Assembly (NCBI RefSeq): GCF_016905445.1
Contig: NZ_JAFEXF010000003.1
Coordinates: forward strand, 62,001 to 126,000
Length of the DNA stretch: 64,000 bases
Direction of reading: 5' to 3'
Source: Streptomyces sp. G44
GTDB lineage: Bacteria; Actinomycetota; Actinomycetes; Streptomycetales; Streptomycetaceae
In this document: piece by piece, positions 1-64,000 of the stretch
Position numbering within the stretch: the first letter of the stretch is position 1
Layout: each line of letters starts with the position of its first letter
Program-made: the position numbers and the translations under genes
Notes under the pieces: model-generated
What the model saw: only the letters and a program-made list of their open reading frames with translations
What the model was told of the DNA's origin: nothing
The model's database searches: none

Positions 1-563
1 AGACCGGTACGACGGACGGCAACAAGTCCGCCTGGTTCGTCGGCTACACCCCGCAGCTCTCGACGGCGATCAGCATGTACCGGCTCGACGACGACGAGAC
101 CAACAAGAAGCGCGAGTTCCTGGAGATGTTCGGCACGGGTGGCGAGGAGAAGATCCACGGCGCCTCGTTCCCCGCGAAAATCTGGCAGGACTACATGTCG
201 GAGGCGCTCAAGGGCGAGCGCGTGGAGTCCTTCCCGCCGCCCCAGCCGATCGGCCGGCTCGTCGGTGAGACCCCGCCCCCGCCGCCGAGCCCCACGGTGA
301 CCAAGGAGCCGGAGAAGGACGAGCCCTCGTCTCCGACCCCCACGAAGACGGAGACGACGAAGCCGCCCACGACGACGAAGTCACCCGACCCCGAAGAGTC
401 ATGCAGCCAGTGGGACTGGGAGTGCAACGGCCACGGCGGCGTCGACGGCGGTGCCGAGGACGGGGGCGCCAACGGCGATCCGGGCGGGGAATCACCGCCG
501 CCCACAGCCGACCCGCCGGGCCACAACCAGGGGAACCAGAACGGCGGAGGGATCTTCGGCTGA
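1..563 (+). CDS. Penicillin-binding protein, C-terminal part (5' end outside window)
   Basis: Only the last ~187 residues are present; the reading frame is open from base 3. The segment AWFVGYTPQLSTAISMYR is the typical end of a class A PBP transpeptidase domain, followed by the usual GG.PA.IW..YM motif (residues GASFPAKIWQDYM). After this comes a long Pro/Thr/Ser/Glu-rich and then Gly/Asp-rich tail, the low-complexity extracytoplasmic tail common on actinobacterial bifunctional PBPs. The family polymerises and cross-links peptidoglycan on the outer face of the membrane. The glycosyltransferase and transpeptidase active sites lie upstream of the window and cannot be checked. A strong hairpin at 641-674 follows the stop, with a parS site between. 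Confident of the family, not of which PBP paralogue. Confidence 0.85.
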   Translation, partial: TGTTDGNKSAWFVGYTPQLSTAISMYRLDDDETNKKREFLEMFGTGGEEKIHGASFPAKIWQDYMSEALKGERVESFPPPQPIGRLVGETPPPPPSPTVTKEPEKDEPSSPTPTKTETTKPPTTTKSPDPEESCSQWDWECNGHGGVDGGAEDGGANGDPGGESPPPTADPPGHNQGNQNGGGIFG

Positions 564-626
564 GCCGGGCGGACCCGTCCGGCCGGAGTGACCCGACGGT
601 CGGCCGCCGGGACCTCTCCCGCGGGT

Positions 627-640
627 GTTTCACGTGAAAC
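627..640. promoter_or_regulatory. parS site (ParB-binding palindrome)
   Basis: Exact 14-bp palindrome GTTTCACGTGAAAC, the ParB-binding sequence of the chromosome-segregation system that Streptomyces clusters around oriC. It lies between the PBP stop codon and the terminator hairpin. Confidence 0.93.
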
Positions 641-674
641 GAGGGCCGCCACACCGACCGGTGTGGCGGCCCTC
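641..674 (+). terminator. Strong hairpin terminator after the PBP gene
   Basis: A perfect 15-bp inverted repeat (GAGGGCCGCCACACC and its complement) with a 4-nt loop starts one base after parS. There is no U tract, which is normal for Streptomyces terminators. Confidence 0.75.
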
Positions 675-710
675 GGCGTGTTCCCAGCCGCGTACGGCAG
701 GATGTCGGGC

Positions 711-2249
711 ATGCCCAGTGCAGACCCCAGCGCCGGCCCCGGCGCAGAGACGCCGAGCACGAGCGCGTACGAACCCATGAACCCACGGGAGCCGGAGCCG
801 GTGCGGCCGACGAAGGAGGACGAGGTCGCCCGCGCCGGCAGCGAGCTGCTCGGTGGCCCGATCGGCCGAAGAGCGCTGCCCGCCGCGGGCTGGTGGTCCC
901 CCGTCCGCGTCATCGCGCTCGTCGCCCTCGGGATGTTCGCGCTGGGCATGGTCCAGAAGATGCCGTGCTACAACGGCGCGTGGTTCTCGGGAGCGAGCTC
1001 GCAGTACACGCACGCGTGCTACTCCGACATCCCGCATCTCTACGAGGGGCGTGGCTTCGCCGACGGTCTCCTGCCGTACTTCGACAAGCTGCCCGGCGAC
1101 ATGGAGTACCTCGAGTACCCGGTCCTGACCGGGTTGTTCATGGAGATGGCCTCCTGGGTGACGCCGGGCAGCGGTTCCATCCAGCACCAGGAGAAGATCT
1201 ACTGGATGGTCAACGCGGGGATACTGATGGTCTGCGCGGCCGTCGTCGCCGTCTGTGTCGCACGCACCCACCGGCGCCGCCCCTGGGACGCCCTGCTCGT
1301 CGCCCTGGCGCCGGCCCTGGCGCTGACGGCCACCATCAACTGGGATCTGCTCGCCGTCGCTCTCACGGCCGCCGCGATGATGATGTGGGCCCGCGCGCGT
1401 CCTCTGGCCTTCGGGGTCCTCCTGGGGCTCGCCACGGCCGCCAAGCTCTATCCCGTGCTGCTGCTCGGGCCGCTGCTGATCCTGTGCTGGCGCGCGGGCC
1501 GCTGGCGGGCGTTCGGGACCGGTCTGGCCGGCGCCGTCGGCACCTGGCTCGTCGTCAACCTCCCGGTGATACTGCTCGCCGGCGACGGCTGGGCGAAGTT
1601 CTACACCTTCAGCCGGGAGCGGGACGTGGACTTCGGGTCCTTCTGGCTGATCCTCAACCAACGCATGGACGCGCCGGTGTCCACCGAGACCGTCAACATC
1701 CTGGCCGTGGCGCTGATGCTCCTGGCCTGCCTGGCCATAGGAGCGCTCGGGCTGAGCGCCCCGCGCCGACCGCGCTTCGCGCAGCTCGCCTTCCTGGTCG
1801 TGGCCGCCTTCATCCTCACCAACAAGGTCTACTCGCCGCAGTACGTCCTGTGGCTGGTCCCGCTCGCCGCGCTCGCGCGGCCGCGCTGGCGTGACTTCCT
1901 GATCTGGCAGGCGTGCGAGGTCGCGTACTTCCTCGGGATCTGGATGTACCTGGCGTACACGACGAGCGGGGACGCGCACAAAGGCCTGCCCACCGAGGGC
2001 TATCAGGTGGCCATCGCCATACACCTCCTGGGGACGCTCTACCTGTGCGCTCTGGTCGTACGCGACATCCTGATGCCGGAGCGGGACGTGGTGCGCCGGG
2101 GCGGCGACGACGACCCCTCCGGCGGCGTTCTGGAGGGCGCGCGCGACGTCTTCGTCCTCGGCTCTGTGGCACACCCGACGCGGCCTGTGGCGCACTCCGC
2201 CGAGGGGCCGTTCGTGCAGTGGGGGACGGCGGCCGATCTGCCGCGCTGA
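711..2249 (+). CDS. GT87/DUF2029-type membrane glycosyltransferase
   Basis: About 512 residues with a cytoplasmic N-terminal ~60 residues rich in Pro/Glu, then about 10 hydrophobic segments typical of GT-C polyprenol-phosphate-sugar-dependent transferases of the GT87 family (mannosyltransferase-like). The first predicted extracytoplasmic loop contains the conserved run YSDIPHLYEGRG...PYFD, followed by the EYPVLTG motif that carries acidic residues near the membrane in this family. Later segments include NWDLLAVAL and KLYPVLLLGP. I chose ATG 711, which has AGG about 9 nt upstream; ATG 702 is also in frame and a GTG at 588 would run through the preceding terminator hairpin. The gene ends at a bidirectional terminator and is transcribed toward the alanine-racemase-like gene. 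The substrate is unknown; an envelope lipoglycan or glycoprotein sugar is likely by family. Confidence 0.85.
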   Translation: MPSADPSAGPGAETPSTSAYEPMNPREPEPVRPTKEDEVARAGSELLGGPIGRRALPAAGWWSPVRVIALVALGMFALGMVQKMPCYNGAWFSGASSQYTHACYSDIPHLYEGRGFADGLLPYFDKLPGDMEYLEYPVLTGLFMEMASWVTPGSGSIQHQEKIYWMVNAGILMVCAAVVAVCVARTHRRRPWDALLVALAPALALTATINWDLLAVALTAAAMMMWARARPLAFGVLLGLATAAKLYPVLLLGPLLILCWRAGRWRAFGTGLAGAVGTWLVVNLPVILLAGDGWAKFYTFSRERDVDFGSFWLILNQRMDAPVSTETVNILAVALMLLACLAIGALGLSAPRRPRFAQLAFLVVAAFILTNKVYSPQYVLWLVPLAALARPRWRDFLIWQACEVAYFLGIWMYLAYTTSGDAHKGLPTEGYQVAIAIHLLGTLYLCALVVRDILMPERDVVRRGGDDDPSGGVLEGARDVFVLGSVAHPTRPVAHSAEGPFVQWGTAADLPR

Positions 2250-2356
2250 GCGGCTACGCCGACGGGCAGCCGCCCCGAGTTCGCCCTGAGCGAACAGGGA
2301 GAGTGAGCGGCGGACAGGGCCGTCACGCAGCCCGGTGGACAGGGCCGCCACATGGC

Positions 2357-2400
2357 CGAAGGGGCCGGGACGCGACGCATGTCGTGTTCCGGCCCCTTCG
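2357..2400. terminator. Bidirectional hairpin between convergent genes
   Basis: Perfect 12-bp arms CGAAGGGGCCGG / CCGGCCCCTTCG separated by 20 nt, between the ends of the glycosyltransferase gene (+) and the alanine-racemase-like gene (-). Confidence 0.7.
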
Positions 2401-2427
2401 CTGTGGTGCGGGGCTTCGGGCGGTGCC

Positions 2428-3459
2428 TCAGCGGTCCACCATGCGGTCGAACTGCGTCGTGGTGTGCCGCAGATGGGCCACCAGCTCGTCGCCGACCTTG
2501 GGCTCCTGCGCGTCGGAGGGCACGAAGAGGATGGAGACCTGCATGTGCGGGGGCTCCGCGAACCAGCGCTGCTTGCCCGCCCAGACGAACGGCGAGAGAT
2601 TGCGGTTGACGGTGGCGAGACCCGCTCGGGCGACGCCCTTCGCGCGCGGCATCATGCCGTGCAGTGCCTTCGGGGCTTCCAGGCCGACGCCGTGGGAGGT
2701 GCCACCCGCGACCACGACCAGCCAGCCGTCGGACGCGACCTTCTGCTGGCGGTAGCCGAAGCGGTCGCCCTTGGCGACGGGGGTGACGTCCAGCACCGCA
2801 CCGCGGTACTCGGTGGCCTCGTGGTCGCCCAGCCAGAGGTTCGTGCCGATGCGCGCCCGGAAGCGGGTCTGCGGGAACTGCTGCTGGAGACGGGCGAGTT
2901 CGTGGGCCTTGAGGTGGCTGACGAACATCGTGTGCAGCGGGAGGCGGGCGGCGCGCAGGCGGTCCATCCAGCCGATGACCTCCTCGACGGCGTCCGAGCC
3001 GTCGGTGCGGTCCAGTGGCAGGTGGAGCGCGAAGCCTTCGAGGCGTACGTCCTCGATGGCGGCGTGCAGCTGCGGCAACTCCTGCTCGCTGACGCCGTGG
3101 CGCTTCATCGAGGACATGACCTCGATGACGACGCGGGCGCCGACCAGGCCGTGCACGCCGTCGAGCGACGAGACGGAACGGATGACGCGGTCGGGCAGCG
3201 GCACCGGCTCCTCGCCCCGCCGGAACGGGGTCAGGACCAGCAGGTCACCGCTGAACCAGTCCTTGATCCGGGCCGCTTCGTAGGTGGTGCCCACGGCGAG
3301 GATGTCGGAGCCGAAGCGCGTGGCTTCCTCGGCCAGACGCTCATGACCGAAGCCGTAGCCGTTGCCCTTGCAGACCGGGACGATGCCCGGGAACTGCTCC
3401 AGCACGTGCTTGTGGTGTGCCCGCCAGCGCGCGGTGTCGACATAGAGCGTGAGCGCCAT
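2428..3459 (-). CDS. Alanine racemase-like PLP fold III protein
   Basis: 343 residues. The N-terminal TIM-barrel of the alanine racemase family is recognisable: the motif PVCKGNGYGFGHERLAEEA (residues ~27-45) matches the AVVKANAYGHG PLP-lysine motif, with lysine at KGNGYG. The middle segment (HLKAHELARLQQQF, then RIGTNLWLGD) fits the barrel's later strands. The C-terminal part is shorter and more divergent than in catabolic or biosynthetic Alr. It lies 66 bp downstream of femX on the same strand and the two are probably co-transcribed, so a role in cell-wall precursor or amino-acid supply is reasonable. Whether it racemises alanine is not shown; the C-terminal catalytic tyrosine of true Alr is not obvious to me. 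Confidence 0.8.
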   Translation of the reverse strand: MALTLYVDTARWRAHHKHVLEQFPGIVPVCKGNGYGFGHERLAEEATRFGSDILAVGTTYEAARIKDWFSGDLLVLTPFRRGEEPVPLPDRVIRSVSSLDGVHGLVGARVVIEVMSSMKRHGVSEQELPQLHAAIEDVRLEGFALHLPLDRTDGSDAVEEVIGWMDRLRAARLPLHTMFVSHLKAHELARLQQQFPQTRFRARIGTNLWLGDHEATEYRGAVLDVTPVAKGDRFGYRQQKVASDGWLVVVAGGTSHGVGLEAPKALHGMMPRAKGVARAGLATVNRNLSPFVWAGKQRWFAEPPHMQVSILFVPSDAQEPKVGDELVAHLRHTTTQFDRMVDR

Positions 3460-3525
3460 GGCTGGATCCCGGAACCTTTCTCGTGTCTGCGGTGTATCAG
3501 GGTTGTGGAGCGAAATTGTGCGGGA

Positions 3526-4647
3526 TCAGCGGCGCGACATGTAGATGTCGAGCGCCTTGTGCAGCAGCTTGTTGAGCGGGAAGTCCCACTCGCCGATGTA
3601 CTCGGCCGCCTCACCACCGGTGCCCACCTTGAACTGGATCAGGCCGAAGAGGTGGTCCGTCTCGTCCAGGGAGTCGGAGATGCCGCGCAGGTCGTAGACC
3701 GTGGCCCCCATGGCGTACGCGTCGCGGAGCATCCGCCACTGCATCGCGTTCGAGGGCCTGACCTCGCGCCCGATATTGTCCGAGGCGCCGTAGGAGTACC
3801 AGACGTGCCCGCCGACGACGAGCATCGTGGCCGCCGACAGGTTCACGCCGTTGTGCCGCGCGAAGTACAGCCGCATGCGGTTGGGGTCCTCGGAGTTGAG
3901 GGCCTGCCACATCTGCTGGAAGTAGCCGAGCGGCCGCGGACGGAACTTGTCGCGGATGGCCGTGATCTCGTAGAGGCGCTGCCACTCGGCGAGGTCCTGG
4001 TAGCCGCCCTGGACGACCTCGACGCCGGCCTTCTCGGCCTTCTTGATGTTGCGCCGCCACAGCTGGTTGAAGCCCTTCTGGACCTCGTCCAGGGAGCGGT
4101 TGGCCAGCGGCACCTGGAAGACGAAGCGAGGCTGTACGTCGCCGAAGCCGGCACCGCCGTCCTCGCCCTGCTGCCAGCCCATCCGGCGCAGCCGGTCGGA
4201 GACCTCGAAGGCACGCGGCTCGATGAACGTCGCCTCGACGTCCCGCAGCCGCTTCACGTCCGGGTTCTGGATGCCGGCCTTGATCGCCGGAGCGTCCCAG
4301 CGGCGGATCACGACCGGCGGGCCCATCTTCACGGAGAAGGCGCCCTGCTGCTTGAGGTGGGCGAGCATCGGCTGGAGCCACTCGTCCAGGTTCGGGGCGT
4401 ACCAGTTGATGACCGGGCCCTCGGGAAGGTACGCGAGATACCGCTTCAGCTTGGGCAGCTGGCGGTAGAGCACCAGGCCCGCGCCGACGAGCTGGCCGGT
4501 CCTGTCGTCGAACCAGCCCAGGTTCTCCGAGCGCCATTCGCTTTTCACGTCAGCCCATGCCGGGACCTGGCAATGACTCGCCGACGGCAGTGTCTGGATG
4601 TACGCCAGATGCTGCTCGCGACTGATGGTCCTCAGGGTCAGACTCAT
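3526..4647 (-). CDS. femX: FemABX-family peptidoglycan interpeptide-bridge aminoacyltransferase
   Basis: 373 residues of the Fem/MurM acyltransferase family: tandem GNAT-like folds, with the signature region SAATMLVVGGHVWYSYGASD followed by SNAMQWRMLRDAYAMGATVYDLRGI near the C-terminus, both diagnostic. FemX uses aminoacyl-tRNA to add the first branch amino acid (glycine in Streptomyces) to the lysine/DAP side chain of lipid II on the cytoplasmic face of the membrane. Streptomyces coelicolor has femX at the same position, immediately upstream of the small membrane gene and rpsF, which is why I give the symbol. The start ATG 4647 gives MSLTLRTISREQH. It heads a likely two-gene operon with the alanine-racemase-like gene. 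VanK-type paralogues belong to van clusters, which are absent here. Confidence 0.9.
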   Translation of the reverse strand: MSLTLRTISREQHLAYIQTLPSASHCQVPAWADVKSEWRSENLGWFDDRTGQLVGAGLVLYRQLPKLKRYLAYLPEGPVINWYAPNLDEWLQPMLAHLKQQGAFSVKMGPPVVIRRWDAPAIKAGIQNPDVKRLRDVEATFIEPRAFEVSDRLRRMGWQQGEDGGAGFGDVQPRFVFQVPLANRSLDEVQKGFNQLWRRNIKKAEKAGVEVVQGGYQDLAEWQRLYEITAIRDKFRPRPLGYFQQMWQALNSEDPNRMRLYFARHNGVNLSAATMLVVGGHVWYSYGASDNIGREVRPSNAMQWRMLRDAYAMGATVYDLRGISDSLDETDHLFGLIQFKVGTGGEAAEYIGEWDFPLNKLLHKALDIYMSRR

Positions 4648-4756
4648 TCGGGGCGCTCCTCGGCTGGTGTGTCCCCATGGGTTCAGGGGCTCCGGCTCTC
4701 GCGCCGAAGCCTACTGCGCCCTGCGAGCGCCCCGGCTGGCCGTACGCCACCTCGGC

Positions 4757-4780
4757 CCCCGGTCCCGGGCGGGACCGGGG
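4757..4780 (-). terminator. Hairpin terminator for the small membrane-protein gene
   Basis: Perfect 10-bp arms CCCCGGTCCC / GGGACCGGGG with a 4-nt loop, just past the stop codon at 4794 on the minus strand. Confidence 0.65.
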
Positions 4781-4793
4781 TGCCGCGGGGCGG

Positions 4794-5108
4794 TCAGCCG
4801 ACGATTCCGCCGAAGAGTCCGCCGTGTGCCATGCCCAGGAAGAACCCGATCGCCGAGGCGCCGAGGCCCAGGATCAGGCCGAAGCGCTCACGGGTCGTCG
4901 CCGAGATGAACTGGCCGTACGCGCCGGTGATGATGCCGACCAGGCCCGTCCACGAGCTCAGCAGGTGCAGGTCGTGGAACATCGCCGTCACGAAGGCGAT
5001 CGCACCCAGCACCAGCGTCACGCCGACCAGCGTGTCCTGGAGCGGATGGGACCTGCCGTCCGAGGCGAAGAGCGAGGTGGTGGTGTTCTGTCGCATCGTC
5101 TGTGCCAT
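4794..5108 (-). CDS. Small integral membrane protein of unknown function
   Basis: 104 residues beginning MAQTMRQNTTT. ATG 5108 was chosen because AGGAGGTG stands 6 nt upstream; the open frame continues further but without a ribosome site. Three hydrophobic segments follow a short polar N-terminus (roughly residues 25-45, 50-68 and 75-100, the last glycine-rich GFFLGMAHGGLFGGIVG). I do not recognise a named family; such proteins are conserved at this place, divergent from rpsF, in streptomycetes. Nothing in the sequence suggests a catalytic role. Confidence 0.75.
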   Translation of the reverse strand: MAQTMRQNTTTSLFASDGRSHPLQDTLVGVTLVLGAIAFVTAMFHDLHLLSSWTGLVGIITGAYGQFISATTRERFGLILGLGASAIGFFLGMAHGGLFGGIVG

Positions 5109-5374
5109 GTGAGGCACCTCCTGCGGAAAGCGGCGCATCGTAGCGCCATACACACCCGATGTGTACAGATTCTGCCCGTCCCCCGCCGGATTTCAACCGG
5201 AAGCCTCGGTGCGGGTAGTCTGTACCGTCTGCACCCGTGTCTGCCCGGACCACGGCAGGAGCTCCCGTTCGCGGAAGCCGATTGTCAGTGGCGGCCGATA
5301 CGGTTGCGTACGCATCACGACCCTCCTGCCACGGAACGACCGTGGCCGCTGAGTCCAAAGGAGGTGGGTTCCAC

Positions 5375-5665
5375 ATGCGTCACTACGAAGTGATGGTCAT
5401 CCTCGACCCCGATCTCGAGGAGCGCGCTGTCTCCCCGCTGATCGAGAACTTCCTCTCCGTCGTCCGTGAGGGCAACGGAAAGGTCGAGAAGGTCGACACC
5501 TGGGGCCGTCGTCGTCTGTCCTACGAGATCAAGAAGAAGCCCGAGGGCATCTACTCGGTCATCGACCTCCAGGCCGAGCCTGCGGTCGTCAAGGAGCTCG
5601 ACCGACAGATGAACCTGAACGAGTCGGTCCTCCGGACCAAGGTCCTCCGTCCCGAGATGCACTGA
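5375..5665 (+). CDS. rpsF: 30S ribosomal protein S6
   Basis: 96 residues, full length for bacterial S6, starting [17 protein letters not shown] and containing the conserved segment [25 protein letters not shown] 5375 is preceded by the excellent ribosome site AAAGGAGGTGGG. S6 binds the 16S rRNA platform together with S18, and its gene heads the cluster rpsF-ssb-rpsR-rplI here. The 266-nt region before it, divergent from the small membrane gene, must hold the operon promoter. Confidence 0.98.
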
Positions 5666-5743
5666 GCTCTCTAGCTCAGCGGCACCCGGGAATCGAGTAG
5701 CAGCAACAAGCAGCCAGCAGCAAACCCGCCGAGAGGTTCCCCC

Positions 5744-6343
5744 ATGGCAGGCGAGACCGTCATCACGGTCGTCGGCAATCTTGTCGACGACCCCGAGCTG
5801 CGCTTCACCCCCTCCGGTGCGGCGGTCGCGAAGTTCCGTGTCGCGTCCACCCCCCGCATCTTTGACAAGCAGACCAATGAGTGGAAGGACGGCGAAGGCC
5901 TGTTCCTGACCTGCTCGGTCTGGCGTCAGGCGGCGGAGAACGTCGCGGAGTCGCTTCAGCGAGGCATGCGCGTCATCGTGCAGGGCCGACTGAAGCAGCG
6001 GTCCTACGAGGACCGTGAGGGCGTCAAGCGCACGGTCTACGAGCTGGACGTCGAGGAAGTCGGCGCCAGCCTGAAGACCGCCACGGCCAAGGTCACCAAG
6101 ACCACCGGTCGCGGTGGCCAGGGCGGTTACGGCGGCGGCGGTGGCGGCGGCCAGCAGGGCGGCGGCTGGGGCGGTGGCTCCGGCGGCGGTCAGCAGCAGG
6201 GTGGCGGCGGTGCTCCCGCCGACGACCCCTGGGCGACCGGTGCTCCGGCCGGCGGCGGTCAGCAGCAGGGCGGCGGCGGTGGCGGCTGGGGCGGAAGCTC
6301 CGGCGGCTCCGGTGGCGGCTACTCGGACGAGCCCCCCTTCTAA
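5744..6343 (+). CDS. ssb: Single-stranded DNA-binding protein
   Basis: 199 residues. Residues 1-~115 form the OB fold ([25 protein letters not shown]..., then [24 protein letters not shown]), which binds ssDNA as a tetramer. The following ~70 residues are a Gly/Gln/Trp-rich disordered linker, encoded by an extreme GGC repeat stretch (6110-6320). The protein ends in the acidic tip DEPPF, the partner-docking peptide that recruits replication and repair proteins. It lies between rpsF and rpsR as in most bacteria, with GAGAGG upstream of the start. Streptomyces also has a second sporulation-linked ssb elsewhere; the ribosomal context identifies this as the essential ssbA-type copy. Confidence 0.98.
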
Positions 6344-6415
6344 GCCTCTGGGCTTCTGGCCTTCGGGCCGAGGGCGGGTCGTACCCCCACTTCTTGATCA
6401 CACAGGAGATACACC

Positions 6416-6652
6416 ATGGCGAAGCCGCCTGTGCGCAAGCCTAAGAAGAAGGTCTGCGCTTTCTGCAAGGACAAGGTCACGTACGTGGACTACAAGGACA
6501 CGAACATGCTGCGGAAGTTCATTTCCGACCGCGGCAAGATCCGTGCCCGCCGCGTGACCGGCAACTGCACGCAGCACCAGCGTGACGTCGCCACGGCCGT
6601 GAAGAACAGCCGTGAGATGGCGCTGCTGCCCTACACGTCCACCGCGCGATAA
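6416..6652 (+). CDS. rpsR: 30S ribosomal protein S18, zinc-binding (C+) form
   Basis: 78 residues with the S18 core [21 protein letters not shown] and basic ends. It carries CAFC near the N-terminus and C-x2-H (NCTQH) later, the cysteine set of the C+ zinc-ribbon version. Streptomycetes keep a second, Cys-lacking S18 in the Zur regulon for zinc starvation; this is the zinc-replete paralogue. AGGAGA stands upstream of ATG 6416. It forms a heterodimer with S6 on the 30S platform, fitting its operon with rpsF. Confidence 0.97.
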
Positions 6653-6670
6653 GGGAAGGGTGACCGAATA

Positions 6671-7117
6671 ATGAAGATCATCCTCACCCACGAGGTCTCC
6701 GGCCTCGGTGCCGCCGGCGAGGTCGTAGACGTCAAGGACGGCTACGCCCGCAACTACCTGATCCCGCGGAACTTCGCGATCCGCTGGACCAAGGGTGGCG
6801 AGAAGGACGTCGAGCAGATCCGTCGTGCTCGCAAGATCCACGAGATCGCCACGATCGAGCAGGCCAACGAGATCAAGGCGCAGCTCGAGGGCGTCAAGGT
6901 CCGCCTGGCCGTCCGCTCCGGCGAGGCCGGTCGCCTCTTCGGTTCCGTCACCCCGGCCGACGTCGCTTCGGCGATCGAGGCTGCCGGCGGTCCGAAGATC
7001 GACAAGCGTCGCGTCGAGCTGGGCTCGCCGATCAAGACCCTGGGCGCCCACGCGACGTCCGTGCGTCTGCACCCCGAGGTTGCCGCGAAGGTCAACGTCG
7101 AGGTCGTCTCTGCCTGA
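6671..7117 (+). CDS. rplI: 50S ribosomal protein L9
   Basis: 148 residues, full length. The N-terminal RNA-binding domain ([33 protein letters not shown]), the long connecting helix (~40-75) and the C-terminal 23S-binding domain are all present. It starts 18 bp after rpsR with GGGAAGGGTGA upstream and ends the ribosomal operon at the hairpin 7142-7174. L9 reaches from the L1 stalk base and affects frame maintenance. Confidence 0.98.
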
Positions 7118-7141
7118 GCCTTGTGCTCGGCTGGACTGAGT

Positions 7142-7174
7142 GAAGGGGCCGCACCCGTGGGGTGCGGCCCCTTC
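7142..7174 (+). terminator. Terminator of the rpsF-ssb-rpsR-rplI operon
   Basis: Perfect 15-bp arms GAAGGGGCCGCACCC and complement with a 3-nt loop, 25 bp after the rplI stop. Confidence 0.8.
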
Positions 7175-7248
7175 CTTGTATGGCGGCCCGCCCATGGGGC
7201 CTTGCTCTGGGCTGACTGCCGAATCGTGCGCGCTTCGAAGTCGCCGTG

Positions 7249-7262
7249 GTTTCACGTGAAAC
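7249..7262. promoter_or_regulatory. parS site
   Basis: Exact palindrome GTTTCACGTGAAAC in the gap between the convergent rplI and MATE-exporter genes. Confidence 0.93.
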
Positions 7263-7349
7263 AGCGGGAACGGTGGGGAACGGTCAGCGTGTGAGCGGGG
7301 GTCGTTCAGGGCGTTGCCCGGGGGTCGTTCAGCGCGTGGAGCGGGTCGT

Positions 7350-8687
7350 TCAGCGCGTCGCGCCCGTGACGATCCAGCGGCCGGACCGGGAGCGCAGCCA
7401 CAGGGTGAGCATGCGCACCGTCATCATGAGGGTCATCGCTGCCCACAGGGCGGTCAGGCCGCCGCCGAGGGTTGGTACCAGCAGGGCGGCCGGTGTGAAC
7501 GCCGCAAGCGTGAGCAGCATCGCCCAGGCGAGATAGCGCCCGTCGCCGGCGCCCATCAGGACACCGTCGAGCACGAAGACGATGCCGCAGATCGGCTGGG
7601 CGAGGGCCACGACCACGAGAGCGGGCAGCGCTGTGTCCTGGACGGCGGTGTCTCCGGTGAAGAGCGGGATGAAGAGCGGTCGGGCAAGGACCACGATCAG
7701 GCCGAGGCCGACGCCCGATGCCATGCCCCACTGCACCATGCGTCGGCAGACGGCTCGGGCGCCTTCGGCATCGTTGGCGCCCAGATAGCGGGCGATGATC
7801 GCCTGCCCGGCGATGGCGATGGCGTCCAGGGCGAAGGCCAGAAAACTCCACAGGGAAAGAATGATCTGGTGGGCGGCCACCTCGGCGTCTCCCAGCCGTG
7901 CGGCCACCGCAGTCGCGATCATGAGGATGGCCCGCAGGGAGAGCGTACGGACCAGGAGCGGGACGCCTGCTTGGGCGCAGGCCCGGATGCCGGCACTGTC
8001 AGGGCGCAGCGAGGCGCCGTGGCGCCTGGCGCCGCGTACGACGACGAAGAGGTAGACCGCTGCCATGCCGCATTGGGCGAGGACGGTGCCCCAGGCGGAG
8101 CCGGCGATGCCGAGGTCGGCGCCGTAGACCAGGGCGACGTTGAGGACGCCGTTGGCGACGAAACCGCCGACGGCGACGTAGAGCGGGGTCCTGGTGTCCT
8201 GGAGGCCACGCAGTACGCCGGTGGCGGCGAGGACGACGAGCATGGCGGGGATGCCGAGGGAGGAGATCCGCAGATATGTGACCGCGTACCCGGCCGCCGC
8301 GTCCGAGGCGCCGAAGACGTCCACGAGCGCGGGGGCGGTGGGCAGGACGACGGCGATGACGGCGGCGCCGAGCAGGAGTGCCAGCCAGATGCCGTCCATG
8401 CCCTGGCGGATCGCTGCCGACAGGTCGTCGGCGCCGACCCTGCGGGCGACGGCGGCGGTGGTGGCGTAGGCGAGGAAGACGAACACGCTCACCGCGGTGG
8501 TGAGGAGCCCCGAGGCGACGCCGAGGCCGGCCAGTTGCGCGGTGCCCAGGTGGCCCACGATGGCGCTGTCGGCCATCACGAAGAGGGGCTCGGCGACCAG
8601 TGCGCCGAAGGCGGGGACGGCGAGCGCGATGATCTCGCGGTCGTGCCTTCGACGGTCGGCCTTGGGCGCGACGGAAGCCTGTGTCAT
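7350..8687 (-). CDS. MATE-family multidrug/metabolite efflux protein (DinF-like)
   Basis: About 445 residues with 12 predicted membrane helices in two homologous halves. The N-terminal half starts with REIIALAVPAFGALVAEPLFVMADSAIVGHLG, the hallmark of MATE exporters of the DinF branch. These swap Na+ or H+ for organic cations or metabolites across the plasma membrane. I chose ATG 8687 (MTQASVAPKADRR); TTG 8696 and GTG 8693 lie just upstream. It is transcribed against rplI and away from dnaB, an arrangement also known in other streptomycetes, so it is not an insertion of foreign DNA. Substrate unknown. Confidence 0.9.
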   Translation of the reverse strand: MTQASVAPKADRRRHDREIIALAVPAFGALVAEPLFVMADSAIVGHLGTAQLAGLGVASGLLTTAVSVFVFLAYATTAAVARRVGADDLSAAIRQGMDGIWLALLLGAAVIAVVLPTAPALVDVFGASDAAAGYAVTYLRISSLGIPAMLVVLAATGVLRGLQDTRTPLYVAVGGFVANGVLNVALVYGADLGIAGSAWGTVLAQCGMAAVYLFVVVRGARRHGASLRPDSAGIRACAQAGVPLLVRTLSLRAILMIATAVAARLGDAEVAAHQIILSLWSFLAFALDAIAIAGQAIIARYLGANDAEGARAVCRRMVQWGMASGVGLGLIVVLARPLFIPLFTGDTAVQDTALPALVVVALAQPICGIVFVLDGVLMGAGDGRYLAWAMLLTLAAFTPAALLVPTLGGGLTALWAAMTLMMTVRMLTLWLRSRSGRWIVTGATR

Positions 8688-9147
8688 GGGCACCAATCTA
8701 ATCTTCCACAGGTAAGAGCTGCAACTGTGTTGAGACCCTTACTTTGATTGCGGCTGGATGCTCCTTGACGCGCCGTTTGTCGTGATCTTGGCCCACTGGG
8801 AAAAGTTTTTCTTCTGCACAGCCGGTGGACGGGAAAGGTGCAGGTCAGGGGCATTGTGTGAGGACGGCTGAGGGCTTGTTCACAGGCCTGTCCACCGGGC
8901 CGTGCACAGGTTTGACGGGGTTCTCCACAGCATCGGGCCCGTCATCCACACCGCCTGTGGATAACCAGATTGGCTGACGGTGCCGACAGGCCTACCGTTG
9001 TCCGGCGCCCGCCTCGTCGTAAGACCTCGGAAACCCAGGGAAAACCGACGCGTCAGAACCGGAGTTGGGCCCCCTGATTTGTCAGTGTCGTGCCGTAGGA
9101 AATGGGGCACGGCGAGGTCCGCGCGGCGGACGGGAGGAGGTGGCCCG
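8688..9147. promoter_or_regulatory. 460-bp dnaB upstream region with a DnaA-box-like cluster
   Basis: Gene-free region between divergent MATE and dnaB genes. Within 8876-8964 it contains a string of sequences close to the DnaA box TTGTCCACA or TTATCCACA: TTGTTCACA at 8876, CTGTCCACC at 8888, TTCTCCACA at 8921, TCATCCACA at 8942, and the exact inverse TGTGGATAA at 8956. The rest must hold the promoters of both genes. Gene context (upstream of dnaB) recalls one of the DnaA-box clusters reported around oriC in S. coelicolor; the equivalence is my inference. Confidence 0.6.
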
Positions 9148-10623
9148 GTGAGTATCTCCGAGCCTTTGGACGACCCCTGGGCCGACAGCGGTCCCAGTGA
9201 CCGTCTGCCCGTCTCCCGCCAGCGCCGCGATGGAGGCCGGAGCCGCGACGAGCAGCACGAGCGCGGACGCGAGGGCGGCTGGGACGGCGGAGGCTCCTCC
9301 TTCGAACGCGTCCCCCCGCAGGACCTCGACGCCGAGCAGTCGGTGCTCGGCGGCATGCTGCTCTCCAAGGACGCCATCGCCGACGTCGTCGAGGTACTCA
9401 AGGGCCACGACTTCTACCGGCCCGCGCACGAGACGATCTACGCCTCGATCCTCGACCTGTACGCCAAGGGCGAGCCGGCCGACCCGATCACGGTCGCCGC
9501 CGAGCTCACCAAGCGGGGCGAGATCACCAAGGTCGGCGGCGCGTCGTATCTGCACACGCTGGTCCAGACGGTCCCGACCGCGGCGAACGCCGAGTACTAC
9601 GCGGAGATCGTCCACGAGCGCGCGGTGCTGCGCCGGTTGGTCGAGGCCGGCACCCGCATCACCCAGATGGGATACGCGGCCGACGGCGACGTCGACGAGA
9701 TCGTCAACAGCGCCCAGGCCGAGATCTACGCGGTCACCGAGCAGCGCACCACCGAGGACTACCTCCCGCTCGGCGACATCATGGAAGGCGCGCTCGACGA
9801 GATCGAGGCGATCGGCTCGCGGTCGGGCGAGATGACGGGCGTGCCGACCGGGTTCACCGACCTCGACCAGCTCACCAACGGCCTGCACCCCGGCCAGATG
9901 ATCATCATCGCGGCTCGTCCCGCGATGGGTAAGTCGACGCTGGCGCTGGACTTCGCACGGGCCTGTTCGATCAAGCACAACATGCCGAGCGTGATCTTCT
10001 CGCTCGAAATGGGGCGCAACGAGATCGCGATGCGCCTGCTCTCCGCCGAGGCACGCGTGGCGTTGCACCACATGCGGTCCGGCACGATGACGGACGAGGA
10101 CTGGACCCGGCTGGCCCGACGCATGCCGGACGTCTCGGCCGCCCCCCTCTACATCGACGACTCCCCGAACCTGTCGATGATGGAGATCCGCGCCAAGTGC
10201 CGTCGCCTCAAGCAGCGCAATGACCTCAAGCTCGTCGTCATCGACTACCTCCAGCTGATGCAGTCCGGCGGTTCCAAGCGGGCCGAGAGCCGACAGCAGG
10301 AAGTCTCGGACATGTCGCGAAACCTGAAGCTCCTGGCCAAGGAGCTGGAGCTGCCGGTGATCGCGCTCTCCCAGCTGAACCGTGGCCCCGAGCAGCGTAC
10401 GGACAAGAAGCCCATGGTCTCCGACCTGCGTGAATCCGGTTCGATCGAGCAGGACGCGGACATGGTGATCCTGCTGCACCGTGAGGACGCGTACGAGAAG
10501 GAATCGCCCCGCGCGGGCGAGGCGGACATCATTGTCGGCAAGCACCGTAACGGCCCGACGGCGACGATCACGGTCGCTTTCCAGGGCCACTACTCGCGCT
10601 TTGTGGACATGGCGCAGACCTGA
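9148..10623 (+). CDS. dnaB: Replicative DNA helicase DnaB
   Basis: 491 residues when started at GTG 9148, which has the strong site GGGAGGAGG 8 nt upstream; a longer open frame from 8980 overlaps the DnaA-box region and has no site. Residues ~45-160 form the N-terminal DnaG-interaction domain (RVPPQDLDAEQSVLGGMLLS). The RecA-like motor follows: Walker A AARPAMGKSTLALDFA, Walker B VVIDYLQLM, arginine-finger region QLNRGPEQRTDKKPMVSDLRESGSIEQDADM. The hexamer unwinds DNA 5'-3' at the fork and recruits primase. No intein or insertion is present. The short N-terminal extension (SEPLDDPWADSGPSD...) is typical of actinomycetes. Confidence 0.97.
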   Translation: MSISEPLDDPWADSGPSDRLPVSRQRRDGGRSRDEQHERGREGGWDGGGSSFERVPPQDLDAEQSVLGGMLLSKDAIADVVEVLKGHDFYRPAHETIYASILDLYAKGEPADPITVAAELTKRGEITKVGGASYLHTLVQTVPTAANAEYYAEIVHERAVLRRLVEAGTRITQMGYAADGDVDEIVNSAQAEIYAVTEQRTTEDYLPLGDIMEGALDEIEAIGSRSGEMTGVPTGFTDLDQLTNGLHPGQMIIIAARPAMGKSTLALDFARACSIKHNMPSVIFSLEMGRNEIAMRLLSAEARVALHHMRSGTMTDEDWTRLARRMPDVSAAPLYIDDSPNLSMMEIRAKCRRLKQRNDLKLVVIDYLQLMQSGGSKRAESRQQEVSDMSRNLKLLAKELELPVIALSQLNRGPEQRTDKKPMVSDLRESGSIEQDADMVILLHREDAYEKESPRAGEADIIVGKHRNGPTATITVAFQGHYSRFVDMAQT

Positions 10624-10734
10624 CGTCCGTCCGTATGCGGCTCGCGGGTCGGCCTGCGGTTCGTCCCGTATTTCGGCTTGCGGGCCGGCTCTCGGTCTGA
10701 CGGTTTGACCCTGACCCAGAGACAACCTTTCAGC

Positions 10735-11703
10735 ATGGCCGGCATGACTACGAGAACCAGTGAGATCGAGGTCGTAGGACTGCGCAAGGCGTACGGGGAC
10801 CGCGAAGTGGTCGCCGGTGTCGATCTGGCCGTCCCCGCCGGAACCGTCTACGCACTGCTCGGGCCCAACGGCGCCGGCAAGACCACCACCGTCAGGATCC
10901 TGTCCACGCTGCTGCCCGCGGATGCCGGGGAGGTGCGCGTCGCCGGGTACGACGTGCGGCGGGAAGCCGATCAGGTGCGTGCGTCGATCGGGGTGACCGG
11001 GCAGTTCTCGGCCGTCGACGAGTTGCTGACCGGGCGGGAGAACCTGCGGTTGATGGCCGACCTCGGTCACCTCGGCCGCTGCGGCGCGCAGGCCGTGGTC
11101 GGACAGTTGCTGGAGCGGTTCGGCCTGGTCGAGGCTGCCGACCGGCGTGCGGCGACGTACTCCGGAGGCATGCGACGGCGGCTCGATTTGGCGATGACCC
11201 TGGTCCCCGGGCCGCGACTGATCTTCCTCGACGAACCCACCACCGGACTCGATCCGCGCAGCCGCCGTGATCTGTGGGAAATCGTGCGGGAGCTGGTGAC
11301 TGAGGGTGTCACCGTCTTCCTCACCACCCAGTACCTGGAGGAGGCCGACCAACTGGCCGACCGGATGGGTGTGCTCGACGGCGGCCGGCTGGTCGCCGAG
11401 GGCACGGCGGCCGAGCTGAAGCGGCTGGTCCCCGGCGGTCGCATCGAGCTTCAGGCCGCCGACGGGGAGGCGGTGGCCGAACTGGCGCGGCGGTTGCCCC
11501 AGGCCAGTCCGAACCCCGGGGCGCTCACCCTGACCCTGCCGCACGACGGCAGTCTCACCGCGCTGCGGCGGCTGCTCGACGGGCTCGACGACCGCGCGGT
11601 CACCGGCCTCGCCGTGCGCACTCCGGACCTGGACGATGTGTTCCTGGCCCTCACCGGCCGCCCCACCGCGGACGGGCGGACCTCGGAAGAGGTGCCGGTA
11701 TGA
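10735..11703 (+). CDS. DrrA-type ABC exporter ATP-binding subunit
   Basis: 322 residues with all ABC motifs: Walker A GPNGAGKTTT, signature YSGGMRRRLDLAM, Walker B RLIFLDEPTTGLD, and the TTQYLEEADQLAD switch region of daunorubicin-resistance (DrrA) ATPases. The C-terminal ~90 residues contain the family's extension (GRIELQAADGEAVAELARRLP...DLDDVFLALTGRPT). ATG 10735 or 10744 may be the start; neither has a clear ribosome site. The stop overlaps the permease start by 4 bp (ATGA), so the two are translationally coupled. The downstream MerR gene is probably its regulator. Substrate likely a hydrophobic drug, not deducible. Confidence 0.92.
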   Translation: MAGMTTRTSEIEVVGLRKAYGDREVVAGVDLAVPAGTVYALLGPNGAGKTTTVRILSTLLPADAGEVRVAGYDVRREADQVRASIGVTGQFSAVDELLTGRENLRLMADLGHLGRCGAQAVVGQLLERFGLVEAADRRAATYSGGMRRRLDLAMTLVPGPRLIFLDEPTTGLDPRSRRDLWEIVRELVTEGVTVFLTTQYLEEADQLADRMGVLDGGRLVAEGTAAELKRLVPGGRIELQAADGEAVAELARRLPQASPNPGALTLTLPHDGSLTALRRLLDGLDDRAVTGLAVRTPDLDDVFLALTGRPTADGRTSEEVPV

Positions 11704-12512
11704 GCGGGGCAGGCTGGGGTACGTACGCCGTTCGGGACTCGGCGACCATGCTGCGGCGCCTTCTCCGGCGCATGGCCCGGTATCCGTCGATGACGCTGGT
11801 CCTGATCGGCCAGCCGCTGCTGTTCCTGCTGCTGTTCGTCTACGTCTTCGGCGGCACCGTGGGCGCCGGGCTGCCGGGAGCGCCGAAGGCCCAGACGGGG
11901 GGACGCGGTGACTACCTGACGTTCATCACTCCCGGGATCTTGATGATGGCGGTGGCGAGCGTTTCCATATCCACCGCGGTGTCGGTGTCCACCGACATGA
12001 CCAACGGGATCATCGACCGGTTCCGGACGATGGCCATCGCCAAGGTCTCGGTCCTCACCGGGCACGTGCTCGGGGCGGTGATCCAGACCGCGCTCGCGCT
12101 GACCGCGGTCTTCGCCGTGGCGTTCCCGCTCGGGCTGGAGACCGCCGCCTCGCTGACGCAGTGGTGCGGCCTGGTCGGTCTGCTCGGGCTGGTCTCCTTC
12201 GCGATGACCTGGTTCACCGTGGCGCTGGGTCTGGCCTCACCGAATCCGGAGACCGCGAGCAACTGGCCGATGATCTTCGTGCTGTTGCCGTTCGTCGGCA
12301 GCGGGTTCGTGCCGGTCGAGTCGATGCCGGCCGGGCTCCGGTGGTTCGCCGAGCATCAGCCGTTCACGCCGATCATGGACAGCTTCCGAGGGCTGCTGGC
12401 CGGAACGCCGGACGGTTCCGACGCGCTCCAGGCCATCGGCTGGTGCGCGGTGATCGGCTCGGGCGGTTACCTCTGGGCGCGTCGCCTCTACCGGACCCAC
12501 GCCGCGCGCTAG
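11700..12512 (+). CDS. ABC-2 type exporter permease (DrrB-like)
   Basis: 270 residues with six predicted membrane helices of the ABC-2 permease fold. The N-terminal RDSATMLRRLLRRMARYPSM is the amphipathic coupling segment, then PLLFLLLFVYVFGG (TM1), DYLTFITPGILMM (family motif before TM2) and PMIFVLLPFVGSGFVPVESMP near TM5. Coupled by an ATGA overlap to the ATPase gene, it forms the transmembrane part of a two-gene drug exporter, with the MerR gene 12 bp downstream. Confidence 0.92.
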   Translation: MSGAGWGTYAVRDSATMLRRLLRRMARYPSMTLVLIGQPLLFLLLFVYVFGGTVGAGLPGAPKAQTGGRGDYLTFITPGILMMAVASVSISTAVSVSTDMTNGIIDRFRTMAIAKVSVLTGHVLGAVIQTALALTAVFAVAFPLGLETAASLTQWCGLVGLLGLVSFAMTWFTVALGLASPNPETASNWPMIFVLLPFVGSGFVPVESMPAGLRWFAEHQPFTPIMDSFRGLLAGTPDGSDALQAIGWCAVIGSGGYLWARRLYRTHAAR

Positions 12513-12524
12513 GAGACTGGCCTC

Positions 12525-13310
12525 ATGCTGACCATCGGTGAGCTGGCGTCGTACGCCGGAGTGACAGTGCGCGCGGTGAGGCATTACCACGCGAAGGGGC
12601 TGCTGCCGGAGCCCGAGCGGGACCATTCCGGGTATCGCCGGTACGACGCCGGGGCCGTGGTCGAACTGATCCGGATCCGGACCCTCGCCAAGGCCGGGGT
12701 CCCGCTCGCGCGCATCCGGGAGTTGCTCCAGGCCGGCGAGGAGCAGTTCGCCGCGGCGGTCGCCGAGATCGACGAGCGGCTGCGGGCGGAGATCCGGGAG
12801 CGGCAGCGGCACCGTGAGCGGATCGCCCGCCTCGCCGCCGGGGACAGCCTGGCGCTGCCGCCGGAGGTCGTCGGGTTCCTCGACCGGCTGCGGGTGCTCG
12901 GCGTCGACGAACGGATCGTCCGGGTAGAACGCGACGGGTGGATCCCGCTGGCCGCCCACGCGCCCGAGCGGGTCCCGGAGTGGGCGGCGCGCAAGCGGGA
13001 ACAGCTCGATGATCCGCAGCTCCTCGACTTCTACGTCACCCTGGGCCAGGCGCTGGACCGGGCCGACGACGACCCGAGCCTGGTCGAACTGGCCGACAAG
13101 CTGGCCCTCTACCTCACGCGGGTGGCCGACGAACAGGGCGAGGACTACGTCGACGACGCCGACATCGAGCCGCCGTTCGCCCAGCTGATGGACGCGCTCG
13201 CCTTTGACACCGCGCCGCCGGCCCGGCGGCTGATCGAGCTGTTGAAGGAACGGGGCTGGGCGGGCTGGACGAAGCTGGAGCGGGTAGCACCTGTGCGGCG
13301 TCGGCGGTGA
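12525..13310 (+). CDS. MerR-family transcriptional regulator
   Basis: 261 residues. The N-terminal winged helix is clear: MLTIGELASYAGVTVRAVRHYHAKGLLPEPERDHSGYRRYD, then the dimerisation coiled coil (RIRTLAKAGVPLARIRELL...ERQRHRERIARL). A ~150-residue C-terminal part follows (LDRLRVLGVDERIVRVERDGW...) of the kind that senses effector ligands; no metal-binding cysteines are seen, so a drug or metabolite rather than a metal is expected. It is the third gene of the drrAB-like operon with 12-bp spacing and AGGAG upstream, suggesting autoregulation with the transporter. Confidence 0.92.
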   Translation: MLTIGELASYAGVTVRAVRHYHAKGLLPEPERDHSGYRRYDAGAVVELIRIRTLAKAGVPLARIRELLQAGEEQFAAAVAEIDERLRAEIRERQRHRERIARLAAGDSLALPPEVVGFLDRLRVLGVDERIVRVERDGWIPLAAHAPERVPEWAARKREQLDDPQLLDFYVTLGQALDRADDDPSLVELADKLALYLTRVADEQGEDYVDDADIEPPFAQLMDALAFDTAPPARRLIELLKERGWAGWTKLERVAPVRRRR

Positions 13311-13439
13311 CCAGAAGGCTCGGTGACGGGACGGCGGCCGAGCTCTGGGCGCCGTCACCAGCACCCGTACCTGCTCGCCCGAGCTCACCGACCCGCCGAT
13401 CCACTCGACGCACCGGCTTCACCCAGGTGAACTGTTCCC

Positions 13440-14816
13440 ATGACAACGCCCCACGAAGAACTCCTCCCCACCACCCGCCGCACCCTCCTGCACCGCATCG
13501 CCACCGCGCAGACGGAAGGCCGGGCCCCCTCGCTGGTGGCCGCGGTGGCCAGGGACGGAAAGGTGGTGTGGAACGGTGCCCGCAACATGGTGGACGGGCA
13601 CGCGCCGGACGAGAACGTCCAGTACCGCATCGGCTCCATCACCAAGACCTTCACCGCCGTCCTGGTGATGCGACTGCGGGACGAGGGACTGCTGGACCTG
13701 CGGGACCCGCTGGAGAAACACCTGCCGGGGACCGGCGCGGGGGAGGCCACGATCGCCGATCTCCTCGCACACACCGGCGGCTTGGCGGCCGAGACACCGG
13801 GGGAATGGTGGGAGCGTACGCCCGGGACGACGCGCCCGGAGCTCACGGATGTCCTCGGCGAGCAGCCCTTCCGACACCCTGTCGGCCGTCGCTTCCACTA
13901 CTCCAACCCCGGCTATACGTTGCTCGGTTCGCTGGTGGAGGCGGTGCGGGGCGCATCGTGGGAGGACGTGCTGCGCCGCGAGGTGCTCGAACCGCTGGGA
14001 CTGGATCGCACGAGTTCACAACCGCAGGCCCCGCATGCGGGTGGCTGGGCGGTGCATCCGTGGGCGGACGTGATGATGCCGGAGCCCGTCGAGGACCTGG
14101 GACTGATGGCGTCGGCGGGTCAGCTGTGGTCCACGACGGCGGATCTGGCGCGCTTCGCCTGTTTCCTCGCGACGGGTGACGAGAGGGTGCTCGGCGCGGA
14201 GTCCGTACGGGAGATGCGGACTCCGTCGGCGCCGTCCCAGCCGGAGAGCTGGGACAGGTCATATGGCCTGGGTCTGGACCTGCTGCGGTGGGAAGGGCTC
14301 AGTCTGGCCGGGCACACGGGATCGCTGCCGGGCTTCCTCGCCGGCCTGTGGGTGAGTGAACAGGAGGGGGTGGCCGCGGTCGCGCTGGCCAACTGCACCT
14401 CCGGGCCCCTGGTGGCGATGCTGGCAGCGGATCTGGTGAAGATCGTGGTGGAAGCGGAGCCGCGCATCCCCGAGCCGTGGCGGCCGCTCCCTGAAGTCGA
14501 CGAGAAGGTTCTGGAGCTGGCAGGCCCTTGGTACTGGGGCACTCAGGTGCTCGCGCTCCGCCTGTCGGCCGACGGCGGCGTCGAGATCGGCCCGCTGTCC
14601 GGCGTGGGACGCCAGGCGCGGTTCCGTTCCAACGGCGACGGCACCTGGACCGGGCTCGACGGTTACTACGCGGGGGAGCTGCTGCGGCCGGTGCGGCGGG
14701 CGGACGGCTCGGTGAGCCATCTCGACCTGGGGTCGTTCGTCTTCACACGTGAGCCGTACGACGCCGGTGCGCCGGTTCCCGGCGGGGTGGATCCTGAGGG
14801 CTGGCGCGGCTTCTGA
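13440..14816 (+). CDS. Serine hydrolase of the beta-lactamase class C / EstB family
   Basis: 458 residues. The three catalytic motifs are visible: SxxK as SITK (residues ~65-68, in YRIGSITKTFTAVLVMRL), YxN as YSN in HYSNPGYTLLGSLVEAV, and HTG in LAGHTGSLPGFLAGLW. A C-terminal ~110-residue beta domain (LAGPWYWGTQVLALRLSADGG...) is common in the actinobacterial branch. No signal peptide is visible at MTTPHEELLPTTRRTLLHR, so the protein is probably cytoplasmic and an esterase or D-aminopeptidase rather than a resistance beta-lactamase. It stands alone, ending just before the double parS. Confidence 0.9.
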   Translation: MTTPHEELLPTTRRTLLHRIATAQTEGRAPSLVAAVARDGKVVWNGARNMVDGHAPDENVQYRIGSITKTFTAVLVMRLRDEGLLDLRDPLEKHLPGTGAGEATIADLLAHTGGLAAETPGEWWERTPGTTRPELTDVLGEQPFRHPVGRRFHYSNPGYTLLGSLVEAVRGASWEDVLRREVLEPLGLDRTSSQPQAPHAGGWAVHPWADVMMPEPVEDLGLMASAGQLWSTTADLARFACFLATGDERVLGAESVREMRTPSAPSQPESWDRSYGLGLDLLRWEGLSLAGHTGSLPGFLAGLWVSEQEGVAAVALANCTSGPLVAMLAADLVKIVVEAEPRIPEPWRPLPEVDEKVLELAGPWYWGTQVLALRLSADGGVEIGPLSGVGRQARFRSNGDGTWTGLDGYYAGELLRPVRRADGSVSHLDLGSFVFTREPYDAGAPVPGGVDPEGWRGF

Positions 14817-14846
14817 CGGCGGTGACGAGGTAGGAGCGAGGGGGGT

Positions 14847-14860
14847 GTTTCACGTGAAAC
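14847..14860. promoter_or_regulatory. parS site, first of a tandem pair
   Basis: Exact GTTTCACGTGAAAC inside a longer perfect palindrome (GGGGTGTTTCAC and its complement). It follows the serine hydrolase stop, so the extended palindrome may also act as a terminator. Confidence 0.93.
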
Positions 14861-14869
14861 ACCCCCCCC

Positions 14870-14883
14870 GTTTCACGTGAAAC
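14870..14883. promoter_or_regulatory. parS site, second of a tandem pair
   Basis: Exact GTTTCACGTGAAAC, with 9 bp (a C-run) between the two palindromes; centre-to-centre distance is 23 bp, about two helical turns. Confidence 0.93.
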
Positions 14884-14903
14884 ACCAATGTCGTGCCGAC
14901 GCC

Positions 14904-15356
14904 TCAAAGCTGCAGTTTGAAGCCCACATGCGACGCGGTGAACCCCAGCCGCTCGTAGAACCGATGGGCGTCTGTCCGGGTGGCGTCGGAGGTCAGCTGC
15001 ACCAACTGGCAGCCCTCCCGGCGGGATTCCTCGATGGCCCACTCGATGAACCGGGTGCCGAGCCCGGTGCCGCGCTCGTCGGCATGTACCCGTACGCCCT
15101 CGATGATCGACCGTGAGGCGCCCTTCCGGGAGAGCCCCGGAACGATCGTGAGCTGAAGCGTGCCGACCACGCGCCCCTCCCGAACGGCGACGACCGGGCG
15201 CTGGTTCGGATCGTCGGCCAGGCGCCGGAATGCCTTGACGTACGGAGTGAGGTCGTTCGGCGACTCACGCGTGGCACCCAAGGGGTCGTCGGCGAGCAGG
15301 GCGACGATGGCGGGCAGGTCGTCGACTACGGCCGGGCGTATCTCAAGATCTCCCAT
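14904..15356 (-). CDS. GNAT-family N-acetyltransferase
   Basis: 150 residues, the size of a single GNAT domain. Starts MGDLEIRPAVVDDLPAIVALL; the acetyl-CoA pyrophosphate-binding motif A is VRVHADERGTGLGTRFIEWAI (RGTGLG loop) and motif B is DAHRFYERLGF. The middle strand VVGTLQLTIVPGLSRKGASRS is typical of the branch annotated as ribosomal-protein or antibiotic acetyltransferase relatives. Substrate not deducible. Convergent with the serine hydrolase across the parS pair. Confidence 0.9.
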   Translation of the reverse strand: MGDLEIRPAVVDDLPAIVALLADDPLGATRESPNDLTPYVKAFRRLADDPNQRPVVAVREGRVVGTLQLTIVPGLSRKGASRSIIEGVRVHADERGTGLGTRFIEWAIEESRREGCQLVQLTSDATRTDAHRFYERLGFTASHVGFKLQL

Positions 15357-15418
15357 GGCCGCAGCCTATGCGGGCCGCCGTGTCGGGAGCAGGCCCTTTC
15401 CTGAGGAGGCGGGCAGCC

Positions 15419-15877
15419 CTAGGCAGGCACGCGCAGCGTCTCGACGGCCTTGACCAGCGGCGCGAGTTCCGGATTCCGGGCGGCCTCGTCGAGAGCCTCA
15501 CGCAGGGCGGCGTCATTGGTGGGCCGCGCCTCGTTGAGCAGCGCCGTACCGGCCTCGCTCACGTCCGTATAGATGCCGCGCCGGTCGGTGGGGCACAGGT
15601 AGCGGGAGAGCAGCCCGCGGTCCTCCAGGCGGGTGACCAGTCGCGTGGTGGCGCTCTGGCTCAGGACCACGGCGTCCGCGACCTGCTTCATCTGCAAGTG
15701 GCCGCCCTCGCCGTCGTGCTGGCGGCTGAGGACGTCGAGCAGGGAGTACTCGCGCACGCTCAGTCCGTGCTTGGTCTGGAGGGCGCGCTCGATGCGGCTC
15801 TCGATCTGCCCGTGAAGCAGGGAGAGTGCGCACCACCCCTGAGCAAGGGCGGTGAGCGCGGGATCCGTCGCTGTCAT
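15419..15877 (-). CDS. MarR-family transcriptional regulator
   Basis: 152 residues from ATG 15877, which has GGAGGAAACAGGAGCC upstream; the longer frame to 15967 has no ribosome site. The winged helix is recognisable: LSVREYSLLDVLSRQ, MKQVADAVVLSQSATTRLVTRLEDRGLLSRY (recognition helix), then the wing CPTDRRGIYTDVSEAG. No redox cysteine pair is seen. It is divergently transcribed from an MFS exporter; the 141-bp region between holds four TGCAAT repeats that are likely its operators. The pair is the classical MarR-exporter arrangement. Confidence 0.92.
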   Translation of the reverse strand: MTATDPALTALAQGWCALSLLHGQIESRIERALQTKHGLSVREYSLLDVLSRQHDGEGGHLQMKQVADAVVLSQSATTRLVTRLEDRGLLSRYLCPTDRRGIYTDVSEAGTALLNEARPTNDAALREALDEAARNPELAPLVKAVETLRVPA

Positions 15878-15925
15878 GGCTCCTGTTTCCTCCGTCCCGG
15901 AGTGACTACGACCCAGGGTAGTCCA

Positions 15926-16000
15926 CGGATGCAATATCCAGCGCTTGCAATTAACCAGCGCCTGCAATTATTGTGGACGCACGTTAAGTGCACCTGCAAT
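15926..16000. promoter_or_regulatory. Probable MarR operator region (repeated TGCAAT)
   Basis: Between the divergent marR and MFS genes the element TGCAAT occurs four times, three of them as TTGCAATT-like or CTGCAATT-like copies about 18-20 bp apart, giving half-sites on the same helix face. The A+T-rich stretch stands out in this GC-rich region. Binding by the adjacent MarR protein is inferred. Confidence 0.5.
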
Positions 16001-16018
16001 CGTCTGGAAGGTAGTTCC

Positions 16019-17236
16019 ATGCCTCTCGCGCTCCTGGCTCTCGCGATCGGCGCCTTTGGAATCGGCACCACCGAGTTCGTGATCATGGGGCTGCTCCCCG
16101 AGGTCGCGGGTGACTTCGGCGTCTCCATCCCCACGGCCGGCTTCCTCGTGACCGGCTATGCCTTGGGCGTCGTCCTCGGCGCCCCTCTGATGACGGTCCT
16201 CGGCACCAAGATCTCGCGCAAGCGGATGCTGATGCTGCTGATGGGCCTGTTCATCGCGGGCAATGTGCTCTCCGCCGTCGCCCCCGTCTTCGGCGTGATG
16301 CTGGCAGGGCGTGTCGTCGCGTCCCTCGCCCACGGCGCCTTCTTCGGCATCGGTTCCGTCGTCGCGGCCGAACTGGTCGCCCCAGAGAAGAAGGCCGGGG
16401 CCATCGCCATGATGTTCACGGGTCTGACCGTGGCCAATGTGGTCGGCGTGCCGCTCGGCACCTTCGTCGGGCAGACGCTCGGCTGGCGCATGACCTTCGC
16501 ACTCGTCGCGGCGCTCGGCGTCCTCGGCCTCGCGGGCATCGCCCGGCTCGTCCCGGATCTGCCCAAGCCCGAAGGTGTGCGGCTGCGCCATGAACTGGCC
16601 GCCTTCCGCAACGTACAGGTGCTGCTGGCCATGGCGATGACCGTCCTCGGCTTCGGTGGTGTCTTCGCCGCCGTCACCTACCTGGCGCCGATGATGACGG
16701 ATGTCGCCGGTTACGCGGACTCCTCCGTGACCTGGCTGCTCGTCCTCTTCGGCCTCGGCATGGTCGCGGGGAACCTGATCGGCGGGAAGTTCGCGGACCG
16801 CGCGCTGATGCCGCTGCTCTACATCTCGTTGGGCGCCCTGGCCGTCGTGCTCGCCCTCTTCACGCTCACCGCGCACAACAAGATCACTGCCGCCGTGACC
16901 ATCGCGCTGATCGGCGCCCTGGGCTTCGCGACCGTACCGCCGCTCCAGAAGCGCGTCCTCGACCAGGCCTCCGGCGCCCCCACCCTCGCCTCGGCCGTCA
17001 ACATCGGCGCCTTCAACCTCGGCAACGCCCTCTCGGCCTGGCTCGGCGGAATCGTCATCGCCGCCGGCTTCGGCTACACCGCCCCGAACTGGGTGGGCGC
17101 CGCCCTCGCCGGATCCGCCCTCGCCCTGGCCGTCCTCTCGGCCGTACTGGAGCGCCGCTCCCCGGCGGCAAACCCAAGCCTCGTCGTCACGACCGGTACG
17201 GCCCCCGTCGAGCAGACCGCGGCCATCCACCACTGA
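16019..17236 (+). CDS. MFS exporter, AraJ/YdhP-like (DHA1 type)
   Basis: 405 residues, 12 predicted helices. TM1 carries AFGIGTTEFVIMGLLPEVAGD, the signature of the arabinose-efflux/YdhP/chloramphenicol-exporter branch; loop 2-3 has GTKISRKRM and TM5 the GVPLGTFVGQTLGWRMTF antiporter motif C. ATG 16019 is preceded by GGAAGG. It is controlled, by context, by the divergent MarR regulator and followed 51 bp later by a GlcG/HbpS-like gene that may share its transcript. Drug or sugar export is possible. Confidence 0.9.
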   Translation: MPLALLALAIGAFGIGTTEFVIMGLLPEVAGDFGVSIPTAGFLVTGYALGVVLGAPLMTVLGTKISRKRMLMLLMGLFIAGNVLSAVAPVFGVMLAGRVVASLAHGAFFGIGSVVAAELVAPEKKAGAIAMMFTGLTVANVVGVPLGTFVGQTLGWRMTFALVAALGVLGLAGIARLVPDLPKPEGVRLRHELAAFRNVQVLLAMAMTVLGFGGVFAAVTYLAPMMTDVAGYADSSVTWLLVLFGLGMVAGNLIGGKFADRALMPLLYISLGALAVVLALFTLTAHNKITAAVTIALIGALGFATVPPLQKRVLDQASGAPTLASAVNIGAFNLGNALSAWLGGIVIAAGFGYTAPNWVGAALAGSALALAVLSAVLERRSPAANPSLVVTTGTAPVEQTAAIHH

Positions 17237-17287
17237 CCCCTCTTCGCCCCCAAGACCGCACCCCGCACCACAAGGAGAAAACACCGC

Positions 17288-17713
17288 ATGAGCACCACCG
17301 CTACGGCTGTCGCCCCGCTGTCCATCGAGGACGCCGAAGCGCTCGTCACCGCGGCCCGCCGCGCCGCCGAGGCAGCCGATGTCACGGTCAGCGTCACCGT
17401 CCTCGACGCGGGCGGCCACCTCCTGGCCTTCCGGCGTGACGACCGGGCCGTGCTGATCTCCGGTGAGACCAGCACCCGCAAGGCGTACACAGCCCTCCAG
17501 CTGAACGCCCCGACCGCCGACCTGGTCGACGCGGTCCAGCCGGGCGGCCTCTTCCACACCCTGCCCACCGCCCTCGACCGGCCGCTGCTCTTCATCGCGG
17601 GCGGTGTGCCGGTCCACCGTGAGGGTCGTCTGATCGGCGCGATCGGAGTCGGCGGCGGCGCCCCTGAGCAGGACCACGGCTTCGCGACGGCGGCCGTGGA
17701 GGTCCTCGCGTAA
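17288..17713 (+). CDS. GlcG/HbpS-like haem-binding-family protein
   Basis: 141 residues of the GlcG/HbpS fold (Haem_degrading family): VSVTVLDAGGHLLAFRRDD, then TSTRKAYTALQL and the C-terminal IGAIGVGGGAPEQDHGFATAAVEVL, all conserved. The family includes S. reticuli HbpS, an extracellular haem and redox sensor accessory to SenS-SenR, but this copy has no signal peptide and no SenS-SenR genes nearby, so it is probably cytoplasmic. AAGGAGAAAACACCGC precedes the start. Downstream of the MFS gene and likely co-transcribed. The biochemical role of cytoplasmic members is not settled. Confidence 0.88.
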   Translation: MSTTATAVAPLSIEDAEALVTAARRAAEAADVTVSVTVLDAGGHLLAFRRDDRAVLISGETSTRKAYTALQLNAPTADLVDAVQPGGLFHTLPTALDRPLLFIAGGVPVHREGRLIGAIGVGGGAPEQDHGFATAAVEVLA

Positions 17714-17745
17714 CACGCGCAGGGAGAGGCCCTTGCGCAATACGC

Positions 17746-17809
17746 ACACGGAGAGGCCCGCCCTCAAGCACCGGAAGGTTCCGGGCGTTGAGGGCGGGCC
17801 TCTGCGTGT
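17746..17809. terminator. Long bidirectional hairpin between convergent genes
   Basis: Arms of about 21 bp with one mismatch (core AGAGGCCCGCCCTCAA / TTGAGGGCGGGCCTCT) and a 20-nt loop, between the haem-binding-like gene and the GNAT gene. Confidence 0.75.
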
Positions 17810-17850
17810 CGTGGCTTTGGGCCGCTGTCGGCCGCCGTGCTCGTCGGCTG

Positions 17851-18720
17851 TCAGCCGGCCGCCACCGTCAGCGGTGCGAAGCGGCGGGTCCAGTCACCCG
17901 GCAATTCGGGCATGCCGTGGGCCATCACCGCGTTGAAGGCGACGGGTTCGAGGCCGCTCTCCTTCACCCAGTCCAGCAGCTCTTCGTGGCGTACGTCGAT
18001 GTCGGTGCGCAGTGGCCGGTCGGTGTGCGCGCCGAGCGAGGCGATGAGCGCCTTCGCGGTCTCCGTGTCACGGGCGATGAGCGGGCCGACGACATGGGTC
18101 TCCATGTTCGGCCAGGCGCCCGCGTAGCCGATGATCTCGCCGTCGGCCTCGGCGACCCGGAGCTGATCGGTGAAGGCGGGCAGGCGGGTGATCACGTGGG
18201 TCCGGTCGTGCCCGAAGACCTCGGTGTCGAGCCGGAGGATGGCCGTCAGGTCCTCCGCGGTGGCCGCGCGGGTGGCGATGCCGGGAAGCGGCCCGGAGGG
18301 GGTGAGGTGCCCGCGAACCATCTCGGCCCGCCCGATCACCTTGAAGCCGAGCTGCTCGTAGAGAGGGCGGCCGTTCGGTGTCGCGTGGAGCGTCACCGGA
18401 ACGGTGGCGGTCTCCTCAAGGGCGTACTGCATCAGTCGGCGGCCGATACCGCGGCGGGCGTACCGCTCGGCGACGAGGACCATGCCGATCGCCGCGAGGC
18501 CGGGCCGCTCCTGCGGGCCGTACCGGGTCACTACGTAGGCGCCGATGAGGCCGTTGCCGTCGGGATCGTCGATGCCGTAGCCCGTTCCGGCCGACAGGAG
18601 GAGACCCCACTTGTGTTCCTCGCGGGGCCAGCCCCGGTCCTCGGACAGATCGGCACAGGACGTCAGGTCGCGGGGGGTGAGTCGGCGGATGGGCAATGCG
18701 GAGAGGGAAGGTGTCGACAC
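17851..18720 (-). CDS. Double-domain GNAT acetyltransferase
   Basis: 289 residues, twice a GNAT domain. The N-terminal domain has the acetyl-CoA loop YARRGIGRRLMQYAL and PLYEQLGFKVIGRAEMVRG. The C-terminal ~140 residues repeat the fold with a weaker motif (ADGEIIGYAGAWPN...DTETAKALIASL), as in the GNAT group that pairs an active with a degenerate domain. The substrate is unknown. It starts 6 bp after the end of the upstream membrane-protein gene, so the two are likely one operon. Confidence 0.88.
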   Translation of the reverse strand: MSTPSLSALPIRRLTPRDLTSCADLSEDRGWPREEHKWGLLLSAGTGYGIDDPDGNGLIGAYVVTRYGPQERPGLAAIGMVLVAERYARRGIGRRLMQYALEETATVPVTLHATPNGRPLYEQLGFKVIGRAEMVRGHLTPSGPLPGIATRAATAEDLTAILRLDTEVFGHDRTHVITRLPAFTDQLRVAEADGEIIGYAGAWPNMETHVVGPLIARDTETAKALIASLGAHTDRPLRTDIDVRHEELLDWVKESGLEPVAFNAVMAHGMPELPGDWTRRFAPLTVAAG

Positions 18721-18725
18721 TCGGG

Positions 18726-19289
18726 TCAGGCTGTCTGACGTACGTCCCCGGCGTCCACCCGTTTGTGGGCAGAAGCACGTTGCTTTTGGCCACGTTGTTG
18801 CTTCCGGCCACGCCGGGTGAGTCCCCAGGGCTTGAGTACCGAGAGGACCGTCATGAACAGGTAGGCGCTGAGCGAGACCAGAGGGCCGGCGATCAGGTCG
18901 GCGGTATCGGTGACCGGGTTGCCGGCGGCCACGGTCGCGGCCGACTCGTCGACACCGGGTCGTAGCGCGAAGAGCGACGCGACGGTGGTGGCCAGGGTGA
19001 GCCAGAACTTCGTGTAGACCCAGCGGTGTCTGGCGAGCCCCCAGTGAGTGCCCAGGGAGAGCACCAGACCGCTCAGCAGGGTGACCAGGGCGAGCGGGAG
19101 CACCAGCCAGTCCGCGAAGACCTTCATCGAGCGGACGGCGGCCTCCACGGCCGCGGAGGAGTCCGTCGTGATCGCGGTGAGGGCGAGCGCCACGAGGCCG
19201 AGCGTGAGCCCGAGCCAGCAGGCTGCACCGATGACGTGGACAACCAAGGTGGCCCGACGAGCGGGACGGCTAAGTTTCACGTGAAACAC
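18726..19289 (-). CDS. Integral membrane protein, start overlapping parS
   Basis: About 187 residues with four hydrophobic segments: VVHVIGAACWLGLTLGLVALAL, FADWLVLPLALVTLLSGLVL, WLTLATTVASLFAL, and DLIAGPLVSLSAYLFMTVLSV. The third and fourth are separated by a polar loop, and the C-terminus is very basic (TRRGRKQQRGQKQR). It looks like the four-helix DUF2269 type but I am not certain. Two in-frame GTG codons, 19289 and 19280, are possible starts; the first opens the sequence GTG-TTT-CAC-GTG-AAA that is the parS site itself. Neither has a clear ribosome site, so a leaderless transcript is possible. Confidence 0.7.
   Translation of the reverse strand: MFHVKLSRPARRATLVVHVIGAACWLGLTLGLVALALTAITTDSSAAVEAAVRSMKVFADWLVLPLALVTLLSGLVLSLGTHWGLARHRWVYTKFWLTLATTVASLFALRPGVDESAATVAAGNPVTDTADLIAGPLVSLSAYLFMTVLSVLKPWGLTRRGRKQQRGQKQRASAHKRVDAGDVRQTA
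19274..19287. promoter_or_regulatory. parS site within the start of a membrane-protein gene
   Basis: Exact GTTTCACGTGAAAC, coding for the first residues FHVK of the minus-strand membrane protein and lying 70 bp before the divergent HAD phosphatase gene. Confidence 0.93.
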
Positions 19290-19357
19290 AGTGCCGACCG
19301 AGGCGGGACGGGGGCGTCCGACAGCGGGAGTAACCGTGGGTACTAGCCTCGGCGTAC

Positions 19358-19993
19358 ATGGCACGACTGCACCTCTTCGATCTGGACGGGACGCTGTTGC
19401 ACGGCACGGCGGCGCCCGTCGAGATATCGCGGCAGCTCGGACTGGACGCGGAGATCTTGGCGCTGGAGCGGGACTTCGTCGCCGGGCGCATCGACTCACC
19501 GGAGTACGCGGTGCGTGTGCACGCCCTGTGGGCGGAGCTCACGGACGCACAGGTGACCGCCGCCTTCGAGGAAGCGCCCTGGCTCTCCGGCATCCGGGAG
19601 ACCTGGGCCGACATCCGCGAAGACGGTGACTACTGCGCGGTGGTGTCGCTCTCGCCGTCCTTCTTCGTGGAACGGCTCGTCGCGTGGGGCGCGCACGCCG
19701 CGTACGGTTCGCGGTTTCCGGCCGTGCCGTTCACCGAACCCGTCCAAGCGGCGGGCATTCTCGACGCCGCGGCCAAGGTGGAGATCGCGAACCGGCTCTG
19801 TGAAGAGTTCGGGGTACGCCGGAGCGATTGTGTCGCGTACGGTGATTCGCTCTCTGACCTGGAGCTCTTCGGCGTCGTGCCGGTCTCCGTCGCGGTCAAT
19901 GCCGATCCACGGCTGGTCAGCCTGGCCACCCACTCCTACGTGGGGCGCGATCTGCGTAAGGCGTACGAATTGGTGCGGCACACCCGGCAATAG
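19358..19993 (+). CDS. HAD-superfamily phosphatase, SerB-like (subclass IB)
   Basis: 211 residues. HAD motif I is FDLDGTLLHG (residues 6-15), motif II the serine in VVSLSPSFF, motif III the lysine in AKVEIANRL, and motif IV YGDSLSDLELF with the DSLSD acidic pair. The helical cap between I and II is short and all-alpha, typical of phosphoserine phosphatase-like enzymes and of actinobacterial HAD-IB hydrolases of unsettled substrate. Serine biosynthesis is possible but true SerB with ACT domains is larger. The ATG at 19358 is weakly preceded by a ribosome site. Confidence 0.85.
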   Translation: MARLHLFDLDGTLLHGTAAPVEISRQLGLDAEILALERDFVAGRIDSPEYAVRVHALWAELTDAQVTAAFEEAPWLSGIRETWADIREDGDYCAVVSLSPSFFVERLVAWGAHAAYGSRFPAVPFTEPVQAAGILDAAAKVEIANRLCEEFGVRRSDCVAYGDSLSDLELFGVVPVSVAVNADPRLVSLATHSYVGRDLRKAYELVRHTRQ

Positions 19994-20379
19994 AGGCAAT
20001 TGGCAGGCGAGTGCGTTGAATTACTGAGGAAGGGCAGGGGACTTGTATGTCGGGCGGCTGCCGGTATGGTCGACTCCGGTTCGTGCCGGGTGCTCTTCTT
20101 CGCGTCCTGGGGGGGACGCGCGCAGATCAACGCAGCCTAACGGAGCGAAGAGATCCAGAGCCGGTACTTCCTGTTATACGTCCGACGCGGTGGCTCTGAA
20201 TGGGATGCTGACGTAACACGAGTGCGGCCAATGTCACATTCCGACCTACTTGTCCGTAGGGTCCGGTAACTCGGGGTTCAATGTGGCCGGATCGGCCATC
20301 GAGGCAGAGCGGGGAAAGCAGGCGACTTCCGACAGGAAGTGCACAGACCGACCGAGAGATGTTCGAGGCGAGGCACAGC
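19994..20379. other. 386-bp intergenic region with two hairpins
   Basis: No gene is convincing here. It holds a GC-rich hairpin at 20101-20120 (arms CGCGTCC / GGACGCG) that may terminate the HAD gene and a second potential stem at 20156-20198 (CAGAGCC / GGCTCTG) with a 29-nt loop containing TGTTATACG, after which the leader of the flavohaemoprotein gene begins. A small RNA or regulatory leader is possible; no family is recognised. Confidence 0.4.
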
Positions 20380-22032
20380 ATGGACGCTCCGACCACCACG
20401 TCGGCGGAGGACGGCACTTCCGGTGGCGGGAGTGGCTGGTTCACTCCGCGCAGGCCCCCGAAGCGGCTGGAGGACGACCAGCCGCAGCGGCAGGCCGCCG
20501 ACGCGGGCCAGACCCCCGAGGGGCGTCGGCCCGCGCCGATAAGGCCCTTGGGGCGGCCCGAGGCCGCCGCACCCGCCGCGGAGGCTGTCGCCGCCGTCCG
20601 CCGGGTCGAAGAGCCGACGGACGAGGTGGCGCACGAGTCGGCGGACGGTGCGGTGAACCAGCCGACGGATGATGCGGTGGACGAGTCGGCGGACGGGCGA
20701 ATACCCTCCGCTGCTTCCGCCGCCCGCCCGGCTGCTCCTGCCGCGCGGGAGCCGGAACCGGAGCGAGAGCTGGACCGGGAGCGGGAGAGCGGGCACGCGG
20801 CCGTCCCGCAGCCAGCTCCAGCAGCCGCGGCGCCACCCCACCCCCAGCCCGGTCCGCCTCCACCCACACAGTCGGCGCCGCCGCCCTTGGCGAAGGCCCC
20901 CGAGGCGGAGCCGTCCACATCGGCGTCACCCGACGCCGCCCTGGTGCAGCGCACGATGGCCGAGATCGGCCCCGTCGCCGACCAGGTCACCTCGTACTTC
21001 TACGCCCTGCTCTTCACCCGCCACCCCGACCTGCGGCCGCTGTTCCCCGCGGCGATGGACACCCAGCGGGACCGCCTCCTCAAGGCGCTCCTCACGGCGG
21101 CCGAGCACATCGACCACACCGACGTACTGGTCTCGTACCTGAAGAACCTCGGCCGTGGACACCGCAAGTACGGCACCCGGCCCGAGCACTACCCGGCCGT
21201 CGGCGAATGCTTGATCGGTTCGCTGAGCCGGTATGCGAGCGCGATCTGGAACGAGGAGACCGAGGCCGCGTGGGTCCGGACCTACACGACGATCTCCCAG
21301 GTCATGATCGACGCCGCGGCGGAGGACGAATTGCGCGCGCCCGCCTGGTGGTTCGCGGAAGTCGTCTCGCATGATCTCAGGACGCCGGACATAGCCGTGG
21401 TGACGCTCCGCCCGGACCAGCCGTATCCGTTCCTCGCCGGGCAGTACACCAGCCTGGAGACTCCCTGGTGGCCGCGGATCTGGCGGCACTACTCCTTCGC
21501 GTCGGCGCCCCGTTCCGACGGGCTGCTGTCCTTCCACGTCAAGGCCGTCCCGGCCGGCTGGGTCTCCAACGCCCTGGTGCACCACGCCCGCCCGGGCGAC
21601 ATCCTGCGGCTGGGCCCGCCGGGAGGATCGATGACTGTCGACCACACCACCGACAGCGGCCTTCTCTGTCTGGGCGGCGGCACGGGCATCGCGCCCATCA
21701 AGGCCCTGGTCGAGGACGTCGCCGAGCACGGCAGACGGCGCCCGGTCGAGGTGTTCTACGGCGCCCGCACCGATCACGACCTGTACGACATCGACACGAT
21801 GCTGCGGCTGCAACAGAGCCATCCCTGGCTCTCCGTCCGACCGATCGTGGACCAGCGGGCCCAACTGCCGGACGCCGTGCGCGAGTACGGGCCCTGGGAC
21901 GAGTACGACGCCTATCTCTCTGGACCGCCCGGCATGATCCGCAGCGGCCGGGACGCGCTGCGGGAAGTCGGCATCCCCGAGGGCCGCATCCGCCACGACT
22001 CCGTGGAGGAACTGGTGGTGGTCGGGGATTAG
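20380..22032 (+). CDS. Flavohaemoprotein-like globin-reductase with long disordered N-terminus
   Basis: About 550 residues. Residues 1-~185 are Pro/Ala/Glu-rich and lack predicted structure. Then a globin domain: AEIGPVADQVTSYFYALLFTRHPDLRPLFP, with a distal-side region and the proximal histidine in GRGHRKYGTRPEHY. The reductase module follows: FAD-binding RHYSFAS (the RxYS motif), GPPGGSMTV, and NAD-binding GGGTGIAPIKAL plus the C-terminal YLSGPPGMI. Enzymes of this design detoxify nitric oxide by dioxygenation using NAD(P)H. ATG 20380 is preceded by GAGGCGAGG; ATG 20359 and 20281 are alternatives. The stop overlaps the convergent Nudix gene by 4 bp. The extension is the odd part and could carry a targeting or oligomerisation role. 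Confidence 0.88.
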   Translation: MDAPTTTSAEDGTSGGGSGWFTPRRPPKRLEDDQPQRQAADAGQTPEGRRPAPIRPLGRPEAAAPAAEAVAAVRRVEEPTDEVAHESADGAVNQPTDDAVDESADGRIPSAASAARPAAPAAREPEPERELDRERESGHAAVPQPAPAAAAPPHPQPGPPPPTQSAPPPLAKAPEAEPSTSASPDAALVQRTMAEIGPVADQVTSYFYALLFTRHPDLRPLFPAAMDTQRDRLLKALLTAAEHIDHTDVLVSYLKNLGRGHRKYGTRPEHYPAVGECLIGSLSRYASAIWNEETEAAWVRTYTTISQVMIDAAAEDELRAPAWWFAEVVSHDLRTPDIAVVTLRPDQPYPFLAGQYTSLETPWWPRIWRHYSFASAPRSDGLLSFHVKAVPAGWVSNALVHHARPGDILRLGPPGGSMTVDHTTDSGLLCLGGGTGIAPIKALVEDVAEHGRRRPVEVFYGARTDHDLYDIDTMLRLQQSHPWLSVRPIVDQRAQLPDAVREYGPWDEYDAYLSGPPGMIRSGRDALREVGIPEGRIRHDSVEELVVVGD

Positions 22033-22511
22033 CCGAGGTCGGGGGCGTGCATCGCGCGTACGCCCTCGATGTTGCCGTCCAGGTAGTGCCGCAGCGACAG
22101 CGGTACGAGGTGGACCGAGGCGATGCCGACCCGTGTGAAGGGCACGCGCACGATCTCGTATTCTCCGCACGGTTCCTCGACCTCGGGACCGTGCCGCAGG
22201 CCGGTGTCCATGGACTCCAGGCGGCAGACGAAGAAGTGCTGCACCTTTACGCCGGTCGCCCCGCCGTCCTCGCCGATGTGCTCCACGGTGTCGACGAAGC
22301 AAGGCACGACATCGATGATCTTGGCGCCGAGTTCTTCGTGCACCTCGCGGTGGAGCGCGTCGACGACGGTGGCGTCCTCCGGCTCCACACCGCCTCCGGG
22401 GGTGATCCAGTACGGATCGACTCCGGGCTTGGTCCGCTTGATCAGGATCAGGTCGTCTCCGTCCAGCAGGACGGCGCGGGCGGTGCGCTTGACCACGGGT
22501 CGGACGGTCAT
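22029..22511 (-). CDS. Nudix hydrolase
   Basis: 160 residues from ATG 22511. The Nudix box is complete: GGGVEPEDATVVDALHREVHEELGA fits Gx5Ex7REUxEExGU, with the metal-binding EVHEE. The family cleaves nucleoside diphosphates linked to other moieties (NDP sugars, NADH, oxidised dNTPs); the substrate cannot be read from sequence. It is preceded by a near-parS element at 22533-22546 and is convergent with the flavohaemoprotein gene, overlapping it by 4 bp. Confidence 0.9.
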   Translation of the reverse strand: MTVRPVVKRTARAVLLDGDDLILIKRTKPGVDPYWITPGGGVEPEDATVVDALHREVHEELGAKIIDVVPCFVDTVEHIGEDGGATGVKVQHFFVCRLESMDTGLRHGPEVEEPCGEYEIVRVPFTRVGIASVHLVPLSLRHYLDGNIEGVRAMHAPDLG

Positions 22512-22532
22512 GGGGGAAATGTGGCCCGGACT

Positions 22533-22546
22533 GTTCCACGTGAAAC
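22533..22546. promoter_or_regulatory. Degenerate parS site (one mismatch)
   Basis: GTTCCACGTGAAAC differs from the consensus at one base (C for T at position 4). It lies upstream of the Nudix gene. Weaker ParB binding is expected. Confidence 0.6.
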
Positions 22547-22648
22547 ATCGCGACCCCTTCGGAACCACCATCAAGCCCAGTCCTGGGTCATCAACGAGCC
22601 TGATCACACGGCCGTCACCGCGTCACCGATGCCAGCCGCGGGGCCCCT

Positions 22649-23554
22649 TCAAGACCACTCGCCGGCGGCCCGCAGCAGCCATTCGTGTGCCCGCGCGATG
22701 TGCGGCATGGCCAGCGTCCCGGTGCGCACCACCAGAAAGTACGTCCGCAACGGCGGCACCGGCGGTTCGAGAAGCGCCACGACGTCACCACGCTTCAGGG
22801 CGTCGGCGCAGAGGTAGCGGGGCAGCACGGCGAGACCGGCGCCCCAAGCCGCGCAGGCGAGGACCGCCCGCAGATCCGGCACGATGACGGCGCCGGAGGC
22901 CGCGGGACAGGCGTCGAAGACGGCGGCCCAGTAGCGGGAGACGAACGGCAGCGTCTCGTGCACCTCGACCACCGGCAGATTCTCCAGCGGCAGCGCTTCC
23001 CCGCCGCCCAGCCTGTCGGGGCCGAGACGGGCGGCCCAGCGCTCCCCCGCGATCAGGACGTGCTCCTCGTCGCAGAGCGGTGTCGCGGTGAGCAGCCCGC
23101 CACGCGGCCGGGCCGTGGCGATGGCCAGGTCGTGGTGCCCCGCCGCGAGCCCCTCCAGGACCTCGTCGGCGGCGCCGAACGAGGCGCGCAGGGCATAACT
23201 GTGACCGTCCTGCCCGGTCAGGGCGGTGAGCGCGGGCAGGGCGCGTTCCGCGGTGAACTCGGGCGGGCCCGCGAGGTGAAGGGTACGCATCGACGACTCC
23301 TCGTCGAGCCCTGTCTCGGCGATCTCCACCAGGGCGTCCAAGTGAGGGGCGGCCTTGTGGGCGAGCTCGTCGCCGATGGTGGTGGGCGTCACGCCACGGG
23401 CCTGACGGAGGAAGAGGGGGCGGCCCAGCTGGCGTTCCAGGGTGCGGATCTGGGACGTGACGGCGGGCTGGGAGAGGCCGAGCAGTGCCGCGGCGCGGGT
23501 GAAGGAGCCGGCCCGGTGCACCGTCACAAAGGTGCGCAGCAGGGCCAGATCCAT
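22649..23554 (-). CDS. LysR-family transcriptional regulator
   Basis: 301 residues, full length. The N-terminal winged helix (MDLALLRTFVTVHRAGSFTRAAALLGLSQPAVTSQIRTLERQLGRPLFLR) is unmistakable and a periplasmic-binding-protein-like effector domain follows (RTLHLAGPPEFTAERALPALTAL). No divergently transcribed gene is close: upstream on the other side is a terminator and the 3' end of the PLP lyase. Its target and effector are therefore not indicated by context. Confidence 0.92.
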   Translation of the reverse strand: MDLALLRTFVTVHRAGSFTRAAALLGLSQPAVTSQIRTLERQLGRPLFLRQARGVTPTTIGDELAHKAAPHLDALVEIAETGLDEESSMRTLHLAGPPEFTAERALPALTALTGQDGHSYALRASFGAADEVLEGLAAGHHDLAIATARPRGGLLTATPLCDEEHVLIAGERWAARLGPDRLGGGEALPLENLPVVEVHETLPFVSRYWAAVFDACPAASGAVIVPDLRAVLACAAWGAGLAVLPRYLCADALKRGDVVALLEPPVPPLRTYFLVVRTGTLAMPHIARAHEWLLRAAGEWS

Positions 23555-23690
23555 GACACCGTCCCTCCTCTTCGCGATCTCAGGACGCGCTCAACTATAA
23601 ATATGTCGATAGGTCACTGTCGCTACTGTGATTGAACACTGACACACAGTCAACTAGCCTTGTTCGCGCGGTTCTGCGCGCGCGGAACCG

Positions 23691-23729
23691 GAACGGTCCG
23701 AGCCACGAGGGGGGAGGCTCGGACCGTTC
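23691..23729 (-). terminator. Terminator of the PLP lyase gene
   Basis: 14-bp perfect arms (GAACGGTCCGAGCC and complement) with an 11-nt loop, 28 bp past the stop codon at 23757. Confidence 0.75.
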
Positions 23730-23756
23730 GTTGCGCCTGGCCGGGGTCGCGTCTTC

Positions 23757-24983
23757 TTACTCGGCGGACGCGTCCAGCGCGCGGAGCACGTCGCCCACCA
23801 GGTCTCGCGGGTCCTCGGCGCCCGCGGAGAAGCGGATGAAACCCTCCGGCACATCGTCGCCGCCCCAGCGTCCGCGCCGCTCGGCCGTGGACCGTACGCC
23901 GCCGAAACTCGTCGCGTCGTCGACAAGGCGCAGCGCCTCCAGGAACCGGTCGGCACGCTCACGGGTGGGCAGCGTGAAGGAGACCACGCACCCGAAGCGC
24001 CGCATCTGCCGCGAGGCGATCTTGTACGAGGGGTCGTCGGGCAGCCCGGGGTAGCGCACGCCCGCCACCTCGGGACGGCCGCGCAGGGCCTCGGCGAGGG
24101 CCAGGGCGTTCGCGCTCTGCCGGTCGGCGCGCAGCTGGAGCGTGGCGAGCGAGCGGTGCGCGAGCCAGGCCTCCATCGGGCCGGGAATGGCCCCGACGAT
24201 CTTCCGCCAGCGCCGCACGGAAGCGGTCAGCTCCGCGTCGCGGCAGGCGACGTATCCCAGAAGGATGTCGCCGTGGCCGGTGAGCATCTTCGTGCCGCTG
24301 GCCACCGCGAAGTCGGCACCCAGTTCGAGCGGACGTTGGCCGAGCGGCGTGGCCAGGGTGTTGTCGACCGCCACCAGGACGCCACGCGCGCGTGCCGCCT
24401 CGGTGAGGCGACGCACGTCGCACACGTCGAGGCCGGGGTTGGACGGCGTCTCGATCCAGAGGAGCCTGGCGCCGTCCAGGACGTGGAGCTGGGCGTCACC
24501 GGCGGTGGGGGCGGTGCGCACCTGGATGCCGTACGCCGTGAGCTGCTCGCGGACGAGGGGGAGCACTTGATAGCCGTCGTCCGGCAGGACCACCGTGTCC
24601 CCGGTGCGCAGCTGCGAGAAGAGCACCGCTGAGATCGCGGCCATGCCGGAGGCAAAGACGAGCGTCTCGACCTCCTCGCCGGCGTCCGGCGCCTCCAGCT
24701 CGCCGATGGCTCGCTCCAGGTGCGTCCAGGTGGGGTTCTCGTCGCGTGCGTAGGCGTAGCCGCCGGTGGGGTCGCCGGGGAGGTGGAAGTGCGCGGCGAA
24801 CACGGGGCCGGGCAGCGTGGGTTCGTGCTTCACCGGTTCCGGCAGCCCGGCCCGCACCGCCCGCGTTCCGTCACCGATGCCCGTCGGGTCACCGCTCGGC
24901 TCACCGCTCGGTCCGCCGACCGGGCCGGTGGGACCGCCGGTCTCGTCGCCCACACCGCCGCCTGTCGCCGAAGAATCCGTCAT
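23757..24983 (-). CDS. Cystathionine gamma-lyase-like Cys/Met-metabolism PLP enzyme
   Basis: 408 residues from ATG 24983. After a ~60-residue Gly/Pro-rich lead (MTDSSATGGGVGDETGGPTG...), the fold type I core has the family motifs YAYARDENPTWTHLERAIGELE, FASGMAAISAV, LLWIETPSNPGLDVCD, VDNTLATPLGQRPLELGAD and the PLP lysine in SGTKMLTGHGD. This is the Cys_Met_Meta_PP family: cystathionine gamma-lyase or synthase, acting in reverse transsulfuration. Streptomyces makes cysteine from methionine this way, so the lyase is most likely, but gamma-synthase cannot be excluded. The long N-terminal extension is unusual and of low complexity. Five bp separate it from the upstream membrane gene, suggesting an operon. 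Confidence 0.88.
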   Translation of the reverse strand: MTDSSATGGGVGDETGGPTGPVGGPSGEPSGDPTGIGDGTRAVRAGLPEPVKHEPTLPGPVFAAHFHLPGDPTGGYAYARDENPTWTHLERAIGELEAPDAGEEVETLVFASGMAAISAVLFSQLRTGDTVVLPDDGYQVLPLVREQLTAYGIQVRTAPTAGDAQLHVLDGARLLWIETPSNPGLDVCDVRRLTEAARARGVLVAVDNTLATPLGQRPLELGADFAVASGTKMLTGHGDILLGYVACRDAELTASVRRWRKIVGAIPGPMEAWLAHRSLATLQLRADRQSANALALAEALRGRPEVAGVRYPGLPDDPSYKIASRQMRRFGCVVSFTLPTRERADRFLEALRLVDDATSFGGVRSTAERRGRWGGDDVPEGFIRFSAGAEDPRDLVGDVLRALDASAE

Positions 24984-24988
24984 GCCGA

Positions 24989-25369
24989 TCAGTCCTTGTC
25001 GTCCGGGAGCACCACGTTCATGGCCCAGGACACGACGGAGATGATCAGGCCGCCCAGGACGGCGGTCCAGAAGCCCTCCACATGGAAGCTGACGTCGAAC
25101 TTGTCGGCCAGCCACGAGGTGAGCAGCAGCATCAGGGCGTTCACCACGAGGGTGATCAGGCCCAGGGTCAGGATGAACAACGGGAAGGTGAGGACCTTCA
25201 CCACCGGCTTGACCAGGAAGTTGACCAATCCGAACAGCAGCGCGACGACGATCAGGGTGCCGACCTTCTTGCCGGTGCTGCCGCCGGTCAGCGTGATCTT
25301 GTCGAGCAGCCATACGGCCACGGCCAGGGCCGCGGCGTTGGCGATCGTCTTGACTACGAAATTCTTCAT
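24989..25369 (-). CDS. Phage-holin-IV/YvlD-type small membrane protein
   Basis: 126 residues from ATG 25369 (MKNFVVKTIANAAALAVAVWLLDKI) with four hydrophobic helices. The spacing, the LLFGLVNFLVKPVVKVLTFPLFILTLGL core and the final GLIISVVSWAMNVVLPDD match the family called phage holin family 4 or YvlD, which in genomes is a chromosomal envelope protein and not part of a phage. It precedes the lyase gene by 5 bp on the same strand. Function unknown. Confidence 0.85.
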   Translation of the reverse strand: MKNFVVKTIANAAALAVAVWLLDKITLTGGSTGKKVGTLIVVALLFGLVNFLVKPVVKVLTFPLFILTLGLITLVVNALMLLLTSWLADKFDVSFHVEGFWTAVLGGLIISVVSWAMNVVLPDDKD

Positions 25370-25464
25370 GTGTCTGATCGTGGCAGACATGGACCGGAAG
25401 CGGTCGGGTCACGAGCCCGGCGGGAATCCGCGGGACGAGCACCAGCGAGGGGCGTACGAGGGCG

Positions 25465-25782
25465 ATGAAGGCATTCCGGCTGGACGATCTGGAGGCGGAG
25501 CGCGTCGCGAACGACGGGGCGTATCTACAGTTTCTGCGGGAGCGGAACATGTCGGTCGGTCTCTACGCGCTCAATGCGGGGGAGTCGGACCCGCAGCAGC
25601 CGCATGGACAGGACGAGGTGTACATGGTCGTCAGTGGCCGCGCCTCGATCACGGTCGGCATGGAGACCACGCAGGTCGCGCGCGGCAGCGTGGTGTACGT
25701 GCCGGCCGGGGTGCCCCACAAGTTCCACCACATCAGCGAGGACCTGCGGGTCCTGGTCGTCTTCTCTCCGCCCGAGGCCTGA
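25465..25782 (+). CDS. Cupin-domain protein
   Basis: 105 residues, a single small cupin barrel. Motif 1 is PHGQDEVYMVVSGRASITVG (with His and Glu ligands for a metal) and motif 2 is VYVPAGVPHKFHHI. It resembles DUF-type cupins of unknown substrate (possibly dioxygenase or isomerase). Its neighbours on either side are small membrane-protein genes, so no pathway is suggested. Confidence 0.85.
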   Translation: MKAFRLDDLEAERVANDGAYLQFLRERNMSVGLYALNAGESDPQQPHGQDEVYMVVSGRASITVGMETTQVARGSVVYVPAGVPHKFHHISEDLRVLVVFSPPEA

Positions 25783-25973
25783 TCTCCCTCTGTGGGCCGA
25801 GGATTTCAGGGCTATGACCTCGGGGTTCTCTCAGGGTCGGATCAGGGGAGGACAAGGGCTGCGCGGCCCCCGCAGAGGGCTTCAGCGCCCTAGCATCGAA
25901 TACGAGAAGCCGGGAGCCCGCGGACATTCGGGCTCCGGCACCGACGCGAAGTGTGCGGAGAGAGGTAAGGACG

Positions 25974-26195
25974 ATGGCAGCGAAGGAGATCTTTGCGGGA
26001 ATGCCGTGGTGGGTGAAGTGGGTGGCTGTGCCCGTCATCGCCTTGGTCGTGTTCGGCGGCGTGATAGCGACTGTTGTCGGTTTCGTCGTCGGCCTGCTCT
26101 TCAAGGCACTGCTATTCGTCGCCTTGGTCGGTGGACTCATCTATGTCGTACGGAAGTTCATATCCGGCACGTCAGCATCCCGCAACGACTGGTGA
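25974..26195 (+). CDS. DUF5326-like small membrane protein
   Basis: 73 residues from ATG 25974, which has AGAGGTAAGG a few bases upstream. Starts MAAKEIFAGMPWWVKWVAVPVIALVVF, then two adjacent hydrophobic helices (VPVIALVVFGGVIATVVGFVVGLL and FKALLFVALVGGLIYVV) and a polar tail RKFISGTSASRNDW. It matches a small actinobacterial membrane family of unknown role. Confidence 0.75.
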   Translation: MAAKEIFAGMPWWVKWVAVPVIALVVFGGVIATVVGFVVGLLFKALLFVALVGGLIYVVRKFISGTSASRNDW

Positions 26196-26509
26196 ACGCT
26201 GATGGGTGATCGCCGCTTGGTAGCCGATGTTTCATATGATTACCGAGTGATGATGGAACCCTGATCGTTCAAGGCTGCCGGGGCAGCGGTTATGCGCGAA
26301 GTGGTTGCTCACCGAGTGGTTACTGTCTGGCGGTGAATTTTCGAGACGGGTCCCTCGGCCGGGGGAAGTTTCCCCGCAGACGGCCGAGGAGCGGTGGCCA
26401 AGGGTTAGAGTCCGAAAACCGACGCGGGGCCGTTCCCCGCGGACGGGCGCATTGCCCTCCCGTGTGTCTCCGGGCACGGGCGGCCCCCCACGCGCTTCGG
26501 GAGTGAACC
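26196..26509. promoter_or_regulatory. Upstream region of ssgR with repeats
   Basis: 314 bp without a gene. It contains two copies of ACCGAGTG(A/G)T, at 26242 and 26311, 69 bp apart, and an A+T-rich island (TTTCATATGATTACC) near 26230, unusual for this chromosome. The ssgR promoter and operators must lie here; which protein binds the repeats is not known. Confidence 0.4.
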
Positions 26510-27415
26510 TTGGCCGCGGTCGACGCCTCCACTTCACCGGTCGGTATCCCCACCGCTCGGACCTACGCCGCTTCCTCACCGGTTGACGCGCCGGCCGCTC
26601 CACAGGCCGCCCCCGCTACCCCATCCCCCGGCACCGCCCCCACCCCAGCGGCCGACGCCGCCACCGTCGCGCCCACCCTCATCGGCTCCGTGCAGCGGGC
26701 CATGCGGCTGCTGGAAGCCGCCGCCACGCACGCGGACGGGGCACCCGCCAAGCAGTTGGCCCGCGAGGCGGGACTCGCTCTCCCCACCGCCTACCACCTG
26801 CTGCGCACGTTGACCCACGAGGGTTATCTGCGCCGCGAGAAGGGAGTGTTCGTGCTCGGCGAGGCGGCCGAGCGGCTCAGCGGCAGCGGGGCACAGCAAA
26901 ATCGTCGCGGCAGGATCGGGGACGCGCTGGCGCACTGCCGGGACGCCATCGGGATGCCGGTGTACTTCGCCGTCTACCGCGAGGGCGAGATCGAGGTCGT
27001 GGCGGTCTCCGACACCCCGGGCAATCCCGCGGTCGAGGAGTGGGCCGATTTCCGGGAGACGGGTCACGCCCACGCCATCGGGCAGTGCCTGCTCTCCCAA
27101 CTCGACGATGAGGCGCGGCAGGACCACCTCGATCGCTATCCGGTTCGGTCGATCACGCGTTACTCGGTCCGCGACAACCACGCGCTGCTGCGTCGGCTCG
27201 ACACGATGGGGCGTATGAGGCCTGTGGTGGAGCGTCAGGAGTACGCGTTGGGAACGGTCTGCGCGGCGATTCCGATCTTGGCGGGAGACACCGCGGCGAC
27301 CCTCGCCATTTCCGTGCCCGCAGGTCAGGCGGATCGGTTGCTGCCCGCGGCGGAGAGATTGCAACGTGAGATCGGAAAGCTACTAGGGACACTCGCCTTC
27401 TCTATCAGCATCTGA
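26510..27415 (+). CDS. ssgR: IclR-family regulator SsgR
   Basis: 301 residues. A Pro/Ala-rich lead of ~55 residues precedes the IclR winged helix (GSVQRAMRLLEAAATHADGAPAKQLAREAGLALPTAYHLLRTLTHEGYLRRE) and the effector-binding domain ends EKLxxG-like (KLLGTLAFSISI). The gene starts with TTG at 26510, supported by GGGAG 8 nt upstream; there is no ATG or GTG nearby. It lies directly upstream of ssgA, as SsgR (SCO3925) does in S. coelicolor, where it activates ssgA and thereby sporulation-specific cell division. I name it from context plus family. Confidence 0.88.
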   Translation: MAAVDASTSPVGIPTARTYAASSPVDAPAAPQAAPATPSPGTAPTPAADAATVAPTLIGSVQRAMRLLEAAATHADGAPAKQLAREAGLALPTAYHLLRTLTHEGYLRREKGVFVLGEAAERLSGSGAQQNRRGRIGDALAHCRDAIGMPVYFAVYREGEIEVVAVSDTPGNPAVEEWADFRETGHAHAIGQCLLSQLDDEARQDHLDRYPVRSITRYSVRDNHALLRRLDTMGRMRPVVERQEYALGTVCAAIPILAGDTAATLAISVPAGQADRLLPAAERLQREIGKLLGTLAFSISI

Positions 27416-27518
27416 AAACTCACTCCTTGTGATCTGGTGTACACGTTAAGCAAGATGCCATGAGTGTCAGGGAGTTGGTTCCTGGCCACTTGAAGGCCAA
27501 GTGACGGGGTAGGGCGCG

Positions 27519-27956
27519 ATGGACGAGACGGTTCAGGCAGAGGTCATGATGAGCTTCCTTGTTTCCGAGGAGCTGTCGTTTCGTATCCCGGTGGAGTTGC
27601 GCTATGAGACCGGCGATCCTTTTGCCGTGCGGCTGACGTTTCATCTGCCCGGTGATGCACCGGTGACCTGGGCGTTCGGCAGGGAGCTGTTGATCGACGG
27701 GGTGGGGCGGCCGTGCGGGGTCGGGGACGTGAGGATCGAGCCCATTGACCCCGAGTTGATGGACGAGGCGCTGATCAGGCTTCAGGTCGGTCCGGATCAG
27801 GCGCTGTTCCGGGTGGGTATCCCGCCGCTGCTCGCCTTCCTGGACCGTACGGACAAGCTGGTGCCGCTCGGACAGGAGCGGGCGTTCGCCGACTTCGACG
27901 CGCACCTCGACGAGGCGCTCGACAGGATCCTGGGGGAGGAGCAGAACGCGGGCTGA
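27519..27956 (+). CDS. ssgA: Sporulation and cell-division regulator SsgA
   Basis: 145 residues. The conserved start VQAEVMMSFLVSEELSFRIPVELRYETGDPFAVRLTFHLPGDAPVTWAFGREL and the C-terminal FLDRTDKLVPLGQE are those of SsgA rather than of the SsgB-G paralogues. SsgA-like proteins exist only in sporulating actinomycetes; SsgA recruits SsgB and so FtsZ to septation sites and enhances hyphal fragmentation and sporulation. It differs from the S. coelicolor protein mainly at ~residues 65-85. Its transcription is activated by SsgR, encoded upstream. No TTA codon was seen. Confidence 0.94.
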   Translation: MDETVQAEVMMSFLVSEELSFRIPVELRYETGDPFAVRLTFHLPGDAPVTWAFGRELLIDGVGRPCGVGDVRIEPIDPELMDEALIRLQVGPDQALFRVGIPPLLAFLDRTDKLVPLGQERAFADFDAHLDEALDRILGEEQNAG

Positions 27957-28332
27957 CCACCTGGCCCGGTGGGCGGATATGAATGGCAGATCGGTGCATT
28001 TGGCGGCCGGTCGAGCCGTCCCCGGGCCCAACGCCCGCCCGGCGCCCGCCCCCTGGCGCCCGACCGTCTCCCGGCGCCCGCCCGCCCCCCACGCCCGTCC
28101 CCCGCGTGTCCGTCCCCGGCGCCCGTCCCCCGCGTGTCCGACGCCGGCGCCTGCCCCCGGGCCCCAGGTGCCTGCCCCCGGCCCCAGGCCCCAGGTGCCT
28201 GCCCCCGGCTCCGGTGCCCGGCCCTGCCCGCCCGTGCCGTTCGCACACAGCGTGCGATGGAACCGCCGCCGGGACGCCGCGTGTGGCCTCGCGTGGTGCT
28301 CTCCCCCGAAGGAGAGGCCGTGTCCTGCGGGG
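27957..28332. repeat. C-rich low-complexity intergenic region
   Basis: 376 bp between ssgA and the YibE/F gene. From about 28020 to 28240 the + strand is an almost pure C/G tract with irregular repeats of CCCCCGCGTGTCCG and of GGTGCCTGCCCCCGGC. Long shadow frames open here on both strands only because of this composition. It has no convincing gene. Confidence 0.6.
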
Positions 28333-29754
28333 TCAGGCCTTGCGGCGGCGGCCCTTGCCGCCGCGGGAGGAGCGGGGGGCGGGGGTGGCCATGGCCGGGC
28401 GGCCGGGGCCACTGGTGGCGGAGCGGTCGGCGGAGACGACCAGGGCGGCCAGCGCGGTGGTCACCGGTACCGACGCGACCAGGCCGATCGAGCCGATCAG
28501 GGTGCGCACGATCTCCTCGGCGACCAACTCGCTGTTGGCGACCGTGCCCACACTGGACTGCGCGATCGAGAAGAGCAGCAGCAGGGGCAGCGCGGCGCCC
28601 GCGTAGGCGAGGACGAGGGTGTTGACGACCGAGGCGATGTGGTCGCGGCCGATGCGGATGCCCGCCCGGTAGAGGCCGCGCCAGCCCATGGTCGGGTTGG
28701 CCTGGTGCAGTTCCCAAACGGCCGAGGTCTGGGTGACCGTCACGTCGTCGAGGACGCCGAGCGAGCCGATGATGACGCCCGCGAGCAGGAGGCCGCTCAT
28801 GTCGATGGAGGGATACAGGCCGTGGATGAGACCGGTGTTGTCGTCCGTGTTGCCGGTCAGCGCGGCCCAGCCGATGAACAGGGAGCCGAGCAGCCCGATC
28901 AGGAGGAGGGAGATGAGAGTGCCGAGGACCGCGACGGAGGTACGGGCGGTGAGGCCATGGCAGAGGTAGAGCGCGACGAGCATGATGGCGCTCGCCCCGA
29001 TCACCGCCACCACCAGCGGGTTCGAGCCCTGGAGGATCGCCGGCAGGATGAAGAAGGTGAGGACCAGGAAGCTGATGGCGAGGGCGACCAGGGCCATCAC
29101 ACCGCGCAGCCGCCCCACCACCACGACGGCGAGCGCGAAGATGCCGGCGAGCAGTGCCATCGGGAACTTGCGGTTCACGTCGGTCACCGAATATTGCAGG
29201 CCCTCGGGTGCCTTGGGCTCATAGGCGACCACCACCTCTTGGCCCTTGTGGAGCTGCCGGGGCGAGTCCGGCTGGATGATCTCGGTGAACGTGCGGCCCT
29301 TGTCGTCACCGCTGGTCACCTCGATCAGCGCCTTCTTGCAGGTGCCCTCGGCGCGTGACTGGGCGGTCTGTCCCTCGGGGGTGGAGGTGTCGCCGTTGGG
29401 CTGGGGCTGCGAGGGGTTGAGGTCCTTGCAGGGCAGTTCCTGCACCTTGGCGACCGTTGCCGACTGGGTCTGCCGGTCGAAGCCGACGCCGGTGCGTTCA
29501 TGGCTCGGCGTTCCGCCCGGCCACAGGACGACGAGGCCTACGACGACCGCGGTGGCGAAGGGGATCAGCACCGCCGCGATGACCTTGCGCAGATGCCGGG
29601 AGACGGGCGCGGCCGGGCCATGGCTGTGCGTATGGCCGTGGCTGTGGCCGTGGCCATGCCCGGGGGCGTGCCCGTGGCCTTCCGGCGACGGCGACGAGGG
29701 GCCGGAGTGGGGCGGTCGCGGGGGCGGAGGCGGCGGCGGGGGTGTGGTGGTCAC
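28333..29754 (-). CDS. YibE/F-family membrane protein with His-rich N-terminus
   Basis: 473 residues. The first ~50 residues are extraordinary: a polyproline run followed by GHGHAPGHGHGHSHGHTHSHG, resembling metal-binding histidine tracts. A single TM helix (~60-80), an extracytoplasmic domain with two cysteines (LPCKDLNP, GTCKKALIEV) and eight further TM helices follow, the YibE/F family. Known members are multi-spanning proteins with weak links to transport. The histidine tract suggests Zn, Ni or Cu binding, which is not a general family trait. It lies divergent from thiC but the two share no common pathway that I can see. Confidence 0.88.
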   Translation of the reverse strand: MTTTPPPPPPPPRPPHSGPSSPSPEGHGHAPGHGHGHSHGHTHSHGPAAPVSRHLRKVIAAVLIPFATAVVVGLVVLWPGGTPSHERTGVGFDRQTQSATVAKVQELPCKDLNPSQPQPNGDTSTPEGQTAQSRAEGTCKKALIEVTSGDDKGRTFTEIIQPDSPRQLHKGQEVVVAYEPKAPEGLQYSVTDVNRKFPMALLAGIFALAVVVVGRLRGVMALVALAISFLVLTFFILPAILQGSNPLVVAVIGASAIMLVALYLCHGLTARTSVAVLGTLISLLLIGLLGSLFIGWAALTGNTDDNTGLIHGLYPSIDMSGLLLAGVIIGSLGVLDDVTVTQTSAVWELHQANPTMGWRGLYRAGIRIGRDHIASVVNTLVLAYAGAALPLLLLFSIAQSSVGTVANSELVAEEIVRTLIGSIGLVASVPVTTALAALVVSADRSATSGPGRPAMATPAPRSSRGGKGRRRKA

Positions 29755-29835
29755 GGACCGATCATCGCAAGAACGGAGGGGGCCCTCTGTTCAGCGTGGC
29801 CGACATGACGCTAGCGTGGAGCCACCTTTGCAATC

Positions 29836-31800
<1,965 letters not shown>

Positions 31801-31827
31801 GCGAACCCCGAATGGGGCGTGGAGGGG

Positions 31828-31866
31828 GTGTCCGCAGAGTGCCGTGACGACTGGCTCTGCGGACAC
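31828..31866. terminator. Terminator between thiC and a convergent gene
   Basis: 12-bp perfect arms GTGTCCGCAGAG / CTCTGCGGACAC with a 15-nt loop, 27 bp after the thiC stop and 7 bp before the opposing gene's stop. Confidence 0.75.
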
Positions 31867-31872
31867 TCCGGC

Positions 31873-32775
31873 CTACTCCGGCTTGTGTTCGGGTCCGCCG
31901 AAGTTCGGGCTGGAGAAGTCGGGGCTCGAAAAGCTCGGCCGCGTGCCCGTCGCGGGACCGCCGTCCGGGCTGCTGAACCCAGGCCGGTGGTAGCCGAGTT
32001 GCGGCATGCGACCGCTCGGTGCGGTGCCACCTGTCCCCTGTGACGGCGCGCGGGTCGTGGGGTCCGCGCCCGGTTCCGCCAGGGCCTCCCGCAGGAACGG
32101 CACGATGCCCCGTTCCAGCAGCGCCTGACCCCAGGCCTCCCTGGCTCGGGACACCGCCTCGTACTGCTCTCCGAGCGGATCCGCCGGCTGCGAGGTGGCG
32201 CCGTTGCGCAGGGCCGTCAGGAGCAGACCGGCCGCGGCGACCAGGATGCCCCCGGCGGTGAGCGCGCCGAACAGCCAGCCCGCGGTGAGCATGGTGTCCG
32301 CGAAGGCGGGCTCGGGGTCGAGCATCTTCAGGATGTAGCCGACGAGCAGGAAGATCGCGGCGGCCGCTCCCGCGAGGACGGGTGCGAGGACCGCGACGAC
32401 GGCTATCGCCCCGGCGCCCGCCGCTGCCGCCGGTTCGGCGACCTCACCCATCGTCGTGGCGAGGCCGACGCCACCGGAGCCGGACTCCGCGGCGCTCTGT
32501 CCGCTTCCGCTCCCTTCGCGAATCGACGTGGAAGACGGTCGAGGTGCGCGCGACTCCTCGCGCACCTTCACGTAGTGCGCGTACTCGGCCGCGGCGGCGG
32601 CCGTGATCAGTGCTGTCGCGTTCAGGGCCATGGTGCGCAGTTGTTCGATGTTGAGCCGCCGGCCCACTGCGGCGAGTTCAGGACGGTCAGGTGCGGTGCG
32701 CAGCGCCTCGTCGAGGATTCGCTCGTATGCGGGGCGGTCCTCATTGAGCAGGTGTGGAGCGCTGTTCATGTGCAT
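31873..32775 (-). CDS. Actinobacterial membrane protein of unknown function with FSSP repeats
   Basis: 300 residues. The N-terminal ~65 residues are soluble and helical (DRPAYERILDEALRTAPDRPELAAVGRRLNIEQLRTMAL). A polar/Ser-rich linker follows, then two adjacent TM helices (~125-150 and ~170-200, AAGAGAIAVVAVLAPVLAGAAAAIFLLVGYIL). A cytoplasmic helix (QYEAVSRAREAWGQALLERGIVPFLREALAEP) and a disordered C-terminus with repeats FSSPDG, FSSPDFSSPNF end the protein. I do not recognise a named family. ATG 32775 was chosen; ATG 32769 is possible. Convergent with thiC. Confidence 0.8.
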   Translation of the reverse strand: MHMNSAPHLLNEDRPAYERILDEALRTAPDRPELAAVGRRLNIEQLRTMALNATALITAAAAAEYAHYVKVREESRAPRPSSTSIREGSGSGQSAAESGSGGVGLATTMGEVAEPAAAAGAGAIAVVAVLAPVLAGAAAAIFLLVGYILKMLDPEPAFADTMLTAGWLFGALTAGGILVAAAGLLLTALRNGATSQPADPLGEQYEAVSRAREAWGQALLERGIVPFLREALAEPGADPTTRAPSQGTGGTAPSGRMPQLGYHRPGFSSPDGGPATGTRPSFSSPDFSSPNFGGPEHKPE

Positions 32776-32955
32776 CCCCCGATGCTCCGTAGGGCTGAGG
32801 CTCGCATGGCTACGAGCCGTGGGGCAGAAACGGAGGGGAGCCTGCTACGGATAAGCCGATGGTAGAGCCGTGACGGCACGCGGTGACAGGGGGTTTCCAG
32901 AATTGGCGTCCCCGGTCGGCGTGATCCTGTATGGGGTCGCCTGCCCGGTGAACGC

Positions 32956-34017
32956 TCAGATAGCCAGGGGGAGTTGGCAGACCAGTAGCTTTCCGGCCAT
33001 CGTCACTCCGCCGTCCATGGCGATGGCCAGGCCGTCGGCGTAGACGTGCGGTCCTTCGATGACCGGTCCGCCGCCGTCCGACTCGTCCTCGGAGCCGACG
33101 TCACCCAGGAGGTAGGGGATGGGGCTGTGGCCGTGGACGATGCGCGTGCCGCCGTACACGTCCAGGAGCTCGCGTACGGCCGAGGGGCCCGACTCGTCGC
33201 GGAAGGCGAAGCGCTTGGTGAACTTGCGGAAGAGGTCCCAGCACTCGTCGGCGTCGTTGCGGGTGAGGGTCTCGCGGATGGTGTCGTTCACTGCCTCGAT
33301 CGAGTCGCCGTAGTCCAGGTAGGCGGTCGTGTCGGAGTGCACGAGGAGATGGCCGTCGGCCTCCTCCATCGCGTCGAGCCGGGCCATCCACTGGAGGTGG
33401 TGGTCCTCCAGGCGCTCCATGTCGGCTTTCTGGCCGCCGTTGAGCAGCCAGGCGGCCTGGAAGGTGGCGGTGCCCGCGCCGGAGTTGACGGGCGTGTCGC
33501 CGAAACGCTTGGCGCCGAGCAGGAGCAGCTCGTGGTTGCCCATGAGGGCCTTGCAGTAGCCGCCGGCGGCGGCGGCCTCGGCGGACAGCCGCATCACGAG
33601 GTCGATGACGCCGATGCCGTCGGGCCCGCGGTCGGTGAAGTCGCCGAGGAACCACAGGCGCGCGTTGCCCGCGGACCAGTTGCCGTCGGCGTCGATGAGG
33701 CCCTGCTCGTGGAGGGCCGCGAGGAGCTCGTCCAGATAGCCGTGCACGTCACCGACGACGAACAGCGGGCCGTGCTCGCCGCTGGGCCTCGGCTGCGGGG
33801 GTTCCGGCATGACCTGCACCTGGAGCGTGTCACCGCGGTTGATGACCGGCAGGTCGCGCTGGGTGGGGGTGTAGCCGTCGTCCGGCAGCCCCCCCGGAGC
33901 CGGCGCCGGAGGGCCCGCCTCGGCGGGGCCGGTCGTCTCATGGACGTACGCCGGTACGCGGAAGTCGCGCAGCGTCGCCGTCCGCACATCGGGTCCCTGA
34001 CCGGCCCCCTGAGTCAT
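32956..34017 (-). CDS. Metallophosphoesterase (serine/threonine-phosphatase-like)
   Basis: 353 residues from ATG 34017, preceded by GGAGGGG. The PPP-type calcineurin motifs are all present: GDVHGYLDEL, GDFTDRGPDG, GNHELLLLG, and HGHSPIPY. A ~90-residue Pro-rich N-terminal part precedes the domain. The family includes protein phosphatases and dinucleotide (Ap4A) hydrolases; the close spacing of motifs and lack of a membrane segment fit a cytoplasmic enzyme. Substrate unknown. Confidence 0.9.
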   Translation of the reverse strand: MTQGAGQGPDVRTATLRDFRVPAYVHETTGPAEAGPPAPAPGGLPDDGYTPTQRDLPVINRGDTLQVQVMPEPPQPRPSGEHGPLFVVGDVHGYLDELLAALHEQGLIDADGNWSAGNARLWFLGDFTDRGPDGIGVIDLVMRLSAEAAAAGGYCKALMGNHELLLLGAKRFGDTPVNSGAGTATFQAAWLLNGGQKADMERLEDHHLQWMARLDAMEEADGHLLVHSDTTAYLDYGDSIEAVNDTIRETLTRNDADECWDLFRKFTKRFAFRDESGPSAVRELLDVYGGTRIVHGHSPIPYLLGDVGSEDESDGGGPVIEGPHVYADGLAIAMDGGVTMAGKLLVCQLPLAI

Positions 34018-34185
34018 CGACCCCTCCACCACCATTGCGCCGCATCTGCACCGAGAACGGACTGCCTGGTCGCAGCGGCCCGCGGTGTCGTCCGCCCATC
34101 ATAGGAATGCGGCTCCCGCTGTGTGGTGCACCAGGGGTGGTGAATCGGTCCCCGCCGCCGGTTCACCAAGGATTTATCCCGAATT

Positions 34186-34233
34186 GGGCAGAGGTTTCCC
34201 CCCTGATGGCGGGTCGGTAACCCACCTCTGCCC
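34186..34233 (-). terminator. Terminator of the LacI-type regulator gene
   Basis: 10-bp arms GGGCAGAGGT / ACCTCTGCCC with a 28-nt loop just past the stop at 34247. Confidence 0.55.
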
Positions 34234-34246
34234 GAAATCGCCTGGG

Positions 34247-35368
34247 TCAGCCCGAGCCCGATGAGCGTGGCGGACTGACCGTCGTACGCGGCGGACGTCG
34301 CTCGGACGAGGTGCGCACGATCAGTTCGGTCGGTATCACCTGTTCGACGGGCCGGCCCGAGTCGAGTCCCTCGATGGCGTCGATGAGGAGCTGTACGACG
34401 GCCGTGCCGATACGTCTGGGCTTCAGGGAGAGCGTGGTGATGGGCGGTTCCGTGGTGGCGTACACCATGGACTCGCTGCAACAGACGAGCAGCAGGTCAT
34501 CGGGGACGCGCAGGCCGTACCGCCGGGCGGCGGCGAGCAGGTCGGTGCCGTTGGGGTCGAAGAGGCCGTAGACGGCGTCGGGGCGGTCGGGGCGGGCGAG
34601 CAGCCGGTCGGCGGCCACGGCGCCCGCGCACGGGTCGTGGGCGGGATAGGACTCGTAGACGGGGTCCTGTCCGACGCGTTCGCACCAGCGCAGGTACGCG
34701 GTCGTGGACAGGTGGGTGTAGGTGTCCGTGGTGTTGCCGGTGAGGAGGCCGATCCGGCGGGCGCCCGCCGCCGCGAGGTGGTCGAGGATCTCCAGGACCG
34801 CGGCCTCGTGGTCGTTGTCGACCCAGGCGGTGACGGGCAGCGAGCCCGCGGGCCGGCCGTCGGAGACGACCGGCAGACCCTGTCTGACCAGCTCGCTGAC
34901 GACCGGGTCGTGGTCGGAGGGGTCGACGACGACGGTGCCGTCGAGCGCGACGTTGGACCATACGTCGACCGGGCTGCGGCGCGAGGTGGCCGGGAGGATC
35001 ACCAGGGCGTAGCCACGGGCGAGGGCGGCGGAGGTGGCGGCTCTGGCCATCTCCGCGAAGTAGGCGAATTCGGTGAAGGTGAAAGGTTCATCCCCGTACG
35101 TGGTCACGGTCAGGCCGATGAGGCCGGACTTGCCGGTACGGAGGGTTCGGGCCGCGGCGGAGGGGCGATAGCCCAGCCGCTCCGCGACCTCGCGGACGTG
35201 GCGTCGGGTGGCGTCGGGCAGCCGCCCCTTGCCGTTGAGGGCATCGGAGACAGTCGTGATGGAGACACCGGCGGCGGCGGCGACATCTCTGATGCCCGCT
35301 CTGTTCTGCCGGTTGCTCCGGCGGGCGGTCTCCGCTCGGCTCACCTGGTGCTTCCCTGCTGCTGTCAT
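34247..35368 (-). CDS. LacI-family transcriptional regulator
   Basis: 373 residues. The N-terminal helix-turn-helix is typical: NRAGIRDVAAAAGVSITTVSDALNGKGRLPDATRRHVREVAERLGYRPSAAARTLRTG (hinge helix at the end). The effector domain follows (LIGLTVTTYGDEPFTFTEFAYFAEMARAATSAALARGYALVILP). It ends with a basic, Pro-rich tail. No sugar-catabolic genes are adjacent: the divergent neighbour is the HisC-like gene, so its targets lie elsewhere or are unlinked. Confidence 0.92.
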   Translation of the reverse strand: MTAAGKHQVSRAETARRSNRQNRAGIRDVAAAAGVSITTVSDALNGKGRLPDATRRHVREVAERLGYRPSAAARTLRTGKSGLIGLTVTTYGDEPFTFTEFAYFAEMARAATSAALARGYALVILPATSRRSPVDVWSNVALDGTVVVDPSDHDPVVSELVRQGLPVVSDGRPAGSLPVTAWVDNDHEAAVLEILDHLAAAGARRIGLLTGNTTDTYTHLSTTAYLRWCERVGQDPVYESYPAHDPCAGAVAADRLLARPDRPDAVYGLFDPNGTDLLAAARRYGLRVPDDLLLVCCSESMVYATTEPPITTLSLKPRRIGTAVVQLLIDAIEGLDSGRPVEQVIPTELIVRTSSERRPPRTTVSPPRSSGSG

Positions 35369-35742
35369 GGCGAGCCGATAGTAGGGCTCATCGGGGTGGG
35401 TAGGGCGGACGCATATTCACTCGTTGACAGGCACGTTTCTGCATGGTCCTGAAGCGTCAATGACCATGGATTGGAAGGGTGTTGGCGGGTCGGGGCATTA
35501 GCTGCCGCTGATGTCGCGCATGAGCCTGCCAAGAGCGCGAGATCTCGAAGAGGTCTCAACTCACCTTCACGGGGGATGCGCGCCACGGAGCGAGCCACCG
35601 GCGCGCGGTGGCCCACGGGGCGCTCCCCCTTACCCGTGCGCCTGTCTTACGTGACCCCCGGAAGCCATTCGCACCGGCGCCGAATCCTCATAAGGTGAGC
35701 AGTATTCGAACTGTTGCCAGTACCGGTACGAGGAGGACTGCG
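35369..35742. promoter_or_regulatory. Divergent region between LacI and HisC-like genes
   Basis: 374 bp. A TTGACA element at about 35425 is a good -35 for the + strand; a recognisable -10 partner is not clear. AGGAGG at 35731 is the ribosome site of the aminotransferase. No gene seen. Confidence 0.35.
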
Positions 35743-36822
35743 GTGAGCGAGACGAACCCGAGGCTGCGCGCCGAGCTGGAGGGTATCCCCACCTACAAGC
35801 CGGGCAAGCCCGCCGCGGCCGACGGTCCGGTGGCCTACAAGCTGTCCTCCAACGAGAACCCCTACCCCCCGCTCCCCGGCGTCCTGGAGAGCGCGCTCGC
35901 CGCGGCCGGTTCCTTCAACCGCTACCCCGACATGGCCTGCACGGCCCTGATGAGCGAGCTGGCCGAGCGCTTCGGGGTGCCCGTCTCGCACATCGCCACC
36001 GGCACCGGCTCGGTCGGCGTCGCCCAGCAGCTGCTCCAGGCCACGTCCGGCCCGGGCGACGAGGTCATCTACGCGTGGCGGTCCTTTGAGGCGTACCCGA
36101 TCATCACGCAGGTCAGTGGCGCGACATCGGTGCGGGTGCCGCTGACGGAGGGCGAGGTCCACGACCTGGACGCGATGGCCGACGCCATCACCGAGCGGAC
36201 GCGCCTCATCTTTGTCTGCAATCCCAACAACCCCACCGGCACCGTGGTCCGCAGGGCCGAGCTGGAGCGCTTCCTCGACCGGGTGCCGCGTGACGTCCTG
36301 GTCGTGCTGGACGAGGCGTACCGCGAGTTCATCCGTGACCCCGAGGTCCCGGACGGCATCGAGATCTACCGCGAGCGCCCGAACATCTGTGTCCTTCGTA
36401 CGTTCTCCAAGGCGTACGGCCTCGCGGGTCTGCGCGTGGGCTTCGCGGTGGCGCACGAGCCGGTGGCCGCCGCGCTGCGCAAGACGGCGGTGCCCTTCGG
36501 CGTGAGCCAGCTCGCGCAGGACGCGGCGGTGGCCTCGCTGCGGGCCGAGGACGAGCTGATGGGCCGCGTCGGGGCACTGGTCGCCGAGCGCACGCGGGTG
36601 GTCGAGGCGCTGCGGGGGCAGGGCTGGACGGTGCCCGAGACGCAGGCGAACTTCGTGTGGCTGCGGCTCGGCGACCGCACGAACGACTTCGCGGCGGCGT
36701 GCGAGCGGGCGGGCGTGGTGGTGCGGCCGTTCGCGGGCGAGGGGATGCGGGCCACGATCGGGGAGACCGAGGCCAACGATGTCTTTCTGGCGGCGGCGGA
36801 GGCGTTCCGCAAGGAGCTCTAG
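35743..36822 (+). CDS. Histidinol-phosphate / aromatic aminotransferase (HisC2-like)
   Basis: 359 residues from GTG 35743, which has AGGAGG 6 nt upstream. Fold type I aminotransferase class II motifs: [40 protein letters not shown] and the PLP lysine in [15 protein letters not shown]. The family includes HisC and the aromatic-amino-acid transaminase Pat; Streptomyces has a HisC in the his operon elsewhere, and no his gene is near here, so this is the second copy, likely aromatic. The ORF in the same frame begins at 35608 but without a ribosome site. Confidence 0.88.
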
Positions 36823-36945
36823 CCGAGGGGGGGCTGACCCGTCCGCCATCCCTGAGACCGTCCGCCTCCCGTCGACCCGCCGCCTCCCTGAGGCCGTCCG
36901 CCGCCCCCGGCAGGGCAGCCCCCCGCCCCGGAACCCTCGCTCCCT

Positions 36946-37341
36946 TCAGTCGACCACCCGCTCGACGCGGATCGGGTCGCCGGGCCGCACCGTCGACAGG
37001 AGGCGCGGGTCTCCGTCGACTCGGCCGAGTACGTTGCACGGGCTCGCGAGGCGGCATTCGTCGGCCCGTGAGATCGGGGTGGGCCCGTAGGGGAGGGCCA
37101 GGGCGTCGCCGTCGGGCCAGAAGGCGACCGTGCCCGGTTCGACGACCTCGCGGGCGCCGGCCTCACGCGGCACGCTCACGCCCGTGTCGAAGTAGACCTC
37201 CTCGCCCCACGTCCGCGCGGTGGCGGCGAGCGGCAGGGCCTTCTCCAGGGCCTGCGCGGTCGGGCTCTCCTCGATCGTGGCCGTCAGGTGCCCGGCGGGC
37301 CAGGAGATGCGTATCCGTAGCTGGTGCTGCTCCGTATGCAT
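36946..37341 (-). CDS. Cyclophilin-like fold protein (DUF3830/DUF369-type)
   Basis: 131 residues. Similar to TM1367-type cyclophilin-like proteins: RISWPAGHLTATIEESPTAQALEKALPLAATARTWGEEVYFDTG and then VEPGTVAFWPDGDALALPYGPTPIS. These have a prolyl-isomerase-like barrel but no proven isomerase activity. It lies between the aminotransferase gene and the cyd region and has no obvious partner. Confidence 0.8.
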   Translation of the reverse strand: MHTEQHQLRIRISWPAGHLTATIEESPTAQALEKALPLAATARTWGEEVYFDTGVSVPREAGAREVVEPGTVAFWPDGDALALPYGPTPISRADECRLASPCNVLGRVDGDPRLLSTVRPGDPIRVERVVD

Positions 37342-37419
37342 GCGGCGGATTCAACAATATGTTGAACTTCCTGGGAAGGCCTGGGAAGGCCCGGGAAGGC
37401 CGAGGAAGGTCTGTGGGGA

Positions 37420-37445
37420 GGCCCCGGAGGCGCGTCTCCGGGGCC
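37420..37445. terminator. GC-rich hairpin upstream of the cyd operon
   Basis: 10-bp perfect arms with a 6-nt loop. It may isolate the cyd operon from upstream transcription. Confidence 0.55.
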
Positions 37446-37530
37446 TTCGCACGTTCCCCGCCCGTTCCCGGTGGCTAAAAGGGACCCCCCATTTGGGTGA
37501 CGCGGACCGGTACGACATAATGCTTGTGAA

Positions 37531-37546
37531 TGTGAACGCGTTCACA
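37531..37546. promoter_or_regulatory. Rex operator (ROP) of the cyd operon
   Basis: TGTGAACGCGTTCACA matches the Rex-binding consensus TGTGAACnnnTTCACA exactly. Rex represses cydABCD in S. coelicolor until NADH rises under oxygen limitation. It is flanked by a partly overlapping TTGTGAATG, giving an extended inverted repeat. Confidence 0.9.
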
Positions 37547-37646
37547 AGCGGCCCCGTTTCCTCCGGAGATCAGTAGGACAAGCAGGGGCGAATCGCCGTG
37601 CCGGTCACGGTCGGCAAGGCGATTGAGGCGAGTAAGGAGAGACGCA

Positions 37647-39203
37647 GTGGACCTGGCTCTGGCGCCGGAGACTCTGGCGCGATGGCAGTTCGGCATCACG
37701 ACCGTCTACCACTTCCTGTTCGTGCCGCTGACGATCTCGCTGGCCGCCCTCACGGCGATCCTCGAGACGGCATGGGTGCGCACGGGCAGGGAGCACTACC
37801 TCCGGGCGACCAAGTTCTGGGGAAAGCTGTTCCTGATCAACATCGCGATGGGTGTCGTCACCGGCATCGTCCAGGAGTTCCAGTTCGGCATGAACTGGTC
37901 CGACTACTCACGCTTCGTCGGTGACGTCTTCGGGGCACCGCTGGCCTTCGAGGCCCTCATCGCGTTCTTCTTCGAGTCGACCTTCATCGGCCTGTGGATC
38001 TTCGGCTGGGACAAGCTGCCGAAGAAGCTGCACTGCGCCACGATCTGGATCGTCTCCATCGGCACGATCCTGTCGGCGTACTTCATCATCGCCGCGAACG
38101 CCTTTATGCAGCACCCGGTCGGCTACAAGATCGTGGAGCGGGACGGCACCAAGCGCGCGGAACTCACCGACTTCGCGAAGGTGCTCTTCCAGGAGACGAC
38201 GCTGGTCAACTTCTTCCACGTCATCTCGGCGGCCATCCTGGTCGGCGGCGCCTTCATGACCGGTATCGCCATCGTCCACCTGCGCAAGAAGCGGCACATC
38301 CGCACCATGCGCATGTCGCTGCGGCTCGGCCTGGTCACGGCCTTCGTCGGCACCCTGCTCACCGTGGTCAGCGCCGACACGCTCGGCAAGGTCATGTACG
38401 AGCAGCAGCCGATGAAGATGTCGGCCGCCGAGGCGCTCTGGGAGTCGGAGAAGCCGGCGCCCTTCTCGATCTTCGCGTACGGCGATGTCGCCGAGGGCCA
38501 CAACAAGGTCGCCATCGAGGTTCCCGGCGTCCTGTCCTTCCTCGCCAAGAACAACTTCAGCGCCGAGATCCCCGGCATCAACGACCTCAACAGGGAGGCA
38601 CAGGAGAAGTTCGGGCCCGGCGACTACCGGCCCAACATCCCCACCGCCTACTGGTCGTACCGCTGGATGATCGGCTTCGGCGGCGTCTCGATGGCCCTGT
38701 GCACCGCCGGCCTGTGGCTGACGCGGAAGAAGTTCTGGCTCGCCCCGGAGCACCGCACCGGCGCGGACGAGATCCCCAAGCTCATGCTCACCAAGAACAA
38801 GGAGCTGGCCCCGAAGCTGGGCGCCTGGTGGTGGCGGCTCTCGCAGTGGACGCTGATCTTCCCCCTCATCGGCACCGCCTGGGGCTGGATCTTCACCGAG
38901 ACGGGCCGTCAGCCCTGGGTGGTCTACGGCGTGCTGCGCACCAGGGACGCGGTCTCCCCCGGCGTCTCGCAGGGCGAGGTGCTCACCTCGCTCATCGGGT
39001 TCACGCTCATCTACGCGATCCTCGCCGTCGTCGAGGTGAAGCTGCTGCTCAAGTACGTCCGCCTGGGCCCGCCCGAGCTGACCGAGGCGGATCTCAACCC
39101 GCCCACCAAGATCGGCGGTCCGGGTTCCGGCAAGGGCCCGGGCTCGGGTTCCGACTCCGATTCCGACGCCGACGCCGACCGGCCCATGGCCTTCTCGTAC
39201 TGA
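37647..39203 (+). CDS. cydA: Cytochrome bd quinol oxidase subunit I
   Basis: 518 residues from GTG 37647 (MDLALAPETLARWQFGITTVYHFLFVPLTI), with AAGGAGAG upstream. Nine predicted TM helices. His of YHFLF (haem b595), the glutamate in AFFFESTFIGLW, and the family signature TGRQPWVVYG are in place. The Q-loop is short, as in actinobacteria. It ends in a low-complexity tail (GPGSGSDSDSDADADRP). With CydB it forms the high-affinity terminal oxidase used at low oxygen. First gene of cydA-cydB-cydDC under Rex. Confidence 0.96.
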   Translation: MDLALAPETLARWQFGITTVYHFLFVPLTISLAALTAILETAWVRTGREHYLRATKFWGKLFLINIAMGVVTGIVQEFQFGMNWSDYSRFVGDVFGAPLAFEALIAFFFESTFIGLWIFGWDKLPKKLHCATIWIVSIGTILSAYFIIAANAFMQHPVGYKIVERDGTKRAELTDFAKVLFQETTLVNFFHVISAAILVGGAFMTGIAIVHLRKKRHIRTMRMSLRLGLVTAFVGTLLTVVSADTLGKVMYEQQPMKMSAAEALWESEKPAPFSIFAYGDVAEGHNKVAIEVPGVLSFLAKNNFSAEIPGINDLNREAQEKFGPGDYRPNIPTAYWSYRWMIGFGGVSMALCTAGLWLTRKKFWLAPEHRTGADEIPKLMLTKNKELAPKLGAWWWRLSQWTLIFPLIGTAWGWIFTETGRQPWVVYGVLRTRDAVSPGVSQGEVLTSLIGFTLIYAILAVVEVKLLLKYVRLGPPELTEADLNPPTKIGGPGSGKGPGSGSDSDSDADADRPMAFSY

Positions 39204-39222
39204 AGGAAGGAGCGCTCAGAGC

Positions 39223-40227
39223 ATGGAACTCCACGACATCTGGTTCGTACTGATCGCCGTTCTGTGGATCGGCTACTTCTTCCTGGAGGGCTTCGACTTC
39301 GGGATCGGGGTCCTGACCAAGCTGCTCGCCCGGAACCGGGTCGAGAAGCGGGTCCTCATCAACACCATCGGCCCTGTGTGGGACGGCAACGAGGTGTGGC
39401 TGCTCACGGCGGGCGGCGCGACCTTCGCCGCCTTCCCCGAGTGGTACGCCACGCTCTTCTCCGGCTTCTACCTGCCGTTGCTGATCATCCTGATCTGCCT
39501 CATCGTGCGCGGTGTCGCCTTCGAGTACCGCGCGAAGCGGCCCGAGGAGCGGTGGCAGACCAACTGGGAGCACGCGATCTTCTGGACGTCGCTGATCCCG
39601 GCGGTGATGTGGGGCGTGGCCTTCGGGAACATCACGCGGGGCGTCAAGATCGACGCCCACAAGGAGTACGTGGGCACCTTCGGGGACCTGCTCAACCCGT
39701 ACGCGCTCCTCGGCGGTCTCGTCACCCTGACGCTGTTCACCTTCCACGGCGCGGTGTTCGCCGCACTCAAGACAGTGGGCGACATCCGCATGCGGGCGCG
39801 GAAGCTCGCCCTCGGCCTCGGGCTCGTCACAGCCGTGTTGGCGCTGGGATTCCTGCTCTGGACCCAGGCGGACAAGGGTGACGGCAAGAGCCTGGTCGCG
39901 ATGATCGTGGCGGTCGTGGCGCTGCTCGGCGCCATCGGGGCGATCAAGGCGGGGCGCGAGGGCTGGTCGTTCACGCTCTCCGGCATCACGATCGCGACGG
40001 CCGTCGCGATGCTCTTCCTGACGCTCTTCCCGAACGTCATGCCGTCGTCGCTGAACGAGGATTGGAGCCTCACGGTCACCAACGCCTCGTCCAGCCCGTA
40101 CACCCTGAAGATCATGACCTGGTGCGCGGTCATCGCGGCGCCCGTGGTGATGCTCTACCAGGGGTGGACGTACTGGGTGTTCCGCAAGCGGATCGGCACG
40201 CAGCACATCGCCGACGCCGCTCACTAG
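39223..40227 (+). CDS. cydB: Cytochrome bd quinol oxidase subunit II
   Basis: 334 residues, eight predicted TM helices. Starts MELHDIWFVLIAVLWIGYFFLEGFDFGIGVL (GFDFG is the family motif) and contains IGPVWDGNEVWLLTAGGA. It lies 19 bp after cydA with AAGGAAGGAG upstream. CydB stabilises CydA and binds haem or ubiquinone-like ligands in some species. Confidence 0.96.
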   Translation: MELHDIWFVLIAVLWIGYFFLEGFDFGIGVLTKLLARNRVEKRVLINTIGPVWDGNEVWLLTAGGATFAAFPEWYATLFSGFYLPLLIILICLIVRGVAFEYRAKRPEERWQTNWEHAIFWTSLIPAVMWGVAFGNITRGVKIDAHKEYVGTFGDLLNPYALLGGLVTLTLFTFHGAVFAALKTVGDIRMRARKLALGLGLVTAVLALGFLLWTQADKGDGKSLVAMIVAVVALLGAIGAIKAGREGWSFTLSGITIATAVAMLFLTLFPNVMPSSLNEDWSLTVTNASSSPYTLKIMTWCAVIAAPVVMLYQGWTYWVFRKRIGTQHIADAAH

Positions 40228-40289
40228 GGCGCCGGTTTCTGGCCGCCGCTCACCAGGTTCTGACGTTCCCGTGGTTTCCCGGAGGGTGT

Positions 40290-40303
40290 GTTTCACGTGA
40301 AAC
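40290..40303. promoter_or_regulatory. parS site overlapping the cydDC start
   Basis: Exact GTTTCACGTGAAAC. The central GTG at 40297 is the likely start codon of cydDC, so ParB-binding and translation-initiation sequence coincide. Confidence 0.93.
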
Positions 40304-43300
40304 CGATCGACCCGCGCCTGCTTCGGTACGCCCGCGCCACCCGTTTCTTCCTCGTCGCGGTCGTGGCACTCGGGTTGGCCGGGGCGGGCCTGGTCATCGG
40401 ACAGGCGATGCTCATCGCCGAGATCGTGGTGGGCGCCTTCCAGAAGGGCCTCTCCGTCGGAGACCTGGGCACGCCACTGCTGCTGCTCGCCCTGGTGGCG
40501 GTCGGGCGGGGCCTGGTCTCCTGGCTGACCGAGCTCGCCGCGCACCGGGCGAGCGCGGCGGTCAAGTCCGAGCTGCGGGGGAGGCTTCTGGAGCGGGCCG
40601 GGGAGCTGGGGCCCGGCTGGTTGAGCGGCCAGCGGACCGGCTCGCTGGTCTCGCTGGCGACGCGTGGTGTGGACGCGCTCGACGACTACTTCTCGCGCTA
40701 CCTGCCGCAACTGGGACTCGCGGTGGTGGTGCCCGTGGCGGTGCTCGCCCGCATCGTGACGGAGGACTGGGTCTCAGCGGCGATCATCGTCGTGACGCTG
40801 CCGCTGATCCCGGTCTTCATGATCCTCATCGGCTGGGCGACACAGAACCGGATGGATCGTCAGTGGCGCCTGCTCTCGCGGCTCTCGGGGCACTTCCTCG
40901 ACGTCGTGGCGGGCCTGCCCACCCTGAAGGTGTTCGGCCGGGCCAAGGCGCAGGCCGAGTCGATCCGAAAGATCACCGGCGAGTACCGGCAGGCCACGAT
41001 GCGTACCCTGCGCATCGCCTTCCTGTCCTCCTTCGCCCTGGAACTGCTCGCGACGATCTCGGTCGCGCTGGTTGCGGTCACCATCGGCATGCGGCTCGTC
41101 CACGGCGAGATGGACTTGTACGTCGGTCTCGTCATCCTCGTCCTCGCGCCCGAGGCCTACCTGCCGCTGCGCCAGGTCGGTGCGCAGTACCACGCGGCGG
41201 CGGAGGGACTGGCCGCCGCCGAGGAGATCTTCCAGGTCCTCGAAACCCCGGTGCCGGCCGCCGGTGCGGGGGCGGCGCCCTCGGGTGCGCTGAGCGTGGA
41301 GGGCGTGACGGTCCGGTATCCGGGGCGGGCGGCGGACGCGGTTTCCGGGGCGTCCTTCGAGGCGGCGCCCGGGGAGACCGTGGCGCTCGTGGGACCCAGC
41401 GGCGTGGGCAAGTCGACCCTGCTGAACGTGGTGCTCGGCTTCGTGCGGCCCACCGAGGGGCGGGTGCGCGTCGGGGGCGTCGACCTCGCGGACATCTCCC
41501 CGGAGCGGTGGCGTGAGCGCATCGCGTGGGTGCCGCAGCGGCCGCACCTCTTCGCCGGGACCATCGCGGAGAACGTACGGCTCGCGCGGCCCGACGCGTC
41601 CGAGGCGCAGCTGCGGGAGGCCCTGCGGGACGCGGGTGCCCTGGGGTTCGTGGACGCGCTGCCCGCCGGGGCCGAGACCCCGCTCGGGGAGGACGGGGCC
41701 GGGCTCTCCGCCGGGCAGCGGCAGCGGCTGGCGCTGGCGCGGGCGTTCCTGGCCGACCGGCCCGTGGTGCTGCTCGACGAGCCGACGGCGGCGCTGGACG
41801 GCGGAACCGAGGCCGAGGTCGTCGAGGCCGTCCGGCGGCTGGCCGTCGGACGCACCGTCCTGCTCGTCGTGCACCGGCCCGCACTGCTGGCCGTCGCGGA
41901 CCGGGTGGTGCGGTTGGCGGCCCGGCCCGCGGACGCGGGGGCGGCTGTGCGGAGGAGGGGAGACGCGGTGCGCGGTGTCTCGGGCGAGGAGTGGGGGGTG
42001 GTCGGGGCGGGAGCTGCGGGGGCCGCCGGGGGCGTGGGGGGCGTGGGGGTGGCTGGAGGCGGTTTCGGGTCCGCAGGGGCCGCCGGATCCGCCGGGGTCG
42101 CCGGAGCCGCTAAGACCGCTGTAGCCGTAGAGGGTGCTGGGGTGGCTGAAGGCGGCTTCGCGTCTGCCGCGACTGCCGCTACCGCTGGGGCTGCTGGGGC
42201 TGCCGGAACCGTGGGGAGCGCTGGGGTAGTTGAAGACGGCTTCGCGACCGCCGTCACCGCCGGGGCCGCTGGAGCTGCTGGAGCCGTGGAGAGTGCTGGG
42301 GTGGCTGGAGGCGGCTTCGCGTCCGCCGGGGTCGTCGGGGCCGCCGCCGTCGGCGACACGGTGCCGTCGCGCGGCTCAAGTGCTCCCGGTTTCAAGGGCG
42401 GTCGGATCCTGGCCCGGGTGCGGATGGCCGCGCGGGCACGGCGCGGGCAGCTGGCGCTCGCGCTGCTCCTCGGTTCGCTCGCGCTCGGCAGCGCGGTGGG
42501 GCTCATGGCGACGTCCGGGTGGTTGATCTCCCGGGCTGCGGAGCAGCCACCGGTGATGTACCTGATGATCGCCGTGACGGCGACCCGTGCCTTCGGCATC
42601 GGCCGCGCCGTCTTCCGGTACGCCGAGCGCCTCGTCTCGCACGACGCCGTGCTGCGGATGCTCGCCGACACCCGCGTCGCCGTCTACCGGCGCCTGGAGC
42701 GGCTCGCCCCCGCGGGCCTGCGCACCACCCGCCGGGGGGACCTCCTCTCCCGGCTGGTCGCCGACGTCGACGCCCTTCAGGACTACTGGCTGCGCTGGCT
42801 GCTTCCCGCGTCCGCCGCAGCCGTGGTGAGCGCGGGAGCCGTCGGCTTCACCGCCTGGCTGCTGCCGGAGGCCGGAGCGGTGCTCGCCGCCGGGCTGCTC
42901 GCCGCGGGCGTCGGGGTCCCGCTGCTGAGCGGCGCCGTGGCGCGCCGCGCGGAGCGGAGGCTGGCTCCCGCGCGCGGGGTGCTCGCCACGCGCGTGGCCG
43001 ATCTGCTGACCGGCACCGCCGAGCTGACCGTCGCCGGCGCGCTGAAGCGTCGTACGGCCAAGGCCGCCGAGGCCGACGTCGAGCTGACGCGGATCGCCTC
43101 CCGGGGCGCCACCGCCACGGCACTCGGCGACGGGCTCACCGCGCTCGTCACCGGGCTGACCGTGACCGCGGCCGCGCTCGTCGGTGTGCAGGCGGTGCGG
43201 GACGGGCGGCTGAGCGGTGTCGCCCTCGCCGTGGTCGTGCTCACGCCGCTCGCCGCCTTCGAGGCGGTACTGGGCTTGCCCCTCGCCGTGCGCTACCGCC

Positions 43301-44145
43301 AGCGGGTGCGCAAGAGCGCCGAGCGTGTCTACGAGGTGCTTGACGCCGCCGAGCCCGTACCGGAGCCCGCCGCGCCCGCCGCGGCGCCCGGTTCGCCCTT
43401 CCCGCTGCGCGTCTCGGCTCTGCGCGCCCGTCACGAGGGCCAGGCGGGGGACGCGCTCGCGGGCGTCGACCTGACGCTGGAGCGGGGCCGGCGCATCGCC
43501 GTGGTCGGCCCCTCCGGTTCCGGCAAGACGACGCTCGCCCAGGTGTTGCTGCGGTTCGTGGGGGCGTACGAAGGGACGTACACGCTCGGGGGTGTGGACG
43601 CGGCCACGCTGGACGGTGACACGGTGCGCGGCATGGTCGGGCTCTGTGCCCAGGACGCGCACATCTTCGACAGCTCGGTGCGCGAGAACCTGCTGCTCGC
43701 CAAGAAGGACGCCACCGACGCCGAGCTGCGCGGCGCCCTGGAGCGGGCGCGGCTCGACGGCTGGGTCGGCTCGCTGCCCGACGGACTCGACACGCTTGTC
43801 GGTGAGCACGGGGCGCGACTCTCCGGAGGGCAGCGCCAGCGGCTCGCGCTGGCCCGCGCGCTGCTCGCCGACTTCCCCGTCCTGGTGCTCGACGAGCCCG
43901 CCGAGCACCTCGACCTGCCGACCGCGGACGCCCTCACCGCCGATCTGCTGGCCGCGACGGAGGGGTGTACGACGCTGCTCATCACGCACCGGCTCGCCGG
44001 GCTCGACGCGGTCGACGAGGTCATCGTCCTCGAGGCGGGGAGGGTCGCGCAGCGCGGCACGTACGCGGAGCTGGCGGTGGTGGAGGGGCCGCTGCGGCGG
44101 ATGCTGGAGGTGGAGCGTGCGGCGGATCTGCTCACGGCGGGCTGA
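40297..44145 (+). CDS. cydDC: Fused CydD-CydC heterodimeric-type ABC exporter
   Basis: About 1282 residues, a fusion of the two ABC exporter subunits that move glutathione or cysteine for assembly of cytochrome bd. First half: TM domain (~30-320), Walker A GPSGVGKSTLLN, signature LSAGQRQRLALARA, Walker B RPVVLLDEPTAALD. Then a Gly/Ala-rich linker of ~140 residues (nt ~41980-42390), then a second TM domain and ATPase with GPSGSGKTTLAQ, LSGGQRQRLALARA and FPVLVLDEPAEHLD. GGAGGG at 40281 is 10 nt before GTG 40297 but only 1 nt before GTG 40288, so 40297 is preferred. The stop is followed by a hairpin. The linker, with repeats of the type SAGVxxGGFASA, is unlike anything in two-gene homologues. 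Confidence 0.93.
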   Translation: MKPIDPRLLRYARATRFFLVAVVALGLAGAGLVIGQAMLIAEIVVGAFQKGLSVGDLGTPLLLLALVAVGRGLVSWLTELAAHRASAAVKSELRGRLLERAGELGPGWLSGQRTGSLVSLATRGVDALDDYFSRYLPQLGLAVVVPVAVLARIVTEDWVSAAIIVVTLPLIPVFMILIGWATQNRMDRQWRLLSRLSGHFLDVVAGLPTLKVFGRAKAQAESIRKITGEYRQATMRTLRIAFLSSFALELLATISVALVAVTIGMRLVHGEMDLYVGLVILVLAPEAYLPLRQVGAQYHAAAEGLAAAEEIFQVLETPVPAAGAGAAPSGALSVEGVTVRYPGRAADAVSGASFEAAPGETVALVGPSGVGKSTLLNVVLGFVRPTEGRVRVGGVDLADISPERWRERIAWVPQRPHLFAGTIAENVRLARPDASEAQLREALRDAGALGFVDALPAGAETPLGEDGAGLSAGQRQRLALARAFLADRPVVLLDEPTAALDGGTEAEVVEAVRRLAVGRTVLLVVHRPALLAVADRVVRLAARPADAGAAVRRRGDAVRGVSGEEWGVVGAGAAGAAGGVGGVGVAGGGFGSAGAAGSAGVAGAAKTAVAVEGAGVAEGGFASAATAATAGAAGAAGTVGSAGVVEDGFATAVTAGAAGAAGAVESAGVAGGGFASAGVVGAAAVGDTVPSRGSSAPGFKGGRILARVRMAARARRGQLALALLLGSLALGSAVGLMATSGWLISRAAEQPPVMYLMIAVTATRAFGIGRAVFRYAERLVSHDAVLRMLADTRVAVYRRLERLAPAGLRTTRRGDLLSRLVADVDALQDYWLRWLLPASAAAVVSAGAVGFTAWLLPEAGAVLAAGLLAAGVGVPLLSGAVARRAERRLAPARGVLATRVADLLTGTAELTVAGALKRRTAKAAEADVELTRIASRGATATALGDGLTALVTGLTVTAAALVGVQAVRDGRLSGVALAVVVLTPLAAFEAVLGLPLAVRYRQRVRKSAERVYEVLDAAEPVPEPAAPAAAPGSPFPLRVSALRARHEGQAGDALAGVDLTLERGRRIAVVGPSGSGKTTLAQVLLRFVGAYEGTYTLGGVDAATLDGDTVRGMVGLCAQDAHIFDSSVRENLLLAKKDATDAELRGALERARLDGWVGSLPDGLDTLVGEHGARLSGGQRQRLALARALLADFPVLVLDEPAEHLDLPTADALTADLLAATEGCTTLLITHRLAGLDAVDEVIVLEAGRVAQRGTYAELAVVEGPLRRMLEVERAADLLTAG

Positions 44146-44225
44146 ATGCGGCGGAGCCCGGGCCGGGGCCGAAGCCGCGGTGGGGGCCGGAGCTGGGGCC
44201 GAGGCGGGGGTTGGAGCCGGGGGTT

Positions 44226-44250
44226 GGAGCCGGGGCCGGGCCCCGGCTCC
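44226..44250 (+). terminator. Terminator of the cyd operon
   Basis: Perfect 11-bp arms GGAGCCGGGGC / GCCCCGGCTCC with a 3-nt loop, after ~70 bp of GC-rich low-complexity sequence downstream of cydDC. Confidence 0.7.
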
Positions 44251-44313
44251 GCGACTCGGATGGCCATCGGCTTCGACTTTCCCCTGCAAATAGGACTAAC
44301 TAGGCTCAAAGGC

Positions 44314-46113
44314 ATGTCAGTCCCCTCGGAATCCGCCGATCCCCCGCTCCCCGACGGCCCACCGGACACGGCGAACCCGGCGGGCCCGTTGGCCCCGGCG
44401 GACACGGCGGACCCGTTGGCCCCGGCGGCCCCGGTGGACGCGACGGCGCGGGCGGCCCGCAGCCTCCAAGGGCTCTCGCCCGAGCTGACCTCGCGGGTGC
44501 CGCAGCTGCTCGAAGCCATGCGGTCGGTCGGTGCCGGGCTGGAACTCCACACCACCCTGGACCGCATCTGCGAGACCGCCGCCGAGCTGGCGGACGCCCA
44601 GTACGCCGCGATCGGTGTCGTCTCCGAAGACGGCGACGGGCTCTCCGACTTCGTCTACCACGGCATCGACGCGCGGACCGCCGAACGGATCGGGCGGCTG
44701 CCCGACGGCCACAAGGGGCTTCTCGGCGCCCTCATCCACCAGCCGAGGACCCTTCGCCTCGCCGATCTCTCCGCCGACCCGCGCTCCTGCGGTTTCCCCG
44801 CCCACCACCCGCCGATGCGGACCTTCCTCGGCGTCCCCATCCGCGTCCAGGGAAAGATCTTCGGCAACCTCTATCTGACCGAGAAGCGGGGCGGGGCCGA
44901 GTTCAACGACCACGACGTGCACATGGTCCGCGTCCTGGCCGCGGAGGCCGGTATCGCCATCGGCAACGCGCGCCTGTACGAGGCCGCCAAGCAGCGCGAA
45001 CGCTGGATCGACGGCTCCGTGGCGGTCACGACGGCCCTGCTCTCCGGCAGTGACGCGGAGGACGCCCTCGCCGTCGTCGCCGAGCAGGCCAGGCATCTCG
45101 CGAACTCCGCGGCCGGGATCGTGCTGCTGCCCGACGAGGAGGGCGGCATGGAGGTCGCCGCCGTCTCCTCGGACGAACCCACCGGGGCGCTCGGCATGAC
45201 CGTCACCGCGGAGAGCCACATCGTGGCCCAACTGCTCCGCGGACAGGCCGTCTTCATCGACGACGCGGCGACCGACCCGCGCACCGCGGCCCACCTCGCC
45301 GGCCGCTACGGCCCCGTCATGCTGTTGCCGCTCCAGAGCGACGGCCGGGTCCTCGGCACGCTCGTGACGCCCCGCGCGCGCGGGGCACGGCCCTTCACCG
45401 AGGCCGAGCGAACGCTCGCCGCCCAGTTCGCCGCACAGGCCGCGCTCGCGCTGATGATGGCCGAGGCGCAGCGGGACCGGGAGCGGCTCGCGGTGTACGA
45501 GGACCGCGACCGGATCGCCAGGGACCTGCACGACCTGGTCATCCAGCGGCTCTTCGCCACCGGCATGATGCTGGAGAGCGCCCAGCGCAGGTCGGTCGTG
45601 CCGGAGGTGCAGGACGGTGTGGGCAAGGCGGTCGACGAGCTGGACGTGACGATCCAGGAGATCCGCACGGCGATCTTCGCGCTCCAACAGGGCCCGGCGG
45701 AGGCGCCCTCGGGACTGCGCACCCGCGTGCTCCGGGAGATCAACATGGCCGCCGTCCCGCTCGGCTTCAAGCCCACGCACCGCTTCCTGGGCCCCGTCGA
45801 CACCGTGGTGGGCGAACTGACCGCCAAGAACCTCATCGCGGCCCTGCGGGAGGCTCTGTCCAACGCCTTCCGGCACGCGCACGCCGCCCGTATCGACGTC
45901 GTCGTCGACGCGACGGTGCTGCTGCCCGGCGACCGGCAGGGCGTGCGTCTGACGGTCGCCGACGACGGCGTGGGCATCGCGGAGGGCGGCCGGCGCAGTG
46001 GCCTGAAGAACCTCAGGAGGCGGGCCGAGTCGCTGGGCGGCGACAGTTGGTACGGGCCCGGCATCGGGGAGGACGGAGGCGGGACCACGGTGGTGTGGCA
46101 GGCGCCGTACTGA
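44314..46113 (+). CDS. Two-GAF sensor histidine kinase, DevS/DosS-like
   Basis: 599 residues from ATG 44314. After a Pro/Ala-rich lead come two GAF domains (~70-215, with GLGAGLELHTTLDRICETAAELADAQYAAIGVVSEDG-like core; ~235-385), then the HisKA_3 dimerisation helix with phospho-His in DRIARDLHDLVIQRLFATG, and a HATPase domain (NLIAALREALSNAFRHAHA and VADDGVGIAEGG). This layout is that of DevS/DosS, haem-based sensors of oxygen, NO and CO in mycobacteria. It sits right after the Rex-regulated cyd genes, so a redox or gas signal is plausible. No response-regulator gene is adjacent; the partner is elsewhere. Confidence 0.9.
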   Translation: MSVPSESADPPLPDGPPDTANPAGPLAPADTADPLAPAAPVDATARAARSLQGLSPELTSRVPQLLEAMRSVGAGLELHTTLDRICETAAELADAQYAAIGVVSEDGDGLSDFVYHGIDARTAERIGRLPDGHKGLLGALIHQPRTLRLADLSADPRSCGFPAHHPPMRTFLGVPIRVQGKIFGNLYLTEKRGGAEFNDHDVHMVRVLAAEAGIAIGNARLYEAAKQRERWIDGSVAVTTALLSGSDAEDALAVVAEQARHLANSAAGIVLLPDEEGGMEVAAVSSDEPTGALGMTVTAESHIVAQLLRGQAVFIDDAATDPRTAAHLAGRYGPVMLLPLQSDGRVLGTLVTPRARGARPFTEAERTLAAQFAAQAALALMMAEAQRDRERLAVYEDRDRIARDLHDLVIQRLFATGMMLESAQRRSVVPEVQDGVGKAVDELDVTIQEIRTAIFALQQGPAEAPSGLRTRVLREINMAAVPLGFKPTHRFLGPVDTVVGELTAKNLIAALREALSNAFRHAHAARIDVVVDATVLLPGDRQGVRLTVADDGVGIAEGGRRSGLKNLRRRAESLGGDSWYGPGIGEDGGGTTVVWQAPY

Positions 46114-46322
46114 CTTCCGGGCAGGGCCTGCGGCGGGGCTTCCGGCGGCGCTTCTGGCGGGCCTCCGGCGACGCGCGCGGCACGGCCCCGCGGCCCGGTG
46201 CGACCGGCATGGCCCCGCAGCCCTGTTCGGCGGTACGCGCGTGAGCCGTACGGGGCACCAGATCCCCCGAGTGCCCCAGTCCAGCCGTGCTCGTGCCGCC
46301 GCGGCGGGCGACGATCCGTGAC

Positions 46323-47372
46323 ATGCGCCAGAGCCATCCACGTCGTCCGCGCCCACTCCTCGGTGTGTCGGTACTGCTGTGCGCGCTGCTCGGTCTCACG
46401 CCACCCGCCGTCGCCTCCGAGGGGCCCACCAGTACGAGCGCGGATGTGGCACGCCTCTACGAAGAGGCCTCCCTCGCGACCGCCCGCTACGAAGAGGGAC
46501 GGCGGGCCGCGCGTCTCCATAGGGAGAAGGTCCGGAAACTGAACCGACTCCTCGCCGGGAAACGGCGGAAGATCGCGGTCCTGCACGGCGACCTCGGCCG
46601 GCTCGCGAGCGCCCAGTACCGCACCGGCGGCGGCCTCCCCTATACCGCGCAACTGCTCCTGGCCGACAACCCCGACGCGCTGATGCGCGGCAAGCAGGTC
46701 CGGTCGCAGGCCGACCTCGCCGTCAACAGCGCCGTCGTCAAGACGCGTCGCGCCGCGGTCCGCCTCGCTGCCGCCAAGAGCGAGGCGGAGCGCGCCGAGC
46801 ACGGCCTGGCCCGCCGTCTCACCCGCCTGGCGGTGCTGAAGCGCGGCATCGAGCGGAAGCTGGAGTCGGCCCAGTGGGCCCTCCAGGGCGAGGCCGACCG
46901 GGCGGTGGCCGCGGGCAAGTGCCGGGGCGCCGTCCGCCTGCGCCAGCCGAAGAAGAAGGCCGCCACGCGCGCGTGGGTCACGCCCGTGCAGACGTACGAA
47001 CTCTCCGCCGGTTTCGACAGCGCCGGAAAGCGCTGGTCGCATCGGCACACCGGGCAGGACTTCGCGGTCGACATCGGGACGCCCGTGCGGTCGGTCGGTG
47101 CGGGCCGGGTGGTGAGCGTGTCGTGCGGCGGCGCGTTCGGCATCGAGGTCCTGGTGCGGCATCCCGGCGGATACTTCACGCAGTACGCGCATCTCGCCGC
47201 CGCCGCGGTCGAGCAGGGGGACAAGGTGCGTACCGGTCAGTGGATCGGCCAGGCCGGCACGACCGGCAACTCGACCGGGCCGCATCTGCACTTCGAGACG
47301 CGGCTCACCCGGCATCTCGGGTCGGGGGTCGACCCGCGGAAGTGGCTGGCGGAGCGGGGCGTCGAGCTCTAG
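46323..47372 (+). CDS. Secreted M23-family peptidase with coiled coil
   Basis: 349 residues from ATG 46323. Signal peptide: basic n-region RQSHPRRPRP, hydrophobic LLGVSVLLCALLGL, likely cleaved after AVA. A charged coiled coil of ~130 residues follows (ARYEEGRRAARLHREKVRKLNRLL...), then the lysostaphin-like M23 domain with metal ligands in RHTGQDFAVD and HLHFETRL. The design is that of envelope peptidoglycan hydrolases (EnvC/NlpD-like, RpfB-type); catalytic residues appear complete. The gene ends in a repeat-rich 3' region. Confidence 0.9.
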   Translation: MRQSHPRRPRPLLGVSVLLCALLGLTPPAVASEGPTSTSADVARLYEEASLATARYEEGRRAARLHREKVRKLNRLLAGKRRKIAVLHGDLGRLASAQYRTGGGLPYTAQLLLADNPDALMRGKQVRSQADLAVNSAVVKTRRAAVRLAAAKSEAERAEHGLARRLTRLAVLKRGIERKLESAQWALQGEADRAVAAGKCRGAVRLRQPKKKAATRAWVTPVQTYELSAGFDSAGKRWSHRHTGQDFAVDIGTPVRSVGAGRVVSVSCGGAFGIEVLVRHPGGYFTQYAHLAAAAVEQGDKVRTGQWIGQAGTTGNSTGPHLHFETRLTRHLGSGVDPRKWLAERGVEL

Positions 47373-47478
47373 GAGCAGCCGGAGCGCCGAGCAGCCGGGG
47401 CGTCCAGCTCGGAGCAGCCGGGGCGTCGAGCTCGGAGCAGCCGGGGCGCCGAGCAGCCGGGGCGTCGAGCTCTAGGAG
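47356..47478. repeat. Tandem repeat at the 3' ends of convergent genes
   Basis: About five units of 23 or 16 bp based on GAGCAGCCGGGGCGTCGAG. The stretch GGGGCGTCGAGCTCTAGGAG is found at both borders (47356-47375 and 47459-47478), containing the stop codon of the M23 peptidase in the first and of the HAD hydrolase (antisense) in the second. Confidence 0.8.
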
Positions 47479-48392
47479 TTCTGCTCCCGGCGCTCCGCCA
47501 CGATCCGCTCGATCACCATGGCGACACCGTCGTCGTTGTTGGCGACCGTGCGCCCGGAGGCGGCGGCGATGACGTCCGGGTGGGCGTTGCCCATCGCGTA
47601 CGACGTACCGGCCCAGGACAGCATCTCGATGTCGTTCGGCATGTCCCCGAAGGCGACGACCTCCTCGGAGGAGATGCCGCGTTCGGCGCAGCACAGCTCC
47701 AGGGTGCTGGCCTTGGAGACGCCGGGGCCGCTGATCTCCAGGAGCGCGCTGGGGCTGGAACGGGTGACCGTCGCCCGGTCGCCGATGGCCGCGCGGGCCA
47801 GCACCAGGAAGGCGTCGGGCGCGAGTTCGGGGTGGAAGGCGAGGATCTTCAGGACGGGCTGCTCGGCGACGACCGGGTCAGCGGGGTTCTCGGCGAGGAG
47901 CTTCTCGGCGGGCGCGACGCTCTCGCCGGGCTCCATGTGGAGCGGCGGATACGTCTCCTCGTGGTGCAGTCCCCCGGTCCGCTCGATCGCGAAGGACGTG
48001 CCGGGCGACGCGGCGCGCAGCCTGCGGACGACATCGAGGGCGCACGCCCGCTCCAGCGGGCGGACCTTGACGAAGCTGTGGGCGCCGGGGCCGCCGTGCA
48101 GGTCGACGACCGCCGCGCCGTTGCCGCAGATGGCGAGGCCATGGCCGTGGACGTGCGCGCTGACCACGTCCATCCAGCGGGCCGGGCGGCCGGTCACGAA
48201 GAAGACCTCGATCCCGGCCTCCTCGGCAGCGGCGAGCGCGGCGACCGTGCGGTCGGAGACCGACTTGTCGTCGCGCAGCAGCGTGCCGTCCAGGTCCGTC
48301 GCGATCAGCCGGGGCCGCGGGTGTTGCCCGGCCGGGACGGGAGCGGCCGGGGCGGGGTCGGCCGGGGGCTGCCCTGGGGTAGCTGAGGTCAC
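47472..48392 (-). CDS. Cof-type HAD-IIB sugar-phosphate phosphatase-like hydrolase
   Basis: 306 residues from GTG 48392, with GGAGAA upstream. HAD motif I is [14 protein letters not shown], motif II VTGRP, motif IV GDMPNDIEML, and the cap is inserted between II and III as in the Cof/IIB subclass. Members dephosphorylate sugar phosphates, pyridoxal phosphate or FMN; which applies is not known. A similar second HAD gene lies beside serS (60669-61493). Gly/Pro-rich N-terminal 25 residues precede the domain. Confidence 0.88.
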   Translation of the reverse strand: MTSATPGQPPADPAPAAPVPAGQHPRPRLIATDLDGTLLRDDKSVSDRTVAALAAAEEAGIEVFFVTGRPARWMDVVSAHVHGHGLAICGNGAAVVDLHGGPGAHSFVKVRPLERACALDVVRRLRAASPGTSFAIERTGGLHHEETYPPLHMEPGESVAPAEKLLAENPADPVVAEQPVLKILAFHPELAPDAFLVLARAAIGDRATVTRSSPSALLEISGPGVSKASTLELCCAERGISSEEVVAFGDMPNDIEMLSWAGTSYAMGNAHPDVIAAASGRTVANNDDGVAMVIERIVAERREQNS

Positions 48393-48558
48393 GCCGTCGA
48401 TTCTCCCGCATATGCCCGCACGGCCGTGCGCTGGGGCGCACATCTGAGTGGCGTGGGGACTCGGTCCCTGCCTGGGGCGGCGGAACGGTCCTGCTATGGC
48501 TGTGGCCGAGGCTTCTGTGACTGCCGGGGCGCGTGTGCCTCACCGTAAGCTCGGAGAC

Positions 48559-49470
48559 ATGAGCCTGCGTCTGAGCACTGTGATCCTCCCCGTACGCCGC
48601 TGGCACGACGGCGGCCGCGACCAGTGGCTGCGCGCCGAGGAGCTGGGCTTCCACGCCGCGTACACGTACGACCACCTGGCCTGGCGCAGCTTCCGGGACG
48701 GCCCGTGGTTCGGCGCGGTGCCCACGCTGACCGCCGCCGCGGCGGCCACCGAGCGGATGCGGCTGGGCACGCTCGTGACGTCACCCAATTTCCGTCACCC
48801 CGTGACGCTCGCCAAGGAACTCATCTCGCTCGACGACATCTCCGGCGGGCGGATCACGCTCGGCATCGGCGCCGGTGGCAACGGCTTCGACGCCACGACA
48901 CTGCTGAAGCAGAACCAGGAGCCCTGGACGCCGCGCGAAAGGGCCGACCGGTTCGGTGAGTTCGTGCCGCTGCTCGACCGCCTGCTGACCGAGGACTCGG
49001 TGACGTACGAGGGGACGTTCTACTCGGCGACCGAGGCCCGCAACATCCCCGGCTGCGTCCAGCGGCCCCGGCTGCCCTTCGCGGTGGCCGCGACCGGCCC
49101 ACGCGGCCTGCGGCTCGCGGCGCGGCACGGGCAGGCGTGGGTGACCACGGGTGACCCGAAGCTCTTCGAGGCGGGTACGCCCGAGCAGTCCCGCGAGGCG
49201 ATCCGGGGGCAGGTCGAGAAGCTCGAGAAGGCGTGCGCGGACATCGGGCGGGACGCGGCCGAACTGGACAAGATCCTCCTGACCGGCTTCACCCCGGACC
49301 GCAACCGGCCCCTCGAATCCCTCGGCGCCTTCGTGGACTTCGCCGGCAAGCACGCGGAACTCGGCTTCACCGAGATCGTCGTCCACGCCCCGATCCCCGA
49401 CTCGGCCTTCGCCGCTGACCAGGCCGTCTTCGAGCAGATCGCCACTGAAGCGCCGGCGCAGCTGCGCTGA
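48559..49470 (+). CDS. LLM-class F420-dependent oxidoreductase
   Basis: 303 residues, TIM-barrel luciferase-like family. Starts MSLRLSTVILPVRRWHDGG and contains YTYDHLAWRSFRDGPWFG, RITLGIGAGGNGFD and RLPFAVAATGPRGLRLAARHGQAWVTTG, typical of F420-dependent members of actinobacteria. GGAG stands 5 nt before ATG 48559. The hydride-transfer substrate is not deducible. The region directly after it contains a 16-bp tandem repeat. Confidence 0.88.
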   Translation: MSLRLSTVILPVRRWHDGGRDQWLRAEELGFHAAYTYDHLAWRSFRDGPWFGAVPTLTAAAAATERMRLGTLVTSPNFRHPVTLAKELISLDDISGGRITLGIGAGGNGFDATTLLKQNQEPWTPRERADRFGEFVPLLDRLLTEDSVTYEGTFYSATEARNIPGCVQRPRLPFAVAATGPRGLRLAARHGQAWVTTGDPKLFEAGTPEQSREAIRGQVEKLEKACADIGRDAAELDKILLTGFTPDRNRPLESLGAFVDFAGKHAELGFTEIVVHAPIPDSAFAADQAVFEQIATEAPAQLR

Positions 49471-49520
49471 GGACACGGGGGCGGCACAAGGGCAGCGGCA
49501 GGGCTCCTGGCCTTCGGCTG

Positions 49521-49578
49521 CCCGTTCCGGAGGATCCCCGTTCCGGTGGATCCCGGTTCCGGTGGCTCCCCGTTCCGG
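49521..49578. repeat. 16-bp tandem repeat next to a gene end
   Basis: About 3.7 copies of CCCGTTCCGGTGGATC (variants GAGGATC, GGTGGCTC), stopping 2 bp before the stop codon of the minus-strand gene at 49580. Confidence 0.75.
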
Positions 49579-49579
49579 C

Positions 49580-50038
49580 TCAGCGGACGCGTGCGCTGAG
49601 CCAGGGCGTGAGAGTGACCATCGGGATGAACTCCTTGTACGTCTCGTCGCCGGGCAGGGGCACGATCAGGCGGTAGCCCGGCGGGAAACGCCTGCCCTTG
49701 ACGTACGCGAGGCCGCCGAGGACCGACCGTACGAAGGCGGGCACGGAGTCACGTGGCACATCGGGGCACTCCACGCCCTCCACGGTGATCAACGCGTCGG
49801 CGTCCCCGTCGTCGTCGGGATAGAGCCGCACCGAGATCCGCGGCGAACCGCCGAACTCGACGAAGGCCTCGTGCGGCAGCGAGCCGTCGGGATCCGCCGT
49901 CACGCCGATGCCCGCGGCGGTGCGGCGCGACGTCTGGTCGGCGCCGATGTCGTGCGCGACCTCGATCTCCCGGTGGTACTCGCGGGCGAGCTCGCGCAGG
50001 GCGGTGAGGGCGGCCTCGGTGCTCGGCAGATGCTCCAT
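49580..50038 (-). CDS. Hypothetical protein
   Basis: 152 residues from ATG 50038 (MEHLPSTEAALTALREL). It is a soluble alpha/beta protein without signal peptide: EVAHDIGADQTSRRTAAGIGVTADPDGSLPHEAFVEFGGSPRISVRLYPDDDGDADALITVEG. I recognise no named family; similar proteins occur in many streptomycetes next to the LLM gene. No function is suggested. Confidence 0.7.
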   Translation of the reverse strand: MEHLPSTEAALTALRELAREYHREIEVAHDIGADQTSRRTAAGIGVTADPDGSLPHEAFVEFGGSPRISVRLYPDDDGDADALITVEGVECPDVPRDSVPAFVRSVLGGLAYVKGRRFPPGYRLIVPLPGDETYKEFIPMVTLTPWLSARVR

Positions 50039-50095
50039 GCGACCGATCATGCCTGTCCCTCTCCCGGGCCGCGGGCTCAGGGGCGCCGCTTCGGC

Positions 50096-50725
50096 TCAGT
50101 GGGAGCCGGGAAAGCGCCGGGAGCCGGGAAAGCGCAGGTAGCCGGGCGGGACGGCGGTTGTGAGCCAGACGCCATTGCCGCTGACCTGGAAGACGTGACC
50201 GTCCCGGTGCATGGCGCCCGCGTCGACGGACAGCACGACCGGCCGCCCGCGGCGGGCACCGACGCGTGTCGCGGTCTCACGGTCGGGCGAGAGGTGGACG
50301 GCGTGCCGGTTCATCGGCCGCAGCCCTTCGGCACGGATCGCGGCCAGGCGCGCGGTCACGGTGCCGTGGTAGAGGTACGCGGGCGGAGTCGCCGGGGGCA
50401 GACCGAGGTCGACGCCCACGGAGTGCCCCTGCTGAGCGCGGATCCGGGTGCCGTCCACGGCGAAGCGCTGTTTGTCGTTCACGGCCACCACGTGGTCGAG
50501 CTCGGCACGGGTGAGGGGGAAGCGGTGCGCGGCAGCCGCCGCCAGGAGCGCGTCGATCTCTACCCAGCCGTTCTCGTCGAGGGCGAGTCCGATCCGGCCG
50601 GGGTCGTGCCGCAGGTGCTTGGACAGGAATTTGGACACCTGCACAATGCGCCGCTCATCGGGGGCGCGCCCCCGCTCGTCCGCCACGCCAGATCGCGGAC
50701 CCGCGCCGGGAGGTGTTTCGTTCAT
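50096..50725 (-). CDS. kptA: RNA 2'-phosphotransferase (Tpt1/KptA)
   Basis: 209 residues. The KptA core is present: VQVSKFLSKHLRHDPGRIGLALDENGWVEIDALL, YLYHGTVTARLAAIRAEGLRPMNRHAVHLSPD and VVLSVDAGAMHRDGHVFQVSGNGVWLTTAVPPGYL. The enzyme uses NAD+ to remove the 2'-phosphate left by fungal-type tRNA ligation; bacteria lack that pathway, so the physiological substrate is unknown. The C-terminus ends in two RFPGS repeats encoded by near-identical 15-bp units. It follows a DnaA-box-like intergenic region. Confidence 0.92.
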   Translation of the reverse strand: MNETPPGAGPRSGVADERGRAPDERRIVQVSKFLSKHLRHDPGRIGLALDENGWVEIDALLAAAAAHRFPLTRAELDHVVAVNDKQRFAVDGTRIRAQQGHSVGVDLGLPPATPPAYLYHGTVTARLAAIRAEGLRPMNRHAVHLSPDRETATRVGARRGRPVVLSVDAGAMHRDGHVFQVSGNGVWLTTAVPPGYLRFPGSRRFPGSH

Positions 50726-50884
50726 GCCGTCAGCGTCGCGCTGTTCCGTTCTCCACGCACTCGATTATTGTCCACCCGCTTTTCATTCACGGATTTCGGC
50801 CCACAGGTTTGATCCACAACCAAGTCCGCTTACCCACAGGCCAGTTGGCGGTTCTGTGGGTAACTCTCGTACCACGGAGGGGAC
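50726..50884. promoter_or_regulatory. DnaA-box-like cluster between kptA and merR
   Basis: 159 bp containing TTGTCCACC at 50768, TGATCCACA at 50810, TTACCCACA at 50830 and, inverted, TGTGGGTAA at 50855. Each differs from the consensus at one base or two, so binding would be weaker than at the serS-pheA cluster. Confidence 0.5.
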
Positions 50885-51799
50885 TTAGCGAACTATATTT
50901 TTCTTTATAGCATTTGTCGTAAGTGAGTCCAATGTCCGTGTCTGCACCTCGCGTTCAGCCGCTGCCGCGATGAAAGCCGACGCGTTACCGTCGCCAACCA
51001 GACCACGAACGGCGCGCATTGTGGAGGCGGGGAGCGCCACGCTCTCCGTGTCCTCCTCACGGGCGGGCGGCTGCTCCGGGTCAAGCTGCTGACGCAGGTG
51101 CCGCGTGGCGAACAGCCGCATGGCACGGGCGAGTTCGGCGTCGACCGACTGCTGTGCGAGAGGCCTGAGTCTGCGCACGAGCGAAGCGGCCTCGGCGGCG
51201 TCCGCCTCCGTCGGTGGGTGATGGCCGAGATAACGCGCGAAGACGTGCTCCGTCGTGAAATCCAGGAAACGGGACGCTATATGTTCGACCTGCCCCCTCA
51301 ACTCCCTGAGGTGTCCGGAGATCGCGGACAGCGGAACCCCTGCTGCGTGCAACTCCACTGCCACCGCCAGCTCTTGGGGGCTCGGTACCAGGAACTCGTC
51401 CTCCCGCCCGGGTACCGGCTCCAGCACCCCAAGGGAGACCGCGTCTGCCACCGCCGCCTCGTCCGGGACGCCGCCGAACGCCGCGTCGAGCTCCGCGCGT
51501 GTGATCCGGTCGGCCTTCTCGTCCGTCCAGGGACCGTCGACCTCCACGGCCAGGCCGAGCACCCCGCCGAGGCCCCGGCCGGTGTCCCAGGCCTCCAGGA
51601 GCTCCTTGATGGAGGCCAGCGTGTAACCACGGTCGAGCAGGTCGGCGATCTGCCGCAGCCGCGCCAGATGAGCCTCCTCGTACACATTGGACCGGCCGCG
51701 ACGCTCCGGGCGGGGGAGCAGCCCGCGGTCCTGATAGGCGCGGATCGTGCGCACCGTCGCACCGCTGTGGTGCGCCAGATCCTCGATGCGGTACTCCAC
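50885..51799 (-). CDS. MerR-family transcriptional regulator
   Basis: 304 residues from GTG 51799, which has GGAGG 9 nt upstream. Winged helix: MEYRIEDLAHHSGATVRTIRAYQDRGLLPRPERRGRSNVYEEAHLARLRQIADLLDRGYTLASIKELLEAW. The ~200-residue C-terminal part is not the usual metal or redox domain (no cysteines) and contains several helical stretches; it may sense an organic ligand. It follows the PF10118-like gene by 65 bp on the same strand and is probably the regulator of the whole operon. Confidence 0.9.
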   Translation of the reverse strand: MEYRIEDLAHHSGATVRTIRAYQDRGLLPRPERRGRSNVYEEAHLARLRQIADLLDRGYTLASIKELLEAWDTGRGLGGVLGLAVEVDGPWTDEKADRITRAELDAAFGGVPDEAAVADAVSLGVLEPVPGREDEFLVPSPQELAVAVELHAAGVPLSAISGHLRELRGQVEHIASRFLDFTTEHVFARYLGHHPPTEADAAEAASLVRRLRPLAQQSVDAELARAMRLFATRHLRQQLDPEQPPAREEDTESVALPASTMRAVRGLVGDGNASAFIAAAAEREVQTRTLDSLTTNAIKKNIVR

Positions 51800-51864
51800 G
51801 CTGACCGTCCTCCGTGATGCTTCGTGCCGGGCGGTGACCGCCTGATCAGGCCGGGCCCCTCGGG

Positions 51865-52797
51865 TTACGCGAGGGCTCCCCGACCCAGCGCGCCTGCCGC
51901 GGCCCGCGCCGCGGGCGACCGCGCCAGGTAGGCGACGGCCTTGCGCAGCGAGCCCTCCTGCGAGGGATGGTACGACCGCCGCAGATAGCGCGGTATCGCC
52001 GTGCCCAGCTCGTGCCACGTGGGCAGCAGGCCTTTCGCGACCGCCTTGTTGTGCTCCGCCAAGGAGTACCGCAAACGACCGGCCAGTTGGGGGTCGTGAC
52101 GGATCAGATAGGCCGTGCCCCAGACCCACAGGTACAGCATCACGGGCGCCGTGACCGTCATGCCGGCGATCCTGCGGGCGTACCGGGGCAGGCCCTCGCC
52201 GCCGCAGTGCTGGTACATGTCGAAGGCGACCGCGCGGTGCTCGACCTCCTCCGCGCCGTGCCAGCGCAGCAGATCGAGCATCACCTCGTCGGCACCGGCC
52301 CGGTCGAGCCCGTCGGCATGCAGCACCCAGTCACCGAGGACCGCCGTGAACTGTTCTATCGCCGCGACGACCGAGAGGCGGAACCGCAGCCACTCCCGCG
52401 TCGACACGGGCAAACCCAACGGCGGTTTCTCACCGAGAAGCTTCTCGAAGAGGAAGTCGACGTACTTGGTGAACGCGGCGGTGTCGAGCCGCTGCGCCGC
52501 CAGGTGGTCGAGCACATGCGCGTGCTGCACGCTGTGCGTGGCCTCCTGCCCCATGAACCCCTTGACGTCCCCGCGCAGCACCGGGTCGGTGACGAGCGGC
52601 AGGCCCTCCTTGAAGACCCTCACGAACCACCGCTCGCCCGCGGGGAGCAGCAGATGCAGGACGTTGATGACATGGGTGGCGGTGCGCTCGTCCGGTATCC
52701 AGTGCAGCGGGGTCCTGGCCCAGTCGAACGAGACCCGGCGCGGGACGATCGCGTAGTGCTCCTCGGGGAGCGGGCCGGGTGCTTTCTCCTCGCTCAC
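51865..52797 (-). CDS. PF10118-type metal-dependent hydrolase (di-iron-like)
   Basis: 310 residues. It matches the family called predicted metal-dependent hydrolase. Two ExxH motifs are visible: QEATHSVQHAHV (~residues 87-98) and GAEEVEHRAVAFDMY (~185-199), in the helical pattern of ferritin-like di-iron enzymes. A hydrophobic segment follows (APVMLYLWVWGTAYLI). GTG 52797 overlaps the stop of the hydrolase-SDR gene by 4 bp (GTGA), indicating coupling. The family's real reaction is not settled; membrane-associated lipid oxidation is my guess. Confidence 0.85.
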   Translation of the reverse strand: MSEEKAPGPLPEEHYAIVPRRVSFDWARTPLHWIPDERTATHVINVLHLLLPAGERWFVRVFKEGLPLVTDPVLRGDVKGFMGQEATHSVQHAHVLDHLAAQRLDTAAFTKYVDFLFEKLLGEKPPLGLPVSTREWLRFRLSVVAAIEQFTAVLGDWVLHADGLDRAGADEVMLDLLRWHGAEEVEHRAVAFDMYQHCGGEGLPRYARRIAGMTVTAPVMLYLWVWGTAYLIRHDPQLAGRLRYSLAEHNKAVAKGLLPTWHELGTAIPRYLRRSYHPSQEGSLRKAVAYLARSPAARAAAGALGRGALA

Positions 52798-54575
52798 AGC
52801 GGCGGCTCCAATCGGGCTATCGCGCGCAGGACCTTGGGGGTGAATCGGGACATGAGGTGGGCGCCGCGGGCCTCGGGGGTGACCGGGACGACCGCCTGGT
52901 TCCTGACGACGGCCCCCAGGATCGCGTCGGCGACCTTCTCCGGCGGGTAGTTGCGCAGGCCGTAGAGCCGGGCGGTGCGCTTCTGGCGGCGCTTCTCCTC
53001 GTCGGCGTCGACACCGACGAAGCGGGACGTCGCCGTGATGTTCGTGTTCACGAAGCCCGGGCATATCGCGGAGACCCCGATGCCCTGACCCGCCAGCTCC
53101 GCGCGCAGGCACTCGCTGAGCATCAGGACCGCGGCCTTGGAGGTGCTGTAGGCGGGCAACGCCTTGGAGGGCTGGTACGCCGCCGCCGAAGCGGTATTGA
53201 CGATGTGGCCGCCCTGGCCGCGCTCGGCCATCTGCCTGCCGAAGAGCCGGCAGCCGTGGATCACTCCCCACAGATTGACGTCCAGGACCTTCTTCCAGTC
53301 CTCGGTGCTCGTGTCGAGGAAGGAGCCGGAGACGCCGATGCCCGCGTTGTTCACGAGGACGTCCACGACGCCGTACTCCCTGGCGACCTTCTCGGCGAGC
53401 TTCTCCATGCCCTGCTCGTCCGTCACGTCGACCGCCTCGCCCCAGGCCTCTGGGGCGCCGATCAGGCGGGACATCTCCGCCGTGCGGGCCGCGCTCTCGG
53501 CGTCCCGGTCGACGGCCACCACGCGCGCCCCCGCCTCGGCGAACGCGAAGGCGGTGGCCCGCCCGATGCCGCTGCCCGCGCCGGTGACCAGGACGAGCTG
53601 GCCGCCGAACCGGTCCGCGTACTTCCCCGTGGCCCTGATGTCCCTGGCCGGCACACCGTCCTCGTGGGCCGCGACGAATCCGCCGATCCAGGCCGCCAGT
53701 TGGTCGGGCCGGGTGCGCGGCACCCAGTGCTTCGCGGGCAGCGTGCGCCGGGTCAGTCCGGGGGCCCACGACTCCAGGTCGTCGTAGAGCCGCTCGGACA
53801 GGAAGGCATCGCCGGAAGGCGTGATGAGCTGCACGGGCGCGTGGGCGTATGCGTCGGTGCGGGGCCTGCGCAGTCTCGCGCGGACGTTGTCGCGGTAGAG
53901 CCAGGCGCCGTGGGCGGCGTCCTGGGACAGCGACGGCGTCGGATAGTCGCCCGCCGGGACCTTCTCCACCCGCTGAAGAATCTTGGGCCAGCGTTTGCCG
54001 AGCGGGCCGCGCCAGGCGAGCTCCGGCAGGACCGGTGTGTGCAGCATGTACACGTACCAGGACTTGGCGCCCTGGCCGAGCAGCTGGGCGACCCGGCGTG
54101 GGGTGGGCCGGGACATCCGCTTCTTGATCCAGTGTCCGAAGTGGTCGAGCGAGGGCCCCGACATCGAGGTGAAGGACGCGATCCGCCCCTCGGTCCGCTT
54201 GACCGTGACGAACTCCCAGGACTGCACCGAGCCCCAGTCGTGCCCCACCACGTGCACCGGCCTGTCCGGGCTGACCGCGTCGATGACCGCCACGAAGTCG
54301 TCGGTCAGCTTCTCCAGGGTGAAACCGCCGCGCAACGGCTGCGGCGCGGTGGACCTGCCGTGGCCGCGCACGTCGTACAGCACGACGTGGAAACGGGGGG
54401 CGAGTCGCTCGGCGACCTCGGTCCACACCTCTTTGGAGTCGGGGTAGCCGTGCACGAGCAGGACCGTGGGCCGCTCCGGGTCGCCCAGCTCGGCGACGCA
54501 CAGCTCGATCCCGCCCGTCCGCACCCAGCGCTCGCGCGCGTCCTTCATCTTCTCCGCGCCTGCTCCGATAGTCAT
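52794..54575 (-). CDS. Fused alpha/beta-hydrolase and short-chain dehydrogenase
   Basis: 593 residues with two enzymes in one chain. N-terminal alpha/beta hydrolase (~15-300): VLLVHGYPDSKEVW, the GHDWGS nucleophile elbow (Asp nucleophile as in epoxide hydrolases and haloalkane dehalogenases), and YAHAPVQLITPSGDAF. C-terminal SDR (~325-590): TGAGSGIGRATAF (NAD(P)-binding), NNAGIG, and YSTSK catalytic pair. The arrangement is shared by mycobacterial proteins annotated as acting on hydroxy-acyl chains. It is coupled by 4-bp overlaps to the genes before and after it. Substrate unknown. Confidence 0.9.
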   Translation of the reverse strand: MTIGAGAEKMKDARERWVRTGGIELCVAELGDPERPTVLLVHGYPDSKEVWTEVAERLAPRFHVVLYDVRGHGRSTAPQPLRGGFTLEKLTDDFVAVIDAVSPDRPVHVVGHDWGSVQSWEFVTVKRTEGRIASFTSMSGPSLDHFGHWIKKRMSRPTPRRVAQLLGQGAKSWYVYMLHTPVLPELAWRGPLGKRWPKILQRVEKVPAGDYPTPSLSQDAAHGAWLYRDNVRARLRRPRTDAYAHAPVQLITPSGDAFLSERLYDDLESWAPGLTRRTLPAKHWVPRTRPDQLAAWIGGFVAAHEDGVPARDIRATGKYADRFGGQLVLVTGAGSGIGRATAFAFAEAGARVVAVDRDAESAARTAEMSRLIGAPEAWGEAVDVTDEQGMEKLAEKVAREYGVVDVLVNNAGIGVSGSFLDTSTEDWKKVLDVNLWGVIHGCRLFGRQMAERGQGGHIVNTASAAAYQPSKALPAYSTSKAAVLMLSECLRAELAGQGIGVSAICPGFVNTNITATSRFVGVDADEEKRRQKRTARLYGLRNYPPEKVADAILGAVVRNQAVVPVTPEARGAHLMSRFTPKVLRAIARLEPPL

Positions 54576-55438
54576 GCGGCGGCCCTCTCCTCAGCCCAGC
54601 GCCGCACATGCGGCAGATCGTCGTCCAGCCAGAACGCGCTCTGCTCGGGATCCTTGGAGTCGGTGACGACCAGGATCTCCTCGAACTTCGCGCCCGTACC
54701 CCTGAACCCGAGGTGCGGCTCGACCGCCCAGAGCCCCTGCTGGGGCGGGTGGTCGGAGAACTTGTAGGGGGACCACAGCGGCGACCAGCCGTCCCGGTGG
54801 CCATGGATGGCGTCGCTCGCCAGGCCCTTGAGCGACCGGGTGCCGAACCCGAAGAGGTGCGGTGACAGGCGGCGCTCCTTGACCCGGCCGACCTTGTGCG
54901 CGATGACGCCGAAGGGATACGCGCGATGGCGGTTGGCGTAACCCTGGCGGACCATGAGCCGGTCCACGTCCTCGTATATCTCGCGCAGCGGGCGGCGCTC
55001 GCGCACTTCGCGCAGGATCAGCTCGCGGTGCGCCTCCAGGTCGGCCAGCAGCTTGTCGTGCACGGGATTGAGGCCCAGGCAGCCGGAGTAACCGATGTCG
55101 GCGGTGAAGCCCTTGTAGATGGGGGCCATGTCGAGGATGAAGGGCATCCCCGGCTCCAGCTCGCGGTGTGTGGGGAAAAATTGCAGCGGTATCCGGAAGC
55201 CGGTGAACGCCGTGCGGTCGCCGAACCAGGCGAAGGGCAGGTGGAACCAGTCCCGCACCCCCCGCTCCCGCACCCCCCGCTCCCGCAGCCACTCGCGCTG
55301 CATCCGCGCGGCGCCGCGCTCGGTCACACCGGGTTTGAGCTGGGCCGCGACCGCCTCCGCGCATTCATACGCGAGGGACTGCACTTCCCTGAACCCCCGC
55401 AGTTCCGCCGAGAGTTCATCTGCAACTGCTGAGGTCAT
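54572..55438 (-). CDS. M24-family metallopeptidase (Xaa-Pro aminopeptidase-like)
   Basis: 288 residues from ATG 55438 (MTSAVADELSAELRGFREVQSLAYECAEAVAAQLKPG). Pita-bread fold metal ligands are recognisable: Asp in FILDMAPIYKG, Asp in FTADIGYSG, His in VIAHKVGR, Glu in WAVEPHLGF and Glu in AKFEEILVV. It is shorter than true Xaa-Pro aminopeptidases and lacks the N-terminal domain. It heads the operon, overlapping the hydrolase-SDR start by ATGA. The stretch RERGVRERGV reflects a small internal DNA repeat. Confidence 0.88.
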   Translation of the reverse strand: MTSAVADELSAELRGFREVQSLAYECAEAVAAQLKPGVTERGAARMQREWLRERGVRERGVRDWFHLPFAWFGDRTAFTGFRIPLQFFPTHRELEPGMPFILDMAPIYKGFTADIGYSGCLGLNPVHDKLLADLEAHRELILREVRERRPLREIYEDVDRLMVRQGYANRHRAYPFGVIAHKVGRVKERRLSPHLFGFGTRSLKGLASDAIHGHRDGWSPLWSPYKFSDHPPQQGLWAVEPHLGFRGTGAKFEEILVVTDSKDPEQSAFWLDDDLPHVRRWAEERAAA

Positions 55439-55691
55439 GCCACCGTCCGTCCCGAGTCCGGTCGCCCGTGCCCGGCTCGTCGCCGTACGCGGTCGTAACT
55501 TGACACTGACGAATGTGACAATGCCTGGCGGCTGCGTCAATAGTTCTGCCCGACCCTGCGGGACAGGTCCGGAAGATCCCCCAGGGGTAGACCTCCGTAC
55601 GACCCCTACGGGCCCGTAATACTCCAGAGTGAGGGCAGGGCAAGCCCGTGGTCTGACGACTGGTGTGGCCTGCGCCACTACCGTCGAGGAC

Positions 55692-56807
55692 GTGACTGTG
55701 ATCGCGACCGAAAGCCTGAGCAAGCGGTTCCCGAGGGTGACCGCGCTTGACCGGCTCACCATGGACATCGGACCCGGTGTGACCGGGCTCGTCGGGTCCA
55801 ACGGGGCCGGCAAGTCCACTCTGATCAAGATCCTGCTGGGCCTGTCCCCCGCCACGGAGGGCAGTGCCGCCGTGCTCGGTCTCGACGTCGCCACCAGCGG
55901 CGGCCAGATTCGCGAGCGGGTGGGGTACATGCCCGAGCACGACTGCCTGCCGCCCGACGTCTCGGCCACCGAGCTCGTCGTCCACATGGCACGCATGTCC
56001 GGGCTGCCGGCCACCGCGGCCCGCGAGCGCACGGCGGACACCCTGCGGCACGTGGGGCTGTACGAGGAGCGTTACCGCCCCATCGGCGGCTATTCGACGG
56101 GCATGAAGCAGCGCGTCAAGCTCGCCCAGGCCCTCGTCCACGACCCCCAACTGGTCTTCCTGGACGAGCCGACGAACGGCTTGGACCCGGTCGGGCGTGA
56201 CGAGATGCTCGGCCTGATCCGCCGCGTCCACACCGATTTCGGCATCTCGGTCCTCGTCACCTCACACCTCCTCGGTGAGCTGGAGCGCACCTGCGACCAC
56301 GTCGTCGTCATCGACGGCGGCCAGCTCCTGCGGTCCAGCTCCACCACCGACTTCACCCAGACCACCACGACCCTGGCCGTCGAGGTCACGGACACCGACG
56401 AACACCCGGACGGCACCCGCGCGTTGCGCGAGGCGCTCAGCGCACGGGGCGTCGACACCCGGACCGGCGGCGAACTGCCCGGTGCGGGCCACACCATCCT
56501 GCTCACCGCCGAGGGTGAGGAGACGTACGACCTCGTGCGGGACCTCGTCGCCGGCCTCGGGCTCGGCCTGGTCCGCATGGAACAGCGCAGGCATCACATC
56601 GCCGAGGTCTTCCAGGACCAGGGCGAGGACGAGCACGAGCACCAGCCCCAGGCCCCGCGCCGGCCCCAAGACCTGCGTCGGCCACGGCATCGGCAGCAGC
56701 CCCAGGGCCAGGACCAGCACGAGGCGCGGCCGGAGCCGGGCTCCGAGCGCGCCGCCGCGCGGCCCGCCACCGCACAGCAGACAGGAGGCGGACGCGATGA
56801 GCAGTGA
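55692..56807 (+). CDS. ABC-2 exporter ATP-binding subunit with charged C-terminal tail
   Basis: 371 residues from GTG 55692. Walker A GSNGAGKST, signature YSTGMKQRVKLAQAL, Walker B QLVFLDEPTNGLD. After residue ~310 a ~60-residue His/Gln/Arg/Glu-rich tail follows (DEHEHQPQAPRRPQDLRR...), absent from ordinary DrrA/CcmA-type ATPases. The stop overlaps the permease start by 11 bp. It forms one exporter with the following permease; a second ATPase/permease pair follows directly. Substrate not known. Confidence 0.88.
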   Translation: MTVIATESLSKRFPRVTALDRLTMDIGPGVTGLVGSNGAGKSTLIKILLGLSPATEGSAAVLGLDVATSGGQIRERVGYMPEHDCLPPDVSATELVVHMARMSGLPATAARERTADTLRHVGLYEERYRPIGGYSTGMKQRVKLAQALVHDPQLVFLDEPTNGLDPVGRDEMLGLIRRVHTDFGISVLVTSHLLGELERTCDHVVVIDGGQLLRSSSTTDFTQTTTTLAVEVTDTDEHPDGTRALREALSARGVDTRTGGELPGAGHTILLTAEGEETYDLVRDLVAGLGLGLVRMEQRRHHIAEVFQDQGEDEHEHQPQAPRRPQDLRRPRHRQQPQGQDQHEARPEPGSERAAARPATAQQTGGGRDEQ

Positions 56808-57678
56808 GTCCACCCAGATCCACAACATCGGATACAGGAACTACGACGGCCCGCGCCTCGGCCGTGCCTACGCCCGCCGTGCGCTCTTCTCCCAGAGTCT
56901 GCGCGGCGCGTACGGCCTCGGGCGGTCCGCGAAGTCCAAGGTCCTGCCCATGATCCTCTTCGCGGTGATGTGCCTCCCCGCGGCGATCATGGTGGCGGTC
57001 GCCGTCACCACCAAGGCGAAGGACCTCCCCGTCGACTACACGCGCTACGCGATCTTCCTCCAGGCAGTGATCAGCCTCTTCCTCGCCGCCCAGGCCCCCC
57101 AGACCGTCTCCCGCGACCTGCGCTTCAAGACCGTGCCGCTCTACTTCTCCCGCCCCATCGAACGCGGTGACTACGTCCTCTCGAAGCTCGCCGCGATGTC
57201 CTCGGCCCTCTTCGTCCTCACGGCCGCCCCGCTGCTCGTGCTCTACGTGGGGGCACTGCTCGCCAAGCTCGACTTCGCGGACCAGACGAAGGGCTTCACC
57301 CAAGGCCTGGTCTCCGTGGCGCTGCTGTCGCTGCTCTTCTCCGGCATAGCCCTGGTCATCTCCGCGGTCACGCCTCGCCGCGGGTTCGGCATCGCCGCCG
57401 TCATTGCCGTCCTGACCATCACCTACGGCGCGGTGTCCACGGTCCAGGCGATCGCCTACGAGCAGGGCAGCACCGGAGCCATCGCCTGGCTGGGCCTCTT
57501 CTCGCCGATCACGCTCATCGACGGCGTACAGACCGCCTTCCTCGGCGCGACCTCCGCCTTCCCTGGAGGGGAAGGCCCCTCGTCCGGCGTGGGCGTCGTC
57601 TACGTACTCGTCGTCCTCGGCCTCATCGCGGGCTGCTACGGCGCCCTGATGCGCCGCTACCGAAAGGTCGGGCTGTGA
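56797..57678 (+). CDS. ABC-2 exporter permease, first pair
   Basis: 293 residues, six predicted TM helices. Starts MSSESTQIHNIGYRNYDGPRLGRAYARRALFSQSLRGAYGLGRSAKSKVLP; the cytoplasmic IHNIGYRNYDG stretch is a family marker of Streptomyces permeases in this locus. Contains SRDLRFKTVPLYFSRPIERGDYVLSKL, the coupling-helix region. ATG 56797 has AGGAGGCGG upstream. Overlaps the second ATPase gene by GTGA. Confidence 0.9.
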   Translation: MSSESTQIHNIGYRNYDGPRLGRAYARRALFSQSLRGAYGLGRSAKSKVLPMILFAVMCLPAAIMVAVAVTTKAKDLPVDYTRYAIFLQAVISLFLAAQAPQTVSRDLRFKTVPLYFSRPIERGDYVLSKLAAMSSALFVLTAAPLLVLYVGALLAKLDFADQTKGFTQGLVSVALLSLLFSGIALVISAVTPRRGFGIAAVIAVLTITYGAVSTVQAIAYEQGSTGAIAWLGLFSPITLIDGVQTAFLGATSAFPGGEGPSSGVGVVYVLVVLGLIAGCYGALMRRYRKVGL

Positions 57679-58586
57679 CCACGATCAACATCGACCACAC
57701 CTCACGCTGGTTCGGGAACGTGGTCGCCGTCAACGACATCACCATGAACATCGGCCCGGGAGTCACAGGCCTCCTCGGTCCGAACGGCGCCGGCAAGTCG
57801 ACGCTCATCAACATGATGGGCGGATTCCTCGCTCCTTCCACGGGCAGTGTCACCCTCGACGGCAAGCCGATCTGGCGCAACGAACAGATCTACAAGGAGA
57901 TCGGCATCGTGCCCGAGCGCGAGGCGATGTACGACTTCCTCACGGGACGCGAGTTCGTCGTCGCCAACGCCGAGCTGCACGGCCTGGACGAGCGTGCCGC
58001 CAAGAAGGCCCTCGCCACGGTCGAGATGGAGTACGCGCAGGACCGCAAGATCTCCACGTACAGCAAGGGCATGCGGCAGCGCGTGAAAATGGCCTCCGCC
58101 CTGGTCCACGACCCGTCCGTGCTGCTGCTCGACGAGCCGTTCAACGGCATGGACCCGCGTCAGCGCATGCAGCTGATGGATCTGCTGCGCACCATGGGCG
58201 GGCAGGGCCGCACGGTCCTGTTCTCCTCGCACATCCTCGAAGAGGTCGAGCAACTGGCCTCGCACATCGAGGTGATCGTCGCCGGACGGCACGCGGCGAG
58301 CGGTGACTTCCGCAGGATCCGCCGCCTGATGACCGACCGGCCTCACCGCTATCTGATCCGTTCCAGTGACGACCGCGCCCTGGCCGCCGCGCTGATCGCC
58401 GATCCGTCGACGGCCGGCATCGAAGTGGACCTCAAGGAGGGCGCGTTGCGCATCCAGGCGGTCGACTTCGGCCGGTTCACGACCCTGCTCCCCCGCGTCG
58501 CGCGTGAGCACGGCATCCGGCTCCTGACGGTCTCGCCCTCGGACGAGTCCCTCGAGTCGGTCTTCTCCTACCTCGTCGCGGCCTGA
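57675..58586 (+). CDS. ABC-2 exporter ATP-binding subunit, second pair
   Basis: 303 residues. Walker A GPNGAGKST, signature YSKGMRQRVKMASAL, Walker B SVLLLDEPFNGMD, then FSSHILEEVEQLASH. It resembles the first ATPase but lacks its charged tail, so the two arose by duplication of the ATPase-permease cassette. GTG 57675 is coupled to the upstream permease by a 4-bp overlap. Confidence 0.92.
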   Translation: MTTINIDHTSRWFGNVVAVNDITMNIGPGVTGLLGPNGAGKSTLINMMGGFLAPSTGSVTLDGKPIWRNEQIYKEIGIVPEREAMYDFLTGREFVVANAELHGLDERAAKKALATVEMEYAQDRKISTYSKGMRQRVKMASALVHDPSVLLLDEPFNGMDPRQRMQLMDLLRTMGGQGRTVLFSSHILEEVEQLASHIEVIVAGRHAASGDFRRIRRLMTDRPHRYLIRSSDDRALAAALIADPSTAGIEVDLKEGALRIQAVDFGRFTTLLPRVAREHGIRLLTVSPSDESLESVFSYLVAA

Positions 58587-58596
58587 AGGAGCGATC

Positions 58597-59316
58597 GTGT
58601 ACGACCCCACCGTCGCCCGGCTCACCTACCGGGCCCTGCTCGGCCGCCGCCGGGCTCTGATCCTCTTCGCCCTGCCCGTCCTGCTGATCGTCATCGCCGG
58701 TGCGGTACGCGGCTTCGGCGGCGCCGACGACCAAGTGGCCGTCGACGTCCTCGGCGGGTTCGCGCTCGCCACGATGGTGCCGATCATCGGCGTCATCGCG
58801 GGCACGGGCGCCATCGGCCCGGAGATCGACGACGGCTCGGTCGTCTATCTCCTCTCCAAGCCGGTCAAGCGGCCCACGATCATCTTCACCAAGCTGATCG
58901 TCGCCATAGCCGTGACCATGGCTTTCTCCGCTATCCCCACGTTCGTCGCCGGGATGATCCTGAACGGCAACGGTCAGCAGATCGCCGTGGCGTACACCAT
59001 CGCGGCGCTGGTCGCCTCCATCACGTACGCTGCGATCTTCCTGCTCCTCGGCACGATCACCCGGCATGCCGTCGTCTTCGGGCTGGTCTACGCCCTGGTG
59101 TGGGAGGCGGTCTTCGGCTCGCTGGTGACGGGTGCGCGGACGCTCAGCGTGCAGCAGTGGTCCCTCGCCGTGGCCCAGAAGGTCGGTGACGGTGACCTGA
59201 TCACCTCCGATGTCGGCCTGCCGACGGCGACGGCCCTGCTGGTCGTCGTCACGGTGGCCACGACCTGGTTCGCGGGACAGAAGCTGCGGTCGCTGAAGCT
59301 GGCCGGGGAGGAGTAG
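58597..59316 (+). CDS. ABC-2 exporter permease, second pair
   Basis: 239 residues from GTG 58597, with AAGGAG upstream. Six TM helices: RALILFALPVLLIVIAGAVRG, ALATMVPIIGVIAGTGAIGPEIDDGSVVYLLSKPVKRPTIIFTKL (coupling helix), then the hydrophobic rest. It completes the second exporter. No regulator lies next to this four-gene cluster. Confidence 0.9.
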   Translation: MYDPTVARLTYRALLGRRRALILFALPVLLIVIAGAVRGFGGADDQVAVDVLGGFALATMVPIIGVIAGTGAIGPEIDDGSVVYLLSKPVKRPTIIFTKLIVAIAVTMAFSAIPTFVAGMILNGNGQQIAVAYTIAALVASITYAAIFLLLGTITRHAVVFGLVYALVWEAVFGSLVTGARTLSVQQWSLAVAQKVGDGDLITSDVGLPTATALLVVVTVATTWFAGQKLRSLKLAGEE

Positions 59317-59563
59317 CGGATTATTCGGTGGCGGCGAACTCCGGGGGTGGGCAGAGTGGTTGATGCCACCGCGCCGACAGGTGGCGCTCACCGACCGGGA
59401 GAGGAGCCGACGTGTCCGTCAGTGGTCCGTCGAGTTCCCGGCAGGGCAGCCCGCGGCAGGCTTCGGAGTAGTCACTCACTTCGCAGAGCCCCGCTCACGG
59501 GGGAGCTGCCCGGGGCGGCCGCTTCGAGCGCGCAGATCACCTTGCTGCGCGGGCCGCCCACCC

Positions 59564-59650
<87 letters not shown>

Positions 59651-59737
59651 CGAGACGTTGCACTGGGCTTGGGCGGTTGTCGGTGCCCGGCACCGGGGCG
59701 GGCGTCTGTCACCGGCTTCGCCGAGTTCGTCCTCAAA

Positions 59738-60625
59738 CGCCGGACGGGCTGGGGATGCTGGTCCTGCCCCACCCGGGCTGGATATGTCTGTCCCGCCCCG
59801 CTGACGGGCTGGGGATGCCGGTCCTGCCGTGCCGCCGGGTTGGAGATGCTGGTTCTGGCCCGCTGGACGGGTTGGAGATGTCTGTCCCGCCCCCGAGGGG
59901 CTGAATTGCGGGTCCTGCCCCGCGACGGGTCGGGGATGCTTCTCCTGCCCCGCTGGACGGGTTGGAGATGTCTGTCCCGCCCCCGAGGGGCTGAATTGCG
60001 GGTCCTGCCCCGCGACGGGTCGGGGATGCTTCTCCTGCCCCGCTGGACGGGTTGGAGATGTCTGTCCCGCCCCCCGAGGGGCTGAGATGTGGGTCCTGCC
60101 CCGCGACGGGATGAAGATGCTGGTCCTGCCCCGCGGGGACGGGCTGGAGATGCTTGTCCTGCCCCGCCGCCGGAGATGTCTGTCCCACGCTTGCCGACGG
60201 GCTGGGAGGCTTGTCCCGTTCCCCCGGCGGGCTGGGAGGCTTGTCCCGTTCCCCCGGCGGGCTGGGAGGCTTGTCCCGTTCCCCCGGCGGGCTGGGAGGC
60301 TTGTCCCGTTCCCCCGGCGGGCTGGCAGGCTTGTCCCGTTCCCCCGGCGGGCTGGCAGGCTTGTCCCGTTCCCCCGGCGGGCTGGCAGGCTTATCCCGTC
60401 CCCCGGCGGGCTGAGGATGTGTGTCCTGCCCTGCCGACGGGCGGGAGATGCCTGTCTCGCCTTGCCGACGGGCTGAAATGCGTATCCCGTCCCCCGACGG
60501 GCTGGCAGGCTTGTCCCGTCCCCCCGACGGGCTGAGGAGGATGTGTGTCCTGCCCTGCCGGCGGGCTGGAGATGCTTGTCCTGACCCGCCCTGCCGACGG
60601 GCTGAGATGCCCGTCCCGTTCCGTC
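59738..60625. repeat. 30-bp tandem-repeat array (about 29 copies)
   Basis: Repeats of the type GACGGGCTGGAGATGCTTGT followed by CCTGCCCCGC fill ~890 bp. Seven adjacent copies (60201-60410) are almost identical and three 90-bp super-units (starting 59861, 59951, 60041) are identical to within a few bases. The array begins with CCTCAAACGCCGGACGGGCTGG, a sequence often dispersed in Streptomyces intergenic DNA. Because 30 is a multiple of 3, long open frames run on both strands but none is a credible gene. Confidence 0.9.
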
Positions 60626-60668
60626 GGGCGTCGCGTGCACAGTGGGGCGGGGCGGGAGTGTCGTCGCC

Positions 60669-61493
60669 TCAGCTCAGCAGGCGTTCCAGGACCACCGCGA
60701 TGCCGTCCGCCTCGTTCGACGTCGTCACCTCGTCCGCGACCGCCTTCAGTTCCGCGTGTGCGTTGGCCATGGCTACGCCGTGGGCCGCCCAGCCGAACAT
60801 CGGGATGTCGTTCGGCATGTCGCCGAAGGCGATCGTGTCCGCGGCCTTGGCGCCCAGGCGGCGGGCCGCCAGGGAGAGGCCCGTGGCCTTGGAGAGGCCG
60901 AGCGGGAGGAGTTCGACGACGCCCTCGCCGGCCATGGTCACGCCGACGAGGTCGCCCGCCACCTGGCGTGCCACGTCGGTGAGCGCGTCGTCGTCGAGGC
61001 CGGGGTGCTGGATGTACACCTTGTTCAGCGGGGCGGCCCACAGATCGGCGATCTCCGTGAAGGGGATGCTCGGCAGTGGGCCGTCCTGGACCGCGTAGCC
61101 CGGTCCGACCAGGACCTCTCCGTCGAGGCCGTCACGGCTCGCCGCCAGGGCGAGCGGACCGATCTCCGCCTCGATCTTCGCCAGGGCCAGGCCCGCGAGC
61201 TGCCGGTCCAGCGTCACGGAGGTGAGCAGCCGGTGCTCTCCCGCGTGGTAGACCTGCGCGCCCTGCCCGCACACCGCTATGCCGTTGTAGCCGAGGTCGT
61301 CGAGGATGTGCCGGGTCCATGGCACGGCCCGGCCGGTGACGACGATGTGCGCGGCGCCCGCCGCGGTGGCCGCGGTGAGCGCGTCGCGCGTCCGCGCGGA
61401 GACCGTGTCGTCGGGGCGCAGCAGTGTCCCGTCGAGGTCGGTCGCGACGAGCTTGTAGGGGAAGGACGGCGTGGCCGGAGCTGGCTGGCTCAC
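60669..61493 (-). CDS. Cof-type HAD-IIB hydrolase
   Basis: 274 residues from GTG 61493, overlapping the serS stop by 4 bp (GTGA), so it is translationally coupled to serS. Motif [17 protein letters not shown], motif II VTGRAV, motif [15 protein letters not shown], cap domain between. Similar to the other HAD gene at 47472. The longer frame to 61754 lies inside serS and is not used. The link with serS might mean a house-cleaning phosphatase for an aminoacylation by-product, but this is only inference. Confidence 0.9.
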
Positions 61494-62767
61494 TTGGTGA
61501 TGGGCTCCAGGATCTCTCGTCCTCCGAGATACGGCCGCAGCACCTCGGGCACCACCACGGAGCCGTCGGCCTGCTGGTGGTTCTCCAGGATCGCCACGAT
61601 GGTGCGCGGGACGGCGCAGAGCGTGCCGTTCAGCGTCGAGAGCGGCTGCACCTTCTTGCCGTCGCGGTACCGGATGGACAGGCGGCGGGCCTGGAAGCTG
61701 TCGCAGTTCGAGGCGGAGGTCAGCTCGCGGTACTTGCCCTGGGTGGGGATCCACGCCTCGCAGTCGAACTTGCGCGAGGCCGAGGCGCCGAGGTCACCCG
61801 TGGCCACGTCGATCACCTGGAAGGGCAGGCCGAGGCCGGTCAGCCACTGCTTCTCCCACTCCAGGAGCCGCTTGTGCTCGTTCTCGGCGTCGGCCGGGTC
61901 GACGTACGAGAACATCTCGACCTTGTCGAACTGGTGGACGCGGAAGATGCCGCGGGTGTCCTTGCCGTATGTGCCGGCCTCGCGGCGGTAGCAGGGCGAG
62001 AAGCCCGCGTACCGCAGGGGCAGCTTGTCGGCGTCGATGATCTCGTCCATGTGGTACGCCGCGAGCGGGACCTCGGAGGTGCCGACCAGGTAGTAGTCGT
62101 CCTTCTCCAGGTGGTACACGTTCTCCGCGGCCTGGCCGAGGAAGCCCGTGCCCTCCATGGCGCGCGGGCGGACCAGCGACGGCGTCAGCATCGGGATGAA
62201 CCCGGCCTCGGTCGCCTGTGCGATCGCCGCGTTGACGAGGGCCAGCTCCAGGAGGGCGCCGACGCCGGTGAGGTAGTAGAAGCGCGATCCGGAGACCTTC
62301 GCGCCGCGCTCGACGTCGATGGCGCCCAGCGCCTCGCCGAGCTCCAGGTGGTCCTTGGGCTCGAAGCCCTCGGCCGCGAAGTCGCGAGGGGTGCCGATGG
62401 TGTCCAGGACGACGAAGTCCTCCTCGCCGCCCACCGGGACGTCGGGGTGGACGATGTTGCCCAGCTGCTGGAGGAGCCGCTTGGTCTCCTCGTCCGCCTC
62501 GTCCTGGGCGGCGTCGGCCGCCTTGACCGCGGCGGAGAGCTCGCCGGCCTTCTTCAGGAGCTCCTGCTTCTCCTCCGGCGAGGCCTTCGGGATCAGCTTG
62601 CCGAGCGCCTTCTGCTCGGAGCGCAGCTCGTCGAAGCGGACGCCGGACGACCTGCGCCGCTCGTCGGCGGAGAGCAGGGCGTCGACGAGCGCGACGTCCT
62701 CTCCACGGGCGCGCTGGGAGGCGCGAACACGGTCGGGGTCCTCACGGAGCAGGCGAAGGTCAATCAC
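61490..62767 (-). CDS. serS: Seryl-tRNA synthetase
   Basis: 425 residues, class II. N-terminal coiled-coil arm that grips the tRNA-Ser variable arm ([38 protein letters not shown]), then motif 2 [19 protein letters not shown] and motif 3 [23 protein letters not shown]. Serine-binding [10 protein letters not shown] is present. It attaches serine to tRNA-Ser and tRNA-Sec. A tRNA-Ser gene lies 1.8 kb downstream on the other strand. Initiation at ATG 62767. Confidence 0.97.
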
Positions 62768-63424
62768 CCCTCAAGGCTACCGTTGTGCGGTTCCGGCCCA
62801 CGACTCGATATTCCATTGTGTACGTTATGCCCGCTTTGCCGGAATGGATTGACGAAGATCCCGAGCGGTCGGCGCGGCCGGAAAAGCGCGTTCAGGCGTA
62901 CGTGGAAGCCCGGTCAATAAAGGGGGCACCCCTCCCTGAAAGGGGCAGGGTGCGCCTGCCCGCTTGACCTGAACCCCTTGCCGGGAGCGGGACTTGAGGC
63001 CTCCAGCCGCACTGGTTGTCCACAGGAATGGCTGCCTCCGGAGAGTTATCCACAGGGTGTGCGAAAGATCTGTGGATGCGGGAAGGGGATGTTCCAAAAG
63101 CCGCGAGACCGACAAAGGATTCCTTTCTCAAACCCGTCAGTCACCCACTTTCGAGTGGAAATGGTTCCCTCCAAAGAGTTGATCAATGGAAAAGAGTGGA
63201 CGAGGGGTGACGTGCGGGGCTGTGGACGGACTTGAGTGCTGTGAGCAGATTTGTCGACCATGTCGCACTTCGTTGTCGACTTGTCCCCAGGTCGAGATGC
63301 GTGCCTGTGGATAACTTCTGTGGACGACGTAAATCTGCAGGTAGGAACGGCACCCGGGGGCTTCCCCAGGCGCCGCGGATCCATCTGAAGTGCCATCTAC
63401 CGAGCTATGGGCGACCCGAGGTGG
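62768..63424. promoter_or_regulatory. 657-bp intergenic region with a DnaA-box cluster
   Basis: Between divergent-tail serS and pheA (both minus strand). DnaA boxes: TTGTCCACA 63016, TTATCCACA 63046, then inverted TGTGGATGC 63071, TGTGGACGG 63221, TGTGGATAA 63306 and TGTGGACGA 63319, plus near-boxes TTGTCGACC 63251 and TTGTCCCCA 63281. Two exact TTATCCACA-type boxes plus one exact TTGTCCACA make it the densest cluster in the window. In S. coelicolor the D78 DnaA-box cluster lies near the cyd/serS area; the identity is my inference. Short open frames at 62785-62967 are not convincing. Confidence 0.7.
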
Positions 63425-64000
63425 CTAGAAACGGCCGTCCTGGCAGCGCGCCAGCCAGTCCGAGGCCGCGGCGAACTCCCCGTCCGAGGTGCCGGGCCGC
63501 AGCGGCCGTGTGTCCGCAGGTGTCACCCCGGCCCGCGGGTACGAGCCGAGGAAGCGCACCTGCGGGCAGATCCGCTTGAGTCCCATCAGGGCCTCGCCGA
63601 CGCGGCGGTCCGTGATGTGCCCCTCGGCGTCCACCGAGAAGCAGTAGTTGCCGATGCCCTGGCCGGTCGGGCGCGATTCGATCCGCATGAGGTTGACGCC
63701 CCGCACGGCGAACTCCTGGAGCAGTTCGAGCAGGGCGCCGGGGTGGTCGTCGCCCAGCCAGATGACCACGGAGGTCTTGTCGGCGCCGGTCGGCGCGGCC
63801 GGGCGCGCGGGGCGGCCGGCCAGGACGAAGCGCGTGGCGGCGTTCGCCGCGTCGTGGATGTCGCTCACCAGCGGTTCGAGGCCGTACGTGGCCGCCGCGA
63901 ACTCACCCGCGAAGGCGGCGTCGAAGCGGCCCTCCTGGACCAGGCGGGCACCGTCGGCGTTCGAGGCGGCCGACTCCCACAGCGCGTCCGGGAGATGGGC
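63425..64000 (-). CDS. pheA: Prephenate dehydratase, C-terminal part (5' end outside window)
   Basis: 192 codons, open to the window edge, which is where the gene continues. The C-terminal part of the dehydratase domain and the ACT domain are visible: AAFAGEFAAATYGLEPLVSDIHDAANAATRF, then KTSVVIWLGDDHPGALLELLQEFAVRGVNLMRIESRP, the ESRP motif that binds phenylalanine for feedback control. The enzyme makes phenylpyruvate from prephenate. Confident of identity. Confidence 0.95.
   Translation of the reverse strand, partial: AHLPDALWESAASNADGARLVQEGRFDAAFAGEFAAATYGLEPLVSDIHDAANAATRFVLAGRPARPAAPTGADKTSVVIWLGDDHPGALLELLQEFAVRGVNLMRIESRPTGQGIGNYCFSVDAEGHITDRRVGEALMGLKRICPQVRFLGSYPRAGVTPADTRPLRPGTSDGEFAAASDWLARCQDGRF

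Follow-up and report, generated by a model that had tools for sequence, protein, structure and literature searches.

A lineage-specific minisatellite beside a tRNA-Ser gene of Streptomyces sp. G44, probably grown from a dispersed REP-like element

The window analysed here, a stretch of 64,000 nucleotides from the genome of Streptomyces sp. G44, carries a tRNA-Ser(GCT) gene on the plus strand (59564-59651; called by ARAGORN and matching Rfam RF00005 with 56.6 bits). Convergent to it, on the minus strand, is a gene for a HAD-family hydrolase (60669-61493; Pfam PF08282, supported by its codon score), itself preceded and overlapped by serS, the seryl-tRNA synthetase gene (61490-62767; Pfam PF00587 and PF02403). 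The 1,020-bp spacer between the tRNA and the 3′ end of the HAD gene holds a large tandem array bordered by that end. The annotation confirms the setting given by an earlier reading of the DNA letters (hereafter the sequence-only reading), which had placed the array between a tRNA-Ser gene and the end of a serS-linked gene. Across the interval 59300-61000, the tRNA alone reaches the Rfam gathering score; the other matches, chance hits of the microRNA type below threshold and one sRNA below cut-off, provide no RNA identity for the array. ARAGORN also calls a tRNA-Ser(GGA) at 60855-60933, within the HAD gene and antisense to it; this is probably a false positive, Rfam returning no match for it up to E 5.

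Cyclic alignment resolves the array (59742-60621) into 29 degenerate units, 27-36 bp in length, of which 23 are distinct and 8 measure exactly 30 bp. The units are contiguous and lack unique spacers, which rules out a CRISPR locus. Self-identity amounts to 0.525 for a lag of 30 and 0.565 for one of 90, far above the maximum of 0.367 reached over lags 20-99 in 500 shuffles; the array is real and not a product of chance. TRF calls two tracts (59743-60167 and 60194-60581), the first with a 90-bp period. All blocks being read on the plus strand, the first (59742-60194) comprises 15 units of 27-34 bp, partly organized in 90-bp super-units, as seen by TRF, cyclic alignment and self-identity alike. 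Self-comparison shows two super-units, 59865-59954 and 59955-60044, to be adjacent and identical; a third, starting at 60045, has diverged by one extra base and several substitutions, so that of the “three identical” super-units claimed previously only two deserve the name. The second block (60195-60403) is a run of seven near-identical units of 29-30 bp, and the third (60404-60621) contains seven degenerate units, the last of which folds as a 7-bp hairpin (GACGGGC/GCCCGTC). The sequence-only reading had counted about 29 degenerate units of 30 bp and seven near-identical adjacent copies, and both counts stand; its inference of amplification at several scales holds for two, the 30-bp units and the 90-bp blocks. 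The exact copy number is uncertain, as the 8.37 Mb assembly consists of 583 contigs, so that units identical to one another could have been merged or wrongly joined in it.

The array begins within a copy (59709-59755, plus strand) of an element dispersed in Streptomyces, which we call the seed. Its core, CGTCCTCAAACGCCGGACGGGCTG, is present without mismatch at 59728-59751, and the whole 47-bp segment is 98% identical to a copy in a close relative, genome G093. When up to 2 mismatches were allowed, the core was found in 147 of 199 genomes of the genus (the present one included) and the reversed-pattern control in none, in agreement with the earlier proposal that the array starts with a sequence commonly dispersed in Streptomyces. 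Copies of the 23-bp core range from 0 to 328 per genome (median 6), with 24 genomes having at least 50 and the present genome 8. The conserved part spans approximately 25 bp across 112 distinct copies; the element measures about 45 bp in the window's clade and has a 23-25-bp core genus-wide.

Seventy-six element loci, at least two of which are duplicates so that the set is not made of independent cases, were classified with respect to surrounding genes called by our own script. Four lie inside a predicted gene, three at contig edges and the remaining 69 between two predicted genes, in 27 convergent, 39 codirectional and 3 divergent spacers. The background consisted of 59 gene pairs with gaps of at least 100 bp (10 convergent, 33 codirectional, 16 divergent), drawn partly from pattern-picked loci, three of which hold the element. 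Relative to this background, the element is rarer in divergent spacers (3/69 versus 16/59; Fisher p 3e-4) and commoner in convergent ones (27/69 versus 10/59; Fisher p 0.006). It thus prefers the 3′ ends of genes. A literature search, to which subscription papers were mostly external, found no description of the element, which may well be described elsewhere. Its letters form part of a primer in PMC10771470, and the strings “palindrom” and “cggacggg” are absent from the main text of PMC8269248, a paper on Streptomyces terminators.

The units had been credited with arms able to form hairpins in RNA. Consistent with this, the folding of the whole array region surpasses that of all 20 shuffled sequences on either strand (z -3.26 and -3.52); two stretches at the array ends give ordinary values when folded separately (z -0.62 and -0.94). 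An excess of this kind is what tandem imperfect inverted repeats lead one to expect, and its presence on both strands may leave room for a role in RNA. Sites resembling terminators, in which a T run comes after a GC-rich hairpin, number zero in the interval 59200-60900, against 0.6 expected from shuffles, and the array was accordingly not classed as an intrinsic terminator. Because of this lack of terminator-like sites, putative transcription from tRNA-Ser into the array is plausible.

One could imagine that the array serves as a module for transcription end or RNA stability, its weak hairpins either stopping read-through between tRNA-Ser and the HAD-serS genes or protecting the 3′ end of the tRNA precursor. 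The convergent position of the array, the clustering of seeds near gene 3′ ends at other loci and the folding of the array as a whole all fit this idea. So does the finding that 17 of 116 seeds, versus 0 of 116 shuffled ones, have a complementary arm matching at 13 or more of 15 positions within 100 bp, and that some seeds outside the array site do show a hairpin with a T run. Moreover, at one orthologous site the element of G093 is missing from the window's genome, which has an unrelated hairpin with a T run in its place. However, most copies are devoid of a partner arm: even with 11 of 15 positions as threshold, 86 of the 116 seeds have none, the 30 that do compare with 11 in the shuffled control, and only 5 of these 30 are followed by at least four T's. 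Together with the lack of terminator-like sites at the array itself and the absence of the array from the syntenic loci examined, these figures make a termination or stability module unlikely. A UUCG-tetraloop hairpin was also considered as a companion of the seed and dropped, since it precedes 1 seed in 116, a frequency equal to that of the downstream control (1/116).

The array is confined to one genome in our comparisons. The syntenic loci were collected through the HAD protein in two sets, 29 and 80, with a few genomes occurring in both. In none of these 109 other loci, some of which are short on the side relevant to the array, did TRF or unit counts reveal the array, which is therefore not something kept identical across species. 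In 25 of them, where ARAGORN finds the tRNA on the same strand, the tRNA-Ser(GCT)-HAD spacer measures 30-312 bp, as compared to 1,020 bp here. Tandem repeats of other units were called by TRF in 10 of these 25 spacers (7/19 and 3/6), a set in which loci L025 and L124 apparently represent one genome; examples are 52-bp units in 3.1 copies (L048) and 7-bp units in 8.3 copies (L025/L124). The comparison lacks a background rate and we make no claim that this spacer is prone to repeats.

The sequence-only reading described the units as “mobile or amplifiable”. The second adjective is supported by the data; mobility of the unit is not. A DNA search of the present genome, in which 40 of 58 candidates were scored, places the array at a single site, and all matches to the unit with one mismatch fall inside it. 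Among 149 other genomes of the genus, 10 gave matches, all of them short, with three candidates scored per genome, a depth at which weakly related arrays may go unnoticed. Nothing in the plasmid and phage records matched the array, and an origin from such replicons was discarded on these grounds. Two further scans were of little use: a spaced unit pattern allowing up to 3 mismatches produced 60 matches versus 98 in its control, which makes it uninformative, and three-copy tandems of CGGGCTGG, found in 152 of 392 genomes, are not specific, the reversed control having matched many as well. A simple regular expression recognized element-derived arrays in 4 of 30 loci fetched from the latter scan. 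The idea that the 30-bp unit itself belongs to a mobile family, inserted here and then multiplied, could draw on the dispersal of the sequence at the array edge, with its hundreds of copies in the richest genome, and on the observation that genomes with a Y1 transposase (Pfam-level matches to Y1_Tnp) are richer in seed copies (median 11 versus 5, p 0.0095). Yet the dispersed sequence is the 23-25-bp seed and not the unit, which, like the array, is found at one place in its own genome, and a Y1_Tnp match is absent from 9 of the 24 genomes that have at least 50 copies, the two richest included, as it is from the present genome in a Pfam search. We regard this scenario as very improbable.

Finally, the notion that the array encodes a repetitive protein, suggested by a 347-aa open frame that spans it entirely on the minus strand, can be set aside as having next to no chance, for this frame scores -130 in a codon model trained on the window, continues into the tRNA gene, has no Pfam family and no counterpart in the syntenic loci examined, and 14 of the 29 units have a length divisible by three, the other 15 shifting the frame. 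All seven array ORFs score negatively (-130 to -26), the nine neighbouring genes predicted from 52.8 kb on scoring between +70 and +219. Pfam was scanned with two of the array frames and neither returned a family; the view of the array as non-coding, which a conserved protein would have overturned, is upheld.

Inspection of relatives suggests where the array came from. In S. silaceus, whose HAD protein is 94% identical to that of the window, the same tRNA is followed by the flank CACCGGCTTCGCCGAGT, a variant core and tandem units of 17 bp. As this core differs at 4 of 23 positions, the case for a shared ancestry of the two seeds rests mainly on flank and position. The spacers of Streptomyces sp. 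MZ04 and S. longisporoflavus (72 and 56 bp, respectively) are without seed; in Streptomyces sp. WAC 01529 and S. atriruber the tRNA is missing as well. At a second site, an orthologous element is present as three 18-bp copies in the window's genome versus three copies of about 43 bp in G093. When the sites of the relatives are compared, a seed, a small tandem and a large array can be lined up, and slippage or unequal exchange would have turned the seed into the large array.

We conclude, with a probability of roughly 0.78, that the array is a lineage-specific, non-coding minisatellite that arose from a REP-like seed in the convergent tRNA-Ser/HAD-serS spacer through slippage or unequal recombination and has most likely no selected function. 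A copy of the REP-like element would have sat in this spacer already in an ancestor common to S. silaceus and the window's genome, as suggested by the related seed that the former has at the equivalent place. Tandem duplication in the window's lineage would then have affected the GGACGGGCTGG half of the element together with the bases following it. Units of about 30 bp would have been duplicated singly to begin with; a 90-bp block of three units (twice and very recently) and the run of seven 30-bp units would be later products. Comparing species and not a series of strains, we infer that the duplications came about by slippage during replication or unequal recombination, possibly aided by the GC-rich imperfect hairpins. 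Most likely the array performs no selected function of its own; it looks like a young, species-specific minisatellite, not a new kind of genetic element.

Elements of the REP, BIME and REPIN type are short and extragenic, occur in many copies per genome and in both orientations, often as inverted pairs, and are found at gene 3′ ends. The seed resembles them in being short, extragenic, multi-copy (up to 328 copies per genome, with 69 of 76 loci intergenic), present in both orientations and located at gene 3′ ends; it differs in that its core is largely a single arm, near-perfect partners being limited to the 17 copies in 116 mentioned above, and in that its association with a Y1 (RAYT-type) transposase is inconsistent. 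Given the patchiness of this link, we call the seed REP-like and leave strict membership in the REP class aside. The MIRU-type repeats of mycobacteria are dispersed intergenic elements that form tandem arrays at some loci. The parallel with the present case, a dispersed intergenic element turned tandem at one locus, is one of description; here there is one large array, and variation is deduced between species. Bacterial minisatellites are defined, in PMC6749651, as satellites with repeats of 10-200 nt, and the same paper credits S. coelicolor with 38 of them (4.20 per Mb), so that minisatellites as such are ordinary in Streptomyces. With 29 head-to-tail units of 27-36 bp, the array exceeds the four copies of 10-200 nt that define the class, and it is like its members in being tandem, non-coding and species-specific with a unit of about 30 nt. 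It differs from them in that the starting sequence can be named here, thanks to the genus-wide element at the array edge and to the relative's site.

The tRNA-Ser gene next to the array has peculiarities of its own. A Ser-rich mini-ORF, MSVSGPSSSRQGSPRQASE (59412-59471), preceded by the ribosome-site-like stretch GGAGAGGAG, lies 92 bp before the tRNA. Of 34 loci with tRNA-Ser(GCT), 33 were given a short ORF by our script, and 31 of these ORFs are Ser-rich; in L041 and L045 the script chose another frame or start. AGT and AGC, the codons that the GCT tRNA reads, make up 103 of 194 Ser codons in the mini-ORFs versus 27 of 130 in seven genes of the window. Two leader hairpins are predicted, one across the end of the mini-ORF and the other directly before the tRNA (59513-59559); when 26 of these 34 loci are aligned, 14 of the 65 predicted pairs show two-sided changes. 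The arrangement has the look of a tRNA gene controlled by leader-peptide attenuation; a literature search returned nothing on such a unit. Streptomyces sp. WAC 01529 and S. atriruber (L082 and L084, compared with 59317-59665 of the window) have no tRNA-Ser at this place, and in S. atriruber the leader is kept with loss of the start and stop codons of the mini-ORF, as if mini-ORF and tRNA worked together. Other departures concern the tRNA itself. In 7 of 110 syntenic loci scanned (L033, L041, L042, L044, L108, L114 and L137), the anticodon loop of the tRNA-Ser-like sequence is longer by about 15-18 nt and contains a conserved stretch resembling GCTGTGTTCGATCA, which the genus scan finds in 10 of 199 genomes (control 0); this natural and conserved oddity affects a tRNA-Ser that is apparently dispensable. 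The anticodon at the syntenic locus L146 reads GTT. At E 0.001, matches to this tRNA-Ser in the present genome are limited to the locus itself, with none in G093. Upstream of 59399, an AT-rich stretch precedes the leader's conserved GTGGCG and CACAGT-like boxes. It recalls WblC/WhiB7 promoters, a lead only, as the GAAAWY motif is not seen there; PMC7157823, the source of this motif, places six tRNA genes under WblC.

The array itself would be a fast-changing, strain-specific marker, and the series formed by seed, small tandem and large array shows how bacterial minisatellites can originate. The seed family and the neighbouring mini-ORF/tRNA-Ser unit deserve more attention than the array. Tentatively, and as a possibility for which we would not claim even odds, the seed might represent an unnamed repeat family found throughout Streptomyces, with GTCCTCAAACGCCGGACGGGCTGG as its core and between 0 and 328 copies in each genome. 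Such a family would settle at the 3′ ends of genes, dispense with a Y1 transposase and give rise time and again to local minisatellites. If so, the family would have a new, transposase-independent way of spreading, and the present array would be a large example of the minisatellites it generates. The question that the family raises is how the seed spreads in genomes devoid of a Y1 transposase.
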